Assembly (NCBI GenBank): GCA_016931225.1
Contig: JAFGFE010000019.1
Location: forward strand, 1 to 64,000
Reading direction: 5' to 3'
DNA: 64,000 nt
DNA from: Candidatus Zymogenaceae bacterium
GTDB taxonomy: Bacteria > Desulfobacterota > Zymogenia > Zymogenales > Zymogenaceae
In this document: positions 1 to 64,000 of the stretch, piece by piece
Layout: each line of letters begins with the position of its first letter
Position numbering within the stretch: position 1 is the stretch's first letter
Made by a program: the position numbers and the translations under genes
Notes under the pieces: model-generated
The model's input: only the letters and a program-made list of their open reading frames with translations
The model's database searches: none
What the model was told of the DNA's origin: nothing

Positions 1-456
1 CTGCTGACCGCCGCTCATCTCGTTCGGGCGGGCGTCGATGTAGTCCTTCAGCCCCACATCGGTAAGTATGGTCTCCGCCCGCTCGACCCGCTCCCGCTCG
101 TCGACACCCTGGAGCAGCATCACGTATTCCACGTTCTCCCGGGCGGTCAACACCGGAATGAGGTTGTAGGCCTGAAAAATGAAGCCGATCCTGTTGAGCC
201 GAAGCTTCGAAAGCTCCGACTTGCTGAATCCGGACAGGTCTTCACCGGCCACCCGGACGGTGCCGCCGGTGGGATAATCCAGGGCGCCGATGATGTTCAG
301 AAGCGTCGTCTTCCCCGATCCCGAGGGCCCGGAAAGGGCCATGAACTCGCCCTCGTGCACCTCCAGGTCCACCCCCCTCAGCGCGCGCACCGCCACCTTC
401 GAATCTTCGTATGTTTTTTCCAAATTCTTGGTTTCAATGATAGCCTTGGTATCCAT
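1..456 (-). CDS. ABC transporter ATP-binding protein (MacB/LolD type), partial
   Basis: This is the ATPase of an ABC exporter; the gene runs off the left edge, so only the first 152 residues are visible. Walker A is GPSGSGKTT at about residues 43-51, the Q-loop region reads FIFQAYNLIP as in the MacB/LolD subfamily, and the visible part ends in the signature SGGQQ. The start is the ATG at 456, preceded by an AAGGTGAT Shine-Dalgarno. It follows two FtsX-type permeases by 32 bp on the same strand, so the three probably form one transporter. Such complexes use ATP to drive lipoproteins, lipids or small molecules across the cell envelope rather than import solutes. The substrate is not visible from sequence; the LolA-like neighbour points to lipoprotein or lipid traffic. 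Confidence 0.93.
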   Translation of the reverse strand, partial: MDTKAIIETKNLEKTYEDSKVAVRALRGVDLEVHEGEFMALSGPSGSGKTTLLNIIGALDYPTGGTVRVAGEDLSGFSKSELSKLRLNRIGFIFQAYNLIPVLTARENVEYVMLLQGVDERERVERAETILTDVGLKDYIDARPNEMSGGQQ

Positions 457-488
457 AGATATCACCTTTTTTGATTCTCATATATCGC

Positions 489-1715
489 TCAGACGGAACG
501 AAACGCCTCCACCGGGTTGAGACGCATGATCTTCACCGCGGGATAGACCGCGGAAAAGAGCGCCGCACAAAACACCGACGCCGAAGAGCCGATAATATTG
601 TTCCAGTGAAGCACCGGATAGATGATGGGGCTGATGCCCCCCATGTACTTGAGGCTGTCGGCCCAAATGGAGATGTTGATGCCGGTCTTGGAAACGACGG
701 CGAACACCAGCAGCGTGAATACCCATCCGGCGATCAGCCCGGTCAGCCCCAGGAAGAATCCCTCCCACATCACCATGGAAAAGACCCTCCCCGGCCTGGT
801 CCCGATGGCCATCAGGATCCCGATCTCCCGGGTGCGCTCCAGGACGCTCATCAGAATCGTATTCACGATGCCGAAGGCCATGGCCATGATCACCAGGATA
901 TACACAATATAATTGAAGGCGTCCCACAGCTCCAACATCTGGTGCATCAGCGGAATGACCATCATCCAGGGGAGCACCTCGAGGCCGCTGACCTCCAGAT
1001 CCCGCTTCAGAGACGCCGTGACCTCATCAACATGATCGAGGCTCTCGGTCATGACGACGATCTCCGATACCCGTCCGGGCATCGAGAGGAGGTCCTGGGC
1101 GTCTGTGAGATTAATATAGATGTTATATTTATCAAACTCCTTGGAGGTGGACTCGAAGATGCCGCTGACGCGAAACGCCGCGGCGCCGATCTCCGTGGCC
1201 AGCCCCTGACCCATCAGGACGATCTTGTCTCCCTTCTTCACCTTCAGCTTGTCCGCCAGGGAGCGGCCGATGTAGATCTCGCCCTTCTTTCCGGTCAGAA
1301 AATCCCCCTCCACCAGATAATTCTTCACCGCGCTCACACCCGGCTCCGTCTCGTGATCGACCCCCCATATCTCCACGCCGGAGGAGCTCTCCGGCGAGGA
1401 CACCAGACCCCGCGCCTTGATGCGCTCGGCGTAGGCCGTTACCGAGGGAGTCTCTTCAACGAAGTTGCCGACGTATTTCGGGTCGCGGATGTTGAGCGAC
1501 ACGTTCATGTTGTCGTTGAAGCCCTTTTCGTGTATCTGTATGTGCCCCACGCCGTTTTCGATGGAGGTCTTGAGCATGTCCACGCTCATCCCCTTCATGA
1601 TGGCGATCATGAACACCATGCCGAAAAGCCCCACCACGATGGCCGTGAGTATCACCGCAGAGCGCCGCCTGTTTCGCCAGATATTTCGCCAGGCAAGCTT
1701 GAGGGTCATTATCAT
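489..1715 (-). CDS. FtsX-type ABC transporter permease (LolC/E-MacB family), copy 2
   Basis: A 408-residue inner-membrane permease. It starts with the family's typical LAWRNIWRNRRRS segment, then a first membrane helix, a periplasmic domain of about 230 residues and three C-terminal helices (about 270-390). The NTILMSVLERTREIGILMAIG segment is the FtsX-domain cytoplasmic coupling region, and the protein ends in the usual YPAVKIMRLNPVEAFRSV-like tail. It is paralogous to the next upstream gene, 16 bp away, so the pair can form a heterodimer like LolCE. The start at 1715 has GGAGA about 9 bases upstream. The role in envelope export is inferred from family and neighbours. Confidence 0.92.
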   Translation of the reverse strand: MIMTLKLAWRNIWRNRRRSAVILTAIVVGLFGMVFMIAIMKGMSVDMLKTSIENGVGHIQIHEKGFNDNMNVSLNIRDPKYVGNFVEETPSVTAYAERIKARGLVSSPESSSGVEIWGVDHETEPGVSAVKNYLVEGDFLTGKKGEIYIGRSLADKLKVKKGDKIVLMGQGLATEIGAAAFRVSGIFESTSKEFDKYNIYINLTDAQDLLSMPGRVSEIVVMTESLDHVDEVTASLKRDLEVSGLEVLPWMMVIPLMHQMLELWDAFNYIVYILVIMAMAFGIVNTILMSVLERTREIGILMAIGTRPGRVFSMVMWEGFFLGLTGLIAGWVFTLLVFAVVSKTGINISIWADSLKYMGGISPIIYPVLHWNNIIGSSASVFCAALFSAVYPAVKIMRLNPVEAFRSV

Positions 1716-1731
1716 CGCACAGTCTCCTCTC

Positions 1732-2982
1732 CTATATGTATCGCAGCGCCTGTACCGGCCTGAGGCGCGACGCCTTGACGGCGGGATAGACCGCGGCCAG
1801 CAGCGTCGATCCCAGAATGATCATGTCGGTGACGTAAAACACCCACGGGTACATCCGGGCGTATATCTTTGGATCGATGCCGAAGCTCCACATCACATCC
1901 GAGTACTGGGAAAAATCCCACGGGTGGATGGTGAAGTAGTACGCGACCCCGAATCCCACCATGTCGCCGATGATAATGCCGAGAAAGGCGATGAGGGCCG
2001 ATTCCATCATGATCAGCCGGATGATCTCGTTTGGCCGGGTGCCCAGGGCCATCATCACACCGAACTCCCGATAGCGCTCCATCACCGCCATCAGGATGGT
2101 ATTGAGAATGCCGAAGATAACCACCAGCAGGATGACAACGAAAAAGAGATAGCCGAAGGCGTTGTCGAACTCGATGAATTGCACCAGGTCCGGCATCAGC
2201 TCCTGCCAGGTCATCACCTCCACCCGCTCGAGATCCACGGCATCTTTCAGATCCCGGGTCGTCTTTTTCACCTTCCGGGAGTCGGACAGCAGGATGGACA
2301 CCTCGGAGACCTGCTCGTCTATGGAGAGGAGATAGCGCATGGCGTCGAGCGTAATGAAGGCCATGCCCCGGTCCATCTCAGTGGTGTTGGACTTGAATAT
2401 CCCCACCACCGTATATTCCCCGGCGGAGAGCGCCCCGTAGATGTCCTGGGTCATGATGATGACCGAGTCATTCACCTCAACTTCCAGGTTTTTGGCAAGG
2501 ATCTCGCCGATGAAAATACCCGACGCATCGCCGTCGGTCAGGTACTCGCCCCGATACACCTTGTCAGGTAACGAGGTGAACGAGCGTTCCCTTTCCGGCT
2601 CCACGCCGATGAGCATGATGCCGCCGCTGTTTCCCCCCTGGTCCACGGCGGTGGAGATGAGGGCGTCCACGTTCAGGCGCCTCACCCAGGCCTCCACCCG
2701 CTCGTCGGCGTCCACGAACGTGAGAAGCTCATCGGACGGGGTGAAGCCGTTGAAGATGGTCCGGTCGTCCCAGTAGCCGCTCTTGTGAACCTGGATATGT
2801 CCGGTGTGTATCTTCAGGGTGTCCCGAATCATCTGTTCGTGCTCACCCAGGGCGAAACACCATGAAAAAATCGCCAGAAACACCGCGAATACCACCGCCG
2901 CCGTGGTGATGAGGGTGCGGCGGGTGTTGCGCCAGATGTTTCGCCACGCCAGGGTGAATACGCGGTACTGTCTTCGTGCCAT
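1732..2982 (-). CDS. FtsX-type ABC transporter permease (LolC/E-MacB family), copy 1
   Basis: A 416-residue permease with the same plan as its downstream paralogue: an N-terminal AWRNIWRNTRRTL segment and helix, a large periplasmic domain, then three helices. The coupling region reads MERYREFGVMMALGTRP. Two diverged paralogues with one ATPase is the arrangement of LolCDE and related exporters. The start at 2982 has GGAG about 10 bases upstream. It lies 40 bp from the LolA-like gene, on the same strand and probably in the same transcript. The exported molecule cannot be read from the sequence. Confidence 0.92.
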   Translation of the reverse strand: MARRQYRVFTLAWRNIWRNTRRTLITTAAVVFAVFLAIFSWCFALGEHEQMIRDTLKIHTGHIQVHKSGYWDDRTIFNGFTPSDELLTFVDADERVEAWVRRLNVDALISTAVDQGGNSGGIMLIGVEPERERSFTSLPDKVYRGEYLTDGDASGIFIGEILAKNLEVEVNDSVIIMTQDIYGALSAGEYTVVGIFKSNTTEMDRGMAFITLDAMRYLLSIDEQVSEVSILLSDSRKVKKTTRDLKDAVDLERVEVMTWQELMPDLVQFIEFDNAFGYLFFVVILLVVIFGILNTILMAVMERYREFGVMMALGTRPNEIIRLIMMESALIAFLGIIIGDMVGFGVAYYFTIHPWDFSQYSDVMWSFGIDPKIYARMYPWVFYVTDMIILGSTLLAAVYPAVKASRLRPVQALRYI

Positions 2983-3022
2983 GATCGGTTACTCCGATTT
3001 GTCGTTTCCGGTTATCTCTCGC

Positions 3023-3793
3023 CTATTCGGGAACGATGCCCCGCTTCAGGTCGGAAAGATTGAAGATGTTGTCATCGACGGGAACGTCGAAATTGATCTC
3101 GTGCACCGTGATGATGGTCTTCTTCCCCTCCTCCTTGACCGGCTCCATGGTCCAAATCGTCGGATAGGAGCGCCCGGCGATCTTCTTGATCTCCGACATG
3201 TACATCACCCGGATCATCTCCCCCTCCTCGTCGTAGTATTCGTACCGGAGGGGGGCGAAGTCCTCCGTGCGGATGTATATATTGATTTTACCCCAGACAA
3301 CCGGAGCCTCGGGCCTGGCGATCAGCTCAAGGACGTAAGCCTCTCCCTGATCCAGGGTCTCCGTCCCCAAAAGCGCCGGATCGTAGTCGTCCACAATGCT
3401 CGATTCCCGCACCAGGTCGTCGTTGGTGAAGTCCGAACCCATCCAAGACTGCATCATCATGGACGGCGGTATCTTGATGACCTTCTCCACCGAGGGGAGA
3501 TAGTTCCACATGTTGTTGTCCACCTTCAGGGATACCGTACCCGCCTCCTTGGCCGGCGCGGTTATCTTGACCAGGGACCGCTCCTTCCCCTTCTCCCAGT
3601 ACTTCATGTCGAGGGTCCGCTCCCAGTTCGGGTTGACGATGTGCATGCTCATCACCCCCACGTTGGAGCTGCCCCGCATGATGTCCTCGGCCTTCCTGAC
3701 GATCTCGTCGGCCGTCATCTCCTGGGAAAAGACCGGAAACGCGATCCCCGCAATCAATGCAAGCAGCGATACCATTATCATGATTCTTCTCAT
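3023..3793 (-). CDS. Outer membrane lipoprotein-sorting protein, LolA-like
   Basis: A 256-residue secreted protein. A signal peptide (MRRIMIMVSLLALIAGIAFP, then VFSQ) precedes a mature part starting near EMTADEIVRKAEDIMRG. The body matches the LolA-like outer membrane lipoprotein-sorting family: W-E-R-T-L-D-M-K-Y-W near residue 60, a predicted beta-sheet sandwich, and the closing pattern FNLSDLKRG. Family members are periplasmic carriers with a hydrophobic pocket for acyl chains. The start has a clear GGGAGGAAAAAGC Shine-Dalgarno. Being next to two FtsX permeases and an ATPase, it is probably the periplasmic carrier that takes cargo from this transporter. This is a context inference; true LolA in this organism would probably be encoded elsewhere. 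Confidence 0.88.
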   Translation of the reverse strand: MRRIMIMVSLLALIAGIAFPVFSQEMTADEIVRKAEDIMRGSSNVGVMSMHIVNPNWERTLDMKYWEKGKERSLVKITAPAKEAGTVSLKVDNNMWNYLPSVEKVIKIPPSMMMQSWMGSDFTNDDLVRESSIVDDYDPALLGTETLDQGEAYVLELIARPEAPVVWGKINIYIRTEDFAPLRYEYYDEEGEMIRVMYMSEIKKIAGRSYPTIWTMEPVKEEGKKTIITVHEINFDVPVDDNIFNLSDLKRGIVPE

Positions 3794-3957
3794 GCTTTTT
3801 CCTCCCGTACGCTCGCTTCACACGATATCTGCGCACTCTGAGTCTTGTGTCATCTCATATATTTTAGTATATCTCTTGATCTTCCATATCGGGTGGATTT
3901 TTTCTGTTGCTCAATAATAACGTATCGTGTTCAATCCCACCGCAGACCGTGTACACG

Positions 3958-4296
3958 TCAATCTTCACGAACATCCTCCCCGCGTTTCTTGGAAACGCTC
4001 TTCAGAAACTTCTCCAGGGAGCCGACATACGCTTCGAAGGCCCTCCTCCCCTCCCCGGTCACCCGATAGACGGTACGGGGTCTGTTTTTCACAAACTCCT
4101 TGACGACCGAGATATAGCCGTTTTTCTCCAGCACCTTCAGGTGGGCGTTCAGGTTGCCGTCGGACAGATTCAATGACTTTTTCAGGGCGGTAAACTCCGC
4201 TTCGTCCTCGGCGGAGAGAATCGTCATGATGCCCAGGCGCGCCCGCTCGTGTATTACCCTGTCCAGGGTATCCGTTATTGATATGGCCTTTTCCAT
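3958..4296 (-). CDS. Winged-helix transcriptional regulator (HTH_34 / MarR-ArsR-like)
   Basis: A 112-residue DNA-binding protein. Residues about 15-95 fit the HTH_34 winged helix: RLGIMTILS (helix 1), EFTALKKSLNLSDGNLNAHL (helix-turn-helix) and KNGYISVVKEF with RTVYRVTGEGRRAF (wing and last helix). No ligand domain is visible, so it may respond through dimer contacts or a partner. It lies in a minus-strand series between three small membrane proteins and the LolA/ABC group, and is the obvious candidate to bind the 31-bp palindrome at 6240-6270 upstream of the series. That pairing is an inference. No strong Shine-Dalgarno precedes the ATG. Confidence 0.87.
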   Translation of the reverse strand: MEKAISITDTLDRVIHERARLGIMTILSAEDEAEFTALKKSLNLSDGNLNAHLKVLEKNGYISVVKEFVKNRPRTVYRVTGEGRRAFEAYVGSLEKFLKSVSKKRGEDVRED

Positions 4297-4362
4297 GGCA
4301 TTTGTTTCGCCCTTGTGTGGAATATCAGGATGCGCTCTCGCTCTCCAATGCGATCCGACAGA

Positions 4363-4734
4363 TTATGTCATCAGCATGACGGTCAACACCGCCTGAAGTA
4401 TGGAAAGAAACAGCGTCCCGAATAAAATGACGCGCGATACCAACGGCGTGAACTCCTCCCGACCCTTTTTAATGAAGTAGGTGTGGATCGAAAAGGCGAA
4501 TAAGCCCGCCCCCGCTACCACCAGGCTGATAATGAGCCCCGCCCGGGTGAGCTCCTTGACCTGTACGATTCCCCACAGGGCCGGCAGCAGCAGGGGAAAA
4601 TGAATCAGCAGGAACCCTCCCAAACCGCCGGGGAGTCGAAACAGCTCCCATTCCTTCCAGTAGGCCGAGTCCATCTCGTGAACGATGAGAAACAGCAGGT
4701 TCACGGTATATATCCAGAACAACGCCTGTTCCAT
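4363..4734 (-). CDS. Small membrane protein, DUF6713-like
   Basis: A 123-residue protein with four hydrophobic segments. The N-terminal region, with LLFLIVHEMDSAYWKEWELF near residues 12-33, looks like the DUF6713 family, whose members have no known function. The true start is the ATG at 4734; a GTG two codons upstream lies inside the AGGAGGTG Shine-Dalgarno, so it is not the start. The conserved His, Glu, Asp and Trp residues at the membrane edge (HEMDSAYWKEW) could be a metal or cofactor site, but this is speculation. It is 66 bp upstream of the winged-helix regulator and probably co-transcribed with it. Confidence 0.78.
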   Translation of the reverse strand: MEQALFWIYTVNLLFLIVHEMDSAYWKEWELFRLPGGLGGFLLIHFPLLLPALWGIVQVKELTRAGLIISLVVAGAGLFAFSIHTYFIKKGREEFTPLVSRVILFGTLFLSILQAVLTVMLMT

Positions 4735-4792
4735 GATCACCTCCTCATATGATCGATCGATACTCGCATGTACCGTTCACCATCGGCGACGG

Positions 4793-5428
4793 TTATTTCG
4801 TGTCGTCGTCTTCCCCGGTCTTCCAGGCTTGAGCGAACCCGGGATAGTTCCTGAAGAAGAGACGACGGACGTCCTCCGGCACCCGGTTGACCGGGCACGA
4901 CAGGTTGAAGCATCTGGTGCATTGGGTACGCTGCACCGTCCAGGCCCAGGTGATCGTCGCCCACACGAGGATTGTCAGAAGCAGCCACTGGGCGCCGACG
5001 ATAAAAAACGGAATCGGATAGAGAAAAAGCACCCCCACGTAGCTGAGCCATAGGATCTTCTCCACACGATTCATGGGGCGGCGATCGATCTTCGGTAGCT
5101 TGGGAAGCCCCCAGTTGGCGTGACAGCGAAGCGTAAAGCCCGCTTCCCCATAGTGGGGGCAGTGGCGGCAGAGAATCAGCGCCTCGACGTATCCGAAGAA
5201 GACCGCCGCCAATCCCGCCCAGACGACCAGGCCCACCCAGTACCCGCCGATAATCATGCCCGCAAGCATTGGAATCAGCCAGCCGACGAAGAGGACTGCG
5301 AAATCCATAAGATCCGCCCCGGTATGCACGCACAGGAGATCCTTTTTTATCTCGCAGCCGTCGCAGTCGGTCCGAATGCATTCGGCCGCGGTGGTCTTTT
5401 CTTTTTTCCCTTTATCGTCTTCCGACAT
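4793..5428 (-). CDS. Membrane protein with two cysteine clusters, unknown function
   Basis: A 211-residue protein that I do not recognise. A charged N-terminus carries CIRTDCDGCEIKKDLLC (four Cys), followed by two hydrophobic helices, then CRHCPHYG and a further C (RCHANWG), two more helices, and QCTRCFNLSCPVNRV near residue 180. The CxxC-rich segments all border membrane helices and resemble a metal or iron-sulfur site, possibly a membrane redox protein. The His and Cys in CRHCPHYG are potential ligands. The start has GAGG 7 bases upstream. It is 9 bp from the next gene upstream and 58 bp from the DUF6713-like gene, so it belongs to the same operon. Confidence 0.72.
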   Translation of the reverse strand: MSEDDKGKKEKTTAAECIRTDCDGCEIKKDLLCVHTGADLMDFAVLFVGWLIPMLAGMIIGGYWVGLVVWAGLAAVFFGYVEALILCRHCPHYGEAGFTLRCHANWGLPKLPKIDRRPMNRVEKILWLSYVGVLFLYPIPFFIVGAQWLLLTILVWATITWAWTVQRTQCTRCFNLSCPVNRVPEDVRRLFFRNYPGFAQAWKTGEDDDTK

Positions 5429-5437
5429 GACGGACCC

Positions 5438-6103
5438 TCACTTTTTATGAACAATCAGGTACCACACTCCCAAGAGAAAGCTGACAGCACCGTAGAAAAC
5501 CAGGCACCAGATTCCAACATCGGGCAAAAGCATCGCCACCAGGGCGAAGACGAAGGTAATCGCTCCGTAAAGGCTGATCCAGAACGTGATAAAGGTGCCG
5601 ACGCTGATAATGATGCCTCCAATGGTCAGCATGAATGCTCCCGGGATGTATTCGGGCCTGCCAATCTCGATGAATACCAGGGTCAATACGATGCCCTGCA
5701 GCACCATAATGGTATCTGCCGTGAGAATCTTCAAAAGGTATGGGGAAAAAACCTCTTTTCCCGCCTGTAGTGTGAGTTTGTATATAAAATAGGATTCCAC
5801 TACCGTCGCGGCGGAACCCATGACGATCCAGAGGGCCCACAGGGTTTCAGAGAGACCCCATTGGGGGGGATGAGCGAGGAACCAGTGCGTTAGTATACCC
5901 CCGATGACCAATGACAGCCCCCAGGCAATGGCCGACCAGCCTGAGATAAAGAAGTCCCGGTTGTTGTCCACCAGCTCGCGAATGTATCTGATATCGTCCA
6001 GGGCCTCGTGAAGTTCCCGGGCTGATTTCTCGTCGAATCGGATGGGTTCGTTCTGTTCCGGCGATGAAGTGATCCCGCCGTCCTCGGATTTCGGTGTACT
6101 CAT
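5438..6103 (-). CDS. Multi-pass membrane protein, first gene of the regulator operon
   Basis: A 221-residue protein with a soluble N-terminus (about 60 residues, acidic, including RELHEALDDIRYIRELV) and about five to six membrane helices. I do not recognise a named family; related proteins are often annotated only as hypothetical membrane proteins. I place the start at the ATG at 6103 because AGGAGAGG lies 10 bases upstream; an in-frame ATG at 6154 would add 17 basic residues with no Shine-Dalgarno. It is the first gene of a minus-strand series that includes the winged-helix regulator, and its upstream region contains the large palindrome at 6240-6270. Confidence 0.75.
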   Translation of the reverse strand: MSTPKSEDGGITSSPEQNEPIRFDEKSARELHEALDDIRYIRELVDNNRDFFISGWSAIAWGLSLVIGGILTHWFLAHPPQWGLSETLWALWIVMGSAATVVESYFIYKLTLQAGKEVFSPYLLKILTADTIMVLQGIVLTLVFIEIGRPEYIPGAFMLTIGGIIISVGTFITFWISLYGAITFVFALVAMLLPDVGIWCLVFYGAVSFLLGVWYLIVHKK

Positions 6104-6239
6104 CCCCAGTGATCCTCTCCTTTTTCGTTTTTTCGCCGGTCCCTCACAAGACACGGCGGTATTTTATAGAACATCCTGCGGCTTCATTGCCTGTACCGGA
6201 CCGCAACAATCACATCGGCATCCGGTTTCAATTTAGCTA

Positions 6240-6270
6240 ACAGAGTACTTTGTATTACAAAGTACTCTGT
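6240..6270. promoter_or_regulatory. 31-bp perfect palindrome, probable operator
   Basis: The arms are ACAGAGTACTTTGTA and TACAAAGTACTCTGT, 15 bp each around one central T, with no mismatch. It sits 137 bp upstream of the start of the first gene in a minus-strand series that encodes a winged-helix regulator. There is no T-run on either side, so it is not a terminator. Size and symmetry fit a dimeric DNA-binding protein site. The rest of 6155-6447 (293 bp) shows no coding signal; it is AT-rich around 6270-6360 and probably holds the promoter. Confidence 0.72.
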
Positions 6271-6447
6271 ATCTTAAATACCACTCCCCTCCTCCGGTGT
6301 CAAGAAAAATCAAACACACAATGGCATTTTTTTAATCTTATTTCTTTTAGAATAACAGCGAGAAAAAATGTTCGGACCGTCTTTTGTGGAATCGGTTTCA
6401 GGAAGGTGTGGATGAAATGGTAGTGCAGTCGGGGATTCGCCCGCCTA

Positions 6448-6792
6448 CTAAAAGTCTATGAGGCGGGAGAGCAGCAGATACCACCCGACGCACATCGCCA
6501 GGACGGCCAGGACGATCGACACCCAGCGGAGCAGCGGATGCACGGACTTTTTCGGCGGCGGTTTTCCCGTGGTGTCTCGTCGTGCCAGAATCGTTAAAAC
6601 CGCCTCGGCACAGTAGAAGAAGAACTTGAGGGTGACGAACGCCAACAATATCGAGGCGATCAGGCGAACACTGACATCCGGATTTCGCCCGATGACGGGC
6701 GCCGCGAGGACGGCCACCATGGCGACCCCCGCAACCGCCCCCAGGGTGGCCAACACGATCAACAGTAATCGAATGTCTTCCGGCAGTTTCAT
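6448..6792 (-). CDS. Small three-helix membrane protein, unknown
   Basis: A 114-residue hydrophobic protein that I cannot assign. Three membrane segments are visible (LLLIVLATLGAVAGVAMVAV, a second around IASILLAFVTLKFFFYCAEA, and SIVLAVLAMCVGWYLLL at the end), with a short Pro/Lys-rich cytoplasmic loop (TTGKPPPKKSVH). I chose the ATG at 6792; an upstream in-frame GTG at 6852 would add a Gly/Lys-rich stretch that looks like untranslated sequence. It is divergent from the next gene (6912, plus) and faces the end of no clear operon, so it may be single. Confidence 0.6.
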   Translation of the reverse strand: MKLPEDIRLLLIVLATLGAVAGVAMVAVLAAPVIGRNPDVSVRLIASILLAFVTLKFFFYCAEAVLTILARRDTTGKPPPKKSVHPLLRWVSIVLAVLAMCVGWYLLLSRLIDF

Positions 6793-6911
6793 GGATAGGG
6801 ACCCATCCTGACCGACCCCCTGCCTCCCCCCTCCCTTCTTTCCCTTCACCACGATCCCCCATGGGGCGCCGCCTCCCTCCTTGACCGGATCGGGAGAGGG
6901 GTCTATACTAC

Positions 6912-7139
6912 ATGGATATGAAAACCATCGTACAGACCTACAGCGGCCACAAGGCGGACGAGAGGCCGGTGAGTTTTACCCTCGATAACAGAGTCTACCG
7001 GGTCGTGAAGATCGTCGACCGTTACTATAACCCGGACGAAGATATCTTCAAGGTCACCGCCGACGACGGCAACGTCTATATCCTGGGCCACTTCCGGGAG
7101 GACGATCACTGGGAGCTGAAAGCCTTTTACCGCCCCTGA
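6912..7139 (+). CDS. Small conserved cytoplasmic protein
   Basis: A 75-residue soluble protein beginning MDMKTIVQTYSG, with the pattern TYSGHKADERPVSF, then RVYRVVKIVDRYYNPDEDIF and a last block GHFREDDHWELKAFYRP. I recall short deltaproteobacterial proteins of this pattern (YSG..ADERP..F...V..I.DRWY...YF.V..DDG..Y.L), all without assigned function. It is probably all-beta. It stands alone between two minus-strand genes. Directly after its stop codon lies a decayed copy of its own C-terminal coding sequence, so the locus has duplicated in the past. Confidence 0.72.
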   Translation: MDMKTIVQTYSGHKADERPVSFTLDNRVYRVVKIVDRYYNPDEDIFKVTADDGNVYILGHFREDDHWELKAFYRP

Positions 7140-7142
7140 GCG

Positions 7143-7217
7143 ATTCACGGTCACCGCCGCCGACGGCGCCTCCGTCCCGGGCCGCATTCGGGAGGACGGT
7201 CGATGGGGGCTCTTGCC
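7143..7217 (+). pseudogene. Decayed tandem copy of the preceding gene's 3' end
   Basis: Three to four bases after the stop of the 75-residue gene, the DNA repeats its last third. TTCA-GGTCACCGCCG-CGACGGC is followed, after a 3-base gap, by GGGCC, then GGGAGGACG and TGGG-GCT, in the same order as the intact copy at 7047-7120. Translated, the copy reads FTVTAADGASV, then PGRIREDGRWGL, against FKVTADDGNVY and LGHFREDDHWEL in the intact gene. It has no start codon and runs into GC-rich non-coding DNA. A GGGGGC-tctt-GCCCCC hairpin (7205-7220) overlaps its end. Confidence 0.7.
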
Positions 7218-7314
7218 CCCCCCACAGCCCCCCAAAATAGCATACTCCCGCCCCCCCGTTTCTTCAACGCGGGCGGACAACAGACACCGCCATCCCCGAC
7301 GTCCCCTCTCCTTT

Positions 7315-8661
7315 TTACTTCTCCTTCTCCTCGTAGGTCCGCTCGAAATATTCGATCTTGTACTGGGACCGGGGGAGCGTCTGGGGCTCAATCATCGTGA
7401 TAATCGGACTGAATACGAGCTTCTGCTTGATGGTCTGCTTGATCTCGGATGCCAGCGCCTCCAGGTCCGATTCCTTCACGCCTTCGGCGTACTCCACCTT
7501 TATCTCCAGGTTCGTTCCGACGGCCGGCCCGGGTTCGTTGAGAACGATGCGCATCTCTCCGGTGGTACGGGGAATGAACGACGATATCACATCCTTCACC
7601 GCGGCGGGGAAGACGTTCACTCCTTTCACCTTGAGCATATCATCCGACCTACCAATGATGTGAAACCGCATGGAGGTACGGCCGCAGCGACATTTCTCGA
7701 CATAGGCTCGGACCATATCCCGGCAGCGATACCTGATGACCGGAGTCGCCTCACGACGGATGGTGGTATAGACGATCTCACCTTCCACGCCGTCTTCGAG
7801 CTCTTTTCGCTCCAGGGTCACCGGATCGATGATTTCCGCCGTGACGGCGCCTGCCCCACACAGGTGCAGGCCCGAAAGCGCGTCGCACTCGCTGGCCAGA
7901 TCCGCCGCCACGTCCGCCAGCCCGTAGTAATTCCTGGCCGTAATCCCCCAGGTCTCTTCTATCGTGGCCCTGTCCTCTTCGGTCAGGGCCTCACCCGCCA
8001 TGAATCCCTTGGTGAATCCCATGTCCCGGGGATTCATCTTGAGGGTGTCCTTCACGTACTCGGCGAGAAACACCGTGGCCGACGGTGTGGCGAAGAGCAC
8101 CGTGGGACGAAACTCAATAATCAAATCAAACAGCTTTTCCAGCCCCGAGCTCCCCAGGGGGGCGGGGATCACACAGAATCCCATCGCCTCGGCGGAGACG
8201 CTCTCGGACAGTCCCCCCACAAACAGGGTGAAATTGGCTGGATTGATGAAGGAGTCCCCGGGACGGATGCCGCCGGTGTAGGCGTGCCGGGCGAAGAGCT
8301 CGCACCAGAGATCCGCATCGGCTCTGGTCAATCCGATATAGAGGGGCCGTCCCGTGGTGCCGCTGGTGCCCTGGATGCGCACCAGGTCCTCTTTCGCGCA
8401 GCATCGGTGCCCCCCCAGGCCTCCCAGCGCCTCCTGGGTTTTTCTCAGGTCGTCCTTTGTGGTGAAGGGAAACTTCCCCAAATCCTCCATTGAAGAAAAG
8501 TCTTTCGGACCCACCCCCGCCTCACCCCATTTCTCCCGATAAAAGGGAGAGTGCTCATGGATGTAAAGAAGCTCCTCCTTCAACAGCCCCTCCTCCAGCT
8601 TTTGAAGCTTTTTGGGGGGCATTGTCTCCATTTCCTTGTTCCAGTATGTAGAGTCGGCCAT
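7315..8661 (-). CDS. Phenylacetate-CoA ligase family protein (PaaK-like)
   Basis: A 448-residue member of the adenylate-forming PaaK family, which activates an aryl or other carboxylic acid to its CoA thioester using ATP. Visible signatures are the nucleotide-binding loop VRIQGTSGTTGRP near residues 95-107, EIIDP in the middle, YRCRD(M) and the hinge/C-terminal GRSDDMLKVKGVNVFP. The usual YGLTE-like aromatic/metal segment reads YGLADVAADLASEC here, with a nearby GLHLCG, a departure from classic PaaK. I prefer ATG 8661 (GAGG 5 bases upstream) to the GTG at 8667. With the APC permease 52 bp upstream it may form an uptake-and-activation pair for a carboxylate or amino acid; the substrate is unknown. 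Confidence 0.88.
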   Translation of the reverse strand: MADSTYWNKEMETMPPKKLQKLEEGLLKEELLYIHEHSPFYREKWGEAGVGPKDFSSMEDLGKFPFTTKDDLRKTQEALGGLGGHRCCAKEDLVRIQGTSGTTGRPLYIGLTRADADLWCELFARHAYTGGIRPGDSFINPANFTLFVGGLSESVSAEAMGFCVIPAPLGSSGLEKLFDLIIEFRPTVLFATPSATVFLAEYVKDTLKMNPRDMGFTKGFMAGEALTEEDRATIEETWGITARNYYGLADVAADLASECDALSGLHLCGAGAVTAEIIDPVTLERKELEDGVEGEIVYTTIRREATPVIRYRCRDMVRAYVEKCRCGRTSMRFHIIGRSDDMLKVKGVNVFPAAVKDVISSFIPRTTGEMRIVLNEPGPAVGTNLEIKVEYAEGVKESDLEALASEIKQTIKQKLVFSPIITMIEPQTLPRSQYKIEYFERTYEEKEK

Positions 8662-8713
8662 GTGCACCTCGAAAGAACCTGTGATAATCGTGTTTCACTA
8701 TTGGATGTAACGG

Positions 8714-10096
8714 TTATGTGTTGTTCGATATTCCCCCGGACTTCTTCCTGGCAACGAAGATATAATAGAGAAGTCCCGCCATCGCCAATCCGAAGAAGAG
8801 TACCGTTCCCAGCACCTCCTTGTCTTCGATGAGCATGTACACGGCAAACAGCTCCGCCAGGACCGCTCCAAAGATGGCAAGCCCCCCCAGAAGCCGCGCC
8901 GCGGGCATCCGATAGGGCCGCTCCATGTCCGGCTCTTTCTTGCGGAGGACGAACAGCGAAATGCACACCAGAATATACGCCACCAAGATCGCCGCCGAGG
9001 CGACTTGGAACAATGTTAAGAGGAAGTCAAAGAAGCAGCCAAAAAGGCCCAGTATCGTCAGAACAATGATACCCACCGCCGGTGTGCCGTATTTCGGGTG
9101 GATCTTACCGAGGGCCGCGGGCAGCACCCCTTCCCGGGCCATTCCGAGCATCAGCCGGGAGGAGCCGATCATGAAGGCGTTGAGGGTGGTAATCAATCCC
9201 ATTAACCCCGCAACGATGACGATCGTTGCGCCGACGGTGCCGATGGTTTTCTGCGCGATGGGCAGGATCGGCACTTCTTCGGTGGACGCGGCGATCGTCT
9301 CGTAGGGAACGACGCCCGCGGAGACGAAGAAAACGCCCGCGTAAAAAATCAGCACGAATATGACGGACAGGGGAATGAGGAAAACCACCTTCCTGATGGG
9401 GGATCGTATCTCCTCGGCGGCCTGGGGCACCACGTCAAATCCCATAAAGGCGAGCATTGCGATGGGCACCATCATGAACATGCCGGCGACGCCCTTTTCA
9501 AAAAAATTGCCGCCGTAGTTCGCCATATCCACGTGGGGGATCCCCCCGATGACATAGGCGGCGATGCCGCCGAACAGGACAAGTGTAAAAATAAGCTGGG
9601 CGATGGCCGAAATGCGTATGCCGATGTAATTAACGAGACCGAAAAAGACGGCGACCACCACACCGACGATGATCATCGCCAGCGGTGGGAAGGTATAGCT
9701 CCCCACGGTGAGTATCCCGGCCTCAAGCCATGCCTCGGGCATCAGAGATCCGGCCACCTTGGAAAAGATGATAACTTCTGCGGGCATCATGGATGAATAC
9801 GCGATAATAAGAAACCACCCGGTAATGAAGCTGGCGAATTTCCCCAGAGCCCGGCGGGTGTAATGATACTCGCCGCCGGCGAAGGGCATGGCGGCGCAGA
9901 GCTCGGCATAACACAGACCGATCAAAACCGAAAAGAGCGCGGCCAATAGCGCCGAAAGCAGAATGGCCGGTCCGGCGTACGCAAACAGGGCGTTGATGAT
10001 GGTCGCCCACGCCATCCCCACCATGGCGCCGGTAATGAGGGTAAATACGGTTACCAAGGTCAAGCCCCGGACCAGCGTACCTTTCTCCTGGTTCAT
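8714..10096 (-). CDS. APC superfamily amino acid permease
   Basis: A 460-residue transporter with about twelve membrane helices. The first helices carry GAMVGMAWATIINALFAYAG and the conserved YAELCAAMPFAGGEYHYTRR loop found in amino acid/polyamine/organocation permeases; the PQAAEEIRSPIRKV cytoplasmic loop after helix 6 is also typical. It imports amino acids or amines by proton or sodium symport or antiport; the substrate is not predictable. I place the start at ATG 10096 behind AGGAGG; an in-frame upstream ATG (10168) would add 24 unlikely residues. It lies 52 bp before the PaaK-like ligase, probably in the same transcript. Confidence 0.9.
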   Translation of the reverse strand: MNQEKGTLVRGLTLVTVFTLITGAMVGMAWATIINALFAYAGPAILLSALLAALFSVLIGLCYAELCAAMPFAGGEYHYTRRALGKFASFITGWFLIIAYSSMMPAEVIIFSKVAGSLMPEAWLEAGILTVGSYTFPPLAMIIVGVVVAVFFGLVNYIGIRISAIAQLIFTLVLFGGIAAYVIGGIPHVDMANYGGNFFEKGVAGMFMMVPIAMLAFMGFDVVPQAAEEIRSPIRKVVFLIPLSVIFVLIFYAGVFFVSAGVVPYETIAASTEEVPILPIAQKTIGTVGATIVIVAGLMGLITTLNAFMIGSSRLMLGMAREGVLPAALGKIHPKYGTPAVGIIVLTILGLFGCFFDFLLTLFQVASAAILVAYILVCISLFVLRKKEPDMERPYRMPAARLLGGLAIFGAVLAELFAVYMLIEDKEVLGTVLFFGLAMAGLLYYIFVARKKSGGISNNT

Positions 10097-10296
10097 GTTC
10101 TCCTCCTGTCGTGTATAAACATGGTATGAATAATAACGATCTCTCCTATGCGAAACCGAACCCGGCAAGCCATCGTCACGTACCGGCCGCTTTCACGTCT
10201 CAATTCGTCACATGCGCATCAATATGATTTTAATATCAAAATTAAACGAAGACGACACACGACTTCACCGTGATACAGGAGACGGGAGATATCGAC

Positions 10297-11181
10297 TCAG
10301 TCGATCCCTTTCACATCAACCTTTAGAAGCTTCGCCGTGTTTTTCCAGAACCATTTTTCCTGCACCTCCGGCTTGAGGTTCAGGTTTTTCACGTCACCCA
10401 CGGCGTCGTGAAACATCACCAGAGGCCAGGCCGTGGAAAAGAGTATCTTGTCCTGAAGCAGCGTGTTTCCGTAGTGAACCAGTGGCGCCCAGCCTGTCTC
10501 GACCATCCCCATATATTTCGGACGGATGCCGGAGATATCGGCATAGACGTTGGCATGGCGCCACAAGACCGCCACCATTTCCGTTACCCAGGGCCACCCT
10601 GCGTGCCCTGCAACAATCTTCAGGTCCGGAAACATCACCGCAACACGATCGAGGATCAGGGGTCTTCCGAACTCCATGGGGATGACGTGGGAGAAATTGA
10701 GGGAGGTATGAACCCAGATGGGGATATCCAGATCGATGCACGCCTCATAGATCGGGTAATATTTTTTGTCGTCCGTAAAGAGGTTATGCTCCCAGGGGGC
10801 GATCATCACACCCCTGAGGCCCGCCCGGGCCATCCGGTATATCTCGCGAACGGCCCGCTTCTTCTTGTGGGGATCGGCGCCGATAAATCCGATGAAGCGG
10901 TCGGGGTGTTTCTGAACAAGCTCCAGGACGATCTCGTTGGGTATCTTCCGGCCGTAGGTGGATTCCATGTCCTCTCCGTGGATGACGGCCGTGGTTATTC
11001 CGGCCATGTCCATCAGACCGAAGAAGTCTTCGATGGAGAGGCTCTTCAGAAACTCCATTTCCTTACTATCACCGCTGTAGAGCCGCTTGTATCCCGCGAG
11101 GTGGGGGGGAATGTCTGTGAAGCCGGAAAGGATATCCGGGTGTGGCGGTGTAACACAGAAGTCAATAATCATGGTCATCAT
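10297..11181 (-). CDS. Amidohydrolase-fold (Amidohydrolase_2) protein with altered metal site
   Basis: A 294-residue TIM-barrel protein of the ACMSD-like amidohydrolase-2 family. The family normally has an N-terminal DxHxH, one His on strand 5, one His on strand 6 and an Asp near the end in a G(T/S)DWP motif. Here the N-terminus reads IDFCVTPPHP without HxH, IWVHTS and AGHAGWP keep the two middle His, and the last motif is FSTAWP with Ala in place of Asp. The metal site therefore looks degenerate, and the protein may be a non-metal enzyme, a decarboxylase variant or inactive. Three in-frame ATG codons compete at the start; the first is shown. It lies 200 bp upstream of the APC permease on the same strand. 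Confidence 0.82.
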   Translation of the reverse strand: MMTMIIDFCVTPPHPDILSGFTDIPPHLAGYKRLYSGDSKEMEFLKSLSIEDFFGLMDMAGITTAVIHGEDMESTYGRKIPNEIVLELVQKHPDRFIGFIGADPHKKKRAVREIYRMARAGLRGVMIAPWEHNLFTDDKKYYPIYEACIDLDIPIWVHTSLNFSHVIPMEFGRPLILDRVAVMFPDLKIVAGHAGWPWVTEMVAVLWRHANVYADISGIRPKYMGMVETGWAPLVHYGNTLLQDKILFSTAWPLVMFHDAVGDVKNLNLKPEVQEKWFWKNTAKLLKVDVKGID

Positions 11182-11483
11182 TCCTCGAGAGTGAACAGAT
11201 CCGCACGTTACTGCTACATCGCACTGAGGTTTTTATCCTAATAAAACGACGCCCCGATGTCAAGCAAGGGATGGAGAAAAGAGGGGTTCCGCACGCTTTT
11301 TCTTGAAAAACGTCGGTCCGGTCGGATATACGTGTGAGACGGCTCATCGATTGAAAAAGTGAGCATCGGAGCACAAAAACACACACTGCGGCGGGAGCTG
11401 ATGCCGCCGGTCTGCTACGATGTCTCTTCGTCTTTCGGGGGGTCTTCCGTGCGGCGGTCCCCGCCGCAGGCGTTTGGATTCAT
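11182..11483. other. Non-coding stretch upstream of the amidohydrolase gene
   Basis: No convincing gene is present. It should hold the amidohydrolase promoter near 11182-11270. At 11451-11467 there is a strong hairpin (GCGGCGG, loop TCC, CCGCCGC) immediately downstream of the small minus-strand gene, and a second six-bp stem (CGGCGG/CCGCCG) at 11389-11409 which on the minus strand is followed, 9 bases later, by TTTTT. These may end transcription of the small gene. Confidence 0.4.
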
Positions 11484-11570
11484 TCAGGTGGGCACGCCCA
11501 TCTTCGGCAGCACGACCGCCTGAAGCACAATCCACACGACGATGAATATGATAAAAATCAAAGCTTCCAT
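11484..11570 (-). CDS. 28-residue single-helix membrane peptide
   Basis: A short open frame encoding MEALIFIIFIVVW, then IVLQAVVLPKMGVPT and a TGA stop. One hydrophobic helix is followed by a short LPKMGVPT tail. I recall similar peptides of about 30 residues with the ending LPKLGV(P/S)T in deltaproteobacteria, without function. There is no good Shine-Dalgarno before the ATG, which lowers confidence. It is divergent from the acyltransferase gene and close to its promoter. Alternatives are a chance frame or a leader peptide. Confidence 0.5.
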   Translation of the reverse strand: MEALIFIIFIVVWIVLQAVVLPKMGVPT

Positions 11571-11650
11571 GGTGTCGATTTAGATGCGCCGAGCATCAAT
11601 TCGTTTCACTGTTTCATGCAACAATTTCAACAATCATCTCATCAAAGTAC

Positions 11651-11680
11651 TTGACGTTTCCAATATATATATTTTAAAAT
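11651..11680 (+). promoter_or_regulatory. Sigma-70-type promoter for the acyltransferase
   Basis: TTGACG (11651-11656) and TAAAAT (11675-11680) are 18 bp apart in an AT-rich stretch, 44 bp upstream of the acyltransferase start. Each box differs from consensus by one base. Confidence 0.5.
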
Positions 11681-11723
11681 GCTCGGTTACGAAACGTATC
11701 GGGAGGAATAAAAAGCACATCTC

Positions 11724-12635
11724 ATGAAAATACCATTCAAAAGAGTTAGAAACGGTATGTCACAGCTTATTGTCAGGCCGGTTTTCTTCATCGTCCCCAG
11801 GATGCCGCTCACTGCCGTCAGGCTTCTCAGCGACGCAATTTTTTACGCAATCTTCCCGCTGTTTCTCATCCTTCCCGGCATGAAAACGCAGATGTTCGAA
11901 AATATCAATATCGCATACGGCGACAGTATGACGAAAAAAGAGAAGCGGCGTATCGTCCGCCTCGCCCTCAGGAACACCTTCCGCCTTCCCGGTGAGTGCA
12001 TTTACTACGGTTTAAACGAAGATCCCACAAAGCTCATCCGTGATGTCCAGATCGTAGGGATGGAACATTTCACACAAGCGCTGGAGAAGGGGAAGGGGGC
12101 GGTGGCCATCGGCTCCCATACCGGGAATTTCGTCAACATGGTCACCCGGATGGCCCGGGAGGACGTCTCGTATGTTATCCTGACGAAAAAAATAAAAAAC
12201 GACGCCATAAACGACGCATACAACGAGGGCAAAGAGCGCTGCGGTGTTCAGTACATCGACGTGAAAAAACGGAGCGACAACATGAGCGCCATCCGCCGGG
12301 CACTCGGTGAAAACCGCATCGTCCACTTCATCGTGGATGAGCGAAAAAAACGGGGCGAAATCATGGTGCCGTTTTTCGGGAAACCGGCCCCGACGGCCGC
12401 GGGTCCCGCGATCCTTTCTTTGGATACCGGCGCGCCCCTCATACCGATATTCATCACCCACAGAAACGGTTTCAAGCAGGTGATCGAGATCCTCCCACCC
12501 CTCGACGTAGAGCTCACCGGCAACAGAGAGACCGATATTTACAACCTCACCGCCGCAGGAAATCGGGTCATCGAGGATTACATCCGCACCTACCCGGAAC
12601 AATGGTCCTGGGTGAATCCCCGCTGGAAGACATGA
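11724..12635 (+). CDS. LpxL/HtrB-like lysophospholipid acyltransferase
   Basis: A 303-residue inner-membrane-associated acyltransferase of the lipid A / lysophospholipid acyltransferase family. An N-terminal hydrophobic segment (about 15-55) precedes the catalytic block AIGSHTGNF. Lipid A acyltransferases have H-x4-E or H-x4-D; here His132 is followed by T-G-N-F and then Val137, so the acidic partner is absent. The later family blocks VDERKKRGEIMVPFFGKP and the C-terminal PEQWSWVNPRWK are normal. It would add an acyl chain from acyl-ACP or acyl-CoA to a lipid acceptor in the inner membrane, if active. GGGAGGAA lies 17 bases before the ATG, farther than usual. Confidence 0.85.
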   Translation: MKIPFKRVRNGMSQLIVRPVFFIVPRMPLTAVRLLSDAIFYAIFPLFLILPGMKTQMFENINIAYGDSMTKKEKRRIVRLALRNTFRLPGECIYYGLNEDPTKLIRDVQIVGMEHFTQALEKGKGAVAIGSHTGNFVNMVTRMAREDVSYVILTKKIKNDAINDAYNEGKERCGVQYIDVKKRSDNMSAIRRALGENRIVHFIVDERKKRGEIMVPFFGKPAPTAAGPAILSLDTGAPLIPIFITHRNGFKQVIEILPPLDVELTGNRETDIYNLTAAGNRVIEDYIRTYPEQWSWVNPRWKT

Positions 12636-12795
12636 CACGCACACACACCCCCCGCATACCGTGCGAGCGTTTTTCCATATTCCCCTCCCCGTTTTCCCTT
12701 GACCTCGCCGACGGGCAATGGTATGAATGAGGGTGGACATTGTGTCACACGAGCTAAACGCTGTTCAGCGCCGAACGTTATATTGAGGAAGCATT

Positions 12796-13719
12796 ATGTT
12801 TGATTCCGTCGAGCATGTCATCGATGCCTTTCGAGAACACCTCTACATCGTCGATCGGGACGTGGCCACCGTGGTGTTTCTATCCGTTAAAATGCAAAAG
12901 CCGATTTTGGTGGAGGGTCCCGCAGGCGTGGGGAAAACCGAGCTTGCCAAGGTCATGGCGGCGTCCCAAGGGCTTGAGCTGATCCGGCTGCAATGTTACG
13001 AAGGTCTGGATGAGGCAAAGGCCCTCTATGAATGGGAATACGCCAAGCAGCTTCTCTATACCCAGATTCTCAAGGACAAGATCGGCGAAGTCCTGGCGGG
13101 ATCCAACTCCCTGGCGGATGCGGTGGACCGCATCGGCACCGCCGAGGACGCCTTCTTCTCCACGAAGTTCATTCTTCCCCGGCCGCTTCTGAAATCCATC
13201 ACGAGTGAAGACCCCTCGATGCTTCTCATCGACGAGATCGACAAGTCCGACCCGGAGTTCGAGGCGTTCCTTTTGGAAATACTCTCGGACTTCCAGGTGA
13301 GCATCCCGGAGCTGGGGACCCTCACCGCCCGGCACATCCCCCAGGTGGTCCTGACCAGCAACGACACCCGGGACATGTCCGACGCCCTCAAGCGCCGTTG
13401 CCTCCACCTCTATATGAACTTCCCCGTCAAAGAGAAGGAGGAAGAGATCATACGCCTCAAGGTGCCCGGCGTCTCCGATATCCTTGCCGACCAGGTGGTC
13501 AGGACCGTCCGGGCCGTGCGGGAGCTGGATATCAAGAAGCTCCCCTCCATCTCCGAGACCCTGGACTGGGCCAAGGCGCTCATCCTCCTCAACGTAACGA
13601 AGCTGGACGCGGACACGGTGCAGAACACCCTCAATTTCATCCTGAAGTACGAGTCGGACATCGCCGCGGCGAAGAAGAACATGAAAAAAATCCTCGAGGC
13701 GCCGGGGATCTTGAACTGA
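12796..13719 (+). CDS. MoxR-family AAA+ ATPase
   Basis: A 307-residue AAA+ protein. Walker A is GPAGVGKTE (about residues 41-49), Walker B is MLLIDEIDK (about 141-149), sensor 1 is the LTSNDTRD region, and the arginine finger lies in LKRRCLH. It matches the MoxR/CoxD group, chaperone-like ATPases that work with a VWA protein to mature metal cofactors or assemble complexes. The partner VWA gene starts 95 bp downstream on the same strand. The client is not in the window; no molybdoenzyme or dehydrogenase gene is adjacent. Confidence 0.92.
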   Translation: MFDSVEHVIDAFREHLYIVDRDVATVVFLSVKMQKPILVEGPAGVGKTELAKVMAASQGLELIRLQCYEGLDEAKALYEWEYAKQLLYTQILKDKIGEVLAGSNSLADAVDRIGTAEDAFFSTKFILPRPLLKSITSEDPSMLLIDEIDKSDPEFEAFLLEILSDFQVSIPELGTLTARHIPQVVLTSNDTRDMSDALKRRCLHLYMNFPVKEKEEEIIRLKVPGVSDILADQVVRTVRAVRELDIKKLPSISETLDWAKALILLNVTKLDADTVQNTLNFILKYESDIAAAKKNMKKILEAPGILN

Positions 13720-13814
13720 TACCAATCCGCCTGGATACACAGTGTTTCCGGTAATCCCGCGGCGCCGACACCAGACACGTCATCGGATTATTGTATTCCA
13801 TCACGGATGATTTG

Positions 13815-15194
13815 ATGCAGACTACAATCTTAGAATTCATCGACGGCCTCAAGTTTCGGGGGGTCAGGGTTTCGCTGAGCGAGACCATGGACGCCCTTTC
13901 CGGCGTATCCATGATGGGTCTGGACAATCGGGAGACCTTTAAAACCACCCTCAAGAGCACCCTCATCAAGGACATTCGGGACCTGGACGCCTTCGACGAG
14001 CTGTTCGACGCCTACTTCACCCGCCCCCTCCTGATCGATCAGGTGGTTCACACCACCGCCGATGATGTCTCCCGCCTGCTGGAGGAGCTTTCGGGCGAGG
14101 TGTCCGATGAGCTTTCGGGCCTTCTTACCAGCGATCCCAAGACGATGATGGAACTCCTCATGGAGGCGGCAAGGCAGGCGAATATCTCGGACATCCGACA
14201 CGCCATCCAGGTGGGCTATTTCTTCACCCGCATGAGCGGGAGTCTCTCCCAGATGGGCCTCGACCTGCAGATGAACCAGATGATAGACCTCCTTCGTCAG
14301 CGGGGCCGACTCGGTGACGGGGAGGAGGGGATCGATGAAGAGGGGCTGCGCCGGATATTCGATGAGCGCACCGATCAGCTCCGGGAGCTCGCCCGGGACA
14401 TGATCAAGCGGGAGCAGAAGAAACACAAGGGAGACAAGAAGGAACAGGAGGCTCCCTCCGACTTCGAGGGACGCAGCTTCTCCCAGCTTACCGCCCAGGA
14501 GATCGAGGAGATGCGGGACGTCATCAGCGCCCTGGTCAAGAAAATCAAGGACTCCCTGTCGCTCCGGGAGCGCCGGGTCCGCCGGGGCCGGTTCGACATC
14601 AAAAAGACCCTTCGCATCTCCCAGCAGTACGGCGGCGTGCCCATACAGGTCTTCTTCAAGAAGAGAAAAAAGAACAAGGCCCAGATCGTCACCCTCTGCG
14701 ATGTCTCCCGTTCGGTCTGGAACGCCTCCCGCTTCATGCTCAACCTTCTCTATTCCCTCCAGGACCAGTTCGACCGGGTCCGCTCCTTCGTGTTCGTCTC
14801 GGACATCGGAGAGGTGACCGACGTCTTCAAACGCTACGAGGTGAACGACGCCCTGGGGAGGCTCATGTTCGAGGCGGGCATCAATTTTTACAGCTACACC
14901 GACTACGGTGATGTGCTCCTCAAGTTTTACCGGGAATACCTGGACATCATCAACCGCCGAACCACCGTCATCATCATCGGCGACGCCCGGAACAACTACA
15001 TGGCCCACAACAGCTGGGTCATGGACAAAATCAAGGGCAAGGCCCGAAAGGTCTACTGGCTCAATCCCGAGCCGGAATCCTGGTGGGGCACCGGCGACTC
15101 GGAGATGGATGAATACGTCCCCTTCACATCCGAGGCCCGGGAGTGCCGAAACTTCAAGCAGCTTTTGGCCTTTATCCATGACCTGATCGTTTGA
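13815..15194 (+). CDS. VWA-domain protein, CoxE-like partner of MoxR
   Basis: A 459-residue protein. The N-terminal half is helical and charged (FIDGLKFRGVRVSLSET at the start); a Lys/Glu-rich linker around 205-225 (REQKKHKGDKKEQE) leads to a CoxE-type von Willebrand A domain from about residue 285. Its metal-ion-dependent adhesion motif is CDVSRSVW (D-x-S-x-S), with a further D in IIIGDARNN. MoxR/VWA pairs act as co-chaperones for inserting or activating cofactors in client enzymes. I prefer the ATG at 13815; a TTG at 13791 is also in frame, and neither has a strong Shine-Dalgarno. Spacing and order with the upstream ATPase support one operon. Confidence 0.88.
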   Translation: MQTTILEFIDGLKFRGVRVSLSETMDALSGVSMMGLDNRETFKTTLKSTLIKDIRDLDAFDELFDAYFTRPLLIDQVVHTTADDVSRLLEELSGEVSDELSGLLTSDPKTMMELLMEAARQANISDIRHAIQVGYFFTRMSGSLSQMGLDLQMNQMIDLLRQRGRLGDGEEGIDEEGLRRIFDERTDQLRELARDMIKREQKKHKGDKKEQEAPSDFEGRSFSQLTAQEIEEMRDVISALVKKIKDSLSLRERRVRRGRFDIKKTLRISQQYGGVPIQVFFKKRKKNKAQIVTLCDVSRSVWNASRFMLNLLYSLQDQFDRVRSFVFVSDIGEVTDVFKRYEVNDALGRLMFEAGINFYSYTDYGDVLLKFYREYLDIINRRTTVIIIGDARNNYMAHNSWVMDKIKGKARKVYWLNPEPESWWGTGDSEMDEYVPFTSEARECRNFKQLLAFIHDLIV

Positions 15195-15269
15195 ATCATA
15201 CCACCCGCCGGCGCATCGCCGGAGTTTCTTCCCCTTCTCCTTCCATCGCTGAGAAAAATCACTCTTTCT

Positions 15270-15298
15270 TTGACAAGCGGTGCACATCGTGCTACACA
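15270..15298 (+). promoter_or_regulatory. Possible promoter for the FAD oxidoreductase pair
   Basis: A perfect TTGACA (15270-15275) is followed after 17 bp by TACACA, a weak -10 box. It is about 100 bp upstream of the first oxidoreductase gene. A small hairpin CCGGCG-cat-CGCCGG (15208-15222), just after the VWA gene stop, may separate the two transcripts. Confidence 0.35.
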
Positions 15299-15397
15299 TG
15301 TATGGTAAGTTTTTTCTACGCACTCCATCAATAACATATTAACACACACAAGCAGCGGCGCAAGACGGCGTCGAGGCACAGGAAAACGGAGGTTGTC

Positions 15398-16984
15398 ATG
15401 GCGAAAAAGATCACACTTGCGAAAGAGACCGTCAAATCGAACTTTTCCGGAAAAGACCGGTACGACATGGTCATCATCGGAGCGGGCATCACGGGACTGT
15501 CCACGGGACTTTTGTGGCTGAAAAATGTGGATGACTCGAAAACCCTCATCCTGGAAAAGAATCCGTATCCCGGCGGTTTCGTGACGGCCTATGAGCGTTC
15601 CGGCTACGTCTTTGAGACCACCCAGCTGACACCGGACATTGTGGCCATCCTGGAATACCTGGATATCGAATTGAAGCTGAAGCAGTACAAGGGAACCTTC
15701 ATGCGGCGGCTCGTGGTCCACGGTGATGATGTGGACGAATACCGCATTCCCACCGGTCCCGAAAACTTCACCGATTACCTCATCAGCATCTTCCCCGACG
15801 ACGCCCAGAAGATCAGGAAGCTGATGGACTACTCGGTGGATCTGTTCGCCCAGGTCAGAAAGCTCAAGAGCATCATGACGTTTTCGGACAAGGTGAAGAT
15901 CCCCTTCGCCGCCCCCAAGGTGGTGGCCAACCTCAACCGCACACACAGCAAATTGCTGGACAAATTCGGCATCACCAACCCGAAGCTCAGGGAAGTGCTG
16001 GAAAGCTTCGCGGCCTTCTCCGGCGTGCCGTCGGATTACGCCTCGGCCATTATGACCACCGGCGCCATGCTTTCGTCCATGGTCCGCTGTTTCAGGCCCT
16101 ACGGCTACTACGACGAACTCCCGGCCACCATGAGCCATCTCTTCCAAAAGCGTGGGGGAGAGCTCCGGCTGGGGGCGGAGGTGGAGAAAATCGTGGTGGA
16201 AAACGGCGTGGTGAAGGGGGTACGGATCACCGGGGACGACGGGATGATCGAGGCCGACCGCGTCATCACCACCATCGATCCGACGGTGGCCATGAAGGGC
16301 CTCGTGGGGACGGAACACCTCACCGCCTCCTACGCCAAGCAGCTTGACGGCACCCTCATGTCCGTATCGTCCCTCAACGTGGGCCTGGGGCTGGACAATA
16401 AGATCGACCTGGAAGGCATGGACCTCGACTATCCCTACAATGTCCTCTCCACCGAGCTGGGCACTACGGAACGGCTCTTCGAGGCGGTCCTGGAGGGGAA
16501 AAACGCCTTCTCCGAAACCTGCTATCATACCGCACTGATCTGCCCCTCCCTGACCACCGGCGGCAAGCCCACCGTCACCATTCGCGGCGTGCCCTTTGGC
16601 CTGGGAGAATGGAAAAAGTGGCGGGAGACGGACAAAAAACGATACAAGGAAGAGAAGGAGCGCTGGGCGGACTTTTTCATCGACAAGATCGAGCGATATT
16701 TCATCCCGAATCTGAAAAAGCATATCGTATACACCGATATCGCCACCCCGGCCACCTACGCGCGTTATTCGGGATCCCCCACCGGCAGCATCTACGACAT
16801 GGCGACCACCGTCGACCAGTTCGGGCCGAAGCGGCTCCCCATAAAGACCCCCGTCAAGAACCTCTACCAGCCCAAGTTCGCCCACGGCATTTACGGAGGG
16901 ATGATGAACGGCGTGCAGGTGGTGGACCTGATTTTGGATCGGGCCTTCAACGACGGTAACTCTCTGTTCAACCCCCGGGTGTGA
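15398..16984 (+). CDS. FAD-dependent oxidoreductase, CrtI/RetSat-like, copy 1
   Basis: A 528-residue flavoprotein of the amine-oxidase/phytoene desaturase superfamily. The dinucleotide-binding fold near the N-terminus reads IIGAGITGLSTG, followed by LEKNPYPGG; the C-terminal FAD-binding region contains KNLYQPKFAHGIYGG. Relatives include carotenoid isomerases, retinol saturases and uncharacterised bacterial oxidoreductases; they oxidise or reduce C=C bonds of hydrophobic substrates at the membrane. No carotenoid genes lie nearby, so the substrate is unknown. The gene 58 bp downstream is a close paralogue on the same strand, and both end at one terminator. Confidence 0.88.
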   Translation: MAKKITLAKETVKSNFSGKDRYDMVIIGAGITGLSTGLLWLKNVDDSKTLILEKNPYPGGFVTAYERSGYVFETTQLTPDIVAILEYLDIELKLKQYKGTFMRRLVVHGDDVDEYRIPTGPENFTDYLISIFPDDAQKIRKLMDYSVDLFAQVRKLKSIMTFSDKVKIPFAAPKVVANLNRTHSKLLDKFGITNPKLREVLESFAAFSGVPSDYASAIMTTGAMLSSMVRCFRPYGYYDELPATMSHLFQKRGGELRLGAEVEKIVVENGVVKGVRITGDDGMIEADRVITTIDPTVAMKGLVGTEHLTASYAKQLDGTLMSVSSLNVGLGLDNKIDLEGMDLDYPYNVLSTELGTTERLFEAVLEGKNAFSETCYHTALICPSLTTGGKPTVTIRGVPFGLGEWKKWRETDKKRYKEEKERWADFFIDKIERYFIPNLKKHIVYTDIATPATYARYSGSPTGSIYDMATTVDQFGPKRLPIKTPVKNLYQPKFAHGIYGGMMNGVQVVDLILDRAFNDGNSLFNPRV

Positions 16985-17042
16985 GGATTCCTCCCCCGGG
17001 ATGGGCATCGAAAAAATAGTCTGACTCCTTCGAGAGAGGAAG

Positions 17043-18632
17043 ATGGGTGCTCGACCGACGCTGAAAAAGGAAGAGATTCGCTCTAATTACACGGGCTCCG
17101 ACGACTTTGATGTGATCATCGTCGGGGCCGGTGTTTCGGGTCTGTTCTCGGGCCTCTTTTACCTGAAACACGATCCGACCGCCCGGGTGCTTATCGTGGA
17201 GAAGAATCCCTATCCGGGCGGCTACGTCACCGCGTACACCCGGGGGGACTACGTCTTCGAGACCAGTCAGCTCTTCCCGGACATCATCGATATTCTCCAT
17301 TTTTTGGATATCGACGTCCCCCTCAGGCGGTTTTCCGGCACCTACATGCGAAGTCTGGTGGTCCATGGGGACGAGGTTGACGAATACCGCATTCCCGCGG
17401 GACCCGATACCTTCGTCGCCTATCTCTCCGACCTCTTTCCCGAAAAGAAACTAAACATCCAGGCCTTCATGAATGAATCCCTCAAAATCATGGAGCAGCT
17501 CACCCACCTCAAGGCGACGCCGTCGATCCTGGATATGATTAAAACCCCCTTTGTCGCCCCCACGGTGACCAAAAACCTCAATCGCACATTCGATGTGATG
17601 ATGGATCGCTTCGGCCTGGACGATCCGAAACTCCGGGAGGCGCTGGAGACCTTCAATGCGTTCTCCGGCATCCCCTCTGATAAGGCCTCGGCGATCATCG
17701 CCGTGGGAGGGATGCTGGCCTCGATGACCGCCTCCTTTCGTCTCTATGGTTTCTTCGACTCGTTCCCGGCGAAGCTCTCTGTCTCCTTTCAGGAGCGGGA
17801 AGGCGAAATGCTCCTGAAAGGTGAGGTGGAACGAATCGTAGTGGAGGGAGGCGTCGCTGTGGGCGTCATGCTCTCCGGGGAAAATCGGATCATTCGGGCA
17901 AAGCACGTCATCACCACCGCGGACACCATGTACTCGATGCTCACCCTGGTGGGGGCGGAGCACCTGCCCGATCGATATCACAGGCGTCTTGTGAAGACGG
18001 TCATGTCGCCCTCGGCCTTCAACGTGGCCCTTGGCCTGGACGACCGAATCGACCTTTCTGCTCTGGATCTGGACTATCCGTTCAATGTCATATCCACCGG
18101 CGTCGGCACAACCGAACGACTCTTCGAAGGGTTTTTACAGAACGAAAATCTCTACAGTGATGATTGCTTCCATGCCGCGGTCATCTGCCCGTCTCTCACC
18201 ACCGGAGGGAAGAACACGATCACCATCAACGTGGTGCCCTTCGCCCCCGGGATGTGGCAGCAGTGGCGAGAGGGGGACAAAAAGAAATATCGGGAAGAAA
18301 AACAAAGATGGGCGGATTTCTTCATCGACATCGCCGAGAGATATTTCGTCCCGAACCTAAAGGACCATATCGTCGAGACGGACATATCCACCCCGGCCAC
18401 GTATCGCCGTTATTCCGGCTCTCCATCCTCCAGCATCTTCGACATGGCGACCACCGTCAACCAGTTCGGCCCAAAGCGGCTCCCGATGAAGACCCCGATT
18501 AAAAATCTCTACCTCCCGAAGTTCGCCCACGGCATCTACGGCGGGGCCGTCAACGGGATGCAGGTAGTGGACATCATCACGGACGGCGCCGTCAACCGGG
18601 GCAAAAGCCTCTTCGCACTCCGAACCGACTAA
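17043..18632 (+). CDS. FAD-dependent oxidoreductase, CrtI/RetSat-like, copy 2
   Basis: A 529-residue paralogue of the preceding gene, colinear over its whole length: IVGAGVSGLFSG and VEKNPYPGG at the N-terminus, and the shared block DMATTVNQFGPKRLPMKTP at the C-terminus. Shared blocks run end to end, so it arose by tandem gene duplication and both copies remain intact. The two proteins could act as a heterodimer or take related substrates; nothing in the sequence decides this. GAGAGAGGAAG directly before the ATG is the Shine-Dalgarno. A strong terminator follows 19 bp after the stop. Confidence 0.88.
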   Translation: MGARPTLKKEEIRSNYTGSDDFDVIIVGAGVSGLFSGLFYLKHDPTARVLIVEKNPYPGGYVTAYTRGDYVFETSQLFPDIIDILHFLDIDVPLRRFSGTYMRSLVVHGDEVDEYRIPAGPDTFVAYLSDLFPEKKLNIQAFMNESLKIMEQLTHLKATPSILDMIKTPFVAPTVTKNLNRTFDVMMDRFGLDDPKLREALETFNAFSGIPSDKASAIIAVGGMLASMTASFRLYGFFDSFPAKLSVSFQEREGEMLLKGEVERIVVEGGVAVGVMLSGENRIIRAKHVITTADTMYSMLTLVGAEHLPDRYHRRLVKTVMSPSAFNVALGLDDRIDLSALDLDYPFNVISTGVGTTERLFEGFLQNENLYSDDCFHAAVICPSLTTGGKNTITINVVPFAPGMWQQWREGDKKKYREEKQRWADFFIDIAERYFVPNLKDHIVETDISTPATYRRYSGSPSSSIFDMATTVNQFGPKRLPMKTPIKNLYLPKFAHGIYGGAVNGMQVVDIITDGAVNRGKSLFALRTD

Positions 18633-18651
18633 TCCAAAAAAACAGACATAC

Positions 18652-18684
18652 AAAAAGCCGGATGGGGATACCATCCGGCTTTTT
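18652..18684. terminator. Strong bidirectional intrinsic terminator
   Basis: Arms AAAAAGCCGGATGG and CCATCCGGCTTTTT pair perfectly over 14 bp around the loop GGATA. The A/T ends give a T-run on both strands, so it can stop the oxidoreductase transcript (plus) and the DUF262 gene (minus). Confidence 0.93.
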
Positions 18685-18710
18685 ATCCGCGGTATGTCTG
18701 TATACTCAGG

Positions 18711-20408
18711 TCAGTCCATACGCCACAGGTTGTGCCTCCTGACGATCTCAAAGAGTTCCTCCGACCGGTTCTCGATGCGTTCAAAGCTCCACTCTCCGCC
18801 GTTTTCCACAAGCTTCTTGGTGATGTCAAACTCGCAGTCCCGGTAATGGTGCTCCGTAATCTTCTCGTTGAACATCTTGTTCGAATATTTCAGATACCAT
18901 TCCCCCTTGATGAGCGTCAGGTTGCCGATGCGGTTGTGGTATTCCCGGTGCAGCATGGCGATCTCGTCGTCGCTCCGACCGGTTCTTTTCAGGTAGTCCC
19001 TCCACTGGTTGGTCAGCCGCTTCGGCATGATATGCTCGGTATGGACCGAACGGTAATCAACGCCGTTGGACACCGGTACCGTCGGCGTCGTCAGCCGATG
19101 GAGGATGTATTTCGTTTTCGGTTCGTTCGGGTTGAAATGACGGGAGATAAAATCGTTTTCGAATATCTCGTCGGTTACCCGGTTTTCTTCCAGGAGCCTT
19201 GTGAGAAATTCCCGGATGAACGCACGGAATCGATCGGGCGCCTCACTCCCCAGGACCACACACAGGTCGTTATACATCTTGTCGAGGTTGCCGGCGAAGC
19301 GGTTGCACACCGCCCACCTGATATGAAAGGTCTCGATGTCGCCCAGGATACAGGACACGTCCTCCTCCGAAAGCGCATCCGTTTCCTCAAAGGCCTCCAA
19401 AACCAAAAGCAGCAGAGAATGGGCGGCGAACGCCTTGATGAAGTTTAAATTCCTGAGCCTGCGATTGACGTCGGCCGATTTCGTGGTGCCGTCGAGGATT
19501 TTTTCGTACAGCAGCGCCTTCTCGGAAAGATCCACGGCGAAATCACGCACATCCTCCACCGACAGGCTCTCGATAATATGCCGGATGCGCTCATAGACCC
19601 TCGCCTCGGATACCTTTCCCCGAAAGCGTGAGAGGATGTACCGGCGGAAGAACGTCACCGGATCACGATCCCTCAGCCGGTCGTACATGTCGTTGAGCCG
19701 GGAGATCACCAGGTCGAAGGTCTCCCGGTCTTCCGCCACCTTCATCAAAATGAAGTTCTTTATCAGGTCCGCCGACGACAGCTCCAGCCCCCGGTCGTTG
19801 AGGGTTTCGAACAGGCGAAAGGCGTTCAGGTGGCTGAACACATTGATGTGCACCACCGAAACGCGATTTAAGAGCTTCGTGTAGAGGTCCTCCAGATCGC
19901 CGTAGCGGAGGCTCTCGTCCCTGAAGTAGTGGTAGCATCTGACCAGAAGATTGGTGGGATCGTCCGGGATTTTGCCCCGAAGGATGGAGCTGAACACCTC
20001 GTCATCGTAAGTGGAGAGGATCAGTTTCGGCTGGGTGGTGCGCTCGCCGCCCCGCACCTGGTCGATGGAAAAATAATCGGAGATGAAATCGGCCACCTTG
20101 TCCTCGCCCCGGCGCTGGAAGATGTCCTTCAAAGCCGCCAGCCAGATCAAAATGGTGGCGAGCCTCTGCTGGCCGTCCACCACCTGGAAGGTATCGATGT
20201 TCGTGTCGGTCACATCATCCGGCACCACCACGAACGAGCCGAGGAAGTGAACGTCGGAATCCGTGAGGTTGGTCAGATCATCAAGCAGCTCCTGCCACTG
20301 CTCGTCATTCCACACATAGGGACGCTGATACAGAGGCACCCGGTACGCCTTGCTTTGATCCGAAAGGAGCTGAAGGATGGATATTTCATTCGCATCTAAA
20401 AATTTCAT
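18711..20408 (-). CDS. DUF262/DUF1524 (GmrSD-like) protein, putative modified-DNA nuclease
   Basis: A 565-residue single-chain protein. The N-terminal DUF262 (GmrS-like) half has VPLYQRPYVW (about 24-33) and the nucleotide-handling motif DGQQR at 78-82. The C-terminal DUF1524 (GmrD-like) half has a His-Asn-His nuclease pattern: HTEHIMPKR, then HNRIGNLTL and a distal Asn in YSNKMFNEK. In GmrSD these domains bind NTP and cut glucosylated hydroxymethyl-cytosine phage DNA; many fused homologues are predicted phage-defence proteins. Here no methylase or other defence gene is adjacent. The gene is flanked by the terminator and an AT-rich region, as expected of a solitary acquired gene. Activity is inferred. 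Confidence 0.88.
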   Translation of the reverse strand: MKFLDANEISILQLLSDQSKAYRVPLYQRPYVWNDEQWQELLDDLTNLTDSDVHFLGSFVVVPDDVTDTNIDTFQVVDGQQRLATILIWLAALKDIFQRRGEDKVADFISDYFSIDQVRGGERTTQPKLILSTYDDEVFSSILRGKIPDDPTNLLVRCYHYFRDESLRYGDLEDLYTKLLNRVSVVHINVFSHLNAFRLFETLNDRGLELSSADLIKNFILMKVAEDRETFDLVISRLNDMYDRLRDRDPVTFFRRYILSRFRGKVSEARVYERIRHIIESLSVEDVRDFAVDLSEKALLYEKILDGTTKSADVNRRLRNLNFIKAFAAHSLLLLVLEAFEETDALSEEDVSCILGDIETFHIRWAVCNRFAGNLDKMYNDLCVVLGSEAPDRFRAFIREFLTRLLEENRVTDEIFENDFISRHFNPNEPKTKYILHRLTTPTVPVSNGVDYRSVHTEHIMPKRLTNQWRDYLKRTGRSDDEIAMLHREYHNRIGNLTLIKGEWYLKYSNKMFNEKITEHHYRDCEFDITKKLVENGGEWSFERIENRSEELFEIVRRHNLWRMD

Positions 20409-20461
20409 ACATGGACCTCTTTACTACCGTCTCATATGTGATGTGCGCTATAGTATAGCAT

Positions 20462-20490
20462 AATTTATATCATAATTATAATCAAGTCAA
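20462..20490 (-). promoter_or_regulatory. Probable promoter for the GmrSD-like gene
   Basis: On the minus strand TTGACT (20490-20485) and TAAATT (20467-20462) are separated by 17 bp, in a strongly AT-rich stretch 54 bp upstream of the start codon. Confidence 0.48.
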
Positions 20491-20528
20491 GTATATTTAT
20501 ATCTAAATAGCTCAATGGAGTAAAATTG

Positions 20529-20557
20529 TTTGCGAATATATTGAATATTTTCGCAAA
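20529..20557. promoter_or_regulatory. 29-bp near-perfect palindrome upstream of the ureohydrolase gene
   Basis: TTTGCGAA-T-ATAT, centre TGA, ATAT-T-TTCGCAAA: 12 of 13 positions are symmetric on each side. It lies 46 bp before the ureohydrolase start, where it would overlap or flank the promoter, so it is a likely operator. No T-run follows, and the region is AT-rich rather than terminator-like. No regulator gene is adjacent on the ureohydrolase side. Confidence 0.55.
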
Positions 20558-20603
20558 AACTGATATAAGAAAGCAGCCTGACCGCATTACTTAGTACATT
20601 ATC

Positions 20604-21458
20604 ATGAAAAATATCCTGGAAGACAGCCTGCTGGCCGGCTCGACGGCGCAAGTGACGATACTTGGTCTGCCTTCGGACAAATACTCGTCGTTCCTCCGGG
20701 GAGCCGCCGACGGCCCACCAGCCATCCGGGAGGTCCTCTTTTCCCCCGGCGGAAACCTCTGGACGGAGGGAGGGGTCGACCTGGAGGCGGACGGGAACCT
20801 ATCGGACCTGGGAGACGTAGAGTTCACCGACAATATGGACCATTTCGAGCGCATCGAGGCGTCCGTCAAGCTCCTGACCACCCTGGGCAAACGGCCGATC
20901 TTCCTGGGGGGGGATCACTACATCACCTGGCCCATCATCAAGACCTTTTCCCGGAGCCACCCGAACCTGACGATACTCCAATTCGACGCCCACCCGGACC
21001 TGTACGACGAGTTTGACGGAAAAAAAGACTCCCACGCCACCCCGTTCGCCCGCATCATGGAAAAACGCCACGTCCGGCGCCTGATACAGGTGGGGCTGCG
21101 GGGCATCACCGGCCACCTGCGGGAGCAGGCCCGACGTTTCGGCGTGGACACCTTCGAGATGAGATACCTGTCGGAGAAACCGGACCTGCGCCTTTCCGGC
21201 GACGTCTATATCTCCTTCGACCTGGATGTGCTGGACCCCGCCCACGCGCCGGGGGTATCCCACCACGAAGCGGGGGGTATGACCGTGCGTCACGCCCTCT
21301 CCATCATCCAGTCCATCGATTCGAAGCGGTCGCCCGTCGTGGGGGCGGACGTGGTGGAACTGAATCCCTCCCGGGACATATCCGGGATCACCGCCGCCGC
21401 AGCGGCGAAGATCGTCAAGGAAATCGCGGGAAAGATGCTGGAATCGATAAAAAAATAG
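20604..21458 (+). CDS. Agmatinase/arginase-family ureohydrolase
   Basis: A 284-residue ureohydrolase. The three metal-binding motifs are all present: GGDHYITWP (His ligand), FDAHPDLYD (Asp-x-His-x-x-x-Asp) and SFDLDVLDPAHAPG. The His/Glu pair in VSHHEAGG fits substrate binding as in agmatinase and arginase. Such enzymes use two Mn2+ ions to hydrolyse a guanidino compound, releasing urea. Length and the HH-E-x-GG pattern fit agmatinase-like members, but specificity (agmatine, guanidinobutyrate, formiminoglutamate) cannot be read. It starts a single-gene unit with a palindromic site upstream. Confidence 0.9.
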   Translation: MKNILEDSLLAGSTAQVTILGLPSDKYSSFLRGAADGPPAIREVLFSPGGNLWTEGGVDLEADGNLSDLGDVEFTDNMDHFERIEASVKLLTTLGKRPIFLGGDHYITWPIIKTFSRSHPNLTILQFDAHPDLYDEFDGKKDSHATPFARIMEKRHVRRLIQVGLRGITGHLREQARRFGVDTFEMRYLSEKPDLRLSGDVYISFDLDVLDPAHAPGVSHHEAGGMTVRHALSIIQSIDSKRSPVVGADVVELNPSRDISGITAAAAAKIVKEIAGKMLESIKK

Positions 21459-21855
21459 ACCTGCGGGATTCCCCTTCCGGGACGACCCTCAACCATATCT
21501 AATCCGTCCGATTTACCGATACCGTCATGTGCTGAAAAAGTCCTTCTTTTTCCTCATTCCCGCACGCACCCGCACCCCGCGGCGCTGTTTCTTCCATATC
21601 ATTTCTTTGCCGGACCGTCCTCGATACTCATCCTCATCAACCCCCGTCCAACCCGCATTATCATCGGGTTCGTCAGACCCCAAAAGCCCTCCCAACACCC
21701 ACGTACGTCCCAATCCCGTTCCGGGCGCGGCCTTCCACCAACCCGCCCATCGAGGCTGCGCTTGACACTCATGATATCGATCGGCTGATGGGAAAACACA
21801 ATATGGTGACTGCGGAGGAAAGAAACGTATGCGGCGGCACATCTAAAGGAGAGTG
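21459..21855. other. Non-coding stretch between ureohydrolase and histidine kinase
   Basis: Nothing convincing is seen in these 397 bp. Short open frames lack start signals and family patterns. A six-bp hairpin (AACCCG/CGGGTT, about 21650-21671) has no T-run. Convergent genes on both sides mean only terminators are expected. Confidence 0.4.
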
Positions 21856-24099
21856 TCAGTCGAGCAATTCATTCGTATACACGAGCAGTTTTGATGAGGT
21901 GAAGGGCTTTTCCAGGTATTTACATCCCGAAATTTTGAAAAAGTTCTGGGTTTCCCGCCCGAGCACATCGCCCGTAATAAACAACATTTTTTCAACAAGG
22001 TCGGGATAATATTTCTGGACATATGTATAGAGATTCTGACCGCCAATGCCCGACATCTTCATATCCGAGATTATCAGGTCAAAATCCCCCTTCTTGATCA
22101 TTTCAATGGCCTCTTCCCCGCTTTCACAATCCTCTACATTATATCCCTCAGAAATCAGAACGGTAGAGATGAATTTTCTCAAGAGACTCTCATCCTCGAC
22201 AACAAGGATGGATACCGCGCCCTCCGGACTTTTATATTCGGCGGTATCCGTCTTGAGAGAATCGGCTTCTTTTGTAATGATGGGTATCCTGATGGTGAAT
22301 TTTGTCCCGTTCCCCTCCTCGCTCTCCACCGATATCTCTCCATCGTGCTCGCTGACAATGCCGTATACGACGCTCAATCCGAGTCCCGTTCCCCTCCCCA
22401 CTTCCTTGGTGGTGAAAAAGGGATCGAAAATCTTGCTTATGTGTTCATTCAATATACCGGGGCCGTTGTCTTCGCATACGATGCAGATAGCATTCCCCTC
22501 CCGACAGGTTGTGATTTTCAGTCTCCCACAGTTTTTTTCCAGCAGGGCGTGATGTGCGTTGTTTATGAGATTAATGAACACCTGCTGAAGCTGATATGGA
22601 TCCGCACAGGTTTCAGGAAGATCCTCTGAGAGCTCAAATTCGGTATTCACATTGTCGACTCTGAGTTCATACTCTCTGAGTTTATACGCCTCCCTGATGA
22701 CATCATTGATTTTGATCATCTTTTTTTCGGGGGTGTGCTTGCGAGCGAACGTCAACAGGGATTTGATTATCTTGGAGCTTCTGATCGCTTCCTCGTAAAT
22801 TATCTTCAGATCTTCTTTCACACCTTCCGGCACATCTTTTTTCATCACCAGCTCGGAAAACCCCACAATGGTGGTAAGGGGATTATTCAACTCGTGGGCG
22901 ACCCCGGAAATAATTTCGCCCAGGCTTGAAAGTTTTTCGGTCTGTTGAAACTGCTCCTGCATTTTCTTCTTTTCCGTGATATCCCTCAGGACACCGGTGA
23001 GACCGACCGGACTTCCATCCAGATACACGAGTCGACTCGATGATTCAATAAAAACAGGTGTTCCATCCTTATCGATCACTCGATACTGGTAGGGCTTAAT
23101 ATCACCCTCAAGGACTCCTTCCAGGCTTACCAGCACATTCTGCAGGTCATCGGGATGAATATATTCCATGAAGTTGCTTCCCACCATCGTATCGACGTCG
23201 TAAGAAAAAATCCTTTCAAAGACCGGGCTGATATAGGTGATAGTGCCCGATAAATCAAGGCTGAAAATTACATCGTTGATATCCTCCACCAGGGAGCGGA
23301 ATCTTTCCTGGTTGTCGATTAATTCATCCTCGATTCTCTTCTGTTCCGTTATATCTGACGCAACGTGTATTATTCTTTCTATCTCACCATCTTTTAGAAT
23401 CGGGGTGCACGATACAAGAAACGTCCCATTCAGCGTCTCGATTTTCATAACCTTTCTCTGAAAATCCCCCGATTTCAGGATCTCTTTCATCGGGCACCCC
23501 TCCGCCGGGGATTCCAGACCATGACAAAACCGGAAACAGTACTGTCCCGTTATTTCTTCGATCCGGGTACCGAACGCTTCCACGGCCGCCCTGTTTGCAT
23601 CGATGATTTTATGGTCCGTATCAAGAATGAAGGTCGGATCTCCAACCGCCTGAAAGATATTTTCCCAGTCGTCACGGGATCTCTGCAATGCTTCTTCAAT
23701 TATTCTTCGCTCCGTGACATCCTCTCCCGAGCTCAGGGCGCCGATAAGCTCTCCATCACCATCCTTGAGCACCGTATTGTGCCACCTGATGATGCGCTCT
23801 TCCCCGGACTTCGTTAGAATAGGATTTTCATAGAAGCCGAACATCTCCAACTTACCCGTCACAATCTCATGAAAAATGTTTTCAACCTCTTCCCGATTCC
23901 TTTCCGGGATGAAGTTGTCAATCCATCTGCTCCCGATTAATTGAGATGTTTCAAACCCAAGGATCTGTGCACCCTTTCGATTGATGTAAGAGATACGTGC
24001 GTCACGATCAAGGAGAAGAATCATGACCTCCGCAATATGAAGATACTGTTCAAACATGTCAGGGCTGATGCTCAACTCGTTCTTCCTCTCACGACTCAT
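21856..24099 (-). CDS. Hybrid histidine kinase: PAS repeats, HisKA/HATPase, receiver
   Basis: A 747-residue soluble sensor. Three PAS domains fill about residues 10-390, each with PAS/PAC boundaries such as GVLRDITEKKKMQ, and no membrane helix is visible, so the signal is sensed in the cytoplasm. The HisKA box is GVAHELNNPLTTIVGF (phospho-His near 410); HATPase motifs are NLINNAHHAL, DNGPGI and GRGTGLGLSVVYGIV. A C-terminal receiver (about 630-747) has its phospho-acceptor in LIISDMKMS, with the K switch in EKPF. The domain order is that of a hybrid kinase that passes phosphate to a separate His-phosphotransfer protein or works alone. No partner regulator is adjacent, so it is an orphan. The start has an AGGGGT Shine-Dalgarno. 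Confidence 0.93.
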   Translation of the reverse strand: MSRERKNELSISPDMFEQYLHIAEVMILLLDRDARISYINRKGAQILGFETSQLIGSRWIDNFIPERNREEVENIFHEIVTGKLEMFGFYENPILTKSGEERIIRWHNTVLKDGDGELIGALSSGEDVTERRIIEEALQRSRDDWENIFQAVGDPTFILDTDHKIIDANRAAVEAFGTRIEEITGQYCFRFCHGLESPAEGCPMKEILKSGDFQRKVMKIETLNGTFLVSCTPILKDGEIERIIHVASDITEQKRIEDELIDNQERFRSLVEDINDVIFSLDLSGTITYISPVFERIFSYDVDTMVGSNFMEYIHPDDLQNVLVSLEGVLEGDIKPYQYRVIDKDGTPVFIESSSRLVYLDGSPVGLTGVLRDITEKKKMQEQFQQTEKLSSLGEIISGVAHELNNPLTTIVGFSELVMKKDVPEGVKEDLKIIYEEAIRSSKIIKSLLTFARKHTPEKKMIKINDVIREAYKLREYELRVDNVNTEFELSEDLPETCADPYQLQQVFINLINNAHHALLEKNCGRLKITTCREGNAICIVCEDNGPGILNEHISKIFDPFFTTKEVGRGTGLGLSVVYGIVSEHDGEISVESEEGNGTKFTIRIPIITKEADSLKTDTAEYKSPEGAVSILVVEDESLLRKFISTVLISEGYNVEDCESGEEAIEMIKKGDFDLIISDMKMSGIGGQNLYTYVQKYYPDLVEKMLFITGDVLGRETQNFFKISGCKYLEKPFTSSKLLVYTNELLD

Positions 24100-24612
24100 A
24101 GCATTACCCCTGAATATTAATGGACAAAAAACCTTCTATTTTCATTTAATTCTATCAAATAATTTTCGGTATGTATACAAATCTTTACAATATTCCTTCT
24201 GTAGGCTATTTTGGGATGTAACGGGAAAAACGGCGACTAATCACGCAGAGGGGTTGGGATGGGGAGCCGATTGTGTTTCGGGAGAATCCTCGGTGGCTTA
24301 TCTATGAGTATCTTTCAGGGTCTGGAAAGGCGCACTGTTAGACGAGCGGTGAGGTGGTTGTATGTGGTGAGTAAATCCGCAGTGATTATCACGAGGCGTT
24401 TTGATGGCGGATGCGACATGTGGTTGGATATTATTTTCGGATGAAAACGTACTGTCATGAAGCGGTATGGCATCGAATAAAAAGTCATTCAAGACCTACG
24501 ATGTTTTCCATAGCCTGATCACTCCTTTCTCTCCGAAATTCCCGGGCGAATCTGTTACATCCTTTCTTTATATCGGTCCGCTGTGCGCTATCCGTTTTTT
24601 CCGCTTCCACAC
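24100..24612. other. Long intergenic region upstream of the hybrid kinase
   Basis: These 513 bp contain no supported gene. On the minus strand a weak promoter pattern TATACA-N17-TAGAAT (24177-24149) sits about 50 bp upstream of the kinase start. The stretch around 24200-24450 has short open frames without Shine-Dalgarno or recognisable protein pattern, and I see no hairpin with a T-run that would end the DUF3179 transcript. Confidence 0.4.
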
Positions 24613-25653
24613 TCACGCCTCATAGATATCGCACCCCGGAAACGTGGCGGCGAACCCGTACCACCGGGCGTAAAGCTGCATGGGCCGGGGCGCGAACAGC
24701 GGGGCGCCCTCGGCGTCGAACAGGTCCCCCCCAATAAACTCCGCCCCGGAATCCAGGACGATCTCCGTGCCCTCTCGCCGGGCGATTGTCGCCTCCCGGG
24801 CGCCGGGGGCCGTAAGCATGATCGCCCCGGGAACGCTGTTCCGGGAATCCAAACAGATCAACAGCTTCCTCCCGGAGAGCACGTCGATCAGCCCCCTCCC
24901 CGATCTTTCCAGTCGCCTGATGGTTTTGATTGGGTAGTACCGGGCCGAAACAGAACCGTCGGCCTCCTCCATCCACACCCCCAGCCCCAGCTCCCAGGAG
25001 GGCCGTCTTGTGTCAATGGTCGTGAGGGTCTTTTTGAGAAAGGGAAGGGTGAACCGCCCCACGTACACGCGGTTGAGCTCTATGAAAAACGACATCAGCC
25101 TTTGAAATAGGGTTTGTCGGGAATACGCAAGGTGCGCCGCCGGATACCGCTTAAGTGCGCCGGTGACGGTCGTGTGGAGCAGCGGAACCAGCGTCATCCG
25201 TTCCCCGGTCAACTCCCCCTTTATGCACACGCCGGTGATGTGGTTCCAGAAGGATCTGGTCTCCCGGTCCCGTATAACGATAAGCCCGTCAGAGAGACCG
25301 CCCGTGTAAAACGTCAGTCTCCGTCCGTTCACCTCCGGGATCATGCCCACCCCGGTATTGCACTCCGCTCAGAAGGTCACCGCAAACGGTACCCCCGCCA
25401 GTTCCCCCTGGGCGATGTGGTGATAGGTGATCTGGGAGGTCACAAAGGCAAGCGGCGGCCGACCCTCCCCCGGCTCCAGCACCAGTACCTGCTCGTCTTT
25501 TCGGACGACACGGGTCTCGAGGGCGTCGGGCAGGGGAAAGGTCCGGGTGACGTCAAAGGGGACGAAGAGCGAGGTGCTCATCCGATCGATTTTCGACGCA
25601 CCACGTGTCCCGGCCGGCTTTTTGTGTGTCATATGCTTCTCCGCCTCTCTCAT
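24613..25653 (-). CDS. DUF3179 domain selenoprotein candidate (in-frame UGA = Sec95)
   Basis: Read through one TGA (25371-25369), this frame encodes 346 residues that match DUF3179 throughout. Before the TGA comes ITYHHIAQGELAGVPFAVTF; after it AECNTGVGM, then RRLTFYTGGLSDGL, IRDRETRSFWNHITG and the closing YARWYGFAATFPGCDIYEA. DUF3179 proteins normally have G-V-P-V-x-V-T-Y-C-P-L-C-N/G-x at this point, so the TGA replaces the first Cys of CxxC and gives U-x-x-C. A 7-bp hairpin with a 7-nt loop starting GG lies 20 nt after the UGA, as bacterial SECIS elements require. The start codon overlaps the stop of the upstream hydrolase (ATGA). No signal peptide is visible, unlike many DUF3179 proteins. 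Alternatives: a nonsense mutation, or two separate peptides (second start ATG 25344). DUF3179 function is not established. Confidence 0.8.
25335..25355 (-). promoter_or_regulatory. SECIS-like hairpin in the DUF3179 mRNA
   Basis: On the mRNA, CCGGGGU (25355-25349) pairs with AUCCCGG (25341-25335) over 7 bp (one G-U) around the loop GGGCAUG. The loop begins 20 nt after the UGA and has G in its first two positions. These fit the general bacterial SECIS rules (about 16-37 nt from UGA to the loop; G among the first two loop bases). Confidence 0.65.
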
Positions 25654-26534
25654 GTTCGGGCCATGAACTCCCGGATACGTTCCGCTATCTCCTCTCCCTT
25701 CTCCTCCTGGAGGAAGTGGCCCGCGTCCGCAATGGTGACGGCGGGCTGATCTTTCGCCGTCGGGATGAGTTTTCTGAAAAATTCGTCCGCCCCGACGGAG
25801 ATCGGGTCCTTATCGGAAAACATCACGAGGGCCGGCTTTTTCCACGTCTTGAGCCGTTCTCTCGTGTCCCGGTTGTGCTCCGCTGCCGGCTGATCCTCTT
25901 CTACCGGCACCATGAGGGGCCAGGCCCGGGCGCCGGCCTTGGAGGCGGCGTCGAAAAACGGCGCCAGGTAGGCGGCCATGACCTCATCGGTCAAAAGGCT
26001 CTTGTCATGCACCCCCATTTGCATCACCAGGTCTATGGGGAGGTCCGGCGTGTTCCTGACAAAGTTCTGCCACTCCAAAAACGCCTTCCCCGGTTTCTTA
26101 CCGGTGGGGAGGCCGGTGTTCAGTATCACCAGCCGACGGACCACCTCCTCGTGGAGCACCGCAAACCGAAGGCCGATCATCCCTCCCCAGTCATGGACCA
26201 CCAGGGTCACATCGGAAAGGCCCAGATCTCCGATGAATCCCTCCAATGTGTTCAGGTGCAATAAAAAGGTGTAGTCCGCCTCTCGGGAGAGCTTGTCGGA
26301 CCTGCCGAACCCGATAAAGTCCGGCGCAATAATCCGATAGGTGTCCGAGAGTCCGGCGATGATCTTCCGATACAGGTAGGACCACGTCGGCTCCCCGTGG
26401 AGACACATGATCGTCTCCCCCGCCCCTTCGTCGACATAATGAACGCGAAGCCCTCCGACGTCAATGTAGTTCGGTGTGTAAGGAAAGTCCGAGATATTCT
26501 CGAACCGCTCATCAGGCGTCCTGATCACATCCAT
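25650..26534 (-). CDS. Haloalkane dehalogenase-like alpha/beta hydrolase
   Basis: A 294-residue alpha/beta-hydrolase closest to the DhlA-type haloalkane dehalogenase group. The N-terminus IRTPDERFENISDFPYTPNY matches that group; the oxyanion region is LHGEPTWSYLYRK; the nucleophile elbow is VVHDWGGMIG, with Asp as the nucleophile; the catalytic His is in AGHFLQEEKGEEI. A possible acid Asp lies in FSDKDPIS. Dehalogenases of this type displace halide from haloalkanes, but the fold also includes epoxide hydrolases and esterases. The start at ATG 26534 has GGGAGGGGG close upstream; the longer frame to 26621 lacks this. Its stop overlaps the start of the DUF3179 gene, so the two are translationally coupled. 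Confidence 0.88.
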   Translation of the reverse strand: MDVIRTPDERFENISDFPYTPNYIDVGGLRVHYVDEGAGETIMCLHGEPTWSYLYRKIIAGLSDTYRIIAPDFIGFGRSDKLSREADYTFLLHLNTLEGFIGDLGLSDVTLVVHDWGGMIGLRFAVLHEEVVRRLVILNTGLPTGKKPGKAFLEWQNFVRNTPDLPIDLVMQMGVHDKSLLTDEVMAAYLAPFFDAASKAGARAWPLMVPVEEDQPAAEHNRDTRERLKTWKKPALVMFSDKDPISVGADEFFRKLIPTAKDQPAVTIADAGHFLQEEKGEEIAERIREFMART

Positions 26535-26706
26535 ATCCCCCTCCCGAAAAATATCGACGCGAAACGGCTTTACGGGCCGACCGGTGAAACAAGTATACGT
26601 ATTTTCGTATGGGAAAGTCAAAGGTTTTACACCGCCCCGTCATCGTCATCGCGGTGCGGTATTGTCCGCGGGATAGCGTCGGTTTCCGATACGACGAGAT
26701 TTTCCC

Positions 26707-26735
26707 TTGACTAAACGGACAAAGCGGGCTATTTT
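26707..26735 (+). promoter_or_regulatory. Promoter of the fabG-acp-fabZ operon
   Basis: TTGACT (26707-26712) and TATTTT (26730-26735) are 17 bp apart, and fabG starts 31 bp after the -10 box. The region also separates this operon from the divergent dehalogenase-like gene, whose own promoter should lie in 26535-26700. Confidence 0.55.
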
Positions 26736-26766
26736 ACATTTTTACATATTCCATTTATACAAAACT

Positions 26767-27513
26767 ATGGATTTTGATTTTACAGGTAAGGTGGCCCTGG
26801 TCACCGGCGGCTCCCGAGGCATCGGGAGGGCGGTCAGCATGGCCCTGGCCGAGCGGGGAGCCTCTGTCATCGTCAACTACGCCGGAAACCGGGAGGCGGC
26901 CGAAAAAACCGTCGCCGACATACAGACGGCAGGTGGGGACGCCCGGGCCATCCAGGCGGACGTCGCCGATACCGCCCACGTCGAGAACATGTTCGGCGAA
27001 ATCAGAAAAAACCCGGGACGCCTCGATATCCTGGTGAACAACGCCGGAGTCCTCAGGGACAAGCTCTTGATGTTCATGAGCGAGGACGACTGGGACCGGG
27101 TGATGGACGTCAACATCAAGGGCCTCTATACCTGCTGCAAGTCCGCGGCCCGGCTGATGATCGGCCAGAAATACGGGAAGATCATCAACACCACATCCCC
27201 CAGCGCCGTCATCGGACGGGCGGGGCAGACCAATTACGCAGCCTCGAAGGCGGGGGTCATCGGCTTCACCAGGTCCCTGGCCCGGGAGCTGGCGCGGTTT
27301 CACGTCTACGTGAACGCCGTCTGCCCGGGAATGATACAGACCGAGATGCTCCATCAACTCCCGGAAAACGCGGCTGAAGAAATGCTGGAGGGCATCGCCA
27401 TGAAACGATTCGGAACGCCCGAAGAGGTGGCGGGAGCGGTGCTGTTTCTGGCCTCGGAAAAATCGGATTACATCACAGGACAGGTGATCACCGTGGACGG
27501 GGGCTTGATCTGA
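26767..27513 (+). CDS. fabG: 3-oxoacyl-ACP reductase (SDR family)
   Basis: A 248-residue short-chain dehydrogenase/reductase. The NADP-binding motif is [12 protein letters not shown] (about residues 12-23), the structural motif NNAGV follows, and the catalytic tetrad residues appear as N-x-K (VNIKGLYT), Ser in TSPSAV and Y-x-x-x-K in NYAASKAG. The C-terminal end [16 protein letters not shown] is typical of FabG, which reduces 3-oxoacyl-ACP to 3-hydroxyacyl-ACP in fatty acid or polyketide synthesis. I place the start at ATG 26767; it has no Shine-Dalgarno. The acp and fabZ genes follow on the same strand. Confidence 0.93.
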
Positions 27514-27594
27514 CGGGGATATCCCCCGATCATGCCGTCACGGGCGATCATACCACAGGTAATAGAGCTTCGGAACACCAACCAGGAGGTATTC

Positions 27595-27873
27595 TTGGAA
27601 GATAAGAACACACTGATTTCGGAATTAAAGACACTGATCATAGAAAGCCTGCAGCTTGAGGACGTGGCGCCGGAGGACATCGGCGCCGACGACCCGCTGT
27701 TCGGCAACGGCCTGGGACTGGATTCCATCGACGCCCTGGAACTGGTCGTGGCCCTGGAGAAAGCCTACGGCATCGTCATCCCGGATGAGGATGTGGGCAA
27801 GGAAGCCTTCGCCTCGCTTTCCGCCCTTGCGGATTTCGTCGCCAGGGAGCGAAAAGACGAAGGCGCCGAATAG
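27595..27873 (+). CDS. Acyl carrier protein
   Basis: A 92-residue acidic helical protein. The 4'-phosphopantetheine attachment Ser is in GLGLDSIDALEL, and the rest fits ACP (LIIESLQLEDVAPEDIG at the start, LADFVARER at the end). It carries growing acyl chains during fatty acid or polyketide synthesis in the cytoplasm. I choose the TTG at 27595 as start because AGGAGG lies 5-6 bases upstream; longer in-frame starts give unlikely leader residues. It lies between a FabG and a FabZ gene, so the three make a reductase-carrier-dehydratase set. Confidence 0.9.
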   Translation: MEDKNTLISELKTLIIESLQLEDVAPEDIGADDPLFGNGLGLDSIDALELVVALEKAYGIVIPDEDVGKEAFASLSALADFVARERKDEGAE

Positions 27874-27880
27874 TTGACCG

Positions 27881-28351
27881 ATGCGTTACGACCCGTCACA
27901 TATCACCCGGGTCATCCCCCATCGCCCCCCGTTCTTGCTGATCGACGCCGTGTTATCGGCGGAGTTCGGCAGGCGGGGGGTCGGCGTTTTTACCGTCGAT
28001 CAATCGAGCGAGCTTCTCCGGGAGTATGACACCGGAGAAAAAATATTGCCCCGGAGTCTGTTGATCGAAGCCATGGCCCAGACCGCGGCCTTCATCGCAG
28101 CCGGGGGAAGCGTATTCGGGACGGGAGCGCAAAAAGCACCCGCCGCACCGCCCGGGGTCGGGTATCTGGTGAGGATCTCCGATGTCGTTTTTTCCGGAGA
28201 CGCACAGGCGGGGGATACCGTCTCCTGCACAGTGGAGATGACCCGAAGCTTCGGGGATCTCTATAAATTCAAGGGGAGGGCCGAAGTCGACGGTGTCGAA
28301 ATAGCCCGGGGCGAGCTGACGTTCTCGGTCCCTCAAAAGACATCAGGTTAA
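27881..28351 (+). CDS. 3-hydroxyacyl-ACP dehydratase, FabZ/FabA-like hot-dog protein
   Basis: A 156-residue hot-dog fold protein. The catalytic His is in VIPHRPPFLLID and the acidic residue in LLIEAMAQTAAF; the closing SFGDLYKFKGRAEVDG is the usual last strand pair. It would dehydrate 3-hydroxyacyl-ACP to the trans-2-enoyl form. The gene starts 7 bp after acp and ends the operon: a hairpin terminator follows at 28433. The usual ketosynthase is not present nearby, so this small operon depends on a condensing enzyme encoded elsewhere. Confidence 0.88.
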   Translation: MRYDPSHITRVIPHRPPFLLIDAVLSAEFGRRGVGVFTVDQSSELLREYDTGEKILPRSLLIEAMAQTAAFIAAGGSVFGTGAQKAPAAPPGVGYLVRISDVVFSGDAQAGDTVSCTVEMTRSFGDLYKFKGRAEVDGVEIARGELTFSVPQKTSG

Positions 28352-28432
28352 TTGAAACCCGCACCGCACGACCCGCCCCATCGCCGTTGGAATCGAAAGA
28401 ATCATCCGGAAAAACCCGGCGAGGCCGAATGG

Positions 28433-28466
28433 AAAACGCCCCCCACGAAATGTGAGAGGCGTTTTT
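28433..28466. terminator. Intrinsic terminator after fabZ
   Basis: AAAACGCC and GGCGTTTT pair over 8 bp, with an inner CAC/GTG stem, and a TTTTT run follows on the plus strand. The A-run on the left gives a T-run on the minus strand too, so it may also end the SH3b gene read from the other side. Confidence 0.8.
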
Positions 28467-28519
28467 CAATACAGGGACATTCTCCCGCGAATGTGACCTT
28501 TCGCCGTCCGTCGGGACGA

Positions 28520-29200
28520 CTAATCATACTGATGAAAGGTCTCCATATCGTCCGGTGTGAGCATATGGAGCTCCGGCGGCAGGATTTGACCGTTGAGGTA
28601 CAGGCTCGTCACGCCGTATTGTTTTTCGACGATAAAGGTGCTGGTGGTGCCGTCGTTCCAGGTCGCATTGATGGTATAGCCGTCGAAGGTATAACTCCCC
28701 CAGATCGGCGGGTAACTCACCACCCGTGTCCCATCGGCCACGAAGGTGTTCTCGACGTACTTGGCGGTCATGTCCGGATAAAAGCTGAAGGTGATATTCG
28801 GGGCGTCGAAATGCATCGGCCAGTCGCCCAGGATGTCTTCGATGTTCGCCTTGGTTGTGCCTGTGGGAGCCGCCGGTGTGCCGGTCACCTCGTTCTCCCC
28901 CGGTATATACACGCCGACATCGGTGCTGATGTATTTCCCGAAGACGTATCCGATTTTTCCCTTGTAGAGGATCTTGTACCAGTAACCGGTAAAGCCGTCG
29001 ATGCTATCGGTGGACTCGGTGTGGGCCAGGACCTCCACGCGGGTCCCCTTGTTCATGTTGTCAATCACCTTCGCGTCCGTCGTGGGGTACTCCCGAAGCC
29101 TCAAACCGTCTCCGGTGATGGTGGCGTTTTCGGCGGCCATCACCGTAATACCGGCGCACGCCACAAGCAACAGAACGATCAGAACAGCAACACGCTTCAT
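28520..29200 (-). CDS. Secreted SH3b-domain protein, copy A
   Basis: A 226-residue exported protein. The start at 29200 (AGGAGA upstream) begins a signal peptide MKRVAVLIVLLLVACAGITV. The mature N-terminus holds one bacterial SH3 (SH3b) domain: RLREYPTTDAKVID, then GYWYKILYKGKIGYVFGKYI. The C-terminal half (about 130-226) is a small beta-rich domain of unknown family (WGSYTFDGYTINATWNDG). SH3b domains often bind peptidoglycan or peptide ligands in the envelope. A second SH3b protein of similar size lies at 34335. No enzymatic motif is visible. Confidence 0.82.
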   Translation of the reverse strand: MKRVAVLIVLLLVACAGITVMAAENATITGDGLRLREYPTTDAKVIDNMNKGTRVEVLAHTESTDSIDGFTGYWYKILYKGKIGYVFGKYISTDVGVYIPGENEVTGTPAAPTGTTKANIEDILGDWPMHFDAPNITFSFYPDMTAKYVENTFVADGTRVVSYPPIWGSYTFDGYTINATWNDGTTSTFIVEKQYGVTSLYLNGQILPPELHMLTPDDMETFHQYD

Positions 29201-29340
29201 CTGTATGTCTCCTATAAACGATCGATACGAAAAATTCCTCACATTCCGCATCTATTATAACGCATCGGCCTCGTTTTGGAAGCATTCTTTTGCTTCGCAT
29301 CCTCCCGGCGATACAGAGAGCCGTCGCGCGGCCCCCGCCC

Positions 29341-30456
29341 CTACCCGTTTTCGGGGGCGGCCCTGACAAGATCCAGTAATCGCTCGAAGTTCTCGAGCGA
29401 CACCTCCGGCGGCACATTATGATCCAGCGACGGGATGTATCCACCCCACCGGAGCATCCAGGGCACCCTCTCCTCGACCTCCGCCCGGATATCCGTCTCA
29501 TCCCCGAAGAGGGCCATTTTATCAAGCCCCCCCAGGATGACGAGATCGGGATAGGCCTCCCGCACCTTTCTGACATCCATGCCGGCGCTGACCTCGAACG
29601 GGAGCATCATGTTGATGCCCGCCTCGATGAAAAGCGGGATAAGCTGCGAGACGTCGCCGTCGGAATCGGCGCAGAACACGGTGATGTCGGTATCGGCCCT
29701 GAGGCTTCGCATGAGCCGGGAGTAATAGGGCGTCATGAATCCCTCGAACGCCCTGGGGGAAATCATCGGGCCGTTGCGGTAGGACATATCCTCGAAGAAG
29801 AAAACCCAGTCGATGACCGCCTTCTCCCGCACTTTCTTGATGGCGACCTCGTTGAGGTGCACCCAGTGCTCGGCGATGGCGTGCAGTAGCTGCGGGTCTC
29901 TTCTCATGGCGATCGACGTCCCCACCAGCCCCATCAGGAGCCGCCAGGTGGCGAACAGGCCGCACTGGTGAGCGCAGGTGTAGGTGTCGTCCCCGTAGGA
30001 CGCCGCCAGGGCGCACATCGGGTCCAAAAATTCCGTGTATCGTTCGGGGGTTTCCGGGTCCAGACGCCATTTCAGCGCCTCGAAATCCTTCAGGGTCTTG
30101 ACCGGATGATCCAGGTACTGGGGGATGGTGGAGCGTCCGTCGGCCATGACCTTGACGGTATTGCCCCCCACGTCGGTCTTGATGATATATTTGTCGGTCA
30201 CTTCAATGACCGTCTCCTCAAAAATGGGCCATAATCCGGGCTCATAATCGGTATTCGGCATGATGGGAAGCCAACTCAGCGTGTCAAAACCGAAGTGATC
30301 CGGGGCGGTGAAGGCCGCGTCAATCACCGTTTCCGGCAGCCCTTCATTGTGCCAGCGGTCGATCGTCTCGTCCCAGAATCCCAGCGCCTCGTAGCGGATG
30401 GGCCTGTCCGGTCGCTCGAACCTGCACGTCGCGTGAAATCGCTCTCGTGTGTTCAT
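29341..30456 (-). CDS. Uroporphyrinogen decarboxylase-family protein
   Basis: A 371-residue URO-D fold protein. The N-terminus MNTRERFHATCRFERPDRPI is characteristic of the methyltransferase-like branch of the family, and the C-terminus GYIPSLDHNVPPEVSLENF matches its usual final block with a conserved His/Asp. Members of this branch include corrinoid methyltransferases (MtaA/CmuA types), and many have unknown substrates; true HemE is different at the N-terminus. There is no corrinoid-protein gene adjacent, so the substrate is unknown. The start at ATG 30456 has AAGG about 8 bases upstream. It appears to be a single gene. Confidence 0.85.
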   Translation of the reverse strand: MNTRERFHATCRFERPDRPIRYEALGFWDETIDRWHNEGLPETVIDAAFTAPDHFGFDTLSWLPIMPNTDYEPGLWPIFEETVIEVTDKYIIKTDVGGNTVKVMADGRSTIPQYLDHPVKTLKDFEALKWRLDPETPERYTEFLDPMCALAASYGDDTYTCAHQCGLFATWRLLMGLVGTSIAMRRDPQLLHAIAEHWVHLNEVAIKKVREKAVIDWVFFFEDMSYRNGPMISPRAFEGFMTPYYSRLMRSLRADTDITVFCADSDGDVSQLIPLFIEAGINMMLPFEVSAGMDVRKVREAYPDLVILGGLDKMALFGDETDIRAEVEERVPWMLRWGGYIPSLDHNVPPEVSLENFERLLDLVRAAPENG

Positions 30457-30592
30457 GTCCCGACCTTCAAAATACACATATTGGAAATGTCGTTTTCAGC
30501 GTATGTCCGATCGGATCGTGAGGGAATTGTGAAATAGAAACGGCATCGACGCCGATTCGTATTGGGATGTAGCGCGTCACCATCAACTCATG

Positions 30593-31999
30593 TCAGATGA
30601 TCTCCACCTGGATGAGATTGGTCGTCTTGGGCACCCCCCCCAGGGGACCGGCGGTCACCACGATGATATCCCCCTCCTTCCCGACGCCCGTCGTCAACAC
30701 CTCCTGCCGGGCGGTCTTGATATTGTCTTCCAGGCTGTCCTCGAACTTCACCTTCCGGGGCATCACCCCGGAGGATATGGTCAGGCGCCTGAGGGTGTCC
30801 TCCCAGGGGGACAGGGCGATGATCGATTGCTTCGGGCGATACCTGGCCACCATGCGGGCGGTGGTGCCGGAGCTGGTCGGGGTGACGATGGCCGCAGCGT
30901 TTAGGTCTCTGGCGGTGTGATAGGCGGCGTGACACACGGCATGGGTGATGCTCTCCTCCGTGTATCCCTCCACCTTCCACTCCCGCTCCGGGGTAAAGAG
31001 GCCCTGTTCTGCGCTGGCCGCAATGCGGACCATTGTGGCCACTGTTTGGATCGGGAATTGTCCTATCGCCGTTTCCTCGGAAAGCATCACCGCGTCTGTG
31101 CCGTCGATCACGGCATTCGCCACGTCGGTCACCTCGGCCCTGGTGGGACGGCGGTTTCTCACCATGCTCTCCAACATCTGCGTGGCGACGATGACCGGCT
31201 TCCCCATGCGATTGGCGAGATCGATGAGGCGCTTTTGCACCAGGGGCACTTCCTCCAGGGGCGTCTCCACGCCCAGGTCCCCCCGGGCGATAATCAGGCC
31301 GTCCGATTCCTCCAGGATCGCGTCGATGTCCCGGAGTGCCTCCGCCTTTTCGATCTTCGCCAGCACCGGCGTATTCTTCTTCCTGTCGGAGATAATCTGT
31401 TTCACCTCGGCCACGTCCCGGGCGTTTCGCACGAACGAGACGGCCACCCAGTCCACATCGATATCGAGGCCGAACAGGAGATCGCTTCTATCCTTATCCG
31501 TCATGGAGGGAACCGTCAGGCGGGTATCCGGCAGGTTTACGCCCTTCCTGGGGGTGATCAGTCCGCCGCTGACCACCTGGGCGGACAGTCGCTTGTTGTC
31601 CTTATCCACAACGAGAAGCTCCACGTTGCCGTCGTTGATAAACACCCGCTCCCCTGTCCGCACCTCATCGGCAAGGTTCGGATAGTCGACAACGACGGTC
31701 ACATCGTTTCCTGCGGTCGCCGAGAGGGTGATGGTCTCCCCCCGGGTGATCTCGATCTCGCCGCCTGGGATATCGCCGACCCTGATCTTCGGCCCGGCGA
31801 GGTCCATGATAACGCCGATGGGACGTTTCAACTCCCGCTCGACTTTTCTTATCCGCTTGAGCACTTCATGATGCTCTTCCGGACTGCTGTGAGAGAAGTT
31901 GAGCCGGGCCGCGTCCATCCCGGACAGGGCAAGCTGATGTATCATGTCCTCCGATTCCGAGGCGGGACCGATGGTGCAAACGACCTTCGAGTGTCTCAC
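30593..31999 (-). CDS. pyk: Pyruvate kinase
   Basis: A 468-residue pyruvate kinase, which makes pyruvate and ATP from phosphoenolpyruvate and ADP in glycolysis. Visible signatures are the N-terminal VVCTIGPASES, the metal and catalytic block VLAKIEKAEALRDID, the active-site IIARGDLGVE, the MVRNRRPTRAEVTDVANAV segment and DAVMLSEETAIG. The start is a GTG at 31999; this GTG overlaps the TGA stop of lgt (GTGA), so the two are translationally coupled. The longer frame to 32050 is the tail of lgt in another frame. Length is normal for a bacterial type. Confidence 0.96.
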   Translation of the reverse strand: MRHSKVVCTIGPASESEDMIHQLALSGMDAARLNFSHSSPEEHHEVLKRIRKVERELKRPIGVIMDLAGPKIRVGDIPGGEIEITRGETITLSATAGNDVTVVVDYPNLADEVRTGERVFINDGNVELLVVDKDNKRLSAQVVSGGLITPRKGVNLPDTRLTVPSMTDKDRSDLLFGLDIDVDWVAVSFVRNARDVAEVKQIISDRKKNTPVLAKIEKAEALRDIDAILEESDGLIIARGDLGVETPLEEVPLVQKRLIDLANRMGKPVIVATQMLESMVRNRRPTRAEVTDVANAVIDGTDAVMLSEETAIGQFPIQTVATMVRIAASAEQGLFTPEREWKVEGYTEESITHAVCHAAYHTARDLNAAAIVTPTSSGTTARMVARYRPKQSIIALSPWEDTLRRLTISSGVMPRKVKFEDSLEDNIKTARQEVLTTGVGKEGDIIVVTAGPLGGVPKTTNLIQVEII

Positions 32000-32814
32000 G
32001 ATTTTTTCCCCTTCACGACCGACGGGGCGCTCTCCCCCCGCCGTACACACAGTATCACGATCATGATCGCCCCCGCAAGGATCATCGGGACGGTCAAGAG
32101 CTGCCCCAGGGTGAACGGCCCCAGGATCAAACCCAGGTGCGGGTCCGGCTGCCTAAAAAATTCCACGAAGAAGCGAAAGACCCCGTAGAGCAGAATAAAG
32201 GTCCACATGGCAACGCCCCGGGTCGCCCCGCGGATGTTCAGGAGAAAGACGATCACAAAGAGTACCAGTCCCTCAAGAAGCGCCTCGTACAGCTGGGACG
32301 GATGGCGACACAGCCCTTCCGGGTCCGTGGGAAAGACCATGCACCACGCCGCATCACCGGCCCTGCCGTAGAGCTCGCCGTTGATGAAGTTGCCGATGCG
32401 GCCCAGAAACAATCCCACGGGCGTCGCGGCGGCCACGATATCGCCCACGTCATAAAAATGGACCTTCTTTTTCCAACAGTAATAGGCGGTGGCCAGCACG
32501 ACCCCCAAAAAACCGCCGTGAAACGACATTCCCCCCTCCCAGAGGGCGAAGATCTTCAGCGGGGCGTGGAAGTAATAGACCGGCGCGTAGAAGAGACAGT
32601 ACCCGAGCCTCCCGCCGATGAGAACCCCCAACATCAGATAAAACAGGTAGTCCCACAGGTCATCACCGGACAATCGCACCTTCTTCTTGACGGCAAGATA
32701 CCTGATGATGAAAAACGCGGCGATAAAACCGAGCACGTACATCATGCCGTACCAGCGTATCTCGAACCTGCCCAGCTTCACGATAACCGGATCAATATGC
32801 GGATAGGGAATCAC
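31996..32814 (-). CDS. lgt: Prolipoprotein diacylglyceryl transferase
   Basis: A 272-residue inner-membrane enzyme with about seven helices. It transfers diacylglyceryl from phosphatidylglycerol to the lipobox Cys of prolipoproteins. The Lgt signature GRIGNFINGELYGR is present near the middle (about residues 135-150), and the N-terminal RWYGMMYVLGF segment is typical. It is translationally coupled to pyruvate kinase downstream. The upstream gene (acyl-CoA synthetase subunit) is 55 bp away on the same strand and may share the transcript. Confidence 0.96.
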   Translation of the reverse strand: MIPYPHIDPVIVKLGRFEIRWYGMMYVLGFIAAFFIIRYLAVKKKVRLSGDDLWDYLFYLMLGVLIGGRLGYCLFYAPVYYFHAPLKIFALWEGGMSFHGGFLGVVLATAYYCWKKKVHFYDVGDIVAAATPVGLFLGRIGNFINGELYGRAGDAAWCMVFPTDPEGLCRHPSQLYEALLEGLVLFVIVFLLNIRGATRGVAMWTFILLYGVFRFFVEFFRQPDPHLGLILGPFTLGQLLTVPMILAGAIMIVILCVRRGESAPSVVKGKKS

Positions 32815-32869
32815 GAAACAGTCTCCTTATAGGTATGTATCAATGAGGTTTTTCTTTTCGATCCCGCCC

Positions 32870-34270
32870 TTACCTCTCGGTCGCCAGGAATTCAGCATAT
32901 CGAACCAGGGCGGATGCGGCGAAAACCGCCCGACCCGGTCCGGGGAAGACCGGTATGCCCTGCCGTTCAAACTCCTCCCGCCACCGGGAATACTGGGACA
33001 GCTCCCCGCCCATGAAGCACGCCAGAATCGGCGTGTCCGGGTGTTTTGCTCTGATGGCGGCGAATATATCGGCCGCGTCGAAATCGGACTCCGGGATGAG
33101 GGTGAATATGGCGAGAACCATATCCACATCCTTTTCCTTAACCAGGGCGTTTGTGATGACCTCGTAGGCCCGCCGGGGACCCACGTTCTCTATGGCGAAC
33201 CACATATCCACAGGATTGGCCACCCGGGCCCACTCCGGGAAAACCTCCCGCATCCGGGCGGCCCCATCACTGCTCAGGGGCGGTATCTCAAGCCCGTAGA
33301 GATCCGTATAGTCCGCCGTCAGCACGCATCCCACCCCGGTGATGGAGACCACCCCCAGCCGCCTTCCCCGGGGGAGCGGCACGAAGGAAAAGGCCTTGAG
33401 ACAATCGTAGAAGTGGTCGAAGTCGTCCACCCGAACGGCCCCCGTCGCCCGAAACACCCCGTCATACACCCCGTCCTCCCCGGCCAGGGTACCGGTATGG
33501 GATGAGACCGCCCGGGCGCCCTTTTCGGTCCTCCCGGATTTCAGCACCACGACGGGCTTTCTGCAGGAGACCTCCCGGATCGTGTCGAGGAAGTGTCTTC
33601 CCCGGGAGACGCCCTCAAAATAGACCCCCACCACCGAGGTTTCCGGGTCATCCCCCAGATAGGCGAGAACGTCCGTCTCATCGATATCGGTCTTGTTGCC
33701 CAGACAGGCCACCTTGGAGACGGCGAAATGCTGGGACGAGGTGATCCACCGAAAGAAGCCGCTGGCGAACATGCCGGTTTGCCCGAAAAACGAGACCGCG
33801 CCGGCGTGCTTCGGGGGCACGAGCGACGTGATGGAGGTGACGAATCCGTCGGTGGCGTTGATGGTGCCGATGCTGTTTGGCCCCATGATGCGCATGCCGT
33901 ATCCTGCGGCGATCTCCCGTGTCTCTTGTTCCAGCTTTCGTCCCGCCTCCTCGCCGGAATCGGAAAAACCGGCGGTGGAGATGATTACCCCCTTGACCCC
34001 CTTCTCACCGCACTCTCGCACGGCACCGGGAACCCTATCCCGGGGAATGACGATCATGGCCAGCTCAATGTTTCCCGGGACGTCCCCCAGGGAGGGATAG
34101 GCCGGAAGATCCGCGATGATCCCCCCCTTCGGATTTATCGGATATATCTTTCCCCGATACCCGAACTCCTGAAGATTCCTGATAACGATATTGCCGCCCT
34201 TTTTCGGATTCTCCGACGCCCCGATGACGGCGAAGCTTTCCGGGTTGAAGAAAAAGTCGACATCACTCAT
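32870..34270 (-). CDS. NDP-forming acyl-CoA synthetase, CoA-binding (alpha) subunit type
   Basis: A 466-residue protein of the ADP-forming acyl-CoA synthetase superfamily. The N-terminal CoA-binding Rossmann domain begins FFNPESFAVIGASENPKKGG; the ligase domains contain FFGQTGMFASGF and a phospho-His motif SSHTGTLAGED (His near 245). The ATP-grasp beta domain found in fused homologues is absent, so it is either a separate alpha subunit or needs a partner encoded elsewhere. The reaction would convert acyl-CoA plus ADP and phosphate to acid plus ATP, or the reverse. The C-terminus adds a domain of about 150 residues after the phospho-His region. No beta gene is adjacent. Confidence 0.86.
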   Translation of the reverse strand: MSDVDFFFNPESFAVIGASENPKKGGNIVIRNLQEFGYRGKIYPINPKGGIIADLPAYPSLGDVPGNIELAMIVIPRDRVPGAVRECGEKGVKGVIISTAGFSDSGEEAGRKLEQETREIAAGYGMRIMGPNSIGTINATDGFVTSITSLVPPKHAGAVSFFGQTGMFASGFFRWITSSQHFAVSKVACLGNKTDIDETDVLAYLGDDPETSVVGVYFEGVSRGRHFLDTIREVSCRKPVVVLKSGRTEKGARAVSSHTGTLAGEDGVYDGVFRATGAVRVDDFDHFYDCLKAFSFVPLPRGRRLGVVSITGVGCVLTADYTDLYGLEIPPLSSDGAARMREVFPEWARVANPVDMWFAIENVGPRRAYEVITNALVKEKDVDMVLAIFTLIPESDFDAADIFAAIRAKHPDTPILACFMGGELSQYSRWREEFERQGIPVFPGPGRAVFAASALVRYAEFLATER

Positions 34271-34334
34271 TTCCGCTCCTCATCTATTCCACCCGAATCG
34301 ATGCCCGTTTCCCGATCCGGCATCACAAAACCCG

Positions 34335-35018
34335 TCACGGCGAGACCTCGCCCAATACCCGGTCGATCTCCTCGACCAGATCCCGGGCGCTGCCGCCGTC
34401 CGGGAGGGTCGCGCCGCCGTAGGAAGACGCCAGCATATCCCGGGCGGACACGGCCTCCTTCGTCATCCCCGCACCGGCGTATCCCAGGGCCTGGTAGTAG
34501 AGGGCGAGCCCCCGGTACCCATTGATCAAATCGGCATGAACAGCCAATATGGAATCGTCGCCGCACGCCTCGAGATCATCGAGAAACCGCCCCGCCAGCA
34601 CCGCCAGCTCGGGAAAAAGCCCTTCATCTTTCACCCGGGAGAGGTTGTCCGTCTCCAGAACGCACCATTCCTCCAACTCCCGGACGGTGAATATCCGAGG
34701 AAGCGGGCTCTTCCCGGAGCTGAGCGTCAAAAACTGGCCGTACACCCACCCGGTCCCGCTGCGATATGACACATGATACCAGTAGTCACGGTATTCGCCC
34801 CGGGTCTCCGTCGTGTCCGAGCGGCCCAGCACCACAACCTCCATCCCCTCGTTGACGTATCCCGCAACCGCCGCATCTCCGTCCGGCACGGTATGCACCG
34901 CCACCCGGGAGCCGATGATGACCGCTGTGCGCTCTACGGCCGCGGCCGTCATCGCCCAGACCGGTGCGGCGCACAGCAGGGCACAGAATACGGTCCGACG
35001 TATCATTCTCCGCCTCAT
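34335..35018 (-). CDS. Secreted SH3b-domain protein, copy B
   Basis: A 227-residue exported protein. The start at 35018, behind AGGAGG, begins a signal peptide MRRRMIRRTVFCALLCAAPV. A single SH3b domain follows (residues about 30-100: SRVAVHTVPDGDAAV, then DYWYHVSYRSGTGWVYGQFL). The remaining 120 residues are helical, with LHADLINGYRGLALYYQALGY-like repeats but no family I recognise. It shares its layout of signal, SH3b and a variable C-terminus with the protein at 28520; sequence similarity outside the SH3b domain is not apparent. A role in the cell envelope is inferred. Confidence 0.8.
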   Translation of the reverse strand: MRRRMIRRTVFCALLCAAPVWAMTAAAVERTAVIIGSRVAVHTVPDGDAAVAGYVNEGMEVVVLGRSDTTETRGEYRDYWYHVSYRSGTGWVYGQFLTLSSGKSPLPRIFTVRELEEWCVLETDNLSRVKDEGLFPELAVLAGRFLDDLEACGDDSILAVHADLINGYRGLALYYQALGYAGAGMTKEAVSARDMLASSYGGATLPDGGSARDLVEEIDRVLGEVSP

Positions 35019-35213
35019 GATTCCTCCTGTCGATGATTCCCCACCCCCCGGCGCCTGTATCGCGTCGCCCTCTGCCCGGGGGGACGTTTTTTTGTAAATC
35101 GATGCCGCCCCTCCCATGTGCATGAGGCGGCGTCGACACCGTGCCCCCTGTGCGGAAGACGACAATACCTTGTCACACATTTGCGCCCCCCTCCCCTCAA
35201 GTCGTCCCCCCGC

Positions 35214-36533
35214 TCAGACGATACACACCAGCCTGATATCCATGACGTTGGTTCTGGTGGGCCCGGTTATAAACAGATCGCCCAGCGCCTGAAAGAATGT
35301 ATAGGAATCAGAATTTATGATATATGCTTTGGCATCGAGGTTTTTTTGCCGCGCCCGGGAAATCGTATCCCCGGACACGAAGGCCCCGGCGGCGTCCGTG
35401 GGGCCGTCGGTGCCGTCGCTTCCGGCAAAGAGCCCCGCCACCCCCTCAACCCCGTCAATTCCTTTCGCAAACTCCAAGGCGAAGTGGGTGTTTCTCCCCC
35501 CCCTACCGCTCCCGGTTACGTGCACCGTGGTCTCCCCGCCGGAAATGAGACAGACGGGAGGCGCCGCCGGGCGATTATACCGCTTCACCTCCCGGGCCAC
35601 CGCGGCGTGAAATCGGGCCAGCTCCCCGGTATCCCCCTCAAACATCGACGACAGCACCAGGGGCGAATAACCAAGATTTGCAGCACATTGTTGGGCGGCA
35701 CTCAATGCCGTGGACGCGCCGCCCACGATAACGTGAGTCACCCGCCGAAAGACCGGGTCGTCGACCGTGGGGGTCTCCTCCCGCTCGCCTCGGCGTCCCG
35801 CTTCCAGGTGATCAAGGACCGACCGGGGCACCTTTTCCTTCAGCCGGTATGTCTCCAGTATTGTGAGCGCATCGGCGAAGGTGGTGGGGTCCGGCGCCGT
35901 GGGCCCCGAGGCGATGGTGGAGAGATCGTCCCCCACCACATCGGAGAGCACCAGGGTGAGGACCCTCGCGGGGAAAGCGGCCTTCGCGAGCCTACCCCCC
36001 TTGATGCGGGAAAGATGTTTTCTGACCGTGTTGATTTGGTATATATCGGCGCCGGATTCCACCAGAAGCTCGTTGACCCGCCTAATGTCATCCAGTGTTA
36101 TCCCGTCCACGGGAGCCGTCACCAGCGCCGATCCGCCCCCGGAGACAAGCACCAGCACGAGGTCGCCCTCTCCCGCCGCCCGGCAGAGATCCAGGATTTC
36201 CCGGGCGCCCAGGACGCTTTTTTCATTCGGGATGGGGTGGCCCGCCTCTATGATGGAAATCCCCTCGACGTCTCTTCCGTGCCCCCCCTTGGTGACGGCC
36301 ACCGCCCTCCGAATCCGATCCCCCAACCTCTCCCGCGCGGCCTCCACCATCGGGAGGGCCGCCTTGCCCAGGGCCGCGATATATACCCCGTCCGTCCCGC
36401 CGGGAAACAGTGTCGGGTCTTCTAGCACCCGGAGCACCGCCGCCTTCGGTTCAACCGCACTCACCGCAGCCGAGAACATCTCCCGCACGTGATCAAACAA
36501 AACAGTATGTGACAAATTTCCGTCTTCCGTCAT
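35214..36533 (-). CDS. Glycerate 2-kinase (DUF4147/MOFRL type)
   Basis: A 439-residue kinase of the GckA/TtuD family, which phosphorylates D-glycerate, usually to 2-phosphoglycerate. The N-terminal DUF4147 domain has VYIAALGKAALPMVEAARE, GHPIPNEKSV and the phosphate-binding VSGGGSALVTAP; the catalytic Lys lies in NTVRKHLSRIKGGRLA. The C-terminal MOFRL domain has LISGGETTVHVTGSGRGGRN and AGSDGTDGPTDAAGA. The product can feed into glycolysis above pyruvate kinase, whose gene lies 3 kb away on the same strand. It starts a minus-strand series and is divergent from the zinc-ribbon gene. Confidence 0.93.
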   Translation of the reverse strand: MTEDGNLSHTVLFDHVREMFSAAVSAVEPKAAVLRVLEDPTLFPGGTDGVYIAALGKAALPMVEAARERLGDRIRRAVAVTKGGHGRDVEGISIIEAGHPIPNEKSVLGAREILDLCRAAGEGDLVLVLVSGGGSALVTAPVDGITLDDIRRVNELLVESGADIYQINTVRKHLSRIKGGRLAKAAFPARVLTLVLSDVVGDDLSTIASGPTAPDPTTFADALTILETYRLKEKVPRSVLDHLEAGRRGEREETPTVDDPVFRRVTHVIVGGASTALSAAQQCAANLGYSPLVLSSMFEGDTGELARFHAAVAREVKRYNRPAAPPVCLISGGETTVHVTGSGRGGRNTHFALEFAKGIDGVEGVAGLFAGSDGTDGPTDAAGAFVSGDTISRARQKNLDAKAYIINSDSYTFFQALGDLFITGPTRTNVMDIRLVCIV

Positions 36534-36579
36534 TGTTTTTTTAAAAAGTCATGCTCGCGCGGGCTTCGGACAAAGCGGC

Positions 36580-36608
36580 TTGATTTTTTGCAGGTATCTC
36601 TTTATAAT
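36580..36608 (+). promoter_or_regulatory. Sigma-70 promoter before the zinc-ribbon gene
   Basis: TTGATT (36580-36585) and a perfect TATAAT (36603-36608) are exactly 17 bp apart. The first start codon downstream is at 36676. This is the best sigma-70-type promoter in the window. Confidence 0.72.
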
Positions 36609-36675
36609 CAAAGGCAATTCTTGCATAATACTCAATCGAAATCAATACCATAATTATACTTAGGTCATTGATCCC

Positions 36676-37968
36676 ATGAAAGTCACCTGTCCGCACTGCG
36701 GCATCTCGGGTAGTGTCGATGAAGAGAGGCTCAGGGCGTCATCCGGCAGGCTGCGCTGCCCCGGCTGCAGGGAGAACTTCACGGTTCCTCTCTCTCAAAC
36801 GGGCGCAGGTCCGGCGGCCGGCGTTTACGCGGAAGAGGACGTCATTGTCACAGATGATATCCACGCCGCCCACGCCGACGCCATAGAAGCGGCCATGAAT
36901 CAATCCATCTATGACGTCATGTTGGATGACAGCCCGGACGAGATAGACGAGCTTCTGGCCGATCCGGACGTGAAGGACTTTCTTGATTTACCCACCGACC
37001 TCGGACACATCGATGAGGCCCTCGATGAATTCGGCGTTCCCGAACGACCCCGGGATGAGGAGTCCGCCGCGGGCACCTCGGATGAATTCGACGAAACAAC
37101 ACACGGCGGAGAACCGGTCCTCGACGGTGCGCCCGACGACATGGAGACGGCCCCCGACGCCCTCGACGAGGATGAGCCGCTCATCCTGGAGGAAGTGGTT
37201 GAATACGACGGGGGGGAGACGGACGCACACGTCATCAAACCGAGGCGAAAGCTCTTCCCCATATCGTCGCTGTCCGCCGCCGTCCGGAATCTCCCGCGGC
37301 TCTCTCCCCCCAGGGCCGTGTTGTCTTCGGTTCTGCTTGTACTCATCCTGGCGACGGCAGGCATCCTCGTCGTCACCCGTTTTTACCTCCCCTTCAAGGC
37401 GGAAAAGGCGTTTATCGAGGATTCCTTCGCAATGTTCGAGGAATACCGGCGACTGCAGATCTTCCTGGACGTGGGGGTGTCCGATTCGTATTACATCGCC
37501 TCCGTCGCCGAAGGCGCCTATCTTTTGACCCTGTACCGGGAGGAGTACGGCACAGAAAGGACTCACCATCCCCTGTACGCCGCCGTAACCGCCACCGGCG
37601 ATCTCTTCCTGGCTACGGTATCGTTTATCGACCGAATGCTACAGCCCGATATCTATGCGGGAAGCGAGTGGGGGACGGACCTTCCCTACGCCTCCCGGGA
37701 GACATATACGACATCATTGTTGGAGGAGATGTCCCGCTGCTTCTTTCAAATCGATGAGAATATGGCATTCCTCCACAAGTATCGCGATACCCTCGACCGG
37801 GTGACGTTTGTATCGTTTTTCCTCGATCAACGAACACTCCTTGATCATTCCACCGAGGCGGCGCGACTTGCATCCATCCACGAGGATTTCATCTCGACGC
37901 CCTCCGTGTTTCCCTTTTTTACAGAAATCATTGACACCATCGAAAAAGACCTCGCGGGCCTCCGGTAA
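36676..37968 (+). CDS. Membrane protein with N-terminal MJ0042-type zinc ribbon
   Basis: A 430-residue protein. The first 40 residues form a zinc ribbon (CPHCG, then CPGCREN) of the MJ0042/zinc_ribbon_5 type, common at the N-terminus of deltaproteobacterial membrane proteins. A very acidic linker (about 55-180, rich in Asp and Glu) leads to a single membrane helix near residues 215-237 (VLSSVLLVLILATAGILVVT). The extracytoplasmic part of about 190 residues is helical, with no recognised domain. The topology suggests a cytoplasmic zinc ribbon and linker with an outer sensory or structural domain. Function is unknown. An FGE-like gene follows after 25 bp. Confidence 0.8.
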   Translation: MKVTCPHCGISGSVDEERLRASSGRLRCPGCRENFTVPLSQTGAGPAAGVYAEEDVIVTDDIHAAHADAIEAAMNQSIYDVMLDDSPDEIDELLADPDVKDFLDLPTDLGHIDEALDEFGVPERPRDEESAAGTSDEFDETTHGGEPVLDGAPDDMETAPDALDEDEPLILEEVVEYDGGETDAHVIKPRRKLFPISSLSAAVRNLPRLSPPRAVLSSVLLVLILATAGILVVTRFYLPFKAEKAFIEDSFAMFEEYRRLQIFLDVGVSDSYYIASVAEGAYLLTLYREEYGTERTHHPLYAAVTATGDLFLATVSFIDRMLQPDIYAGSEWGTDLPYASRETYTTSLLEEMSRCFFQIDENMAFLHKYRDTLDRVTFVSFFLDQRTLLDHSTEAARLASIHEDFISTPSVFPFFTEIIDTIEKDLAGLR

Positions 37969-37993
37969 TTTCTACGGATAAAGGAACACCACT

Positions 37994-38791
37994 ATGAGAA
38001 AACTATCCCTTGTTATTCTATCGTTTTGTATCATAGCATTCTGCGCCGTACCGATCTTCGCTCAGGACGTATCGGACATGGTATTCATCCCCGGCGGCGC
38101 CTTCGTCATGGGAAACATGGCCGGAAGCACCGACGAGCGACCGCCACATGAGGTGAGCGTCGATGGCTTTTTCATCGACAGGTTCGAAGTCACAAACAGC
38201 GATTTCGCCGCCTTCCTGAATGAAAAGGGCAATCGGGAAACCGAGGGCATTCCGTGGATACTCACCGAAAGCGAATCATGCCGTATAAAAGAAGTAGGCG
38301 GCGGTTTTGAGGTGGAGCCGGGGTATGAAGATCACCCGGTCGTCATGGTCAATTTCTCCGGGGCCGAAGCCTTCGCCCGCTGGGCGGGAAAGAGACTCCC
38401 CACCGAGGCCGAGTGGGAGCGGGCGGCCAGGGGCGGCCTTACGGACAGCCCGCACCCCTGGGGAGACGACCTGGACACGACCCGGGCGAACTACGACAGA
38501 AAGCGAAACGGCACGACGCCGGTGGGTATCTATCCCCCAAATGGGTATGGTCTTTTCGATATGGCCGGCAACGTGTCGGAGCTGGTCGGCGACTGGTACG
38601 ATGCATCCTACTACCGAAACGCCCCGTCGAAGAATCCCTCGGGACCGATGGAAGGCACCACCCATACACTCCGCGGCGGCGACTGGGCCAGCGGACCGGA
38701 CTCCCTGACGGTCTATGGACGAAGCGAGGGGCCGCCTTCCTATCGATCGCTTCCGACCGTCGGCTTTCGTTGCGCACGAGACGCCCGCTGA
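37994..38791 (+). CDS. Formylglycine-generating enzyme-family (SUMF1) secreted protein
   Basis: A 265-residue exported protein. A signal peptide (MRKLSLVILSFCIIAFCAVP, then IFAQ) precedes an FGE-sulfatase domain: FIPGGAFVMGNMAGS, RFEVTNSDFAAFL, GKRLPTEAEWERAARGG, NGYGLFDMAGNVSELV and the end TVGFRCAR. Enzymes in this family either make formylglycine in sulfatases or act in other oxidative or structural roles; the true FGE cysteine pair is not apparent, since Cys are few (two near the signal, one near residue 94 and one at the C-terminus). Its role here is unknown. It is followed by a nucleosidase gene after 7 bp. Confidence 0.85.
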   Translation: MRKLSLVILSFCIIAFCAVPIFAQDVSDMVFIPGGAFVMGNMAGSTDERPPHEVSVDGFFIDRFEVTNSDFAAFLNEKGNRETEGIPWILTESESCRIKEVGGGFEVEPGYEDHPVVMVNFSGAEAFARWAGKRLPTEAEWERAARGGLTDSPHPWGDDLDTTRANYDRKRNGTTPVGIYPPNGYGLFDMAGNVSELVGDWYDASYYRNAPSKNPSGPMEGTTHTLRGGDWASGPDSLTVYGRSEGPPSYRSLPTVGFRCARDAR

Positions 38792-38798
38792 CATCGTG

Positions 38799-39527
38799 AT
38801 GAAAACGCGGATCGGCGTTATCGCGGCCCTCCCCCGGGAGGTGAAAGGCTTCCTTGACCGCCTGGGTGTCCTCGACCGGGAAACATCGGGGGGGCTTCCC
38901 CTCTACCGCGGCATCCATGAGGAAAAGGAGATTCTCGTCCTCATCAGCGGTGTGGGCATGAAAAAAGCCCGGATCGCCGCCAGGACCCTCATTCACCGCC
39001 ACCGCCCGGACCTGATATTCTCCGCCGGATTCGCCGGCGGCCTGGACCCCTCCCTTGCCCTGGGAGATACCGTCATTCCCTCTCGGATTGTCGACCAATC
39101 GGACGCACGGATCGACGCCCCACAGGAAATACACACAAAGCTCCTCTCGGCCCGTCCCGGGACGGCCGCGGGGAGTCTCCTCTCCACCCCCCGCTTCATA
39201 CCGGATGCATCGGAAAAGAAAGAATTATTTCGCCGATACGACGCCCTGGCCGTGGATATGGAGAGCGCGGCCACAGCCCTGGAGGCACAGGCCACAGGCG
39301 TACCCCACCTCGCGCTCCGGGTCATCTCCGATACCGCCGACCAGACGCTTCCTCCACTGTCGGGCTTCCTTGACGCCCAAGGAGACATCATGCCGATGCG
39401 GGCCGTCCTTTTTTTCGCCCGCCATCCCAGGCGGCTCATCCCCGTGCTTCGTTTTTTTAAAGGTATGGGCCGCGCCGCCGATTCCCTTACGGATCTCCTT
39501 GTCACCGCCGTTACGGTGCTGCCCTGA
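38799..39527 (+). CDS. MTA/SAH nucleosidase-like phosphorylase-family protein
   Basis: A 242-residue member of the nucleoside phosphorylase superfamily. The N-terminus GVIAALPREVKGFL, the SAGFAGGLDPSLALGD block and the substrate-binding VDMESAATALEAQ match MTA/SAH nucleosidase and HpnG-like hydrolases; VISDTADQTLPP recalls HpnG, which acts in hopanoid side-chain synthesis. It would cleave an adenine-ribose bond. No hopanoid gene is adjacent, so MTA/SAH recycling is as likely. I place the start at the ATG at 38799; an upstream in-frame GTG at 38796 is possible. Confidence 0.82.
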   Translation: MKTRIGVIAALPREVKGFLDRLGVLDRETSGGLPLYRGIHEEKEILVLISGVGMKKARIAARTLIHRHRPDLIFSAGFAGGLDPSLALGDTVIPSRIVDQSDARIDAPQEIHTKLLSARPGTAAGSLLSTPRFIPDASEKKELFRRYDALAVDMESAATALEAQATGVPHLALRVISDTADQTLPPLSGFLDAQGDIMPMRAVLFFARHPRRLIPVLRFFKGMGRAADSLTDLLVTAVTVLP

Positions 39528-39581
39528 AGCCCGATAATCTACTGAAAATCCCGTATTCTGTAAAGGGACCGTTCTTTCACA

Positions 39582-39605
39582 AAGTGTTTCGTTTCTGCAA
39601 CACTT
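39582..39605. promoter_or_regulatory. Inverted repeat upstream of the sigma-54 activator gene
   Basis: AAGTGTT and AACACTT flank a 10-bp centre; the right half, TGCAACACTT, recurs exactly as AAGTGTTGCA on the other strand at 42642 upstream of the polysaccharide operon. The repeat lies just upstream of a TATTAT -10-like box (39631-39636), where a dimeric regulator could autoregulate. Confidence 0.5.
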
Positions 39606-39675
39606 CTTCCCCTTTTCGCCGAAATTATGGTATTATAAGACATCATAGTTCACTTTCAGAGAGCACCGAGGAATC

Positions 39676-42549
39676 ATGGACGACACAACATATTCCATCC
39701 TGCTCATCGAGGACAATAGACTGCAGGTCGATATCATCTGTCGGATCCTCCAGGAAGCTCCCGGCCGTCACTTGAACCTCCACGTCGCCGAAAGCCTCCA
39801 GGAGGGACTGAACCTGATTTCTCACGAGCCGATCAGTGCCGTGCTGTTGGATTTGAACCTCCCTGACAGCGAGGGCGTTGAAACCCTCCTGGCGGTCATG
39901 GAGGCTTCACCGGAGCTCCCGGTGGTCGTTTTAACCTCCATGGACGATGAAGAAACGGCGGTCGAGGCGGTAAAACACGGAGCCCAGGACTATCTATACA
40001 AAGGGAAAACCGATCGGGACCTGTTGATCCGCTCCATACGATACGCCATAGAACGAAAACAGGCTCATGAGCGAGTCAAAGCCAGCGAACAGAAATACCG
40101 AATGCTGGTGGAGAACATCAATGATATTGTTTTCAACCTGGACAGGGAAAATCGCTTTTCCTATGTCAGCCCGATCGTCGAAACACTCCTCGGCATCGCC
40201 CCGGAGGAACTCGTTGGGAAGCCGTTCGTGGACCTCGTGGAGCCCGAAGAACGACATACCGTACAGGCCGCTCTCGACGAGGCACCCATCGGATTTCCCG
40301 ATACCCTGAGGTTTCAGGTTCACACGCGAAACGGTCCGATAAAATACATGCGTGCATCGGGACGGCCCATGAGCACCCCGAAAAACGAAACTGCGGGCTT
40401 CACCGGTATACTGGTGGATATCACGGAAAGGGTTCAGACACTGAATGCGCTCAACCGGGCAAAGGAGGAGTTGGAGGAGCGGGTGGCGGAGCGGACGGTG
40501 GACCTGGCCCGGGAGCGGGAGCAGCTCCTCTCCATTTTTTCCAGCATCAATGAAATCATCTATGTGTCCGACCCGAACACATACGAAATTCTCTATGTCA
40601 ATCCCGCCGCGGAGGCCCAATTCGGAGCCTCCCTGATCGGGGATATCTGTTATGAACGACTGATGGGACACACCGATCCGTGTGAATTCTGCACCAACGA
40701 CGTCATCCTGAAACACCGATATGAGACGTATCAATGGGAGTTACACAATCCGGTGCTGAACCGGGATTTCATGATATCCGACCGCATCATACAGTGGCCC
40801 GACGGCAGGGACGTCCGCTTCTCGCTTGACATTGATATCACCGATCGCATCGAGGCGGTGCGACGCATAGCGGAATCGGAACGAAAATGGCGGGAGGTTT
40901 TCGAGAACTCCCGGGATGTCATCCTTATCTCGGCGGCAAACGGCCGCGTGGTCGACATCAATCCGGCGGGTCTGGAGCTCTTCGGCCTCGAAGAACACGA
41001 GGCGATTGAAACCGTCGTGAACGATTTCTTTGAACATCCCAAAGACAGCCTCCGATTTCAGCGGAAGATGGAGCAGGACGGATTCGTCAACGGTTTCGAG
41101 GTCACGCTGAAAAGGAGGGACGGCACCACACTGGACGCCCTGATAACGGCCACCGTCATGACCGATCCAAACGGTGATGTGGTCGGCTATCAGGGAATCA
41201 TCAAGGACTACACAAAGAGAAAGCGCTTTGTGGATATTACTCTGGACAGCGTGGCGGACGGGGTATTTGTTATAGATACGGAACACATTGTCACGTTCTG
41301 CAACGCCGCCGCTCAAAAGCTCTTCGGCAAACCGCGGCACGACATCATCGGCGCCTCGATCGACCACATACTGCCCGCCCTGGACGAGAGGTTCTACCGC
41401 ATTCTCACAAACGCCCTGAAATCGGGAAGAGAGGTGGGAAACCAGGAGTTGATCATCACGCTGCGAGACGGAAAGAAACTTCCGATTTCCCTCGGGATAT
41501 CCCCGCTGCGCGACGAGGAAACAGGGGCGCTGTGGGCGGTGGTAACCCTCAGAGACATTCAAACCATCAGCGAACTGAAAAAGGAAATCTCCGGCCGATA
41601 CACGTTCGAAGACATCGTCAGCAAAAACCGGGAAATCAGGGAGATTTTCGATATCATGCCCCACCTGGCAGAAACCGACACCACGGTGCTCATCGAGGGC
41701 AAAAGCGGCACCGGCAAGGAACTCTTCGCCCGGGCAATCCACAATCTCTCCCGCCGCAGGGAGGGGCCGTTTGTGGCGGTCAATTGCGCGGCACTGCCGG
41801 AAAACCTGCTGGAATCAGAGATGTTCGGACACGTCAAGGGCGCCTTTACCGACGCGATACGGGACAAACCGGGCCGCTTCACCCGAGCCCAGGGAGGAAC
41901 GATCCTCCTGGATGAGATTGCGGAGCTTCCCCTGACGCTTCAGGGGAAACTGCTTCGGGTGCTCCAGGAGCGGGAATACGAACCGCTGGGATCCGTCACT
42001 CCGATGCGGGCGGATGTGCGTATTATTGCGTCCACAAACAAGGACCTCGTTCATGAGGTGGAAAACGGGCATTTTCGGGAAGACCTCTTCTATCGACTCA
42101 ACGTCGTCAATATCGTTATTCCACCGCTCAAGGACCGCCGCGAGGACATTCCCCTCCTCGTGGAACACTTCATCGATAAGATTTCCCGAAAGCTCGGCGC
42201 GGACCATCTGAACGTGTCGGAAGATTTCATGAACTTCCTGATGAACTATGATTTCCCGGGCAACGTCCGGGAGTTGGAAAATATCATAGAACACGCCTAC
42301 GTGCTGTGCCGCGGCCCGTCCATCACGATCGATTACCTGCCCCGGGAGCTGAAAAGCAGGGTGATCGGAACCATCGGCGACGGCCGGTCCCTGCGGGAGG
42401 AGCAGGAAGATGCGGAGAGAAGGCATATCGAGCAGACACTGATTCAATTCGGCGGCAACAAGACACGAGCCGCCAAGGCATTGAACATGAACCGATCAAC
42501 CCTGTGGCGAAAGATGAAGCGCTATCAGATGCTTGAAGACGGTCAATAA
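39676..42549 (+). CDS. Sigma-54 activator: receiver, four PAS, AAA+, Fis HTH
   Basis: A 957-residue enhancer-binding protein. An N-terminal receiver (about 1-125; phospho-acceptor Asp59 in LLDLNLPDSEG, switch Lys in YKGKT) is followed by four PAS domains (about 140-255, 280-390, 405-515 and 520-640); the second contains DPCEFCTND. The AAA+ domain (about 650-885) has Walker A GKSGTGKE and GGTILLDEIAELP, and the sigma-54 contact loop reads GAFTDA instead of GAFTGA. A Fis-type HTH ends the protein (GGNKTRAAKALNMNRSTLWR). It hydrolyses ATP to open sigma-54 promoters when its input signal arrives. The gene ends at a terminator, and a -24/-12 promoter lies 390 bp downstream, at the head of the polysaccharide operon. 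Confidence 0.95.
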   Translation: MDDTTYSILLIEDNRLQVDIICRILQEAPGRHLNLHVAESLQEGLNLISHEPISAVLLDLNLPDSEGVETLLAVMEASPELPVVVLTSMDDEETAVEAVKHGAQDYLYKGKTDRDLLIRSIRYAIERKQAHERVKASEQKYRMLVENINDIVFNLDRENRFSYVSPIVETLLGIAPEELVGKPFVDLVEPEERHTVQAALDEAPIGFPDTLRFQVHTRNGPIKYMRASGRPMSTPKNETAGFTGILVDITERVQTLNALNRAKEELEERVAERTVDLAREREQLLSIFSSINEIIYVSDPNTYEILYVNPAAEAQFGASLIGDICYERLMGHTDPCEFCTNDVILKHRYETYQWELHNPVLNRDFMISDRIIQWPDGRDVRFSLDIDITDRIEAVRRIAESERKWREVFENSRDVILISAANGRVVDINPAGLELFGLEEHEAIETVVNDFFEHPKDSLRFQRKMEQDGFVNGFEVTLKRRDGTTLDALITATVMTDPNGDVVGYQGIIKDYTKRKRFVDITLDSVADGVFVIDTEHIVTFCNAAAQKLFGKPRHDIIGASIDHILPALDERFYRILTNALKSGREVGNQELIITLRDGKKLPISLGISPLRDEETGALWAVVTLRDIQTISELKKEISGRYTFEDIVSKNREIREIFDIMPHLAETDTTVLIEGKSGTGKELFARAIHNLSRRREGPFVAVNCAALPENLLESEMFGHVKGAFTDAIRDKPGRFTRAQGGTILLDEIAELPLTLQGKLLRVLQEREYEPLGSVTPMRADVRIIASTNKDLVHEVENGHFREDLFYRLNVVNIVIPPLKDRREDIPLLVEHFIDKISRKLGADHLNVSEDFMNFLMNYDFPGNVRELENIIEHAYVLCRGPSITIDYLPRELKSRVIGTIGDGRSLREEQEDAERRHIEQTLIQFGGNKTRAAKALNMNRSTLWRKMKRYQMLEDGQ

Positions 42550-42578
42550 CGAAAAGAAGAGTGTTTCTCTTCGCTTTC

Positions 42579-42601
42579 GTCGATCCATTATCGACTTTTT
42601 T
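42579..42601 (+). terminator. Intrinsic terminator after the sigma-54 activator
   Basis: GTCGAT and ATCGAC pair over 6 bp around CCATT, followed by six T. It separates the activator from the polysaccharide operon, so the latter needs its own promoter. Confidence 0.8.
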
Positions 42602-42630
42602 CTGTGGGCAATGAACACCATCGACCGATG

Positions 42631-42696
42631 TATTGTTGCAAAAGTGTTGCATTTTCTTTCGAAAAGCAACAAATCTGATGCGTTGCTGCAACAATA
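42631..42696. promoter_or_regulatory. Cluster of GTTGC/GCAAC sites, possible enhancer
   Basis: TATTGTTGCA (42631-42640) and TGCAACAATA (42687-42696) form a perfect 10-bp inverted repeat; between them lie AAGTGTTGCA (42642-42651), GCAACAAA (42666) and the palindrome GTTGC-T-GCAAC (42682-42692). Five copies of GTTGC or its complement occur in 66 bp, 240-310 bp upstream of the -24/-12 promoter, the usual place for an enhancer. The remaining AT-rich sequence up to the promoter shows no gene. Confidence 0.55.
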
Positions 42697-42937
42697 TTTA
42701 AACACATCATAACCTCGAAGCATAATCATCACAATAGAAATAACGTCCTCCACACGACTTCCCTTCTTACCTACCCACGGAAGCTCATATTACATCATTC
42801 TGTTGTTTCGATTAGCGTAACATATTGAAATATATGGGAAATTAATATAATGTCTTCCTGTTTCCCCATCACCGTCCCCCGAAGACCCGAGTGAGCATGT
42901 GATTACCTCTGATTATTCACTCCTTCCATTTTTCTTT

Positions 42938-42955
42938 CTTGGCATGAAATGTGCA
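42938..42955 (+). promoter_or_regulatory. Sigma-54 (-24/-12) promoter of the polysaccharide operon
   Basis: CTTGGCATGAAATGTGCA has GG (42941-42942) and GC (42953-42954) exactly 12 bases apart, and matches the TTGGCA-N5-TTGCA consensus except at one or two positions. Transcription would start near 42966, leaving a leader of about 170 bp before the first gene at 43138. The neighbouring activator and enhancer-like sites support it. Confidence 0.72.
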
Positions 42956-43137
42956 TAATTACTATACTATGAATACTGATGACCTATAAAAAACGGATTG
43001 ATACAGTATGCGTGTGTATATTCGACTATTATTGTGGTATTTTTCTTGTAAATATAGCATAATTTATTTAAAATTAAGATAATTTATATCTATTCTATAA
43101 AAACATCGGCCAGCTTATTTCATCCGGGAGAAACATA

Positions 43138-43941
43138 ATGTACGAGAGCTATTGGGGTCTCTTGGAATCTCCGTTCGAAAACGTGCCGGACCCGCAGTTT
43201 CTCTACAAATCAGCCCAGCACAAGGAGGCGTTGTATCGTCTGTTATACGGCATCTCACGACGCAAGGGATGTGTGATGCTGACGGGCGAAGTCGGGTGCG
43301 GAAAGACGACTCTGTCCCGCAGCCTCATTTCACGGCTTCCCAAGGATAATTACGAGGTCGCCTTGATCGAAAATCCAAAGATATCTCCAACACTGCTCCT
43401 GGGCGAAATCATCTATCAATTGACCGGGGAAAACATTAAAAACCGGAAGGTGGATCTGTTGCATCACTTCAACAGGGTGTTGCTCCAAAACATGGAAGAG
43501 GAAAAAGACTCCGTCATCATCATCGACGAGGCCCAGCTCATCACCGATCGGCAGTCCTTCGAGGAACTGCGACTGCTGTTGAACTTCCAGTTGAACAACC
43601 GGTTTCTCCTGACCCTCATACTGCTGGGCCAGCCGGAACTGAACGACACGCTGAAAAGCATACCCCAGTTCGAACAGCGCATTGCCCTGAAATATCACCT
43701 GTCGAGCCTCGAGTACGAAGAAACGGTCAAGTACATCGAGTTTCGACTGAGAAAGGCGGGACTTTCCCGAACCGTCTTCACCTCGGGAGCCCTCGAGCTC
43801 ATCTATGAATATTCCGAGGGGATACCCCGGAAGATCAACAACCTCTGTGACATGGCCCTCCTCATGGGTTGGAGCATGAAAAGCGAATATGTAAGCGAAC
43901 ATATAGTCAATAATATCCTTAACGAGAAAAGACAGTGGTAA
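43138..43941 (+). CDS. ExeA/GspA-like AAA+ ATPase of an exopolysaccharide locus
   Basis: A 267-residue AAA ATPase. It starts MYESYWGLLESPFENVPDP, typical of ExeA-like proteins of exopolysaccharide loci; Walker A is TGEVGCGKTTL (about residues 46-56), Walker B is IIIDEAQLI, and the sensor region reads LGQPELNDTL. No peptidoglycan-binding C-terminus is present, so this is the short form found in polysaccharide/exosortase-type clusters, where its precise job is not known. It is the first gene of the operon. An HD-domain gene overlaps its end by 7 bases. Confidence 0.92.
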   Translation: MYESYWGLLESPFENVPDPQFLYKSAQHKEALYRLLYGISRRKGCVMLTGEVGCGKTTLSRSLISRLPKDNYEVALIENPKISPTLLLGEIIYQLTGENIKNRKVDLLHHFNRVLLQNMEEEKDSVIIIDEAQLITDRQSFEELRLLLNFQLNNRFLLTLILLGQPELNDTLKSIPQFEQRIALKYHLSSLEYEETVKYIEFRLRKAGLSRTVFTSGALELIYEYSEGIPRKINNLCDMALLMGWSMKSEYVSEHIVNNILNEKRQW

Positions 43942-45026
43942 AAATATCCGATATCATTCGAGACGAAGATGAACTTCTCTCGAAAAAGAAAAAATCGAAA
44001 GACACGGCACAAAAACCCTCCGATACATCGAAAGGCATGGAATTCAGTACAATGATGAACGAAACCGACATGAGCAGCACGAAAAACGGGGAATCTCGGA
44101 ACAGGCCGTTTCACAGCGACTCGGAGAACGAGCAGGCGGAAGATATCCTGTCCCGACTGCACACCTCGCTCACCGACATGTACAATCAGGTTCGAAACGG
44201 AGATGCCCCCGATTTTTCGTTGATGGAATCGCTGACAGCGGAATTCATCTCGTCCATGGATACCTTCGAAAATTACTACATGCTCCGCGCATATGCCGAT
44301 TACGACTACACGGACCTCGCTCAAAGCGCCATATGGACCACGCTTTTCACCACAAAAATCGCCACACGGATGGGCATCCCCGAACCCCAAAAAACCAACT
44401 GCGCCCTCTGCGGCCTGTTTCACGATATCGGACTCATGCTGATCCCCGATGAAATCGTGCAAAAGACCACGCCGCTATCAAAGAGCGAGCGAGACCTGTT
44501 GCGCTCCCATCCGAAGCTGGCCTACGACCTGGTCAACTCCGCTGATAGTCACTATACCTACCTTGCGGAGACAATCTACCAGGAACACGAATTCATCGAC
44601 GGCACCGGGTACCCCCAGGGACTGACCGGCAAGCAGATCGGTCTCTATGCAAAAATCATCATGGTCGCCGACACCTACGACGCCCTTACCCACACCCGCG
44701 CGTATCATGACCGAAAGATCCCGCTGATAGCCATCAAGGAGATCATCGACACCAGAGCGAAAAAATACGATACCCGGGTGCTCAAGGCCTTCCTGGAGGA
44801 AATAACCCTCTTCCCGGTGGGATGCTACGTGAAGCTGAACAATCATGAGACGGGCCGGGTCATCGGGAGCATGGGCGGATCTCATTTTCGCCACGTGGTG
44901 GAAATCCTCTTCGATAGCAACGGCGATCCCCTCGGGATACCGCGAACCCTGGACCTGATGAAGTCGCCGCTCCTGTATATCGTCGAAGGGATCGACGAGC
45001 GAACCCTGGACATCGAACAAGGATAA
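43935..45026 (+). CDS. HD-domain protein (HD-GYP variant) of polysaccharide locus
   Basis: A 363-residue protein. An unstructured, charged N-terminus (about 1-75) precedes an HD-GYP-like domain: FHDIGLMLIPDEI, then QEHEFIDGTGYPQGL and VADTYDALTHTRAYHDRK. The canonical HHE is EHE and the first metal His (usually in YxxxHS) is not present, so metal binding differs from standard HD-GYP phosphodiesterases; I recall the QEHE form as usual for this polysaccharide-locus subfamily. The C-terminus (FPVGCYVKLNNHETGRVI) is a small beta domain. It may sense or cleave cyclic-di-GMP or another nucleotide to control polymer production. The start is GTG, overlapping the ATPase gene. Confidence 0.86.
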   Translation: MVKISDIIRDEDELLSKKKKSKDTAQKPSDTSKGMEFSTMMNETDMSSTKNGESRNRPFHSDSENEQAEDILSRLHTSLTDMYNQVRNGDAPDFSLMESLTAEFISSMDTFENYYMLRAYADYDYTDLAQSAIWTTLFTTKIATRMGIPEPQKTNCALCGLFHDIGLMLIPDEIVQKTTPLSKSERDLLRSHPKLAYDLVNSADSHYTYLAETIYQEHEFIDGTGYPQGLTGKQIGLYAKIIMVADTYDALTHTRAYHDRKIPLIAIKEIIDTRAKKYDTRVLKAFLEEITLFPVGCYVKLNNHETGRVIGSMGGSHFRHVVEILFDSNGDPLGIPRTLDLMKSPLLYIVEGIDERTLDIEQG

Positions 45027-45033
45027 ACGTCCC

Positions 45034-45732
45034 ATGAAACAGAACCACCTGGCATACTGTGTTTTGATCATCCTGTTCCTTCTGGGCACAGGATGCGCAA
45101 CGGCGCCCACCATTCCCGCATACACCCTTGCTTCGACGCCAAAGGACACACACAACTATCAGCCGACTATCAAACCGGGAGACGAGATCACCATTACCAT
45201 CTGGGAGCCGGACGAGCCCACCGAACTTGAGCTCATCGTTGATCGGAACGGCGCCATAGATGTGCTGTTTTTGGAAGACATCCCGGTTCTGGGCCTGACG
45301 GAAAGAGAGATGGACGATCTCTTGACCGGGATCCTCTCCGAATATTACGTTGATCCCATCGTGATGATCAGCATTCGGGAAATGGTGTATGTTATGGGGC
45401 AGGTAAACAAACCGGGGGCCTATGATTTTGAGAACGGCGTCACCCTGGCGTCGATACTGGCCTCCGCCGGAGGAGTTACACGGGATGCAAAACTCAAGCA
45501 GGTGCTGGTCATACGTGATTACTACGTCACCCCCAATATTATCATGTCCAACATGTCGGGTTTTCTGAAAAAGGGCTCCCTGAATGAAAATGTCATTCTC
45601 AAAAGCGGTGATGTCGTATATGTCCCCGCAACACATATTTCAGATATCGCGTATGTCGCCGATCAGATTGTAACGATACTCAAATCGGCGTTCTATCCCG
45701 CAGAGGCCATCGGCCTCACCATCATTCCGTAA
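45034..45732 (+). CDS. Polysaccharide export lipoprotein (Wza-like)
   Basis: A 232-residue outer-membrane lipoprotein. A lipoprotein signal peptide ends in LLGTGC. The export domain reads YQPTIKPGDEITITIW, and one SLBB domain follows (VMGQVNKPGAYDF, GVTLASILASAGGVT). It is short compared with Wza (about 380), lacking the second SLBB domain and C-terminal helix, so it is the KpsD/Wza-short type. It forms the outer-membrane exit for the polysaccharide together with the Wzc-like protein encoded 21 bp downstream. Confidence 0.92.
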   Translation: MKQNHLAYCVLIILFLLGTGCATAPTIPAYTLASTPKDTHNYQPTIKPGDEITITIWEPDEPTELELIVDRNGAIDVLFLEDIPVLGLTEREMDDLLTGILSEYYVDPIVMISIREMVYVMGQVNKPGAYDFENGVTLASILASAGGVTRDAKLKQVLVIRDYYVTPNIIMSNMSGFLKKGSLNENVILKSGDVVYVPATHISDIAYVADQIVTILKSAFYPAEAIGLTIIP

Positions 45733-45753
45733 CAACCAGAGGATCTCCACAAT

Positions 45754-48036
45754 ATGGCGCAGTACGAAATACAGATCAAGGACCTCGTCAGGATTTTCAA
45801 AAAGAGAAAGGGAATTATCATCTTCTCCGCGGTGTCGCTGACGCTGATCAGCGCCCTGTTCGCCCAGATTAAATCGCCGACGTCGTTCTATGAGGCCACA
45901 TCCAAGGTTAAGTATGATAAAAGCCAAACCCTCGCGGGTATGCTCGACTCCGTTTTTTACTGGTCTCCCTATGACAATATCACCTCCCAGACGAAAATCA
46001 TCACCAGCTTCTCCGTGCTGGAAAAGGCGGCAAAAAAGGCGGGGTTGATCGATCCCGAGATAACCTCGGACGAGATTCTCGTTTCAAAAGAATTGATGAG
46101 CGTCATCTCCATGTTTGAGGCCCGGATAACCGCCGAGCCGGAGGAGAATACGAACATCATCAACATCACGGTCAAAGCGACCGATCCCGAAGAGGCGGCG
46201 GCCCTGGCCAATGCTCTGGCGCAGAGCTATCGGGACTACAACATCGAAGAGACAAACAAACGCACCATCGACACGAAACTGTTTATAGAAAATCAACTTG
46301 AGCTGGTGTCGGAGCGGCTTGAGCAGGCGGAAGACAACCTGAAAGAATATCAGAAAGAGCGTGAAATCATCTCGCTGAACAGCCAGGCCATAACCGATCT
46401 GGACGTCCTGTCGGACCTCGAGTTTGAATACGACACCCTCAAACGAGAGAACGAGACTCTGAAGTTTTTCAAGGACAATCTGACCGAGGCCGGCGGCAAT
46501 ACCGATTTCTCGGTACACGAATTGGATATCCACAGTAACCTCTACGTCCTGAACAGGGAGATGCAGGATCTGATCGTTGAAAGGGACAAGTACCTGGCCA
46601 CATATACGTCCCGTCATCCGGTCATCGTTGAACTCACCCGGGAAATCGATGAAATACGGAGACTCATGATCGACGATATCAATTCCCGTATTTCCGTAAA
46701 CAACAGCAGGATGGAAGCCCTGAAAACGGATATCGACTATTATCGAGACCGCGCCTCCGATTATCCCGATGAAAACCTGACCCTCGAGCGACTCCAGCGG
46801 GAGGTGGAACTCCAGAGTGATCTCTATGCGGAGCTCAATTCCCGATACCAGGAGATTCTCATCCAGGAATCGGGAAAAATCGAGGAGGTATCGATCGTCG
46901 CTCCCGCCCTCCCGCCGGACAAGCCCATCAATCCCCCCAACACCGGGTCGTCTTTGTTTGTCGGCCTGATTCTCGGTATCATGCTGGGGGCGTTTTTCGC
47001 GGTGGTCATGGAAAACTTGGATACCTCCATCGGCACCATTGAAGACGTGGAAAGCTACCTGGAGCTTCCGGTGCTGGGTGTCATTCCGTATATTTCCATG
47101 GACAAAGAGTCCGCATCGCCGTCGGATGCCAAGGGAGGGGATGACGAGAAGGAGAAATACCCGATTGTGCTGAACCTTCCTCCGAAGCTCCCGGCGGTGG
47201 AGGCCTACAGATCGCTGAGAACCAACATCCTGTTCGCCAATCAGGAAAAGAACGTCAAGACCATTATGATAACCAGTTCGTCTCTGCAGGAGGGGAAAAG
47301 CATCAACTGCATCAACACCGCGATCACACTGGCCCTGGGCGGTTACAAGACACTGCTGGTGGAGGCGGACCTCCGCCGGGGCGTCGTGGGCAAGATTTTC
47401 GGCGTAGACAAGTCTCCGGGATTGTCTGATGTGATCCTCGGTACGCAGCCGTGGCGTGACGTGAAAAGAGACTTCAATGATATTATCCTGGGCGGCAGTT
47501 TCGACATGAATCTTCTCATCAAGTCCCCGGAGCTCGCTCAGCTTCATTTCATCACCTCCGGCGTCTTTCCCGCCAATCCCGCAGAGCTCATCAACTCACA
47601 GCAGATGGCCCACTTCCTCGAAGAAGTGAAAACCGAATATGATTTCATCATCATCGACAGTACGCCGGTGATGCCTGTCACCGATGCGGTGCTTTTAAGC
47701 CAGAAGGCCGACAGTGTCATACTGCTGTATGAGGTGGGTAAAATCGCCCGGGGCGTCTTGAAGCGTTCCAAGTCCCATCTGGAAAACGTCAAGGCGAACA
47801 TCATGGGCGTCGTTTTGAACGGCGTGAGACCGGAATACGGGCCGGACTACTACGAATATCATTACCAGTACTATTACTCTGAGCAGGAGATGCCCCAGCC
47901 GCAGTCGGAGTGGGAAAAAATCAAGGATCTCTGGGACCGTCGGAGAGAAATCATCACAAAGGAAAACCTCTCCCATCTCATCGGCTCCATAAAAGAGAAG
48001 GCGTCCCGTCTCTTTTCCAGGCGACACGATAAATAG
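45754..48036 (+). CDS. Wzc-like chain-length regulator with BY-kinase domain
   Basis: A 760-residue inner-membrane protein. A Wzz domain with an N-terminal helix (IIIFSAVSLTLISALFAQ), a long periplasmic coiled coil (about 160-350) and a second helix (SLFVGLILGIMLGAFFAVV) precede a bacterial tyrosine kinase. In the kinase, Walker A is SSSLQEGKS, Walker A' is LLVEADLRRG and Walker B is FIIIDSTPVM. A C-terminal cluster YYEYHYQYYYSE follows at about residues 705-720, where Wzc-type kinases are autophosphorylated. It controls chain length and works with the Wza-like channel. Cytoplasmic residues after the cluster are basic and unusually long. Confidence 0.94.
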   Translation: MAQYEIQIKDLVRIFKKRKGIIIFSAVSLTLISALFAQIKSPTSFYEATSKVKYDKSQTLAGMLDSVFYWSPYDNITSQTKIITSFSVLEKAAKKAGLIDPEITSDEILVSKELMSVISMFEARITAEPEENTNIINITVKATDPEEAAALANALAQSYRDYNIEETNKRTIDTKLFIENQLELVSERLEQAEDNLKEYQKEREIISLNSQAITDLDVLSDLEFEYDTLKRENETLKFFKDNLTEAGGNTDFSVHELDIHSNLYVLNREMQDLIVERDKYLATYTSRHPVIVELTREIDEIRRLMIDDINSRISVNNSRMEALKTDIDYYRDRASDYPDENLTLERLQREVELQSDLYAELNSRYQEILIQESGKIEEVSIVAPALPPDKPINPPNTGSSLFVGLILGIMLGAFFAVVMENLDTSIGTIEDVESYLELPVLGVIPYISMDKESASPSDAKGGDDEKEKYPIVLNLPPKLPAVEAYRSLRTNILFANQEKNVKTIMITSSSLQEGKSINCINTAITLALGGYKTLLVEADLRRGVVGKIFGVDKSPGLSDVILGTQPWRDVKRDFNDIILGGSFDMNLLIKSPELAQLHFITSGVFPANPAELINSQQMAHFLEEVKTEYDFIIIDSTPVMPVTDAVLLSQKADSVILLYEVGKIARGVLKRSKSHLENVKANIMGVVLNGVRPEYGPDYYEYHYQYYYSEQEMPQPQSEWEKIKDLWDRRREIITKENLSHLIGSIKEKASRLFSRRHDK

Positions 48037-48071
48037 CACCTTCAGGAATCAGTGCATCCGAGAAACAATCC

Positions 48072-49514
48072 ATGAGAGCAACCTTTCCGGAAGCAACGAC
48101 CGCACGGACCGTATCGCTTCTCATTTTGGGAGCGATGGTCATCCTCATCGTCCTTCTGGCCGCGGCGATATCCGGCGGCATGGGCATCAAGACGATAGTC
48201 CTGCTCGTGGGCGTCATGGCGGCGGGCATCTGTTTTTTCAACACGGAGATGGCCCTCTATCTCATCCTGTTCGCAATGCTTTTTTCGCCGGAGTTTTCCC
48301 TGGGAGGGTCCCTCGCCGAAGGACGGTCCCTCGTCATTCGCGTGGAAGACATCCTCATTTTCATCGTCTTCATGTCTTGGCTGGTGAAAACGGCGATATA
48401 TAAGGGCATCGGCCTGTTCGCCACAACCCCGCTCAACCAGGGGATCCGGCTCTACATCTTCGCCGCCTTTATCTCCACCCTGCTGGGAGCGATTAGGGGA
48501 AATTTGCACCTGCTGTCGGGACTCCTCTACGTCTTCAAATACATCGAGTTCTTCCTGGTCTATTTCATATTCACAAACAACATCACAGAAAAGGACCAGG
48601 TTGTGCGGTTTCTCATCGCGGCGATGCTCGTTGCGGTGTTCACAGGTCTGTACGCCTCGGTACAGATCCCCTTCGGCATCAGGGTGAGCGCTCCCTTCGA
48701 GGGGGAAGCCGGAGAACCCAACACCCTGGGGGGGTATCTGATCCTGATCATCTCGGTGTGCGGCGGCCTGTGGCATCACCTGAAAAACCCCGCACTTCGA
48801 AGGCTTCTGGTGGGGATCATCGCGTTTCTCCTCATCCCGTTTCTCTTCACCATGTCGCGATCCTCCTGGGTTGCGGCGGTGCCCATGTTCGTTGTGTTCT
48901 ACATCCTGACCGACAAACGGGCCCTGTTGACGATTCTCCTGTTGTTGTCCGTCGTTGCGGCCCCGTTCATACTGCCGGACGCGGTAAAGGACCGCATCAC
49001 CCAGACGTTCACTCCAGAGACCGGCTTCGAAAATACCGTGACCATCGGGGAAACGGGGCTCGATCCGTCCACGTCGATGCGAATCGACTCCTTCAAATAT
49101 TCCTTGAACAAGTGGAAGCAGCGCCCGCTGATGGGATGGGGAATCACCGGCGTGGGCATCATCGACAGCACCTATTTCAGGCTGCTTGCCGAAATGGGTC
49201 TTGTGGGCGTCGCCGCGTTTGGATTTTTGATGTACGTCATCTTTCGATATCTCTACCGCACCTACTCCAAGAGCGAAGACCCGTTGATTCGGGGGCTTGC
49301 CATGGGACTCATTGCGGGAACCGCGGCTCTTTTGGGACACTCCGTGGGCGCCGCATCCTTTATCATTGTCCGCATCATGGAGCCGTACTGGTTCTTCCTG
49401 GGGGCGCTGTTCGTCCTGGAGCGGAATGAACACGCCCTCCGAGACGTTTCCGTCCCATCGACCTCCCCGGCGCCGGAAGTGACGGAAACCCCGGGGAGCG
49501 GTCCCGGATCGTAA
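48072..49514 (+). CDS. O-antigen ligase/polymerase-like membrane protein
   Basis: A 480-residue protein with about 12 membrane helices. The conserved Wzy_C/O-antigen ligase core lies around residues 230-330: a periplasmic loop (RITQTFTPETGF, DPSTSMRIDSFKYSLNKW) followed by RPLMGWGITGVG, the family's G-x-G-x-G motif. It would polymerise repeat units or ligate the polymer to its acceptor on the periplasmic face. The hydrophilic C-terminus (SVPSTSPAPEVTETPGSG) is disordered. It follows wzc by 35 bp; the glycosyltransferases begin 18 bp downstream. Confidence 0.9.
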   Translation: MRATFPEATTARTVSLLILGAMVILIVLLAAAISGGMGIKTIVLLVGVMAAGICFFNTEMALYLILFAMLFSPEFSLGGSLAEGRSLVIRVEDILIFIVFMSWLVKTAIYKGIGLFATTPLNQGIRLYIFAAFISTLLGAIRGNLHLLSGLLYVFKYIEFFLVYFIFTNNITEKDQVVRFLIAAMLVAVFTGLYASVQIPFGIRVSAPFEGEAGEPNTLGGYLILIISVCGGLWHHLKNPALRRLLVGIIAFLLIPFLFTMSRSSWVAAVPMFVVFYILTDKRALLTILLLLSVVAAPFILPDAVKDRITQTFTPETGFENTVTIGETGLDPSTSMRIDSFKYSLNKWKQRPLMGWGITGVGIIDSTYFRLLAEMGLVGVAAFGFLMYVIFRYLYRTYSKSEDPLIRGLAMGLIAGTAALLGHSVGAASFIIVRIMEPYWFFLGALFVLERNEHALRDVSVPSTSPAPEVTETPGSGPGS

Positions 49515-49532
49515 GGCGGATCGACACACACG

Positions 49533-50702
49533 ATGAAGATCGCATACCTCGTAAATACATTTCCCATCCATCCCGCGGTGACGGACCAGATGCTGTCACT
49601 GACGGGACGCGGTCATGACATTACGGTCTTCTCCATCTTCCCCCTCTCCCGACCCTTGGAGGAGTGTGATCCCGTCCTCGTCCGGGGCCTCGTCGTTGCG
49701 GCGCATATCCGCATTATTCGGACCTTCCTCCTCGGCCTGGTGACGACCCCTCGCTTTCTTCTTCGGCTGATAAAAAAAGGACGCAGATATATCGGCATCA
49801 AGGGGTCGATACGGGCGTTTTACCTGGCCGGGATCATCCAAAAAAAGGAGATCGACAGAATTCACTGCGAATTCGTCTCGGTCAACTCGCTGTACGCCCT
49901 GATCCTCTCCCGGGAGCTCAGCATACCGGCGTCGCACACGATCCACGGATCGGACCTGTTTCTGAAACCGATCGCACACCTTCGGGACATCATCGACGAG
50001 GCCCGTCCGTTTATCACCATATCCGAATACAACAGGACCTACCTGGAACAACGTTACGGGCCCATCTCTCGCCGGGTCGAAGTGGTCAGGTGCGGGGTGG
50101 ACCCCGACCGGCTCGTCCCGAACGAAAATCTTCGGGGCGGCATCCCCCTTCGCATCGTGGCCGTCTCCTGGTTTCGGCCGGTCAAGTCCCTTGACACCCT
50201 GGCCCGGTCTCTGGTGATCCTCAAGAACCGGGGTGTCCCGTTTCGCGCGATCATCATCGGAGGGGGAAGCGAGGGGAAAGACGCCGTCCAGAGCATCATC
50301 GACGAGGGGGGCATATCTCAAAACACGGAGCTGACCGGTGCCGTAAGCCGCGACGAGGTGCTCGCTTATCTCGCCCGATCCGACATCTTCGCCCTGCCCA
50401 GCATTTCCGAGGGCGTTCCGGTGGCGATGATGGAGGCGATGGCGATGGAGCTGCCGGTGGTGGCGACGAATATCATGGGGCTTTCGGAAATCGTCGACGA
50501 CGGGGTGAGCGGATTCCTGGTCCCGAAGCAGGAACCGGACGCGATGGCGGACAAGCTGGAACTCCTCCTGCGGGACGATCAACTGCGCCTCTCCATGGGA
50601 CGTGAAGGGAGGCGACTCATCATCGACGGGTACAACATACACAAAAACGTCGTTCGCATCGAATCGCTGTTTTCCGACGCCGGAAATCGGCATCGAAATT
50701 AA
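49533..50702 (+). CDS. Glycosyltransferase, GT4-like (1 of 5)
   Basis: A 389-residue GT-B fold glycosyltransferase. The N-terminal acceptor domain begins MKIAYLVNTFPIHPAVTDQM; the C-terminal donor domain contains RSDIFALPSISEGVPVAMMEAMAMELPVV-like sequence, the E-x7-E donor motif of GT4 enzymes. The N-domain hydrophobic stretches are those of the GT-B Rossmann fold rather than true membrane helices, so it acts at the inner face of the membrane. Sugar and linkage are unknown. It is the first of four glycosyltransferase genes in series with overlaps or short spacers. Confidence 0.92.
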   Translation: MKIAYLVNTFPIHPAVTDQMLSLTGRGHDITVFSIFPLSRPLEECDPVLVRGLVVAAHIRIIRTFLLGLVTTPRFLLRLIKKGRRYIGIKGSIRAFYLAGIIQKKEIDRIHCEFVSVNSLYALILSRELSIPASHTIHGSDLFLKPIAHLRDIIDEARPFITISEYNRTYLEQRYGPISRRVEVVRCGVDPDRLVPNENLRGGIPLRIVAVSWFRPVKSLDTLARSLVILKNRGVPFRAIIIGGGSEGKDAVQSIIDEGGISQNTELTGAVSRDEVLAYLARSDIFALPSISEGVPVAMMEAMAMELPVVATNIMGLSEIVDDGVSGFLVPKQEPDAMADKLELLLRDDQLRLSMGREGRRLIIDGYNIHKNVVRIESLFSDAGNRHRN

Positions 50703-50735
50703 TAACATCAATCCGGACGGGTGCGTCTTTTCGTC

Positions 50736-52010
50736 ATGACAAAGCGGGTTCTCATAATCGCGTACAACTTCCCGCCCATGGGCGGCGGCGGTGTGCAGCG
50801 TACAGCGAAATTCGTCAAATACCTCCCCCGCTTCGGGTGGGAGCCGATCGTCCTGACGGCGGCGGACCCATACTACTGGGCGGTCGACACCTCCCTCAGC
50901 TCCGACGTTCCGGGGGGCACCGAGATCGAGAGAATTCCCGCGCGCGGACATATTCCCGTCGCTTCGCTGCTTCCAAGGATCATCGGATCGAAACGCGCAC
51001 GGACGGTCACGCGCATCCTGTTCTTCCCGGACGAAAAAATCTCCTGGGCCAAAAAAGCCGCCCGACGGGGAGGTCGATTCATCAGAAAGCACCCCATAGA
51101 CGCGGTCTTCTCCACGTCGCCTTCGCCGTCCGCGCACCTTGCGGCAGAGAGAATCGCCCGGCGAAACAATATCCCCTGGATCGCCGATTTCCGCGACCTC
51201 TGGTCGGGGGATTACCGCAACAACGCCGATCCCGCATGGATAAAAAAGAGGCGCCTGAAGGCCGAGGGGCGCATCCTTTGGGCCGCCGATCACGTCGTAT
51301 GCGCCACCGAGGGCTTTCGTGAGACCTTCATCGAGAGACACCGTCTTGACCCCGCCAGAATAACCGCCGTACACAACGGATTCGATCCCGACGACTTTCC
51401 CGCACCCATCCAGAGGTCCGGCGCATCGGGCGACGGCGCCTCCATCGTCATGATTCACTCGGGATCGCTCTACGGGGAGGGGCTGCCCGAGCGATTCCTC
51501 TCAGGTCTTGGGCGCATGCTCTCGCGGGATCCGATCCGATCGGGGCGCTTCGTCCTTCGATTCATCGGAGTGATGGACGACGCCATTGCCCGACGGATCG
51601 ATTCCATCCTGGGGGCGGCCGCACGCATCGACGGCTACCTCGATCACGCCGACGCTGTAGAGGCGGTGCGCAGGGCGGACATCGCACTCTTGGCCGTTCC
51701 CCACCGGGAGAACGCGTCACTGGTGGTCCACGGCAAGCTCTTCGAGTACCTGGCGTCCGGCACTCCCATCCTGGCGGCGATTCCCGAGGGCGAGGCCGCC
51801 TGCATCGTCAGGGAGACAGGCACCGGCGCCGTCATGACCGAGGACGACCCGGATGCCGTCGCGGACATGCTCCCCGATGTGATAGACTCGCTTGCGGACG
51901 GTCGGAACGTTCACCCCGATATGAACAAGATCGAAAAATACAATAGGATTCACCTGACGGGAAAACTGGCCCGCATACTGAACGATATGACGGAATCCGG
52001 CCATGCATGA
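50736..52010 (+). CDS. Glycosyltransferase, GT4-like (2 of 5)
   Basis: A 424-residue glycosyltransferase starting MTKRVLIIAYNFPPMGGGGVQR, the glycine-rich first loop that marks this GT4-like group. It has ISWAKKAARRGGRFIRKHPI and STSPSPSAHL in the acceptor half, and HGKLFEYLASGTPILAAIPE in the donor half. It adds one sugar to the growing repeat; the donor is not predictable. I use the ATG at 50736; the frame extends to a GTG at 50721. It ends 8 bases inside the next gene. Confidence 0.9.
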   Translation: MTKRVLIIAYNFPPMGGGGVQRTAKFVKYLPRFGWEPIVLTAADPYYWAVDTSLSSDVPGGTEIERIPARGHIPVASLLPRIIGSKRARTVTRILFFPDEKISWAKKAARRGGRFIRKHPIDAVFSTSPSPSAHLAAERIARRNNIPWIADFRDLWSGDYRNNADPAWIKKRRLKAEGRILWAADHVVCATEGFRETFIERHRLDPARITAVHNGFDPDDFPAPIQRSGASGDGASIVMIHSGSLYGEGLPERFLSGLGRMLSRDPIRSGRFVLRFIGVMDDAIARRIDSILGAAARIDGYLDHADAVEAVRRADIALLAVPHRENASLVVHGKLFEYLASGTPILAAIPEGEAACIVRETGTGAVMTEDDPDAVADMLPDVIDSLADGRNVHPDMNKIEKYNRIHLTGKLARILNDMTESGHA

Positions 52011-53205
52011 AACCGAGAACATCACCGTGGCGTATATCCTGGAATCGATCAGTCCGGGCTGGCTGTCCTACGAGATCGACGCCCTGAGAGACTCGGGATG
52101 CAGAATTGAAATATACCCGACGAATCCGGCCCGCTACCAAGAGTTTCGGGGACTCGAATTTCCGGCCCGTGCATCCACCGCCCGTGATATAACAAATCTC
52201 GCCTCCCTCGCAATCCGAAAACCGATGGAGACGCCACGACGGCTGGCGGCTCTCAGGCGGCGCGTCGGGTGGCGCATCGCCGCCTCCACCTTGTCCCTTG
52301 CCCGCCGCATCGAACGAACCACACCATTCCGCCCCGGTCTGTTACACGCGCACTTCGCGTCGGGCCCGGCCCTGTCTGCCCTGACCGCATCACATAACAC
52401 CACGATCCCCTTCGGATTCACCGCCCACGCTTACGATATCTTCAAGGAACCGATAGACTGGGACCTGATGAGGGAAAAGTGCCGGGCGGCGGCCTTCGTC
52501 CGGTGCATCTCGGCGTTCAATAAAGCACACCTGATGCAAAAGACCGGCGTGTCGGAGGATCGATTCATCGTCATCCCGTGCGGCGTGGACACCGAGCGGT
52601 TCCATCCAAACGAAGGGGAACAAAACAAACCACACGGAAAAAGGACCATCCTGACCGCCGGGGGGCTGGTGGCCCCCAAGGGCATCCCCCGTCTCCTGGA
52701 GGCGATGAGTGATGTGCGCCTCAGAAACATGGGATGTCGGCTGGTGATCGCCGGAGACGGCCCCGAAAAAGAAAGGCTGAAACAACTGGCGGCGAAGCTG
52801 GATATAGACGCCGAATTTCTCGGCGGTGTCGCCAACGAATCGATGCCCCGGCTCTACCGTGAGGCGGACCTGTTCGTCATCCCCTGTGTCACAGCGGCTG
52901 ACGGCCATCACGACGGCATCCCGGTGGCGCTGATGGAGGCGATGGCGTCGGGGATTCCGGTCGTCTCCAGCGATATTTCCGGGATACCGGAGCTGATCGA
53001 AGACGACGTCAGCGGACTGTTGACGCCGGAGGATGCGATCAAGCCGCTGGTTGAGGCGATATTCCGGGTGCTGACGGACGAGGACCTTTCCGTTCGACTC
53101 GCCCGGGCCGGCCGCGAACGGGTGCGCGACCGATTCGATATCCGGGATATCGCCCGGAGGCTCGAAGGCCTCTTCCTGACACACGCCGAAAGGGACGGCC
53201 GATGA
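52003..53205 (+). CDS. Glycosyltransferase, GT4-like (3 of 5)
   Basis: A 400-residue glycosyltransferase. The acceptor domain ends with VIPCGVDTERFHPN; the donor domain has LVIAGDGPEKERLKQL, FLGGVANESMPRLYREADL and the E-x7-E segment around VALMEAMASGIPVVSSDISG. The pattern is that of a standard GT4. The start overlaps the previous gene's end by 8 bases, and the stop overlaps the next start by 4 bases. Donor sugar and linkage are not predictable. Confidence 0.91.
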   Translation: MHETENITVAYILESISPGWLSYEIDALRDSGCRIEIYPTNPARYQEFRGLEFPARASTARDITNLASLAIRKPMETPRRLAALRRRVGWRIAASTLSLARRIERTTPFRPGLLHAHFASGPALSALTASHNTTIPFGFTAHAYDIFKEPIDWDLMREKCRAAAFVRCISAFNKAHLMQKTGVSEDRFIVIPCGVDTERFHPNEGEQNKPHGKRTILTAGGLVAPKGIPRLLEAMSDVRLRNMGCRLVIAGDGPEKERLKQLAAKLDIDAEFLGGVANESMPRLYREADLFVIPCVTAADGHHDGIPVALMEAMASGIPVVSSDISGIPELIEDDVSGLLTPEDAIKPLVEAIFRVLTDEDLSVRLARAGRERVRDRFDIRDIARRLEGLFLTHAERDGR

Positions 53206-54407
53206 ATACCGCAGCGCTCACAAAAAAGAATCACACAGGCGGTATCTTTTACACCTGCTATGAAGACCTGCGGGCCGAGGCGGCATGGACGGTGCACATC
53301 CGGGAGGTGGTCGATGAGTGGATAAAAAAGGGAGAGGACGTGACGCTCTTCATCCCGAAGACATACCCCTTCACCCGCCCCCCCCGGTGCCGGATCGTCT
53401 GTGTCCCGACCATAGACATCCGCTTCATCCGGGAGTATCTGTATCTCTTCCTCCTCCCTTTGTACGTGTTGGGTCACGGGATCAAAAGAAGACCACGGGC
53501 GGTCTATTCCCGGGAAATGGCCCTCATGTCCGGCGTCGCCCTGGCGTGCGCCCTCCTCGGCATACCGCTCATCATGGAAATCAACGGCTCAATGCTGCTG
53601 GAACACGCCATGGGGGGGACGTCCCGGGTGAAAATTATCATACTGCGGGCACTGCAACATTTCAACCTCCGTGTCGTCAAACATCTCGTCTTCGTGAACG
53701 CTGAGCTCGTGGATATGTTTCAAAAGACCTATCGGCTGAAAGACAAATCCATTCACGTCGTCACAAACGGCGTCAATACGGAGCTTTTTTCCCCGAAAGA
53801 CCGAACGACGGCGATCGAAGGGCTGGGACTGAATCCACACACGCAATACATCACCTTCGTGGGCTCATTTTACCCCCATTCCCACACCCCCCTGATCATC
53901 CACGCCGCATCCCTGGTCATACAAAGCCATCCAAACGCGGTATTCCTCATGGTGGGAGACGGCGAAGAGAGAAAACTGTGCGAAACGATCGCCGCCTCGC
54001 TGTCCATACAGGACCGGGTGGTCTTTTGCGGCATGAGACCCCACGGAGACATCCCCGCCTTCATCAACGCATCCTCCATTCTCGTATACTTGATCGCGGG
54101 GTACTCATCCGGGGCAAGCCTGAAAATGCTGGAGTATCTCTCGTCCGGGGGCGTCGTGGTGAGCAACTGCAGTGATATACACGGCAAGGCACTGGTAGAT
54201 GGAACACATTACTACCGTATTGCAGACGTGTCGCTGGATTCCCTTGCGGAGGCGATTAAAACGTTACTTGTGGATACGGAATCGGCCGAAACGATACGAA
54301 GGAACGCCCGGGAATTCATCCTCCGGCATTTCAGCTGGGAAAAAACCGCCGGCCGCCTGATCGACATCATCGATACGACGAACGGCCGAAAACGGAATGG
54401 TTCATAA
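53202..54407 (+). CDS. Glycosyltransferase, GT4-like (4 of 5)
   Basis: A 401-residue glycosyltransferase whose donor domain contains VTNGVNTELFSPKD, FVGSFYPHSHTPLII and LKMLEYLSSGGVVVSN. The start ATG overlaps the preceding gene's stop by four bases (ATGA), which couples translation. It is the last of the four consecutive transferases. After its stop a 189-bp spacer, AT-rich in part, separates it from the aminotransferase gene, the largest spacer in the operon; an internal promoter there is possible. Confidence 0.9.
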   Translation: MNTAALTKKNHTGGIFYTCYEDLRAEAAWTVHIREVVDEWIKKGEDVTLFIPKTYPFTRPPRCRIVCVPTIDIRFIREYLYLFLLPLYVLGHGIKRRPRAVYSREMALMSGVALACALLGIPLIMEINGSMLLEHAMGGTSRVKIIILRALQHFNLRVVKHLVFVNAELVDMFQKTYRLKDKSIHVVTNGVNTELFSPKDRTTAIEGLGLNPHTQYITFVGSFYPHSHTPLIIHAASLVIQSHPNAVFLMVGDGEERKLCETIAASLSIQDRVVFCGMRPHGDIPAFINASSILVYLIAGYSSGASLKMLEYLSSGGVVVSNCSDIHGKALVDGTHYYRIADVSLDSLAEAIKTLLVDTESAETIRRNAREFILRHFSWEKTAGRLIDIIDTTNGRKRNGS

Positions 54408-54559
54408 CAACACGAAGGACGTTACACTGTTCGCGCCCCCTTTTTTCTCGGGCGCCGGGGTGTGATATGATAGGATAGAATATATTACATTACATATATT
54501 ACAACACATCGAAGAACAGACGGCGATTCACATGACTAACGAGACCGCACGAATACGTA

Positions 54560-54581
54560 GGGGCGGCGACTTATGCGCCCC
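54560..54581. other. Hairpin in the EPS-operon spacer
   Basis: GGGGCG and CGCCCC pair over 6 bp with a 10-base loop, 15 bp before the aminotransferase start. No T-run follows. Upstream, 54470-54510 is AT-rich (TAGAAT, TATATT) and could hold an internal promoter. A second hairpin, GCGCCC/GGGCGC (54434-54456), has no terminal T-run either. Confidence 0.35.
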
Positions 54582-54596
54582 GAGCGGAGTATCACG

Positions 54597-55784
54597 ATGA
54601 AGCGGATACCGACAAACTCCTTTTACCAATCCCCACGGGGGCTTATCACGGCGCTGAGGGGATCCGGTCCCGATGACATGGCGCGCTTCGAGGACGCGTT
54701 CGCCGCGGCCACGGGCAGCACAAGGGCCTTTTTGGTCGGCTCCGGCACCACGGCGCTCTTCGTGATCCTGAAGGCGCTCTCCCGATTGATTCCGGAGAGA
54801 TCCACGGTCATCCTGCCGGCATATACCGTGCCCACCCTGACCCTGGCAATACAGCGGGCGGGGCTCACCACAAACTTGTGTGATGTGGACCCCGCCACCT
54901 TCAACTTGGACCCGGATCGTCTTGGGGACGTCGCCGGTTCCGATACCCTGGCGGTCATGCCGGTGCACATGTTCGGCTTCCCGATGGATCTACAGCCCAT
55001 TAAGAAGCTGGCAAAAGAGCTCGGCTTTTTCGTCATCGAGGACGCGGCGCAGGCGCCGGGGGCGTCTATCGGCGGGCGGCCCGTGGGCGGGCTCAGTGAA
55101 GCCGGACTCTTTTCCCTGTGCAAGGGGAAGATCATCTCGACCTTTCGGGGAGGGGTGGCGACGGTGTCCGACTCCGCAATCGCCGACGTCGTGGCCGCCG
55201 AGGTCGCCGCTGTCCGGCGTCAGACCCTCGCCCAAAACGCGAGGATCTGGGGCACCCTGGCGCTGATGTCGGGGGCCGTCAGGCCGGAGATATACGGCCC
55301 GCTGTACCGCCTGATCGCCCCGTTCAAGTCCACCACCCTGCATGACCATTTCGAGCCGACCGGGGGATCGCCCCTGATCGCCCGACTGGGGATGGAGCAG
55401 CTCGCGTCTCTGGAGGACCAGGTGGCGGCCCGGAGAAAAAACGGGGATACCCTCCACCGGGAGCTCTCCGGACTTCCGGGGGTGACGCTCCCCCGGATCC
55501 AAAAGACCGCCCTTCCCTCGTACAATCATCTCCCCATCGTGGTGGATGAACCGGGGCTGTTGGTTCGGATTCGGAGAACGCTGTTCGACCGGGGCGTCGA
55601 CACGGCCCGGATGTACCTCAAGCCGATTCATCGGATATACGACCTGGGCTATCCCGAAAAGAGCGACCCCTTTCCTTTCGCAAGCCGTGTCGCCCGCGGC
55701 CTGATGGTGCTGCCGACCCACCCGGGGGTCAGGGAGGAAGACCTCGAGACCATGATACAGACCATCCGAAGCATAGCGGGGTGA
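54597..55784 (+). CDS. DegT/DnrJ/EryC1-type PLP protein (1 of 2)
   Basis: A 395-residue PLP-dependent protein of the sugar aminotransferase family. It begins RIPTNSFYQSPRGLI and has the pyridine-binding FVIEDAAQAPGA and a Lys in FSLCKGKIISTF at the internal aldimine position. The usual S-F-x-x-x-K-x-x-x-G-E-G-G is altered (SLCKGKIISTFRGG), so it may be an unusual member. It would make an amino sugar for the polysaccharide, or modify one. The ATG at 54597 is used; a GTG-type extension from 54573 is possible. A small membrane gene follows after 4 bp. Confidence 0.88.
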   Translation: MKRIPTNSFYQSPRGLITALRGSGPDDMARFEDAFAAATGSTRAFLVGSGTTALFVILKALSRLIPERSTVILPAYTVPTLTLAIQRAGLTTNLCDVDPATFNLDPDRLGDVAGSDTLAVMPVHMFGFPMDLQPIKKLAKELGFFVIEDAAQAPGASIGGRPVGGLSEAGLFSLCKGKIISTFRGGVATVSDSAIADVVAAEVAAVRRQTLAQNARIWGTLALMSGAVRPEIYGPLYRLIAPFKSTTLHDHFEPTGGSPLIARLGMEQLASLEDQVAARRKNGDTLHRELSGLPGVTLPRIQKTALPSYNHLPIVVDEPGLLVRIRRTLFDRGVDTARMYLKPIHRIYDLGYPEKSDPFPFASRVARGLMVLPTHPGVREEDLETMIQTIRSIAG

Positions 55785-55788
55785 CCGA

Positions 55789-56004
55789 ATGGAACGAAGA
55801 AAAAAACGGATACGGCGCACACATAAAAAAACAAACAAGAGACTATACCTCCTGATCGCGCTCGTCATCATCCTCGCCGGCCTCGCCGCTTCCTACATCG
55901 CCGATTACCTCCGCACCGCTTCCCGCTGGAACAAGGATTACTACTACCCCCACGACAGGGAGCGGGAGGAATATCTGTTGAACCAGGAGGACGAAACCCG
56001 ATGA
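55789..56004 (+). CDS. Small single-helix membrane protein
   Basis: A 71-residue protein with a very basic N-terminus (MERRKKRIRRTHKKTNKRL), one membrane helix (LYLLIALVIILAGLAASYI) and a charged, Tyr-rich C-terminal tail (DYYYPHDREREEYLL). The positive-inside rule puts the N-terminus in the cytoplasm. I do not recognise the family. Its stop codon overlaps the start of the radical SAM gene (ATGA), so the two proteins may be made together and could work together. Confidence 0.75.
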   Translation: MERRKKRIRRTHKKTNKRLYLLIALVIILAGLAASYIADYLRTASRWNKDYYYPHDREREEYLLNQEDETR

Positions 56005-57161
56005 TTCCCATGCGAAACCTGAGACGCAACATCAAAAAGGCGCGGGAATTCCCCGCCTACGCCGTCCGGTCCGCCCTGATGCGGGCCCGGGGATCTCTCT
56101 CCTACCGCCTGGGGAGGGGATGGAGCGCCCCCCCGGAGACGGTCTCCCTGCTCCTCACCTATGCGTGCAACCTCAGGTGCGCTATGTGCGGCCAGTGGGG
56201 GGAGGGAGGATCGTCCGTCTATTACACCCAGGAGATGCTCTCCCGGAGGCTCACGCTTTCCGACATCGAGGCGGTCGCCACGGACCTTTCACACGGAAAG
56301 ACGCTCCGCCCCGTCGTGACCCTCTTCGGGGGCGAGCCGCTTCTGTATCCCGACATCATCGGCGCCGTCTCCCTGATCAAGCGGGCGGGGCTGAGGGTCA
56401 ACATCATCACCAACGGGACGCTGCTCTCCCGACACGCGAAGGAGATCGTTTCGGCGGATCTCGACGAGATCATCTTCTCCCTGGACGGGCCCCCTCCCAT
56501 CCATGACCGGGTGCGGGGGAGGGTCGGCGTATTCGAAGAGGCGCGCAAGGGCTTTCTGCTCCTTGCCGAAGAAAAGAAAAGGGCCGGCAAAAAACATCCC
56601 GTCGTCAATGTCAACAGCACCATCTTCGATTTCAACTATCAACACCTGAAAGAGACCTACGAGACGGCCCGGGCCCTCGGCGCCCGGGAGGTCACGTTTC
56701 ATCACCTCATCTTCATCAGCAAGGAGATGTACGACCGGCACAACCGGATGATGACCGACCACTTCGACACGGAAAGCACCGACTGGGCCGGATTCATCAA
56801 CGACGGTCTGCCCGACATCGATCCCGCACTTCTCACCGAGAAGATACAGGAGGTAACCGCCCTCGGCGCGTCGGTCTATCCGAACCTGACCCGGGAGGAG
56901 ATCATCCGCTACTACACCGCATTCCCCTTCGATCCCCGGAGCTACTCGGGACGATGCAAGAGCCCCTGGATGACCGCGTATATCTTTCCGGATAAAAGCG
57001 TCAGGCCCTGTCTCTCCATGAACGCATCGATGGGATCGCTGGATACCGATTCCTTTTATACCATATGGAACAACGACCGATACCAACGGTATCGACAGGC
57101 GATCAAACGTCACGGGCGGTTTCCGGCCTGTGATCGCTGTACAGAACTCTTTCGATTCTGA
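56001..57161 (+). CDS. Radical SAM protein with C-terminal Cys motif
   Basis: A 386-residue radical SAM enzyme. The [4Fe-4S]-SAM motif is YACNLRCAMCGQW (C-x3-C-x2-C) near residues 53-60, and GGEPLLYPDI is the SAM-binding block. The C-terminus has a SPASM-like set of Cys (SGRCKSPW, VRPCLSM, CDRCTELF), suggesting one auxiliary cluster. Such enzymes modify peptides or sugars; within a polysaccharide operon, modification of a sugar, lipid or small peptide is plausible. The gene overlaps both neighbours. The substrate cannot be read. Confidence 0.9.
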   Translation: MIPMRNLRRNIKKAREFPAYAVRSALMRARGSLSYRLGRGWSAPPETVSLLLTYACNLRCAMCGQWGEGGSSVYYTQEMLSRRLTLSDIEAVATDLSHGKTLRPVVTLFGGEPLLYPDIIGAVSLIKRAGLRVNIITNGTLLSRHAKEIVSADLDEIIFSLDGPPPIHDRVRGRVGVFEEARKGFLLLAEEKKRAGKKHPVVNVNSTIFDFNYQHLKETYETARALGAREVTFHHLIFISKEMYDRHNRMMTDHFDTESTDWAGFINDGLPDIDPALLTEKIQEVTALGASVYPNLTREEIIRYYTAFPFDPRSYSGRCKSPWMTAYIFPDKSVRPCLSMNASMGSLDTDSFYTIWNNDRYQRYRQAIKRHGRFPACDRCTELFRF

Positions 57162-58369
57162 TGGACACCGTCATGACGACACCCGAGGGGAGACAGACAC
57201 AGCTGAAGGTTCTTCATATCATCACCCGCATGGAGGAGGGGGGAGCCCCCCGGGTGCTGCTCGCCCTCCTTGACGGACTGGACCCCGAGACCTTCATCCA
57301 GGAAGTCGCCACGGGAAAGGCACCACAGGCGTGGGACATCACGGGTGAGCTGAAAAAGCGCGGCGTCCCGTACCATACGGTTTCGTCTATGGTACGCCGT
57401 CCGGCCCCCATTCAAGACACCGCCGCACTCTTGTCTCTGTGGTCGCTGATGCGCCGGGGTGCGTATGACATCATCCACACCCATACATCGAAGGGAGGGT
57501 TTCTGGGGAGGCTCGCGGCAAAGGCCGCGGGGCACGCGCGTACGATATACGCGCCCCACGGCACGGTATTTACGGGTTACTTCCCGGCCTGGCAGACCCG
57601 GATGTTCATCCTGGCGGAAAAATTGGCCGCCGGCTGGTGTGAGCGTATTATCACTCTCTCTCATGCCGAGGTCCGGGAATTCCTGGAGCGGGGCATCGGG
57701 GAGGAAGCCCGGTTTCGGGTCGTCCCCAACGGCATCGATATCGAAAAGCTCATCGCGCAACGGGACCGTGAAGGCGTCCGGGCGGCCCTGGGATGGTCCG
57801 AGAGGGACCTGGTGATTGTGAGCGTCGGGCGCCTGGAGCCGGTCAAGGGGCATCTCACGCTCCTCACCGCGGCGCCTCGGATCATAGAGAGCGTCTCCGG
57901 GTCCCCGGCGGACGCCGTCGTGCGCTTTTTGATCGTGGGCGACGGGACGATGAAGGAGCGTCTCGCCCTGGAGGCGGAGCGATTGGGGATTTCGGATCGC
58001 GTCCATTTCACGGGCCACAGATACGACGCGGGCGCACTGCTCTCTGCGGGGGATCTCTTCGCGATGCCGTCTCTGAACGAGGGGATGGGCCTTGCCGTCG
58101 TGGAGGCGATGGCATGCGGGCTTCCGGTGGCGGCGAGCCGCGTGGGCGGCATCCCGGAGGTGGTGGAGGACGGGGTCACGGGCGTCCTGGTTCCCCCCAA
58201 CGACGCCGACGCCCTGGCGGCGGCGTGCTCCGGCCTTTTGCTCGACCCCGCCGCCCGAGAGCGTATGGGAGCAGAGGGGGAACGACGGGCCCGTGCCCGC
58301 TATGATATATACACAATGATACAAAACACCGCCGCCGTGTATCGGGAGCTGATGGAGGGGGCTTCATGA
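57161..58369 (+). CDS. Glycosyltransferase, GT4-like (5 of 5)
   Basis: A 402-residue GT4-type glycosyltransferase. Motifs: LHIITRMEEGGAPRVLLALL at the N-terminus, HTHTSKGGFLGRLAAKAAG in the acceptor domain, and VSVGRLEPVKGHLTL, LNEGMGLAVVEAMACGLPVA and VGGIPEVVEDGVTGVLVPPN in the donor domain. The last residues (ARARYDIYTMIQNTAAVYREL) are the closing helix. Its start shares one base with the previous stop, and its stop overlaps the wbqC-like gene. The donor sugar is unknown. Confidence 0.92.
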   Translation: MDTVMTTPEGRQTQLKVLHIITRMEEGGAPRVLLALLDGLDPETFIQEVATGKAPQAWDITGELKKRGVPYHTVSSMVRRPAPIQDTAALLSLWSLMRRGAYDIIHTHTSKGGFLGRLAAKAAGHARTIYAPHGTVFTGYFPAWQTRMFILAEKLAAGWCERIITLSHAEVREFLERGIGEEARFRVVPNGIDIEKLIAQRDREGVRAALGWSERDLVIVSVGRLEPVKGHLTLLTAAPRIIESVSGSPADAVVRFLIVGDGTMKERLALEAERLGISDRVHFTGHRYDAGALLSAGDLFAMPSLNEGMGLAVVEAMACGLPVAASRVGGIPEVVEDGVTGVLVPPNDADALAAACSGLLLDPAARERMGAEGERRARARYDIYTMIQNTAAVYRELMEGAS

Positions 58370-59049
58370 TCGTCGCGATTCATCAGCCCCAGTACCTGCC
58401 CTGGCTCGGATACTTTCACAAGATGCACCAGGCGGACGCTTTCGTCTTCTTGGACACGGTACAGTTCAAGAAAAACGAATACCAGAACCGGAACCGGATA
58501 AAGGGACCGCAGGGCCCCCAGTGGCTGACGGTGCCGGTGCTTCAGAGGCTCGGCCAGGACATCAGGGACGTGCGTATCAACACAACGGTCAACTGGCAGA
58601 AAAAACATATCGCGGCGCTCGGCTCCTGTTACGGCAGGGCGCCCCATTACGGCGCCTACCGGGACGCCCTCCAAGACCTTCTCGATAGACCATGGGAGCT
58701 GCTCTCTCCCTTGAACATCGAGGTGACGAAGCTCATTGCGTCCTCCCTCGGCATCGACACGCAGCTCTACCTGGCGTCGGAGATGGACGGCGTCAGCGAC
58801 GATCGGGACCGTCGCCTCATCGAGATCACACAGAGGCTGGGCGGCGACATGTATCTCGCCGGTGTCGGGGGGAGGGATTACATGAACCTGGCGACCTGGG
58901 AAAAGGCGGGGATAGACGTGCTCTTCCAACAATTCGAGCATCCCGTATATCCCCAAATCTTTGACGGATTTACGTCTCATCTCTCCGCCGTTGATCTCTT
59001 GTTCAACACGGGCGGGGAGGCGATGGGATATCTTGACGGCTCTCTGTGA
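58366..59049 (+). CDS. WbqC-family protein
   Basis: A 227-residue protein of the WbqC-like family, which starts with the conserved VAIHQPQYLPWLGYFHKM (residues about 3-20) and has QFKKNEYQNRNRIKGPQG and WLTVPV. Members occur in O-antigen and exopolysaccharide gene sets and are thought to modify sugars or attach amino acid-like groups, but the reaction is not established here. The start codon ATGA overlaps the glycosyltransferase stop. Cytoplasmic. Confidence 0.9.
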   Translation: MIVAIHQPQYLPWLGYFHKMHQADAFVFLDTVQFKKNEYQNRNRIKGPQGPQWLTVPVLQRLGQDIRDVRINTTVNWQKKHIAALGSCYGRAPHYGAYRDALQDLLDRPWELLSPLNIEVTKLIASSLGIDTQLYLASEMDGVSDDRDRRLIEITQRLGGDMYLAGVGGRDYMNLATWEKAGIDVLFQQFEHPVYPQIFDGFTSHLSAVDLLFNTGGEAMGYLDGSL

Positions 59050-59061
59050 GGGAATCGAGAG

Positions 59062-59682
59062 ATGGACATAGACATTCTGGCGGTCGGGGCGCACCCCGAT
59101 GACATCGAATTCGGCTGCGGGGCCACGCTGGCCAAATACGCCCGGAAGGGATGCGGTATCTATCTGATGGTCATGACACAGGGTGAAAAGGGCGGAGACC
59201 CAAAAGAGCGGCACAACGAACAGAAAGACGCCCAGCGGCTCTTATGGGCGAAGGAAATTTTCTGGGGCGGATTCAAGGATACCGTTCTCCCCTCCCAGAA
59301 CGAGCTGATTCAATCTGTGGAGGAGGTCATCACAAGGGTCTCGCCCCGGATGATGTTCGTAAACTATTTTGAAGACACTCATCAGGACCACCGAGAGCTT
59401 TCCAAGGCGGTCAATTCCGCCGCGCGGCACATCAGTAATCTCCTCTACTACGAGGGTCCCACTACCCAGAATTTCACACCGACGGTATTTGTGGACATCG
59501 AAAAGTTTCTGGATACGAAGCTGCAGGCGCTGATGGCACATCGGACCCAGATCATGAAGACCAATATCGAGGGGCTGTCCATCCTTGAGATCGCCCGCTC
59601 GCTGGCGAATTACCGCGGTATACAGTCGCGGCTGAAACACGCCGAGGCGTTTATGCCCCAGCGGCTCATCATCAACCTCTAA
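59062..59682 (+). CDS. LmbE/PIG-L family deacetylase
   Basis: A 206-residue zinc-dependent deacetylase. The metal-binding signature AVGAHPDDIEFGCG (residues about 7-20) and the second His block EDTHQDHREL are both present, as in GlcNAc-PI and MshB deacetylases. It would remove an acetyl group from an N-acetylated sugar, or from a precursor that is then re-acylated. It sits between WbqC and a second DegT aminotransferase, a common order in polysaccharide loci for modified amino sugars. Confidence 0.92.
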   Translation: MDIDILAVGAHPDDIEFGCGATLAKYARKGCGIYLMVMTQGEKGGDPKERHNEQKDAQRLLWAKEIFWGGFKDTVLPSQNELIQSVEEVITRVSPRMMFVNYFEDTHQDHRELSKAVNSAARHISNLLYYEGPTTQNFTPTVFVDIEKFLDTKLQALMAHRTQIMKTNIEGLSILEIARSLANYRGIQSRLKHAEAFMPQRLIINL

Positions 59683-59693
59683 TTCCATCGGGG

Positions 59694-60776
59694 ATGAAAA
59701 TCATGCAGGATGTGATACCCCATTCACGGCCCACGATAGACACATCGGACATCGATGCTGTGGCCGGTGCCGTCGGGTCGGAAATGCTGGTGGACGGCCC
59801 GTATGCAAAAGAATTCTCGGCGGTGCTCGCCAAAAGACTGGGGACCCCGGACGCCGTGCCCGTCTCTTCGGGAACCGCGGCGCTTCACCTCGCCCTGTGC
59901 GCCGCGGGAATCTCCCCCGATGATGAGGTGATCCTGCCCGCCTACGTCTGCGTCTCGCCGCTCTTGGCGGTGAGATACACCGGCGCAAGACCTATCCTGT
60001 GCGACGTGGACCCCGCATCCTGTCTGATGACGGCGGACCATATCCGCTCCGTCATCACGAAGCGAACAAAAGCCGTCATCGCGGTACACCTGTTCGGCCG
60101 CACCGCCCCCATGGACGACATCATGGCCTTGGCGAAAGAGCACAATCTTTTCGTCGTGGAGGACTGCGCCCAGGCCGTCGGCGCCGAGTATCGAGGAAAC
60201 CCCGCCGGATCTTTCGGTGACGCGGCCGTCTTCTCATTCTACGCCACGAAGGTGATCACGTCCGGCCAGGGCGGCATGCTGACGTCCCCGAAGCCGGAGA
60301 TCACGGAAACCGCCCGGGACCTGATCCGCTATGATCAACGTGACGACGTGGTGCTCAGGTACAACTACCGGATGAGCGATATCCAGGCCGCCCTGGGTCT
60401 CTCCCAGCTTTCCCGGCTCGATCGCTTTCTCGACCGACGTCAAGAGATCGCGGAAATCTACCGGGAGGCGTGCGAGACATCTGGCATTGAGCCGCCCCCC
60501 GAGAGACCGGAACGGGAGGACATCCACTACAGGTTCGTCATCCGGACGGGAGGGGTCACACCGAGCGTCGTCATCAATCGTTTCAACGATCTCGGCATAC
60601 ACGCCGAACGCCCCGTATACGCGCCTCTCTTTCACTACACCAAAAGCACACCGCTCCCCGGCGCATTCTACGCGTTTGAACGGTATATTTCCATACCCAT
60701 ATACCCGTCACTTTCGGATGATTCCATTGCGAGAATCACCGGAGCCTTGAATCAGTGCATTGTGGAGGAATCATGA
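59694..60776 (+). CDS. DegT/DnrJ/EryC1-type sugar aminotransferase (2 of 2)
   Basis: A 360-residue PLP-dependent aminotransferase. Family signatures are IPHSRPTIDTSDID at the start, FVVEDCAQAVGAEY (cofactor region) and FSFYATKVITSGQGG with the aldimine Lys. RYNYRMSDIQAALGLSQLSRL is the usual dimerisation and active-site loop. It would transfer an amino group to a keto sugar nucleotide. Compared with the first family member (54597), it keeps all canonical residues. Its stop overlaps the start of the WecA-like gene by four bases. Confidence 0.93.
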   Translation: MKIMQDVIPHSRPTIDTSDIDAVAGAVGSEMLVDGPYAKEFSAVLAKRLGTPDAVPVSSGTAALHLALCAAGISPDDEVILPAYVCVSPLLAVRYTGARPILCDVDPASCLMTADHIRSVITKRTKAVIAVHLFGRTAPMDDIMALAKEHNLFVVEDCAQAVGAEYRGNPAGSFGDAAVFSFYATKVITSGQGGMLTSPKPEITETARDLIRYDQRDDVVLRYNYRMSDIQAALGLSQLSRLDRFLDRRQEIAEIYREACETSGIEPPPERPEREDIHYRFVIRTGGVTPSVVINRFNDLGIHAERPVYAPLFHYTKSTPLPGAFYAFERYISIPIYPSLSDDSIARITGALNQCIVEES

Positions 60777-61987
60777 AGCAGCGTTTCATCGGCCCGTTCT
60801 GGTACCCCGTGCTCGCTATGATGCTTTTTCTGGCACTGCCCCCCCTGTTCGGCTCGTTTCTCGATGATGAAAAAAGGTGGCTGTGGCTCGTTCTCTTCTC
60901 CTTTTCCTGCTCGTTTATACTCATGCCGCCGGTCATGTGGATCGGCCACCGATGGGGAGTTCTGGACTACCCCGGGGGACGGCGGGACCACGAGGATCCA
61001 ACGCCCCGGCTCGGAGGCGCGGCGGTGGCCGTCTCCTTCTATACGGCCCTTCTGCTCAACGGGATCCTCACGCCGGCTCTGGTCTCGATCATCATCGCCT
61101 CGTTTATTATCATCGTCGTGGGTGTTCTCGAAGACGTGTTCGGCGTGAAGGAGTGGATCCGGCTGCTTTCCCAGACGGCGGCATTCGTGGTGGTCGCCCT
61201 GGGAGGGGTGGTGCTCCAGCTCTTCCACCCGACGATTATCGGCAATATTTTGAATTACTTCATAACATTTCTCTGGATCGTGGGCATCACCAACGCCATG
61301 AATTTTATCGACGGCATGAACGGTCTCGCCTCCGGGATCTCCATTATCATCGGCGTGTTTCTGGCCGTCATCGCGGGGCAAACCGGCCAGGTGGAGCTGG
61401 GGCTCCTCTCGATCGCCCTCTTAGGGGCGACCGTTGGCTTCGTCCCCTACAATTTTATTCCGGGCAAAAAGGCCCGAAGCTTTCTGGGAGACGGCGGCAG
61501 CTCGTTTCTCGGTTTCGTGCTGGCATCCCTCGCCGTTCTGGGCGAATGGGCCGACAACGATCCACTTGTGTCGTTCTCAACCCCCCTGATAATCTTCGGG
61601 GTCCTCATCTATGACATGACCTATACGACGATCGCACGCATCATCAGCGGAAAGGTGAAATCCTTCCGGGAGATGGTCGCATTTGTCGGTCACGATCACA
61701 TCCACCACCGAATGAACGACATCATCGGAAACAAGACCCTCGCGGTCTTTTTCATCCTGCTGCTCAATATCATTCTCGGCCTGGGAACCCTCGCCCTGAG
61801 AGGCGCATATTTCCATATCGCCCTCATAATGGTCATTCAGGCTCTCTTTATTTTTTTGTTGATTACAGTATTGGAAATTGGGGCGAAAATCAGGTACAAT
61901 ACCGTTCACGAGCCGGGAGACCACCACGAAAAAGGAGATGCCGGCGACGGTGAACATGACGAGCCCGAGCACACAGATGGTCCGTGA
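60773..61987 (+). CDS. WecA/MraY-family sugar-1-phosphate transferase
   Basis: A 404-residue membrane protein with about 11 helices of the polyprenyl-phosphate N-acetylhexosamine-1-phosphate transferase family. The conserved motifs are VVGVLEDVFGVKEW, NAMNFIDGMNGLASGIS and the cytoplasmic VGHDHIHHRM loop. It starts repeat-unit synthesis by putting a sugar-1-phosphate on undecaprenyl phosphate. The start at 60773 is fixed by GGAGG nearby and by the ATGA overlap with the aminotransferase. It is the last gene of the long plus-strand run. No flippase gene appears in the window. Confidence 0.92.
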   Translation: MKQRFIGPFWYPVLAMMLFLALPPLFGSFLDDEKRWLWLVLFSFSCSFILMPPVMWIGHRWGVLDYPGGRRDHEDPTPRLGGAAVAVSFYTALLLNGILTPALVSIIIASFIIIVVGVLEDVFGVKEWIRLLSQTAAFVVVALGGVVLQLFHPTIIGNILNYFITFLWIVGITNAMNFIDGMNGLASGISIIIGVFLAVIAGQTGQVELGLLSIALLGATVGFVPYNFIPGKKARSFLGDGGSSFLGFVLASLAVLGEWADNDPLVSFSTPLIIFGVLIYDMTYTTIARIISGKVKSFREMVAFVGHDHIHHRMNDIIGNKTLAVFFILLLNIILGLGTLALRGAYFHIALIMVIQALFIFLLITVLEIGAKIRYNTVHEPGDHHEKGDAGDGEHDEPEHTDGP

Positions 61988-62204
61988 TACTATAAACCGC
62001 TATTTCACCCTGGAGCGCTCCGGTATCGGGCCGCTGAAGTTTCTCCTGGAAGCCTACGAGGGCATAGCCGTGATGCGGACACTGCCCGATACCGCATCGA
62101 CCATAGAGATCATGATCGCCCCCGGCTTCGAGGAGGTCGTCGACGGCATCCTTGCTGAAATTTCCTCGCAATACGATATCTCCGAGATAACCCCTCCCGA
62201 ATAA
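61956..62204 (+). CDS. DUF4911 domain protein
   Basis: A small cytoplasmic protein; the conserved core IGPLKFLLEAYEGIAVMRTL, followed by IEIMIAPGFEEVV, matches DUF4911, a family found mainly in deltaproteobacteria and without a known role. The frame overlaps the end of the WecA-like gene. Start is uncertain: ATG 61956 is shown; ATG 61977 and GTG 61950 are alternatives. The family's fold is likely alpha/beta, resembling a small ACT-like domain. An AMMECR1 gene follows after 27 bp. Confidence 0.78.
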   Translation: MTSPSTQMVRDTINRYFTLERSGIGPLKFLLEAYEGIAVMRTLPDTASTIEIMIAPGFEEVVDGILAEISSQYDISEITPPE

Positions 62205-62231
62205 AAAAATATACCCTCCGGGGAGAAGACC

Positions 62232-62804
62232 ATGAAACCTTTTCACCTGACCGATTCGGACAAAAAAACGCTGCTTTCCATCGCCCGGTCCTCGATGGAG
62301 GAGGCCATTGGATCGACCGGAACGGGCGCCGTCGAACATGACGAGCCCACAAGCGAGACGCTCAAGGTCCGTGCCGGGGCCTTCGTTTCCCTGCACAAGA
62401 AGGGAAGGCTCAGGGGATGTATCGGGCGTTTCGAGGCCGAGGGAGCGATTTCCGGCACGGTGGCGGACATGGCCGTCGCCGCGTCACAAAACGACCCCCG
62501 GTTTCCCTCGGTCACCCCGGACGAGACCGACGACATCGATATAGAGATATCGGTGCTCAGCCCCCTGCGACGCATTTCCGACGTGTCCGAAATCGAGGTG
62601 GGGACTCACGGACTGTATATCATCAGGGATATCAGGCGGGGAACGCTGCTTCCCCAGGTGGCGGCGGAACGGGGATGGGACCGAGAAACGTTTCTCGGGG
62701 AGACCTGCATCAAGGCGGGTTTGAAGCGAGACGCCTGGCGGGATGAGGATACCCAGATATACGTCTACGAGGCGATCGTCTTCGGAGAGAAGCCGAAGGA
62801 GTAG
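62232..62804 (+). CDS. AMMECR1 domain protein (AmmeMemoRadiSam system A type)
   Basis: A 190-residue protein of the AMMECR1 family, part A of the AmmeMemoRadiSam set (AMMECR1, MEMO1 and radical SAM proteins) found in bacteria and archaea. The signature LRGCIGRFE (residues about 55-63) and the later VSLH, SQNDPRFPSVT and RGTLLPQVAAERGWD-like blocks are all present. The MEMO and radical SAM partners are not seen beside it. The function of the set is unknown. Its Shine-Dalgarno is GGGGAGAAG before the ATG at 62232. A shared terminator follows. Confidence 0.92.
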   Translation: MKPFHLTDSDKKTLLSIARSSMEEAIGSTGTGAVEHDEPTSETLKVRAGAFVSLHKKGRLRGCIGRFEAEGAISGTVADMAVAASQNDPRFPSVTPDETDDIDIEISVLSPLRRISDVSEIEVGTHGLYIIRDIRRGTLLPQVAAERGWDRETFLGETCIKAGLKRDAWRDEDTQIYVYEAIVFGEKPKE

Positions 62805-62842
62805 TTCCGCGACGGAACATCGAAACCCTGTATTCAATAAAG

Positions 62843-62876
62843 AAACGGGCGACCTTTTCTGAATGACCGCCCGTTT
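62843..62876. terminator. Bidirectional intrinsic terminator
   Basis: AAACGGGCG and CGCCCGTTT pair over 9 bp around a 16-base loop. T-runs follow on the plus strand (TTTTTCGTCTTTTTTTT), and TTTCTTTATTG follows on the minus strand, so it serves the AMMECR1 gene and the convergent aminotransferase gene. Confidence 0.88.
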
Positions 62877-62898
62877 TTCGTCTTTTTTTTGCTATCGA

Positions 62899-64000
62899 TC
62901 ATGACAGCGCGGCAACCGCCTCCCCGATCCTCCGCACCCCCTCGGTTATCTCCTCCAGCGACGCCGCGTACGACAGTCTCACGCAGCGATCATCCCCGAA
63001 AGCGGATCCGGGCACCAGGGCGACCTTCACCTTTGTCAGCAGGTACGAGGCGAAGTCCACCGATCCCTCGATAACCCCGTCCCCCGTGGAGGCGCCAAAG
63101 ACCCCTGAGACATCGGGGAAGACATAAAACGCCCCCTGGGGCTTCAGGCAGGACACACCCGGAATTTCGTTCAGGCTGTCGACCATAATGGAGCGGCGCC
63201 TTTCAAACTCCCGTCGCATCTTCTCCACATCATCCTGGGGGCCGGTCAGCGCGTCGATCGCCGCCCACTGGGATATGCTGGTGGGATTGGACGTGCTCTG
63301 GCTCTGGACCTTTCCCATGGCCTTGATGAGGTCCGCGGGGCCGGCGGCATAGCCGATGCGCCAGCCGGTCATGGCGTAGGTCTTGGAGACCCCGTTGAGA
63401 TATATCGTCATATCCGCCACGTCTTTGCCCAGCGACGCCACCGAGACATGGGTGAACCCGTCGTAGACGAGCTTGTCGTATATCTCGTCGGAAATGATGT
63501 AGATATCGTTCTCGAGACAGAACCGGGCGACCCCTTCCAACTCCTTCCCGGTATAGGCGGCGCCGGTGGGATTGGAGGGTGAATTGAGCACCAGGGCCTT
63601 GGTTCGTTTCGTTACGGCCCCGGAAAGCGTATCCACCGTTACCTTGAAGCCCTCTTCCTTGGATGCGGGAATGATGACGGGCGCGGCCCCCGCCAGGGAC
63701 ACCATGGGCGGATACGACACCCAGTAGGGCGCCGGCACCAACACCTCGTCCCCGGGTTCGAAAAAGGCGAGCGCCAGGTTGAAAAAGGAGTGCTTGCCGC
63801 CGCAGTTTATAATGACGCTCTCGGGCGGATAATCGGCCCCGGTCTCCCTTTGTATCGTCTCGGAGACGACCTTCTTCAGCTCAATAATCCCCGATGCATC
63901 GGTGTAACCGGTTTTGCCGTCCAAAATCGCCTGGATGCCCGCCTCCTTGATATGTTCGGGCGTCTGGAAATCCGGCTCGCCGACGCCGAATCCTATCACG
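62899..64000 (-). CDS. Class I aminotransferase (aspartate aminotransferase type), partial
   Basis: The last 367 codons of a PLP-dependent aminotransferase; the true start lies beyond 64000. Visible motifs are FGVGEPDFQTPEHI, LNSPSNPTGAAYTG, DEIYDKLVYDG and the PLP-Lys in NGVSKTYAMTGWRIGYAAG. The closing RLSYAASLEEITEGVRRIG is typical of the AspC/PatA-like I-gamma branch, which transaminates aspartate, or aspartate and prephenate. Exact substrate cannot be fixed. The gene is convergent with AMMECR1 and shares its terminator. Confidence 0.93.
   Translation of the reverse strand, partial: VIGFGVGEPDFQTPEHIKEAGIQAILDGKTGYTDASGIIELKKVVSETIQRETGADYPPESVIINCGGKHSFFNLALAFFEPGDEVLVPAPYWVSYPPMVSLAGAAPVIIPASKEEGFKVTVDTLSGAVTKRTKALVLNSPSNPTGAAYTGKELEGVARFCLENDIYIISDEIYDKLVYDGFTHVSVASLGKDVADMTIYLNGVSKTYAMTGWRIGYAAGPADLIKAMGKVQSQSTSNPTSISQWAAIDALTGPQDDVEKMRREFERRRSIMVDSLNEIPGVSCLKPQGAFYVFPDVSGVFGASTGDGVIEGSVDFASYLLTKVKVALVPGSAFGDDRCVRLSYAASLEEITEGVRRIGEAVAALS

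Follow-up and report, generated by a model that had tools for sequence, protein, structure and literature searches.

Organization of the DUF3179 locus

The DNA analyzed here, hereafter the window, comprises positions 1–64,000 of contig JAFGFE010000019.1 (64,000 nucleotides) from the assembly of Candidatus Zymogenaceae bacterium (GCA_016931225.1; genome G000). Its minus strand carries a DUF3179 gene with a TGA at codon 95 (Table 1). The gene is 1041 nucleotides long, a length divisible by 3, and its only other in-frame stop is the terminal TGA at codon 347 (24615–24613); no frameshift is needed, and the two same-phase minus-strand frames that the first-pass annotation had described as parted by TGA alone are one frame of 346 codons, with residues 1–94 upstream and residues 96–346 downstream of the site. 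The first-pass annotation had also taken the joined frames for a DUF3179 protein, and the read-through product indeed matched Pfam DUF3179 (PF11376) with an E-value of 4e-21 over residues 49–175, a match that spans the TGA and scores 76.1 bits against a gathering cut-off of 27; all 17 members of the family alignment used below (A4) match the same model. The G+C content at third codon positions is 0.77 before the TGA and 0.79 after it, and codon-position G+C is similar on both sides, as expected of one coding gene. Translation may start at the ATG at 25653, which overlaps the upstream gene's stop codon, or at the ATG at 25632, which is preceded by a Shine-Dalgarno-like sequence. No signal peptide was evident in the 346-residue protein, and no sequence support was found for an internal duplication of its two halves.

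Table 1. Features of the DUF3179 locus (positions in the window)
Feature	Positions	Strand	Details
Predicted DUF3179 selenoprotein gene, read through TGA	24613..25653	minus	346 aa; Pfam match, frame analysis
TGA codon 95, predicted selenocysteine of UxxC	25369..25371	minus	aligned with TGA or Cys in homologues
Predicted bacterial SECIS hairpin	25335..25355	minus	CCGGGGU-GGGCAUG-AUCCCGG; 7 bp, covariation
Alpha/beta hydrolase, haloalkane-dehalogenase-like	25650..26621	minus	upstream; overlaps DUF3179 start by ATGA

The ATGA overlap with the hydrolase gene, together with the recurrence of this pair in the nearest relative (G001), suggests that the two genes form a local operon and are not general partners; among conserved neighbors screened for clues to a pathway, no general partner was found, the hydrolase being present in G000 and G001 only. 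A radical SAM gene adjoins the DUF3179 selenoprotein gene in three genomes (L091 4284–5477, L092 3597–4568, and L097 3838–4707). Elsewhere in the window (18711–20408, minus strand) lies a GmrSD-type restriction endonuclease with GmrSD_N and GmrSD_C domains, a known anti-phage defense gene.

The window holds 48 in-phase frame pairs that are separated by TGA and have at least 70 codons on each side. Nine TGA-spanning frames of the window were scanned in a search for further read-through selenoproteins; Pfam matches turned up in only two of them, and neither pointed to a single domain split by TGA. Rfam gave no match in the window at gathering thresholds. TGA-split frames alone are common in the window, and what goes beyond chance is the occurrence of the TGA at the one family-invariant Cys-type residue and its recurrence in unrelated genomes.

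Selenocysteine machinery

Genes for the decoding apparatus, for which the first-pass annotation had proposed a search, are all present in the host genome: selA (599 bits), selB (371 bits; on contig C19, which also carries the DUF3179 gene), selD (357 bits), and a tRNA-Sec with the anticodon UCA (tca), each above the curated cut-off. The host selD gene (L034, G000:C33:20044-20973, minus strand) itself contains an in-frame TGA, in the motif AAGUAAK, where SelD proteins usually have Sec or Cys; this TGA is an independent case of recoding in the same genome. By its gene content, the host is able to make selenoproteins.

Among the 27 genomes with a TGA copy of the DUF3179 gene, SelB exceeded the cut-off in 23; of the remaining four, G001, G395, and G584 have tRNA-Sec, and G399 has neither SelB above the cut-off nor tRNA-Sec, probably owing to incompleteness. 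In G001, a draft that is 89% complete, SelB was not found at an E-value of 1e-40. Since SelB also occurs in 12 of 20 Gemmatimonadota genomes lacking the DUF3179 gene, its presence is weak support for recoding.

Conservation of the TGA site

Relatives were taken from Gemmatimonadota and Thermoactinomycetaceae genomes. In the family tree, a short form, to which the window protein belongs, splits from a long form with full support. The nearest relative, encoded by G001 of the same family as the host, is 45% identical and retains the TGA. TGA occupies the site in 34 of 38 non-redundant short-form sequences, and Cys in the remaining four; the TAA and TAG codons that would have spoken for decay were looked for, and no stop other than TGA was found at the site in this set. 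In the Gemmatimonadota sample, each full-length match carries exactly one TGA and no further stop, and re-reading of the loci placed this TGA in the same alignment column; one partial match (L088) does not include the site, and its TGA sits elsewhere. Both TGA and Cys were found at the equivalent column of the long form in the host's own phylum. The alternation of TGA and Cys that the first-pass annotation had proposed to seek by read-through alignment is therefore present. In the sampled genomes, the short subfamily appears almost always to use UGA, and it may differ elsewhere.

The four short-form Cys copies all belong to Paludifilum or Marinithermofilum, both of which also have TGA copies. 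Tandem DUF3179 genes with a Cys copy beside a UGA copy lie at 2040–4880 of L006 (Marinithermofilum abyssi) and at 3001–4743 of L004 (Paludifilum halophilum). With these natural Sec/Cys pairs in cultured Thermoactinomycetaceae, the contribution of selenium could be tested directly.

Residue 95 (U/C95) is the sole Cys-type position that is invariant across both long and short DUF3179 proteins in alignment A4. The second position of the motif (Cys98) is C in the short form, whereas long-form proteins have C, T, or A there, and His78 is nearly invariant across the family.

A SECIS-like hairpin downstream of the TGA

The bacterial SECIS model specifies a loop of 3–9 nucleotides with G in the first two places, located 16–37 nucleotides after the UGA, and a stem of 4–16 bp with an energy of at most −7.5 kcal/mol (PMC13188914). 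The window hairpin, with a 7-bp stem, a 7-nucleotide loop (GGGCAUG) located 20 nucleotides past the TGA, and an energy of −12.5 kcal/mol, lies within these constraints. Taken in the window alone, this hairpin does not stand out (z −0.48; 8.7% of all window TGAs have a candidate stem at least equally long), so it counts through its conservation only. Across 36 aligned homologues, the stem is 88.9% paired, and five of the seven stem pairs show changes on both sides. Compensatory cells numbered 18, against 6.4 in shuffles that leave the relatedness among the 36 homologues in place, and none of 500 shuffles scored as high; when the partner strand was slid, pairing fell to 33–59%, and unprompted RNAalifold returned essentially the same stem. 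In three of the four Cys copies the lower stem has been lost; the fourth (L006 2040–2858) still has a complete SECIS-like hairpin past its TGC codon, apparently left over from a time when the site encoded Sec.

Interpretation of the in-frame TGA

The gene almost certainly encodes a short-form DUF3179 selenoprotein in which UGA codon 95 is read as selenocysteine. Placement of this residue at the first position of UxxC, as put forward in the first-pass annotation, agrees with the presence of the machinery, the alternation of TGA and Cys, and the covarying SECIS-like hairpin.

A plain nonsense mutation splitting a Cys-type DUF3179 gene is very improbable: table 11 reads TGA as a stop, and the absence of a short-form copy from G002 and G003, of the same family as the host, marks the gene as dispensable, but a pseudogene does not account for TGA at this codon in 33 other non-redundant sequences of the clade from at least three groups, for a coding signature that is alike in both halves, or for a covarying hairpin. 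The recurrence of the codon in independent genomes, including those of the cultured isolates Paludifilum and Marinithermofilum, also speaks against a Cys codon that was misread or misassembled. Although the assembly is a draft in 46 contigs and a single base separates TGA from TGC or TGT, such an error is even less probable. Hardly more credible than that error is genome-wide reassignment of UGA (as in code 4) or its reading as Trp rather than Sec; a relaxed UGA would open the frame too, but relatives lacking UGA have Cys and never Trp at the site, SelA, SelB, SelD, and tRNA-Sec are all encoded, and the DUF3179 gene itself terminates with TGA. No Cys paralogue was found in the host genome in a search with the DUF3179 protein, and a second copy was not detectable.

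Under selenocysteine decoding, the UGA at codon 95 would be decoded by SelB and tRNA-Sec(UCA), assisted by the hairpin about 20 nucleotides downstream. Without recoding, the gene would be annotated as two fragments or as a pseudogene.

DUF3179 is not known to have an assigned function, and a literature search found none. The invariant Sec/Cys, the nearly invariant His78, and the optional second Cys together suggest Sec/Cys-dependent selenol/thiol redox or peroxidase-like (peroxide) chemistry. The protein would then be a redox enzyme in which Sec95 may serve as the attacking or electron-transferring residue, possibly aided by His78, which the family shares; Cys98 would be an optional resolving partner.

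Predicted fold

A sequence search against solved structures gave no match. A structure model of the window protein (pLDDT 86.6) was compared with the PDB by Foldseek, and the best local matches were Rieske ferredoxins (probability 0.9–1.0; rmsd of ~3 Å over 86–89 columns; TM 0.54–0.61 by target). The DUF3179 core could accordingly be a Rieske fold whose [2Fe-2S] cluster has been exchanged for a reactive Sec/Cys, working by selenol/thiol chemistry on that scaffold; this proposal, which is compatible with Sec decoding, is rather unlikely, as the Foldseek E-values are weak (0.02–0.2) and profile comparison with Rieske domains by hhalign reached a probability of 11.7% over 14 columns (reversed control, 0.5%). 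Somewhat more doubtful still is the broader scenario that DUF3179 derived from a Rieske-type domain, its Fe-S cluster giving way to one reactive Sec/Cys, and that the short subfamily has settled almost entirely on selenium; if true, a Rieske fold would have been put to new catalytic use.

An uncharacterized protein of the giant virus Indivirus ILV1 (A0A1V0SD44) matched the DUF3179 model (E-value 1.5e-6; probability 1.00) and was the only strong fold match in the viral library. A search of viral contigs (viral_contigs) found no phage or virus relatives by sequence.

Comparison with known systems

The suggestion in the first-pass annotation that DUF3179 might be a new selenoprotein family does not hold. 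DUF3179 (PF11376), with the motif UxxC/T, is already listed as a selenoprotein family in two reviews (PMC9312934; PMC13188914), and both credit its selenoproteins to the study of the Olavius algarvensis deltaproteobacterial symbiont (Zhang and Gladyshev, 2007); the window gene adds a member to this known family, the discovery of which is not new. NCBI labels such proteins “DUF3179 domain-containing (seleno)protein”, among them the haloarchaeal Halorubrum salinarum WP_321167241.1, a member of the same family that is flagged as possibly Sec-containing and shows 32% identity to the window protein, over half of the latter only. No NCBIfam model matched the window protein at an E-value of 1, and NCBIfam release 20 gave no meaningful match to the short or long form tested.

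The short form is recurrent in Gemmatimonadota and sparse in the host's phylum, where only G000 and G001 among 395 genomes have it, so horizontal acquisition by the host is possible.

Rieske [2Fe-2S] ferredoxins (such as PDB 5bok and 4nbb) may share a beta-rich core with DUF3179, as judged from the structure model, and differ from it in having CxH...CxxH cluster ligands; the CxH-x(n)-CxxH pattern is absent from alignment A4, which contains no CxxH. The published DUF3179 selenoproteins belong to the same Pfam family as the window protein and have Sec at the identical first position of the CxxC-like motif. The window protein belongs to the shorter clade, characterized by YHHxAQGELxGxPxxVxFUxxCNTG, whereas the long form has WHExVN...CPLC; the published example may be of either form. 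What is added to the known family, on sequence evidence, is a compact subfamily predicted to use UGA almost always, together with the tandem Sec/Cys copies of Thermoactinomycetaceae.
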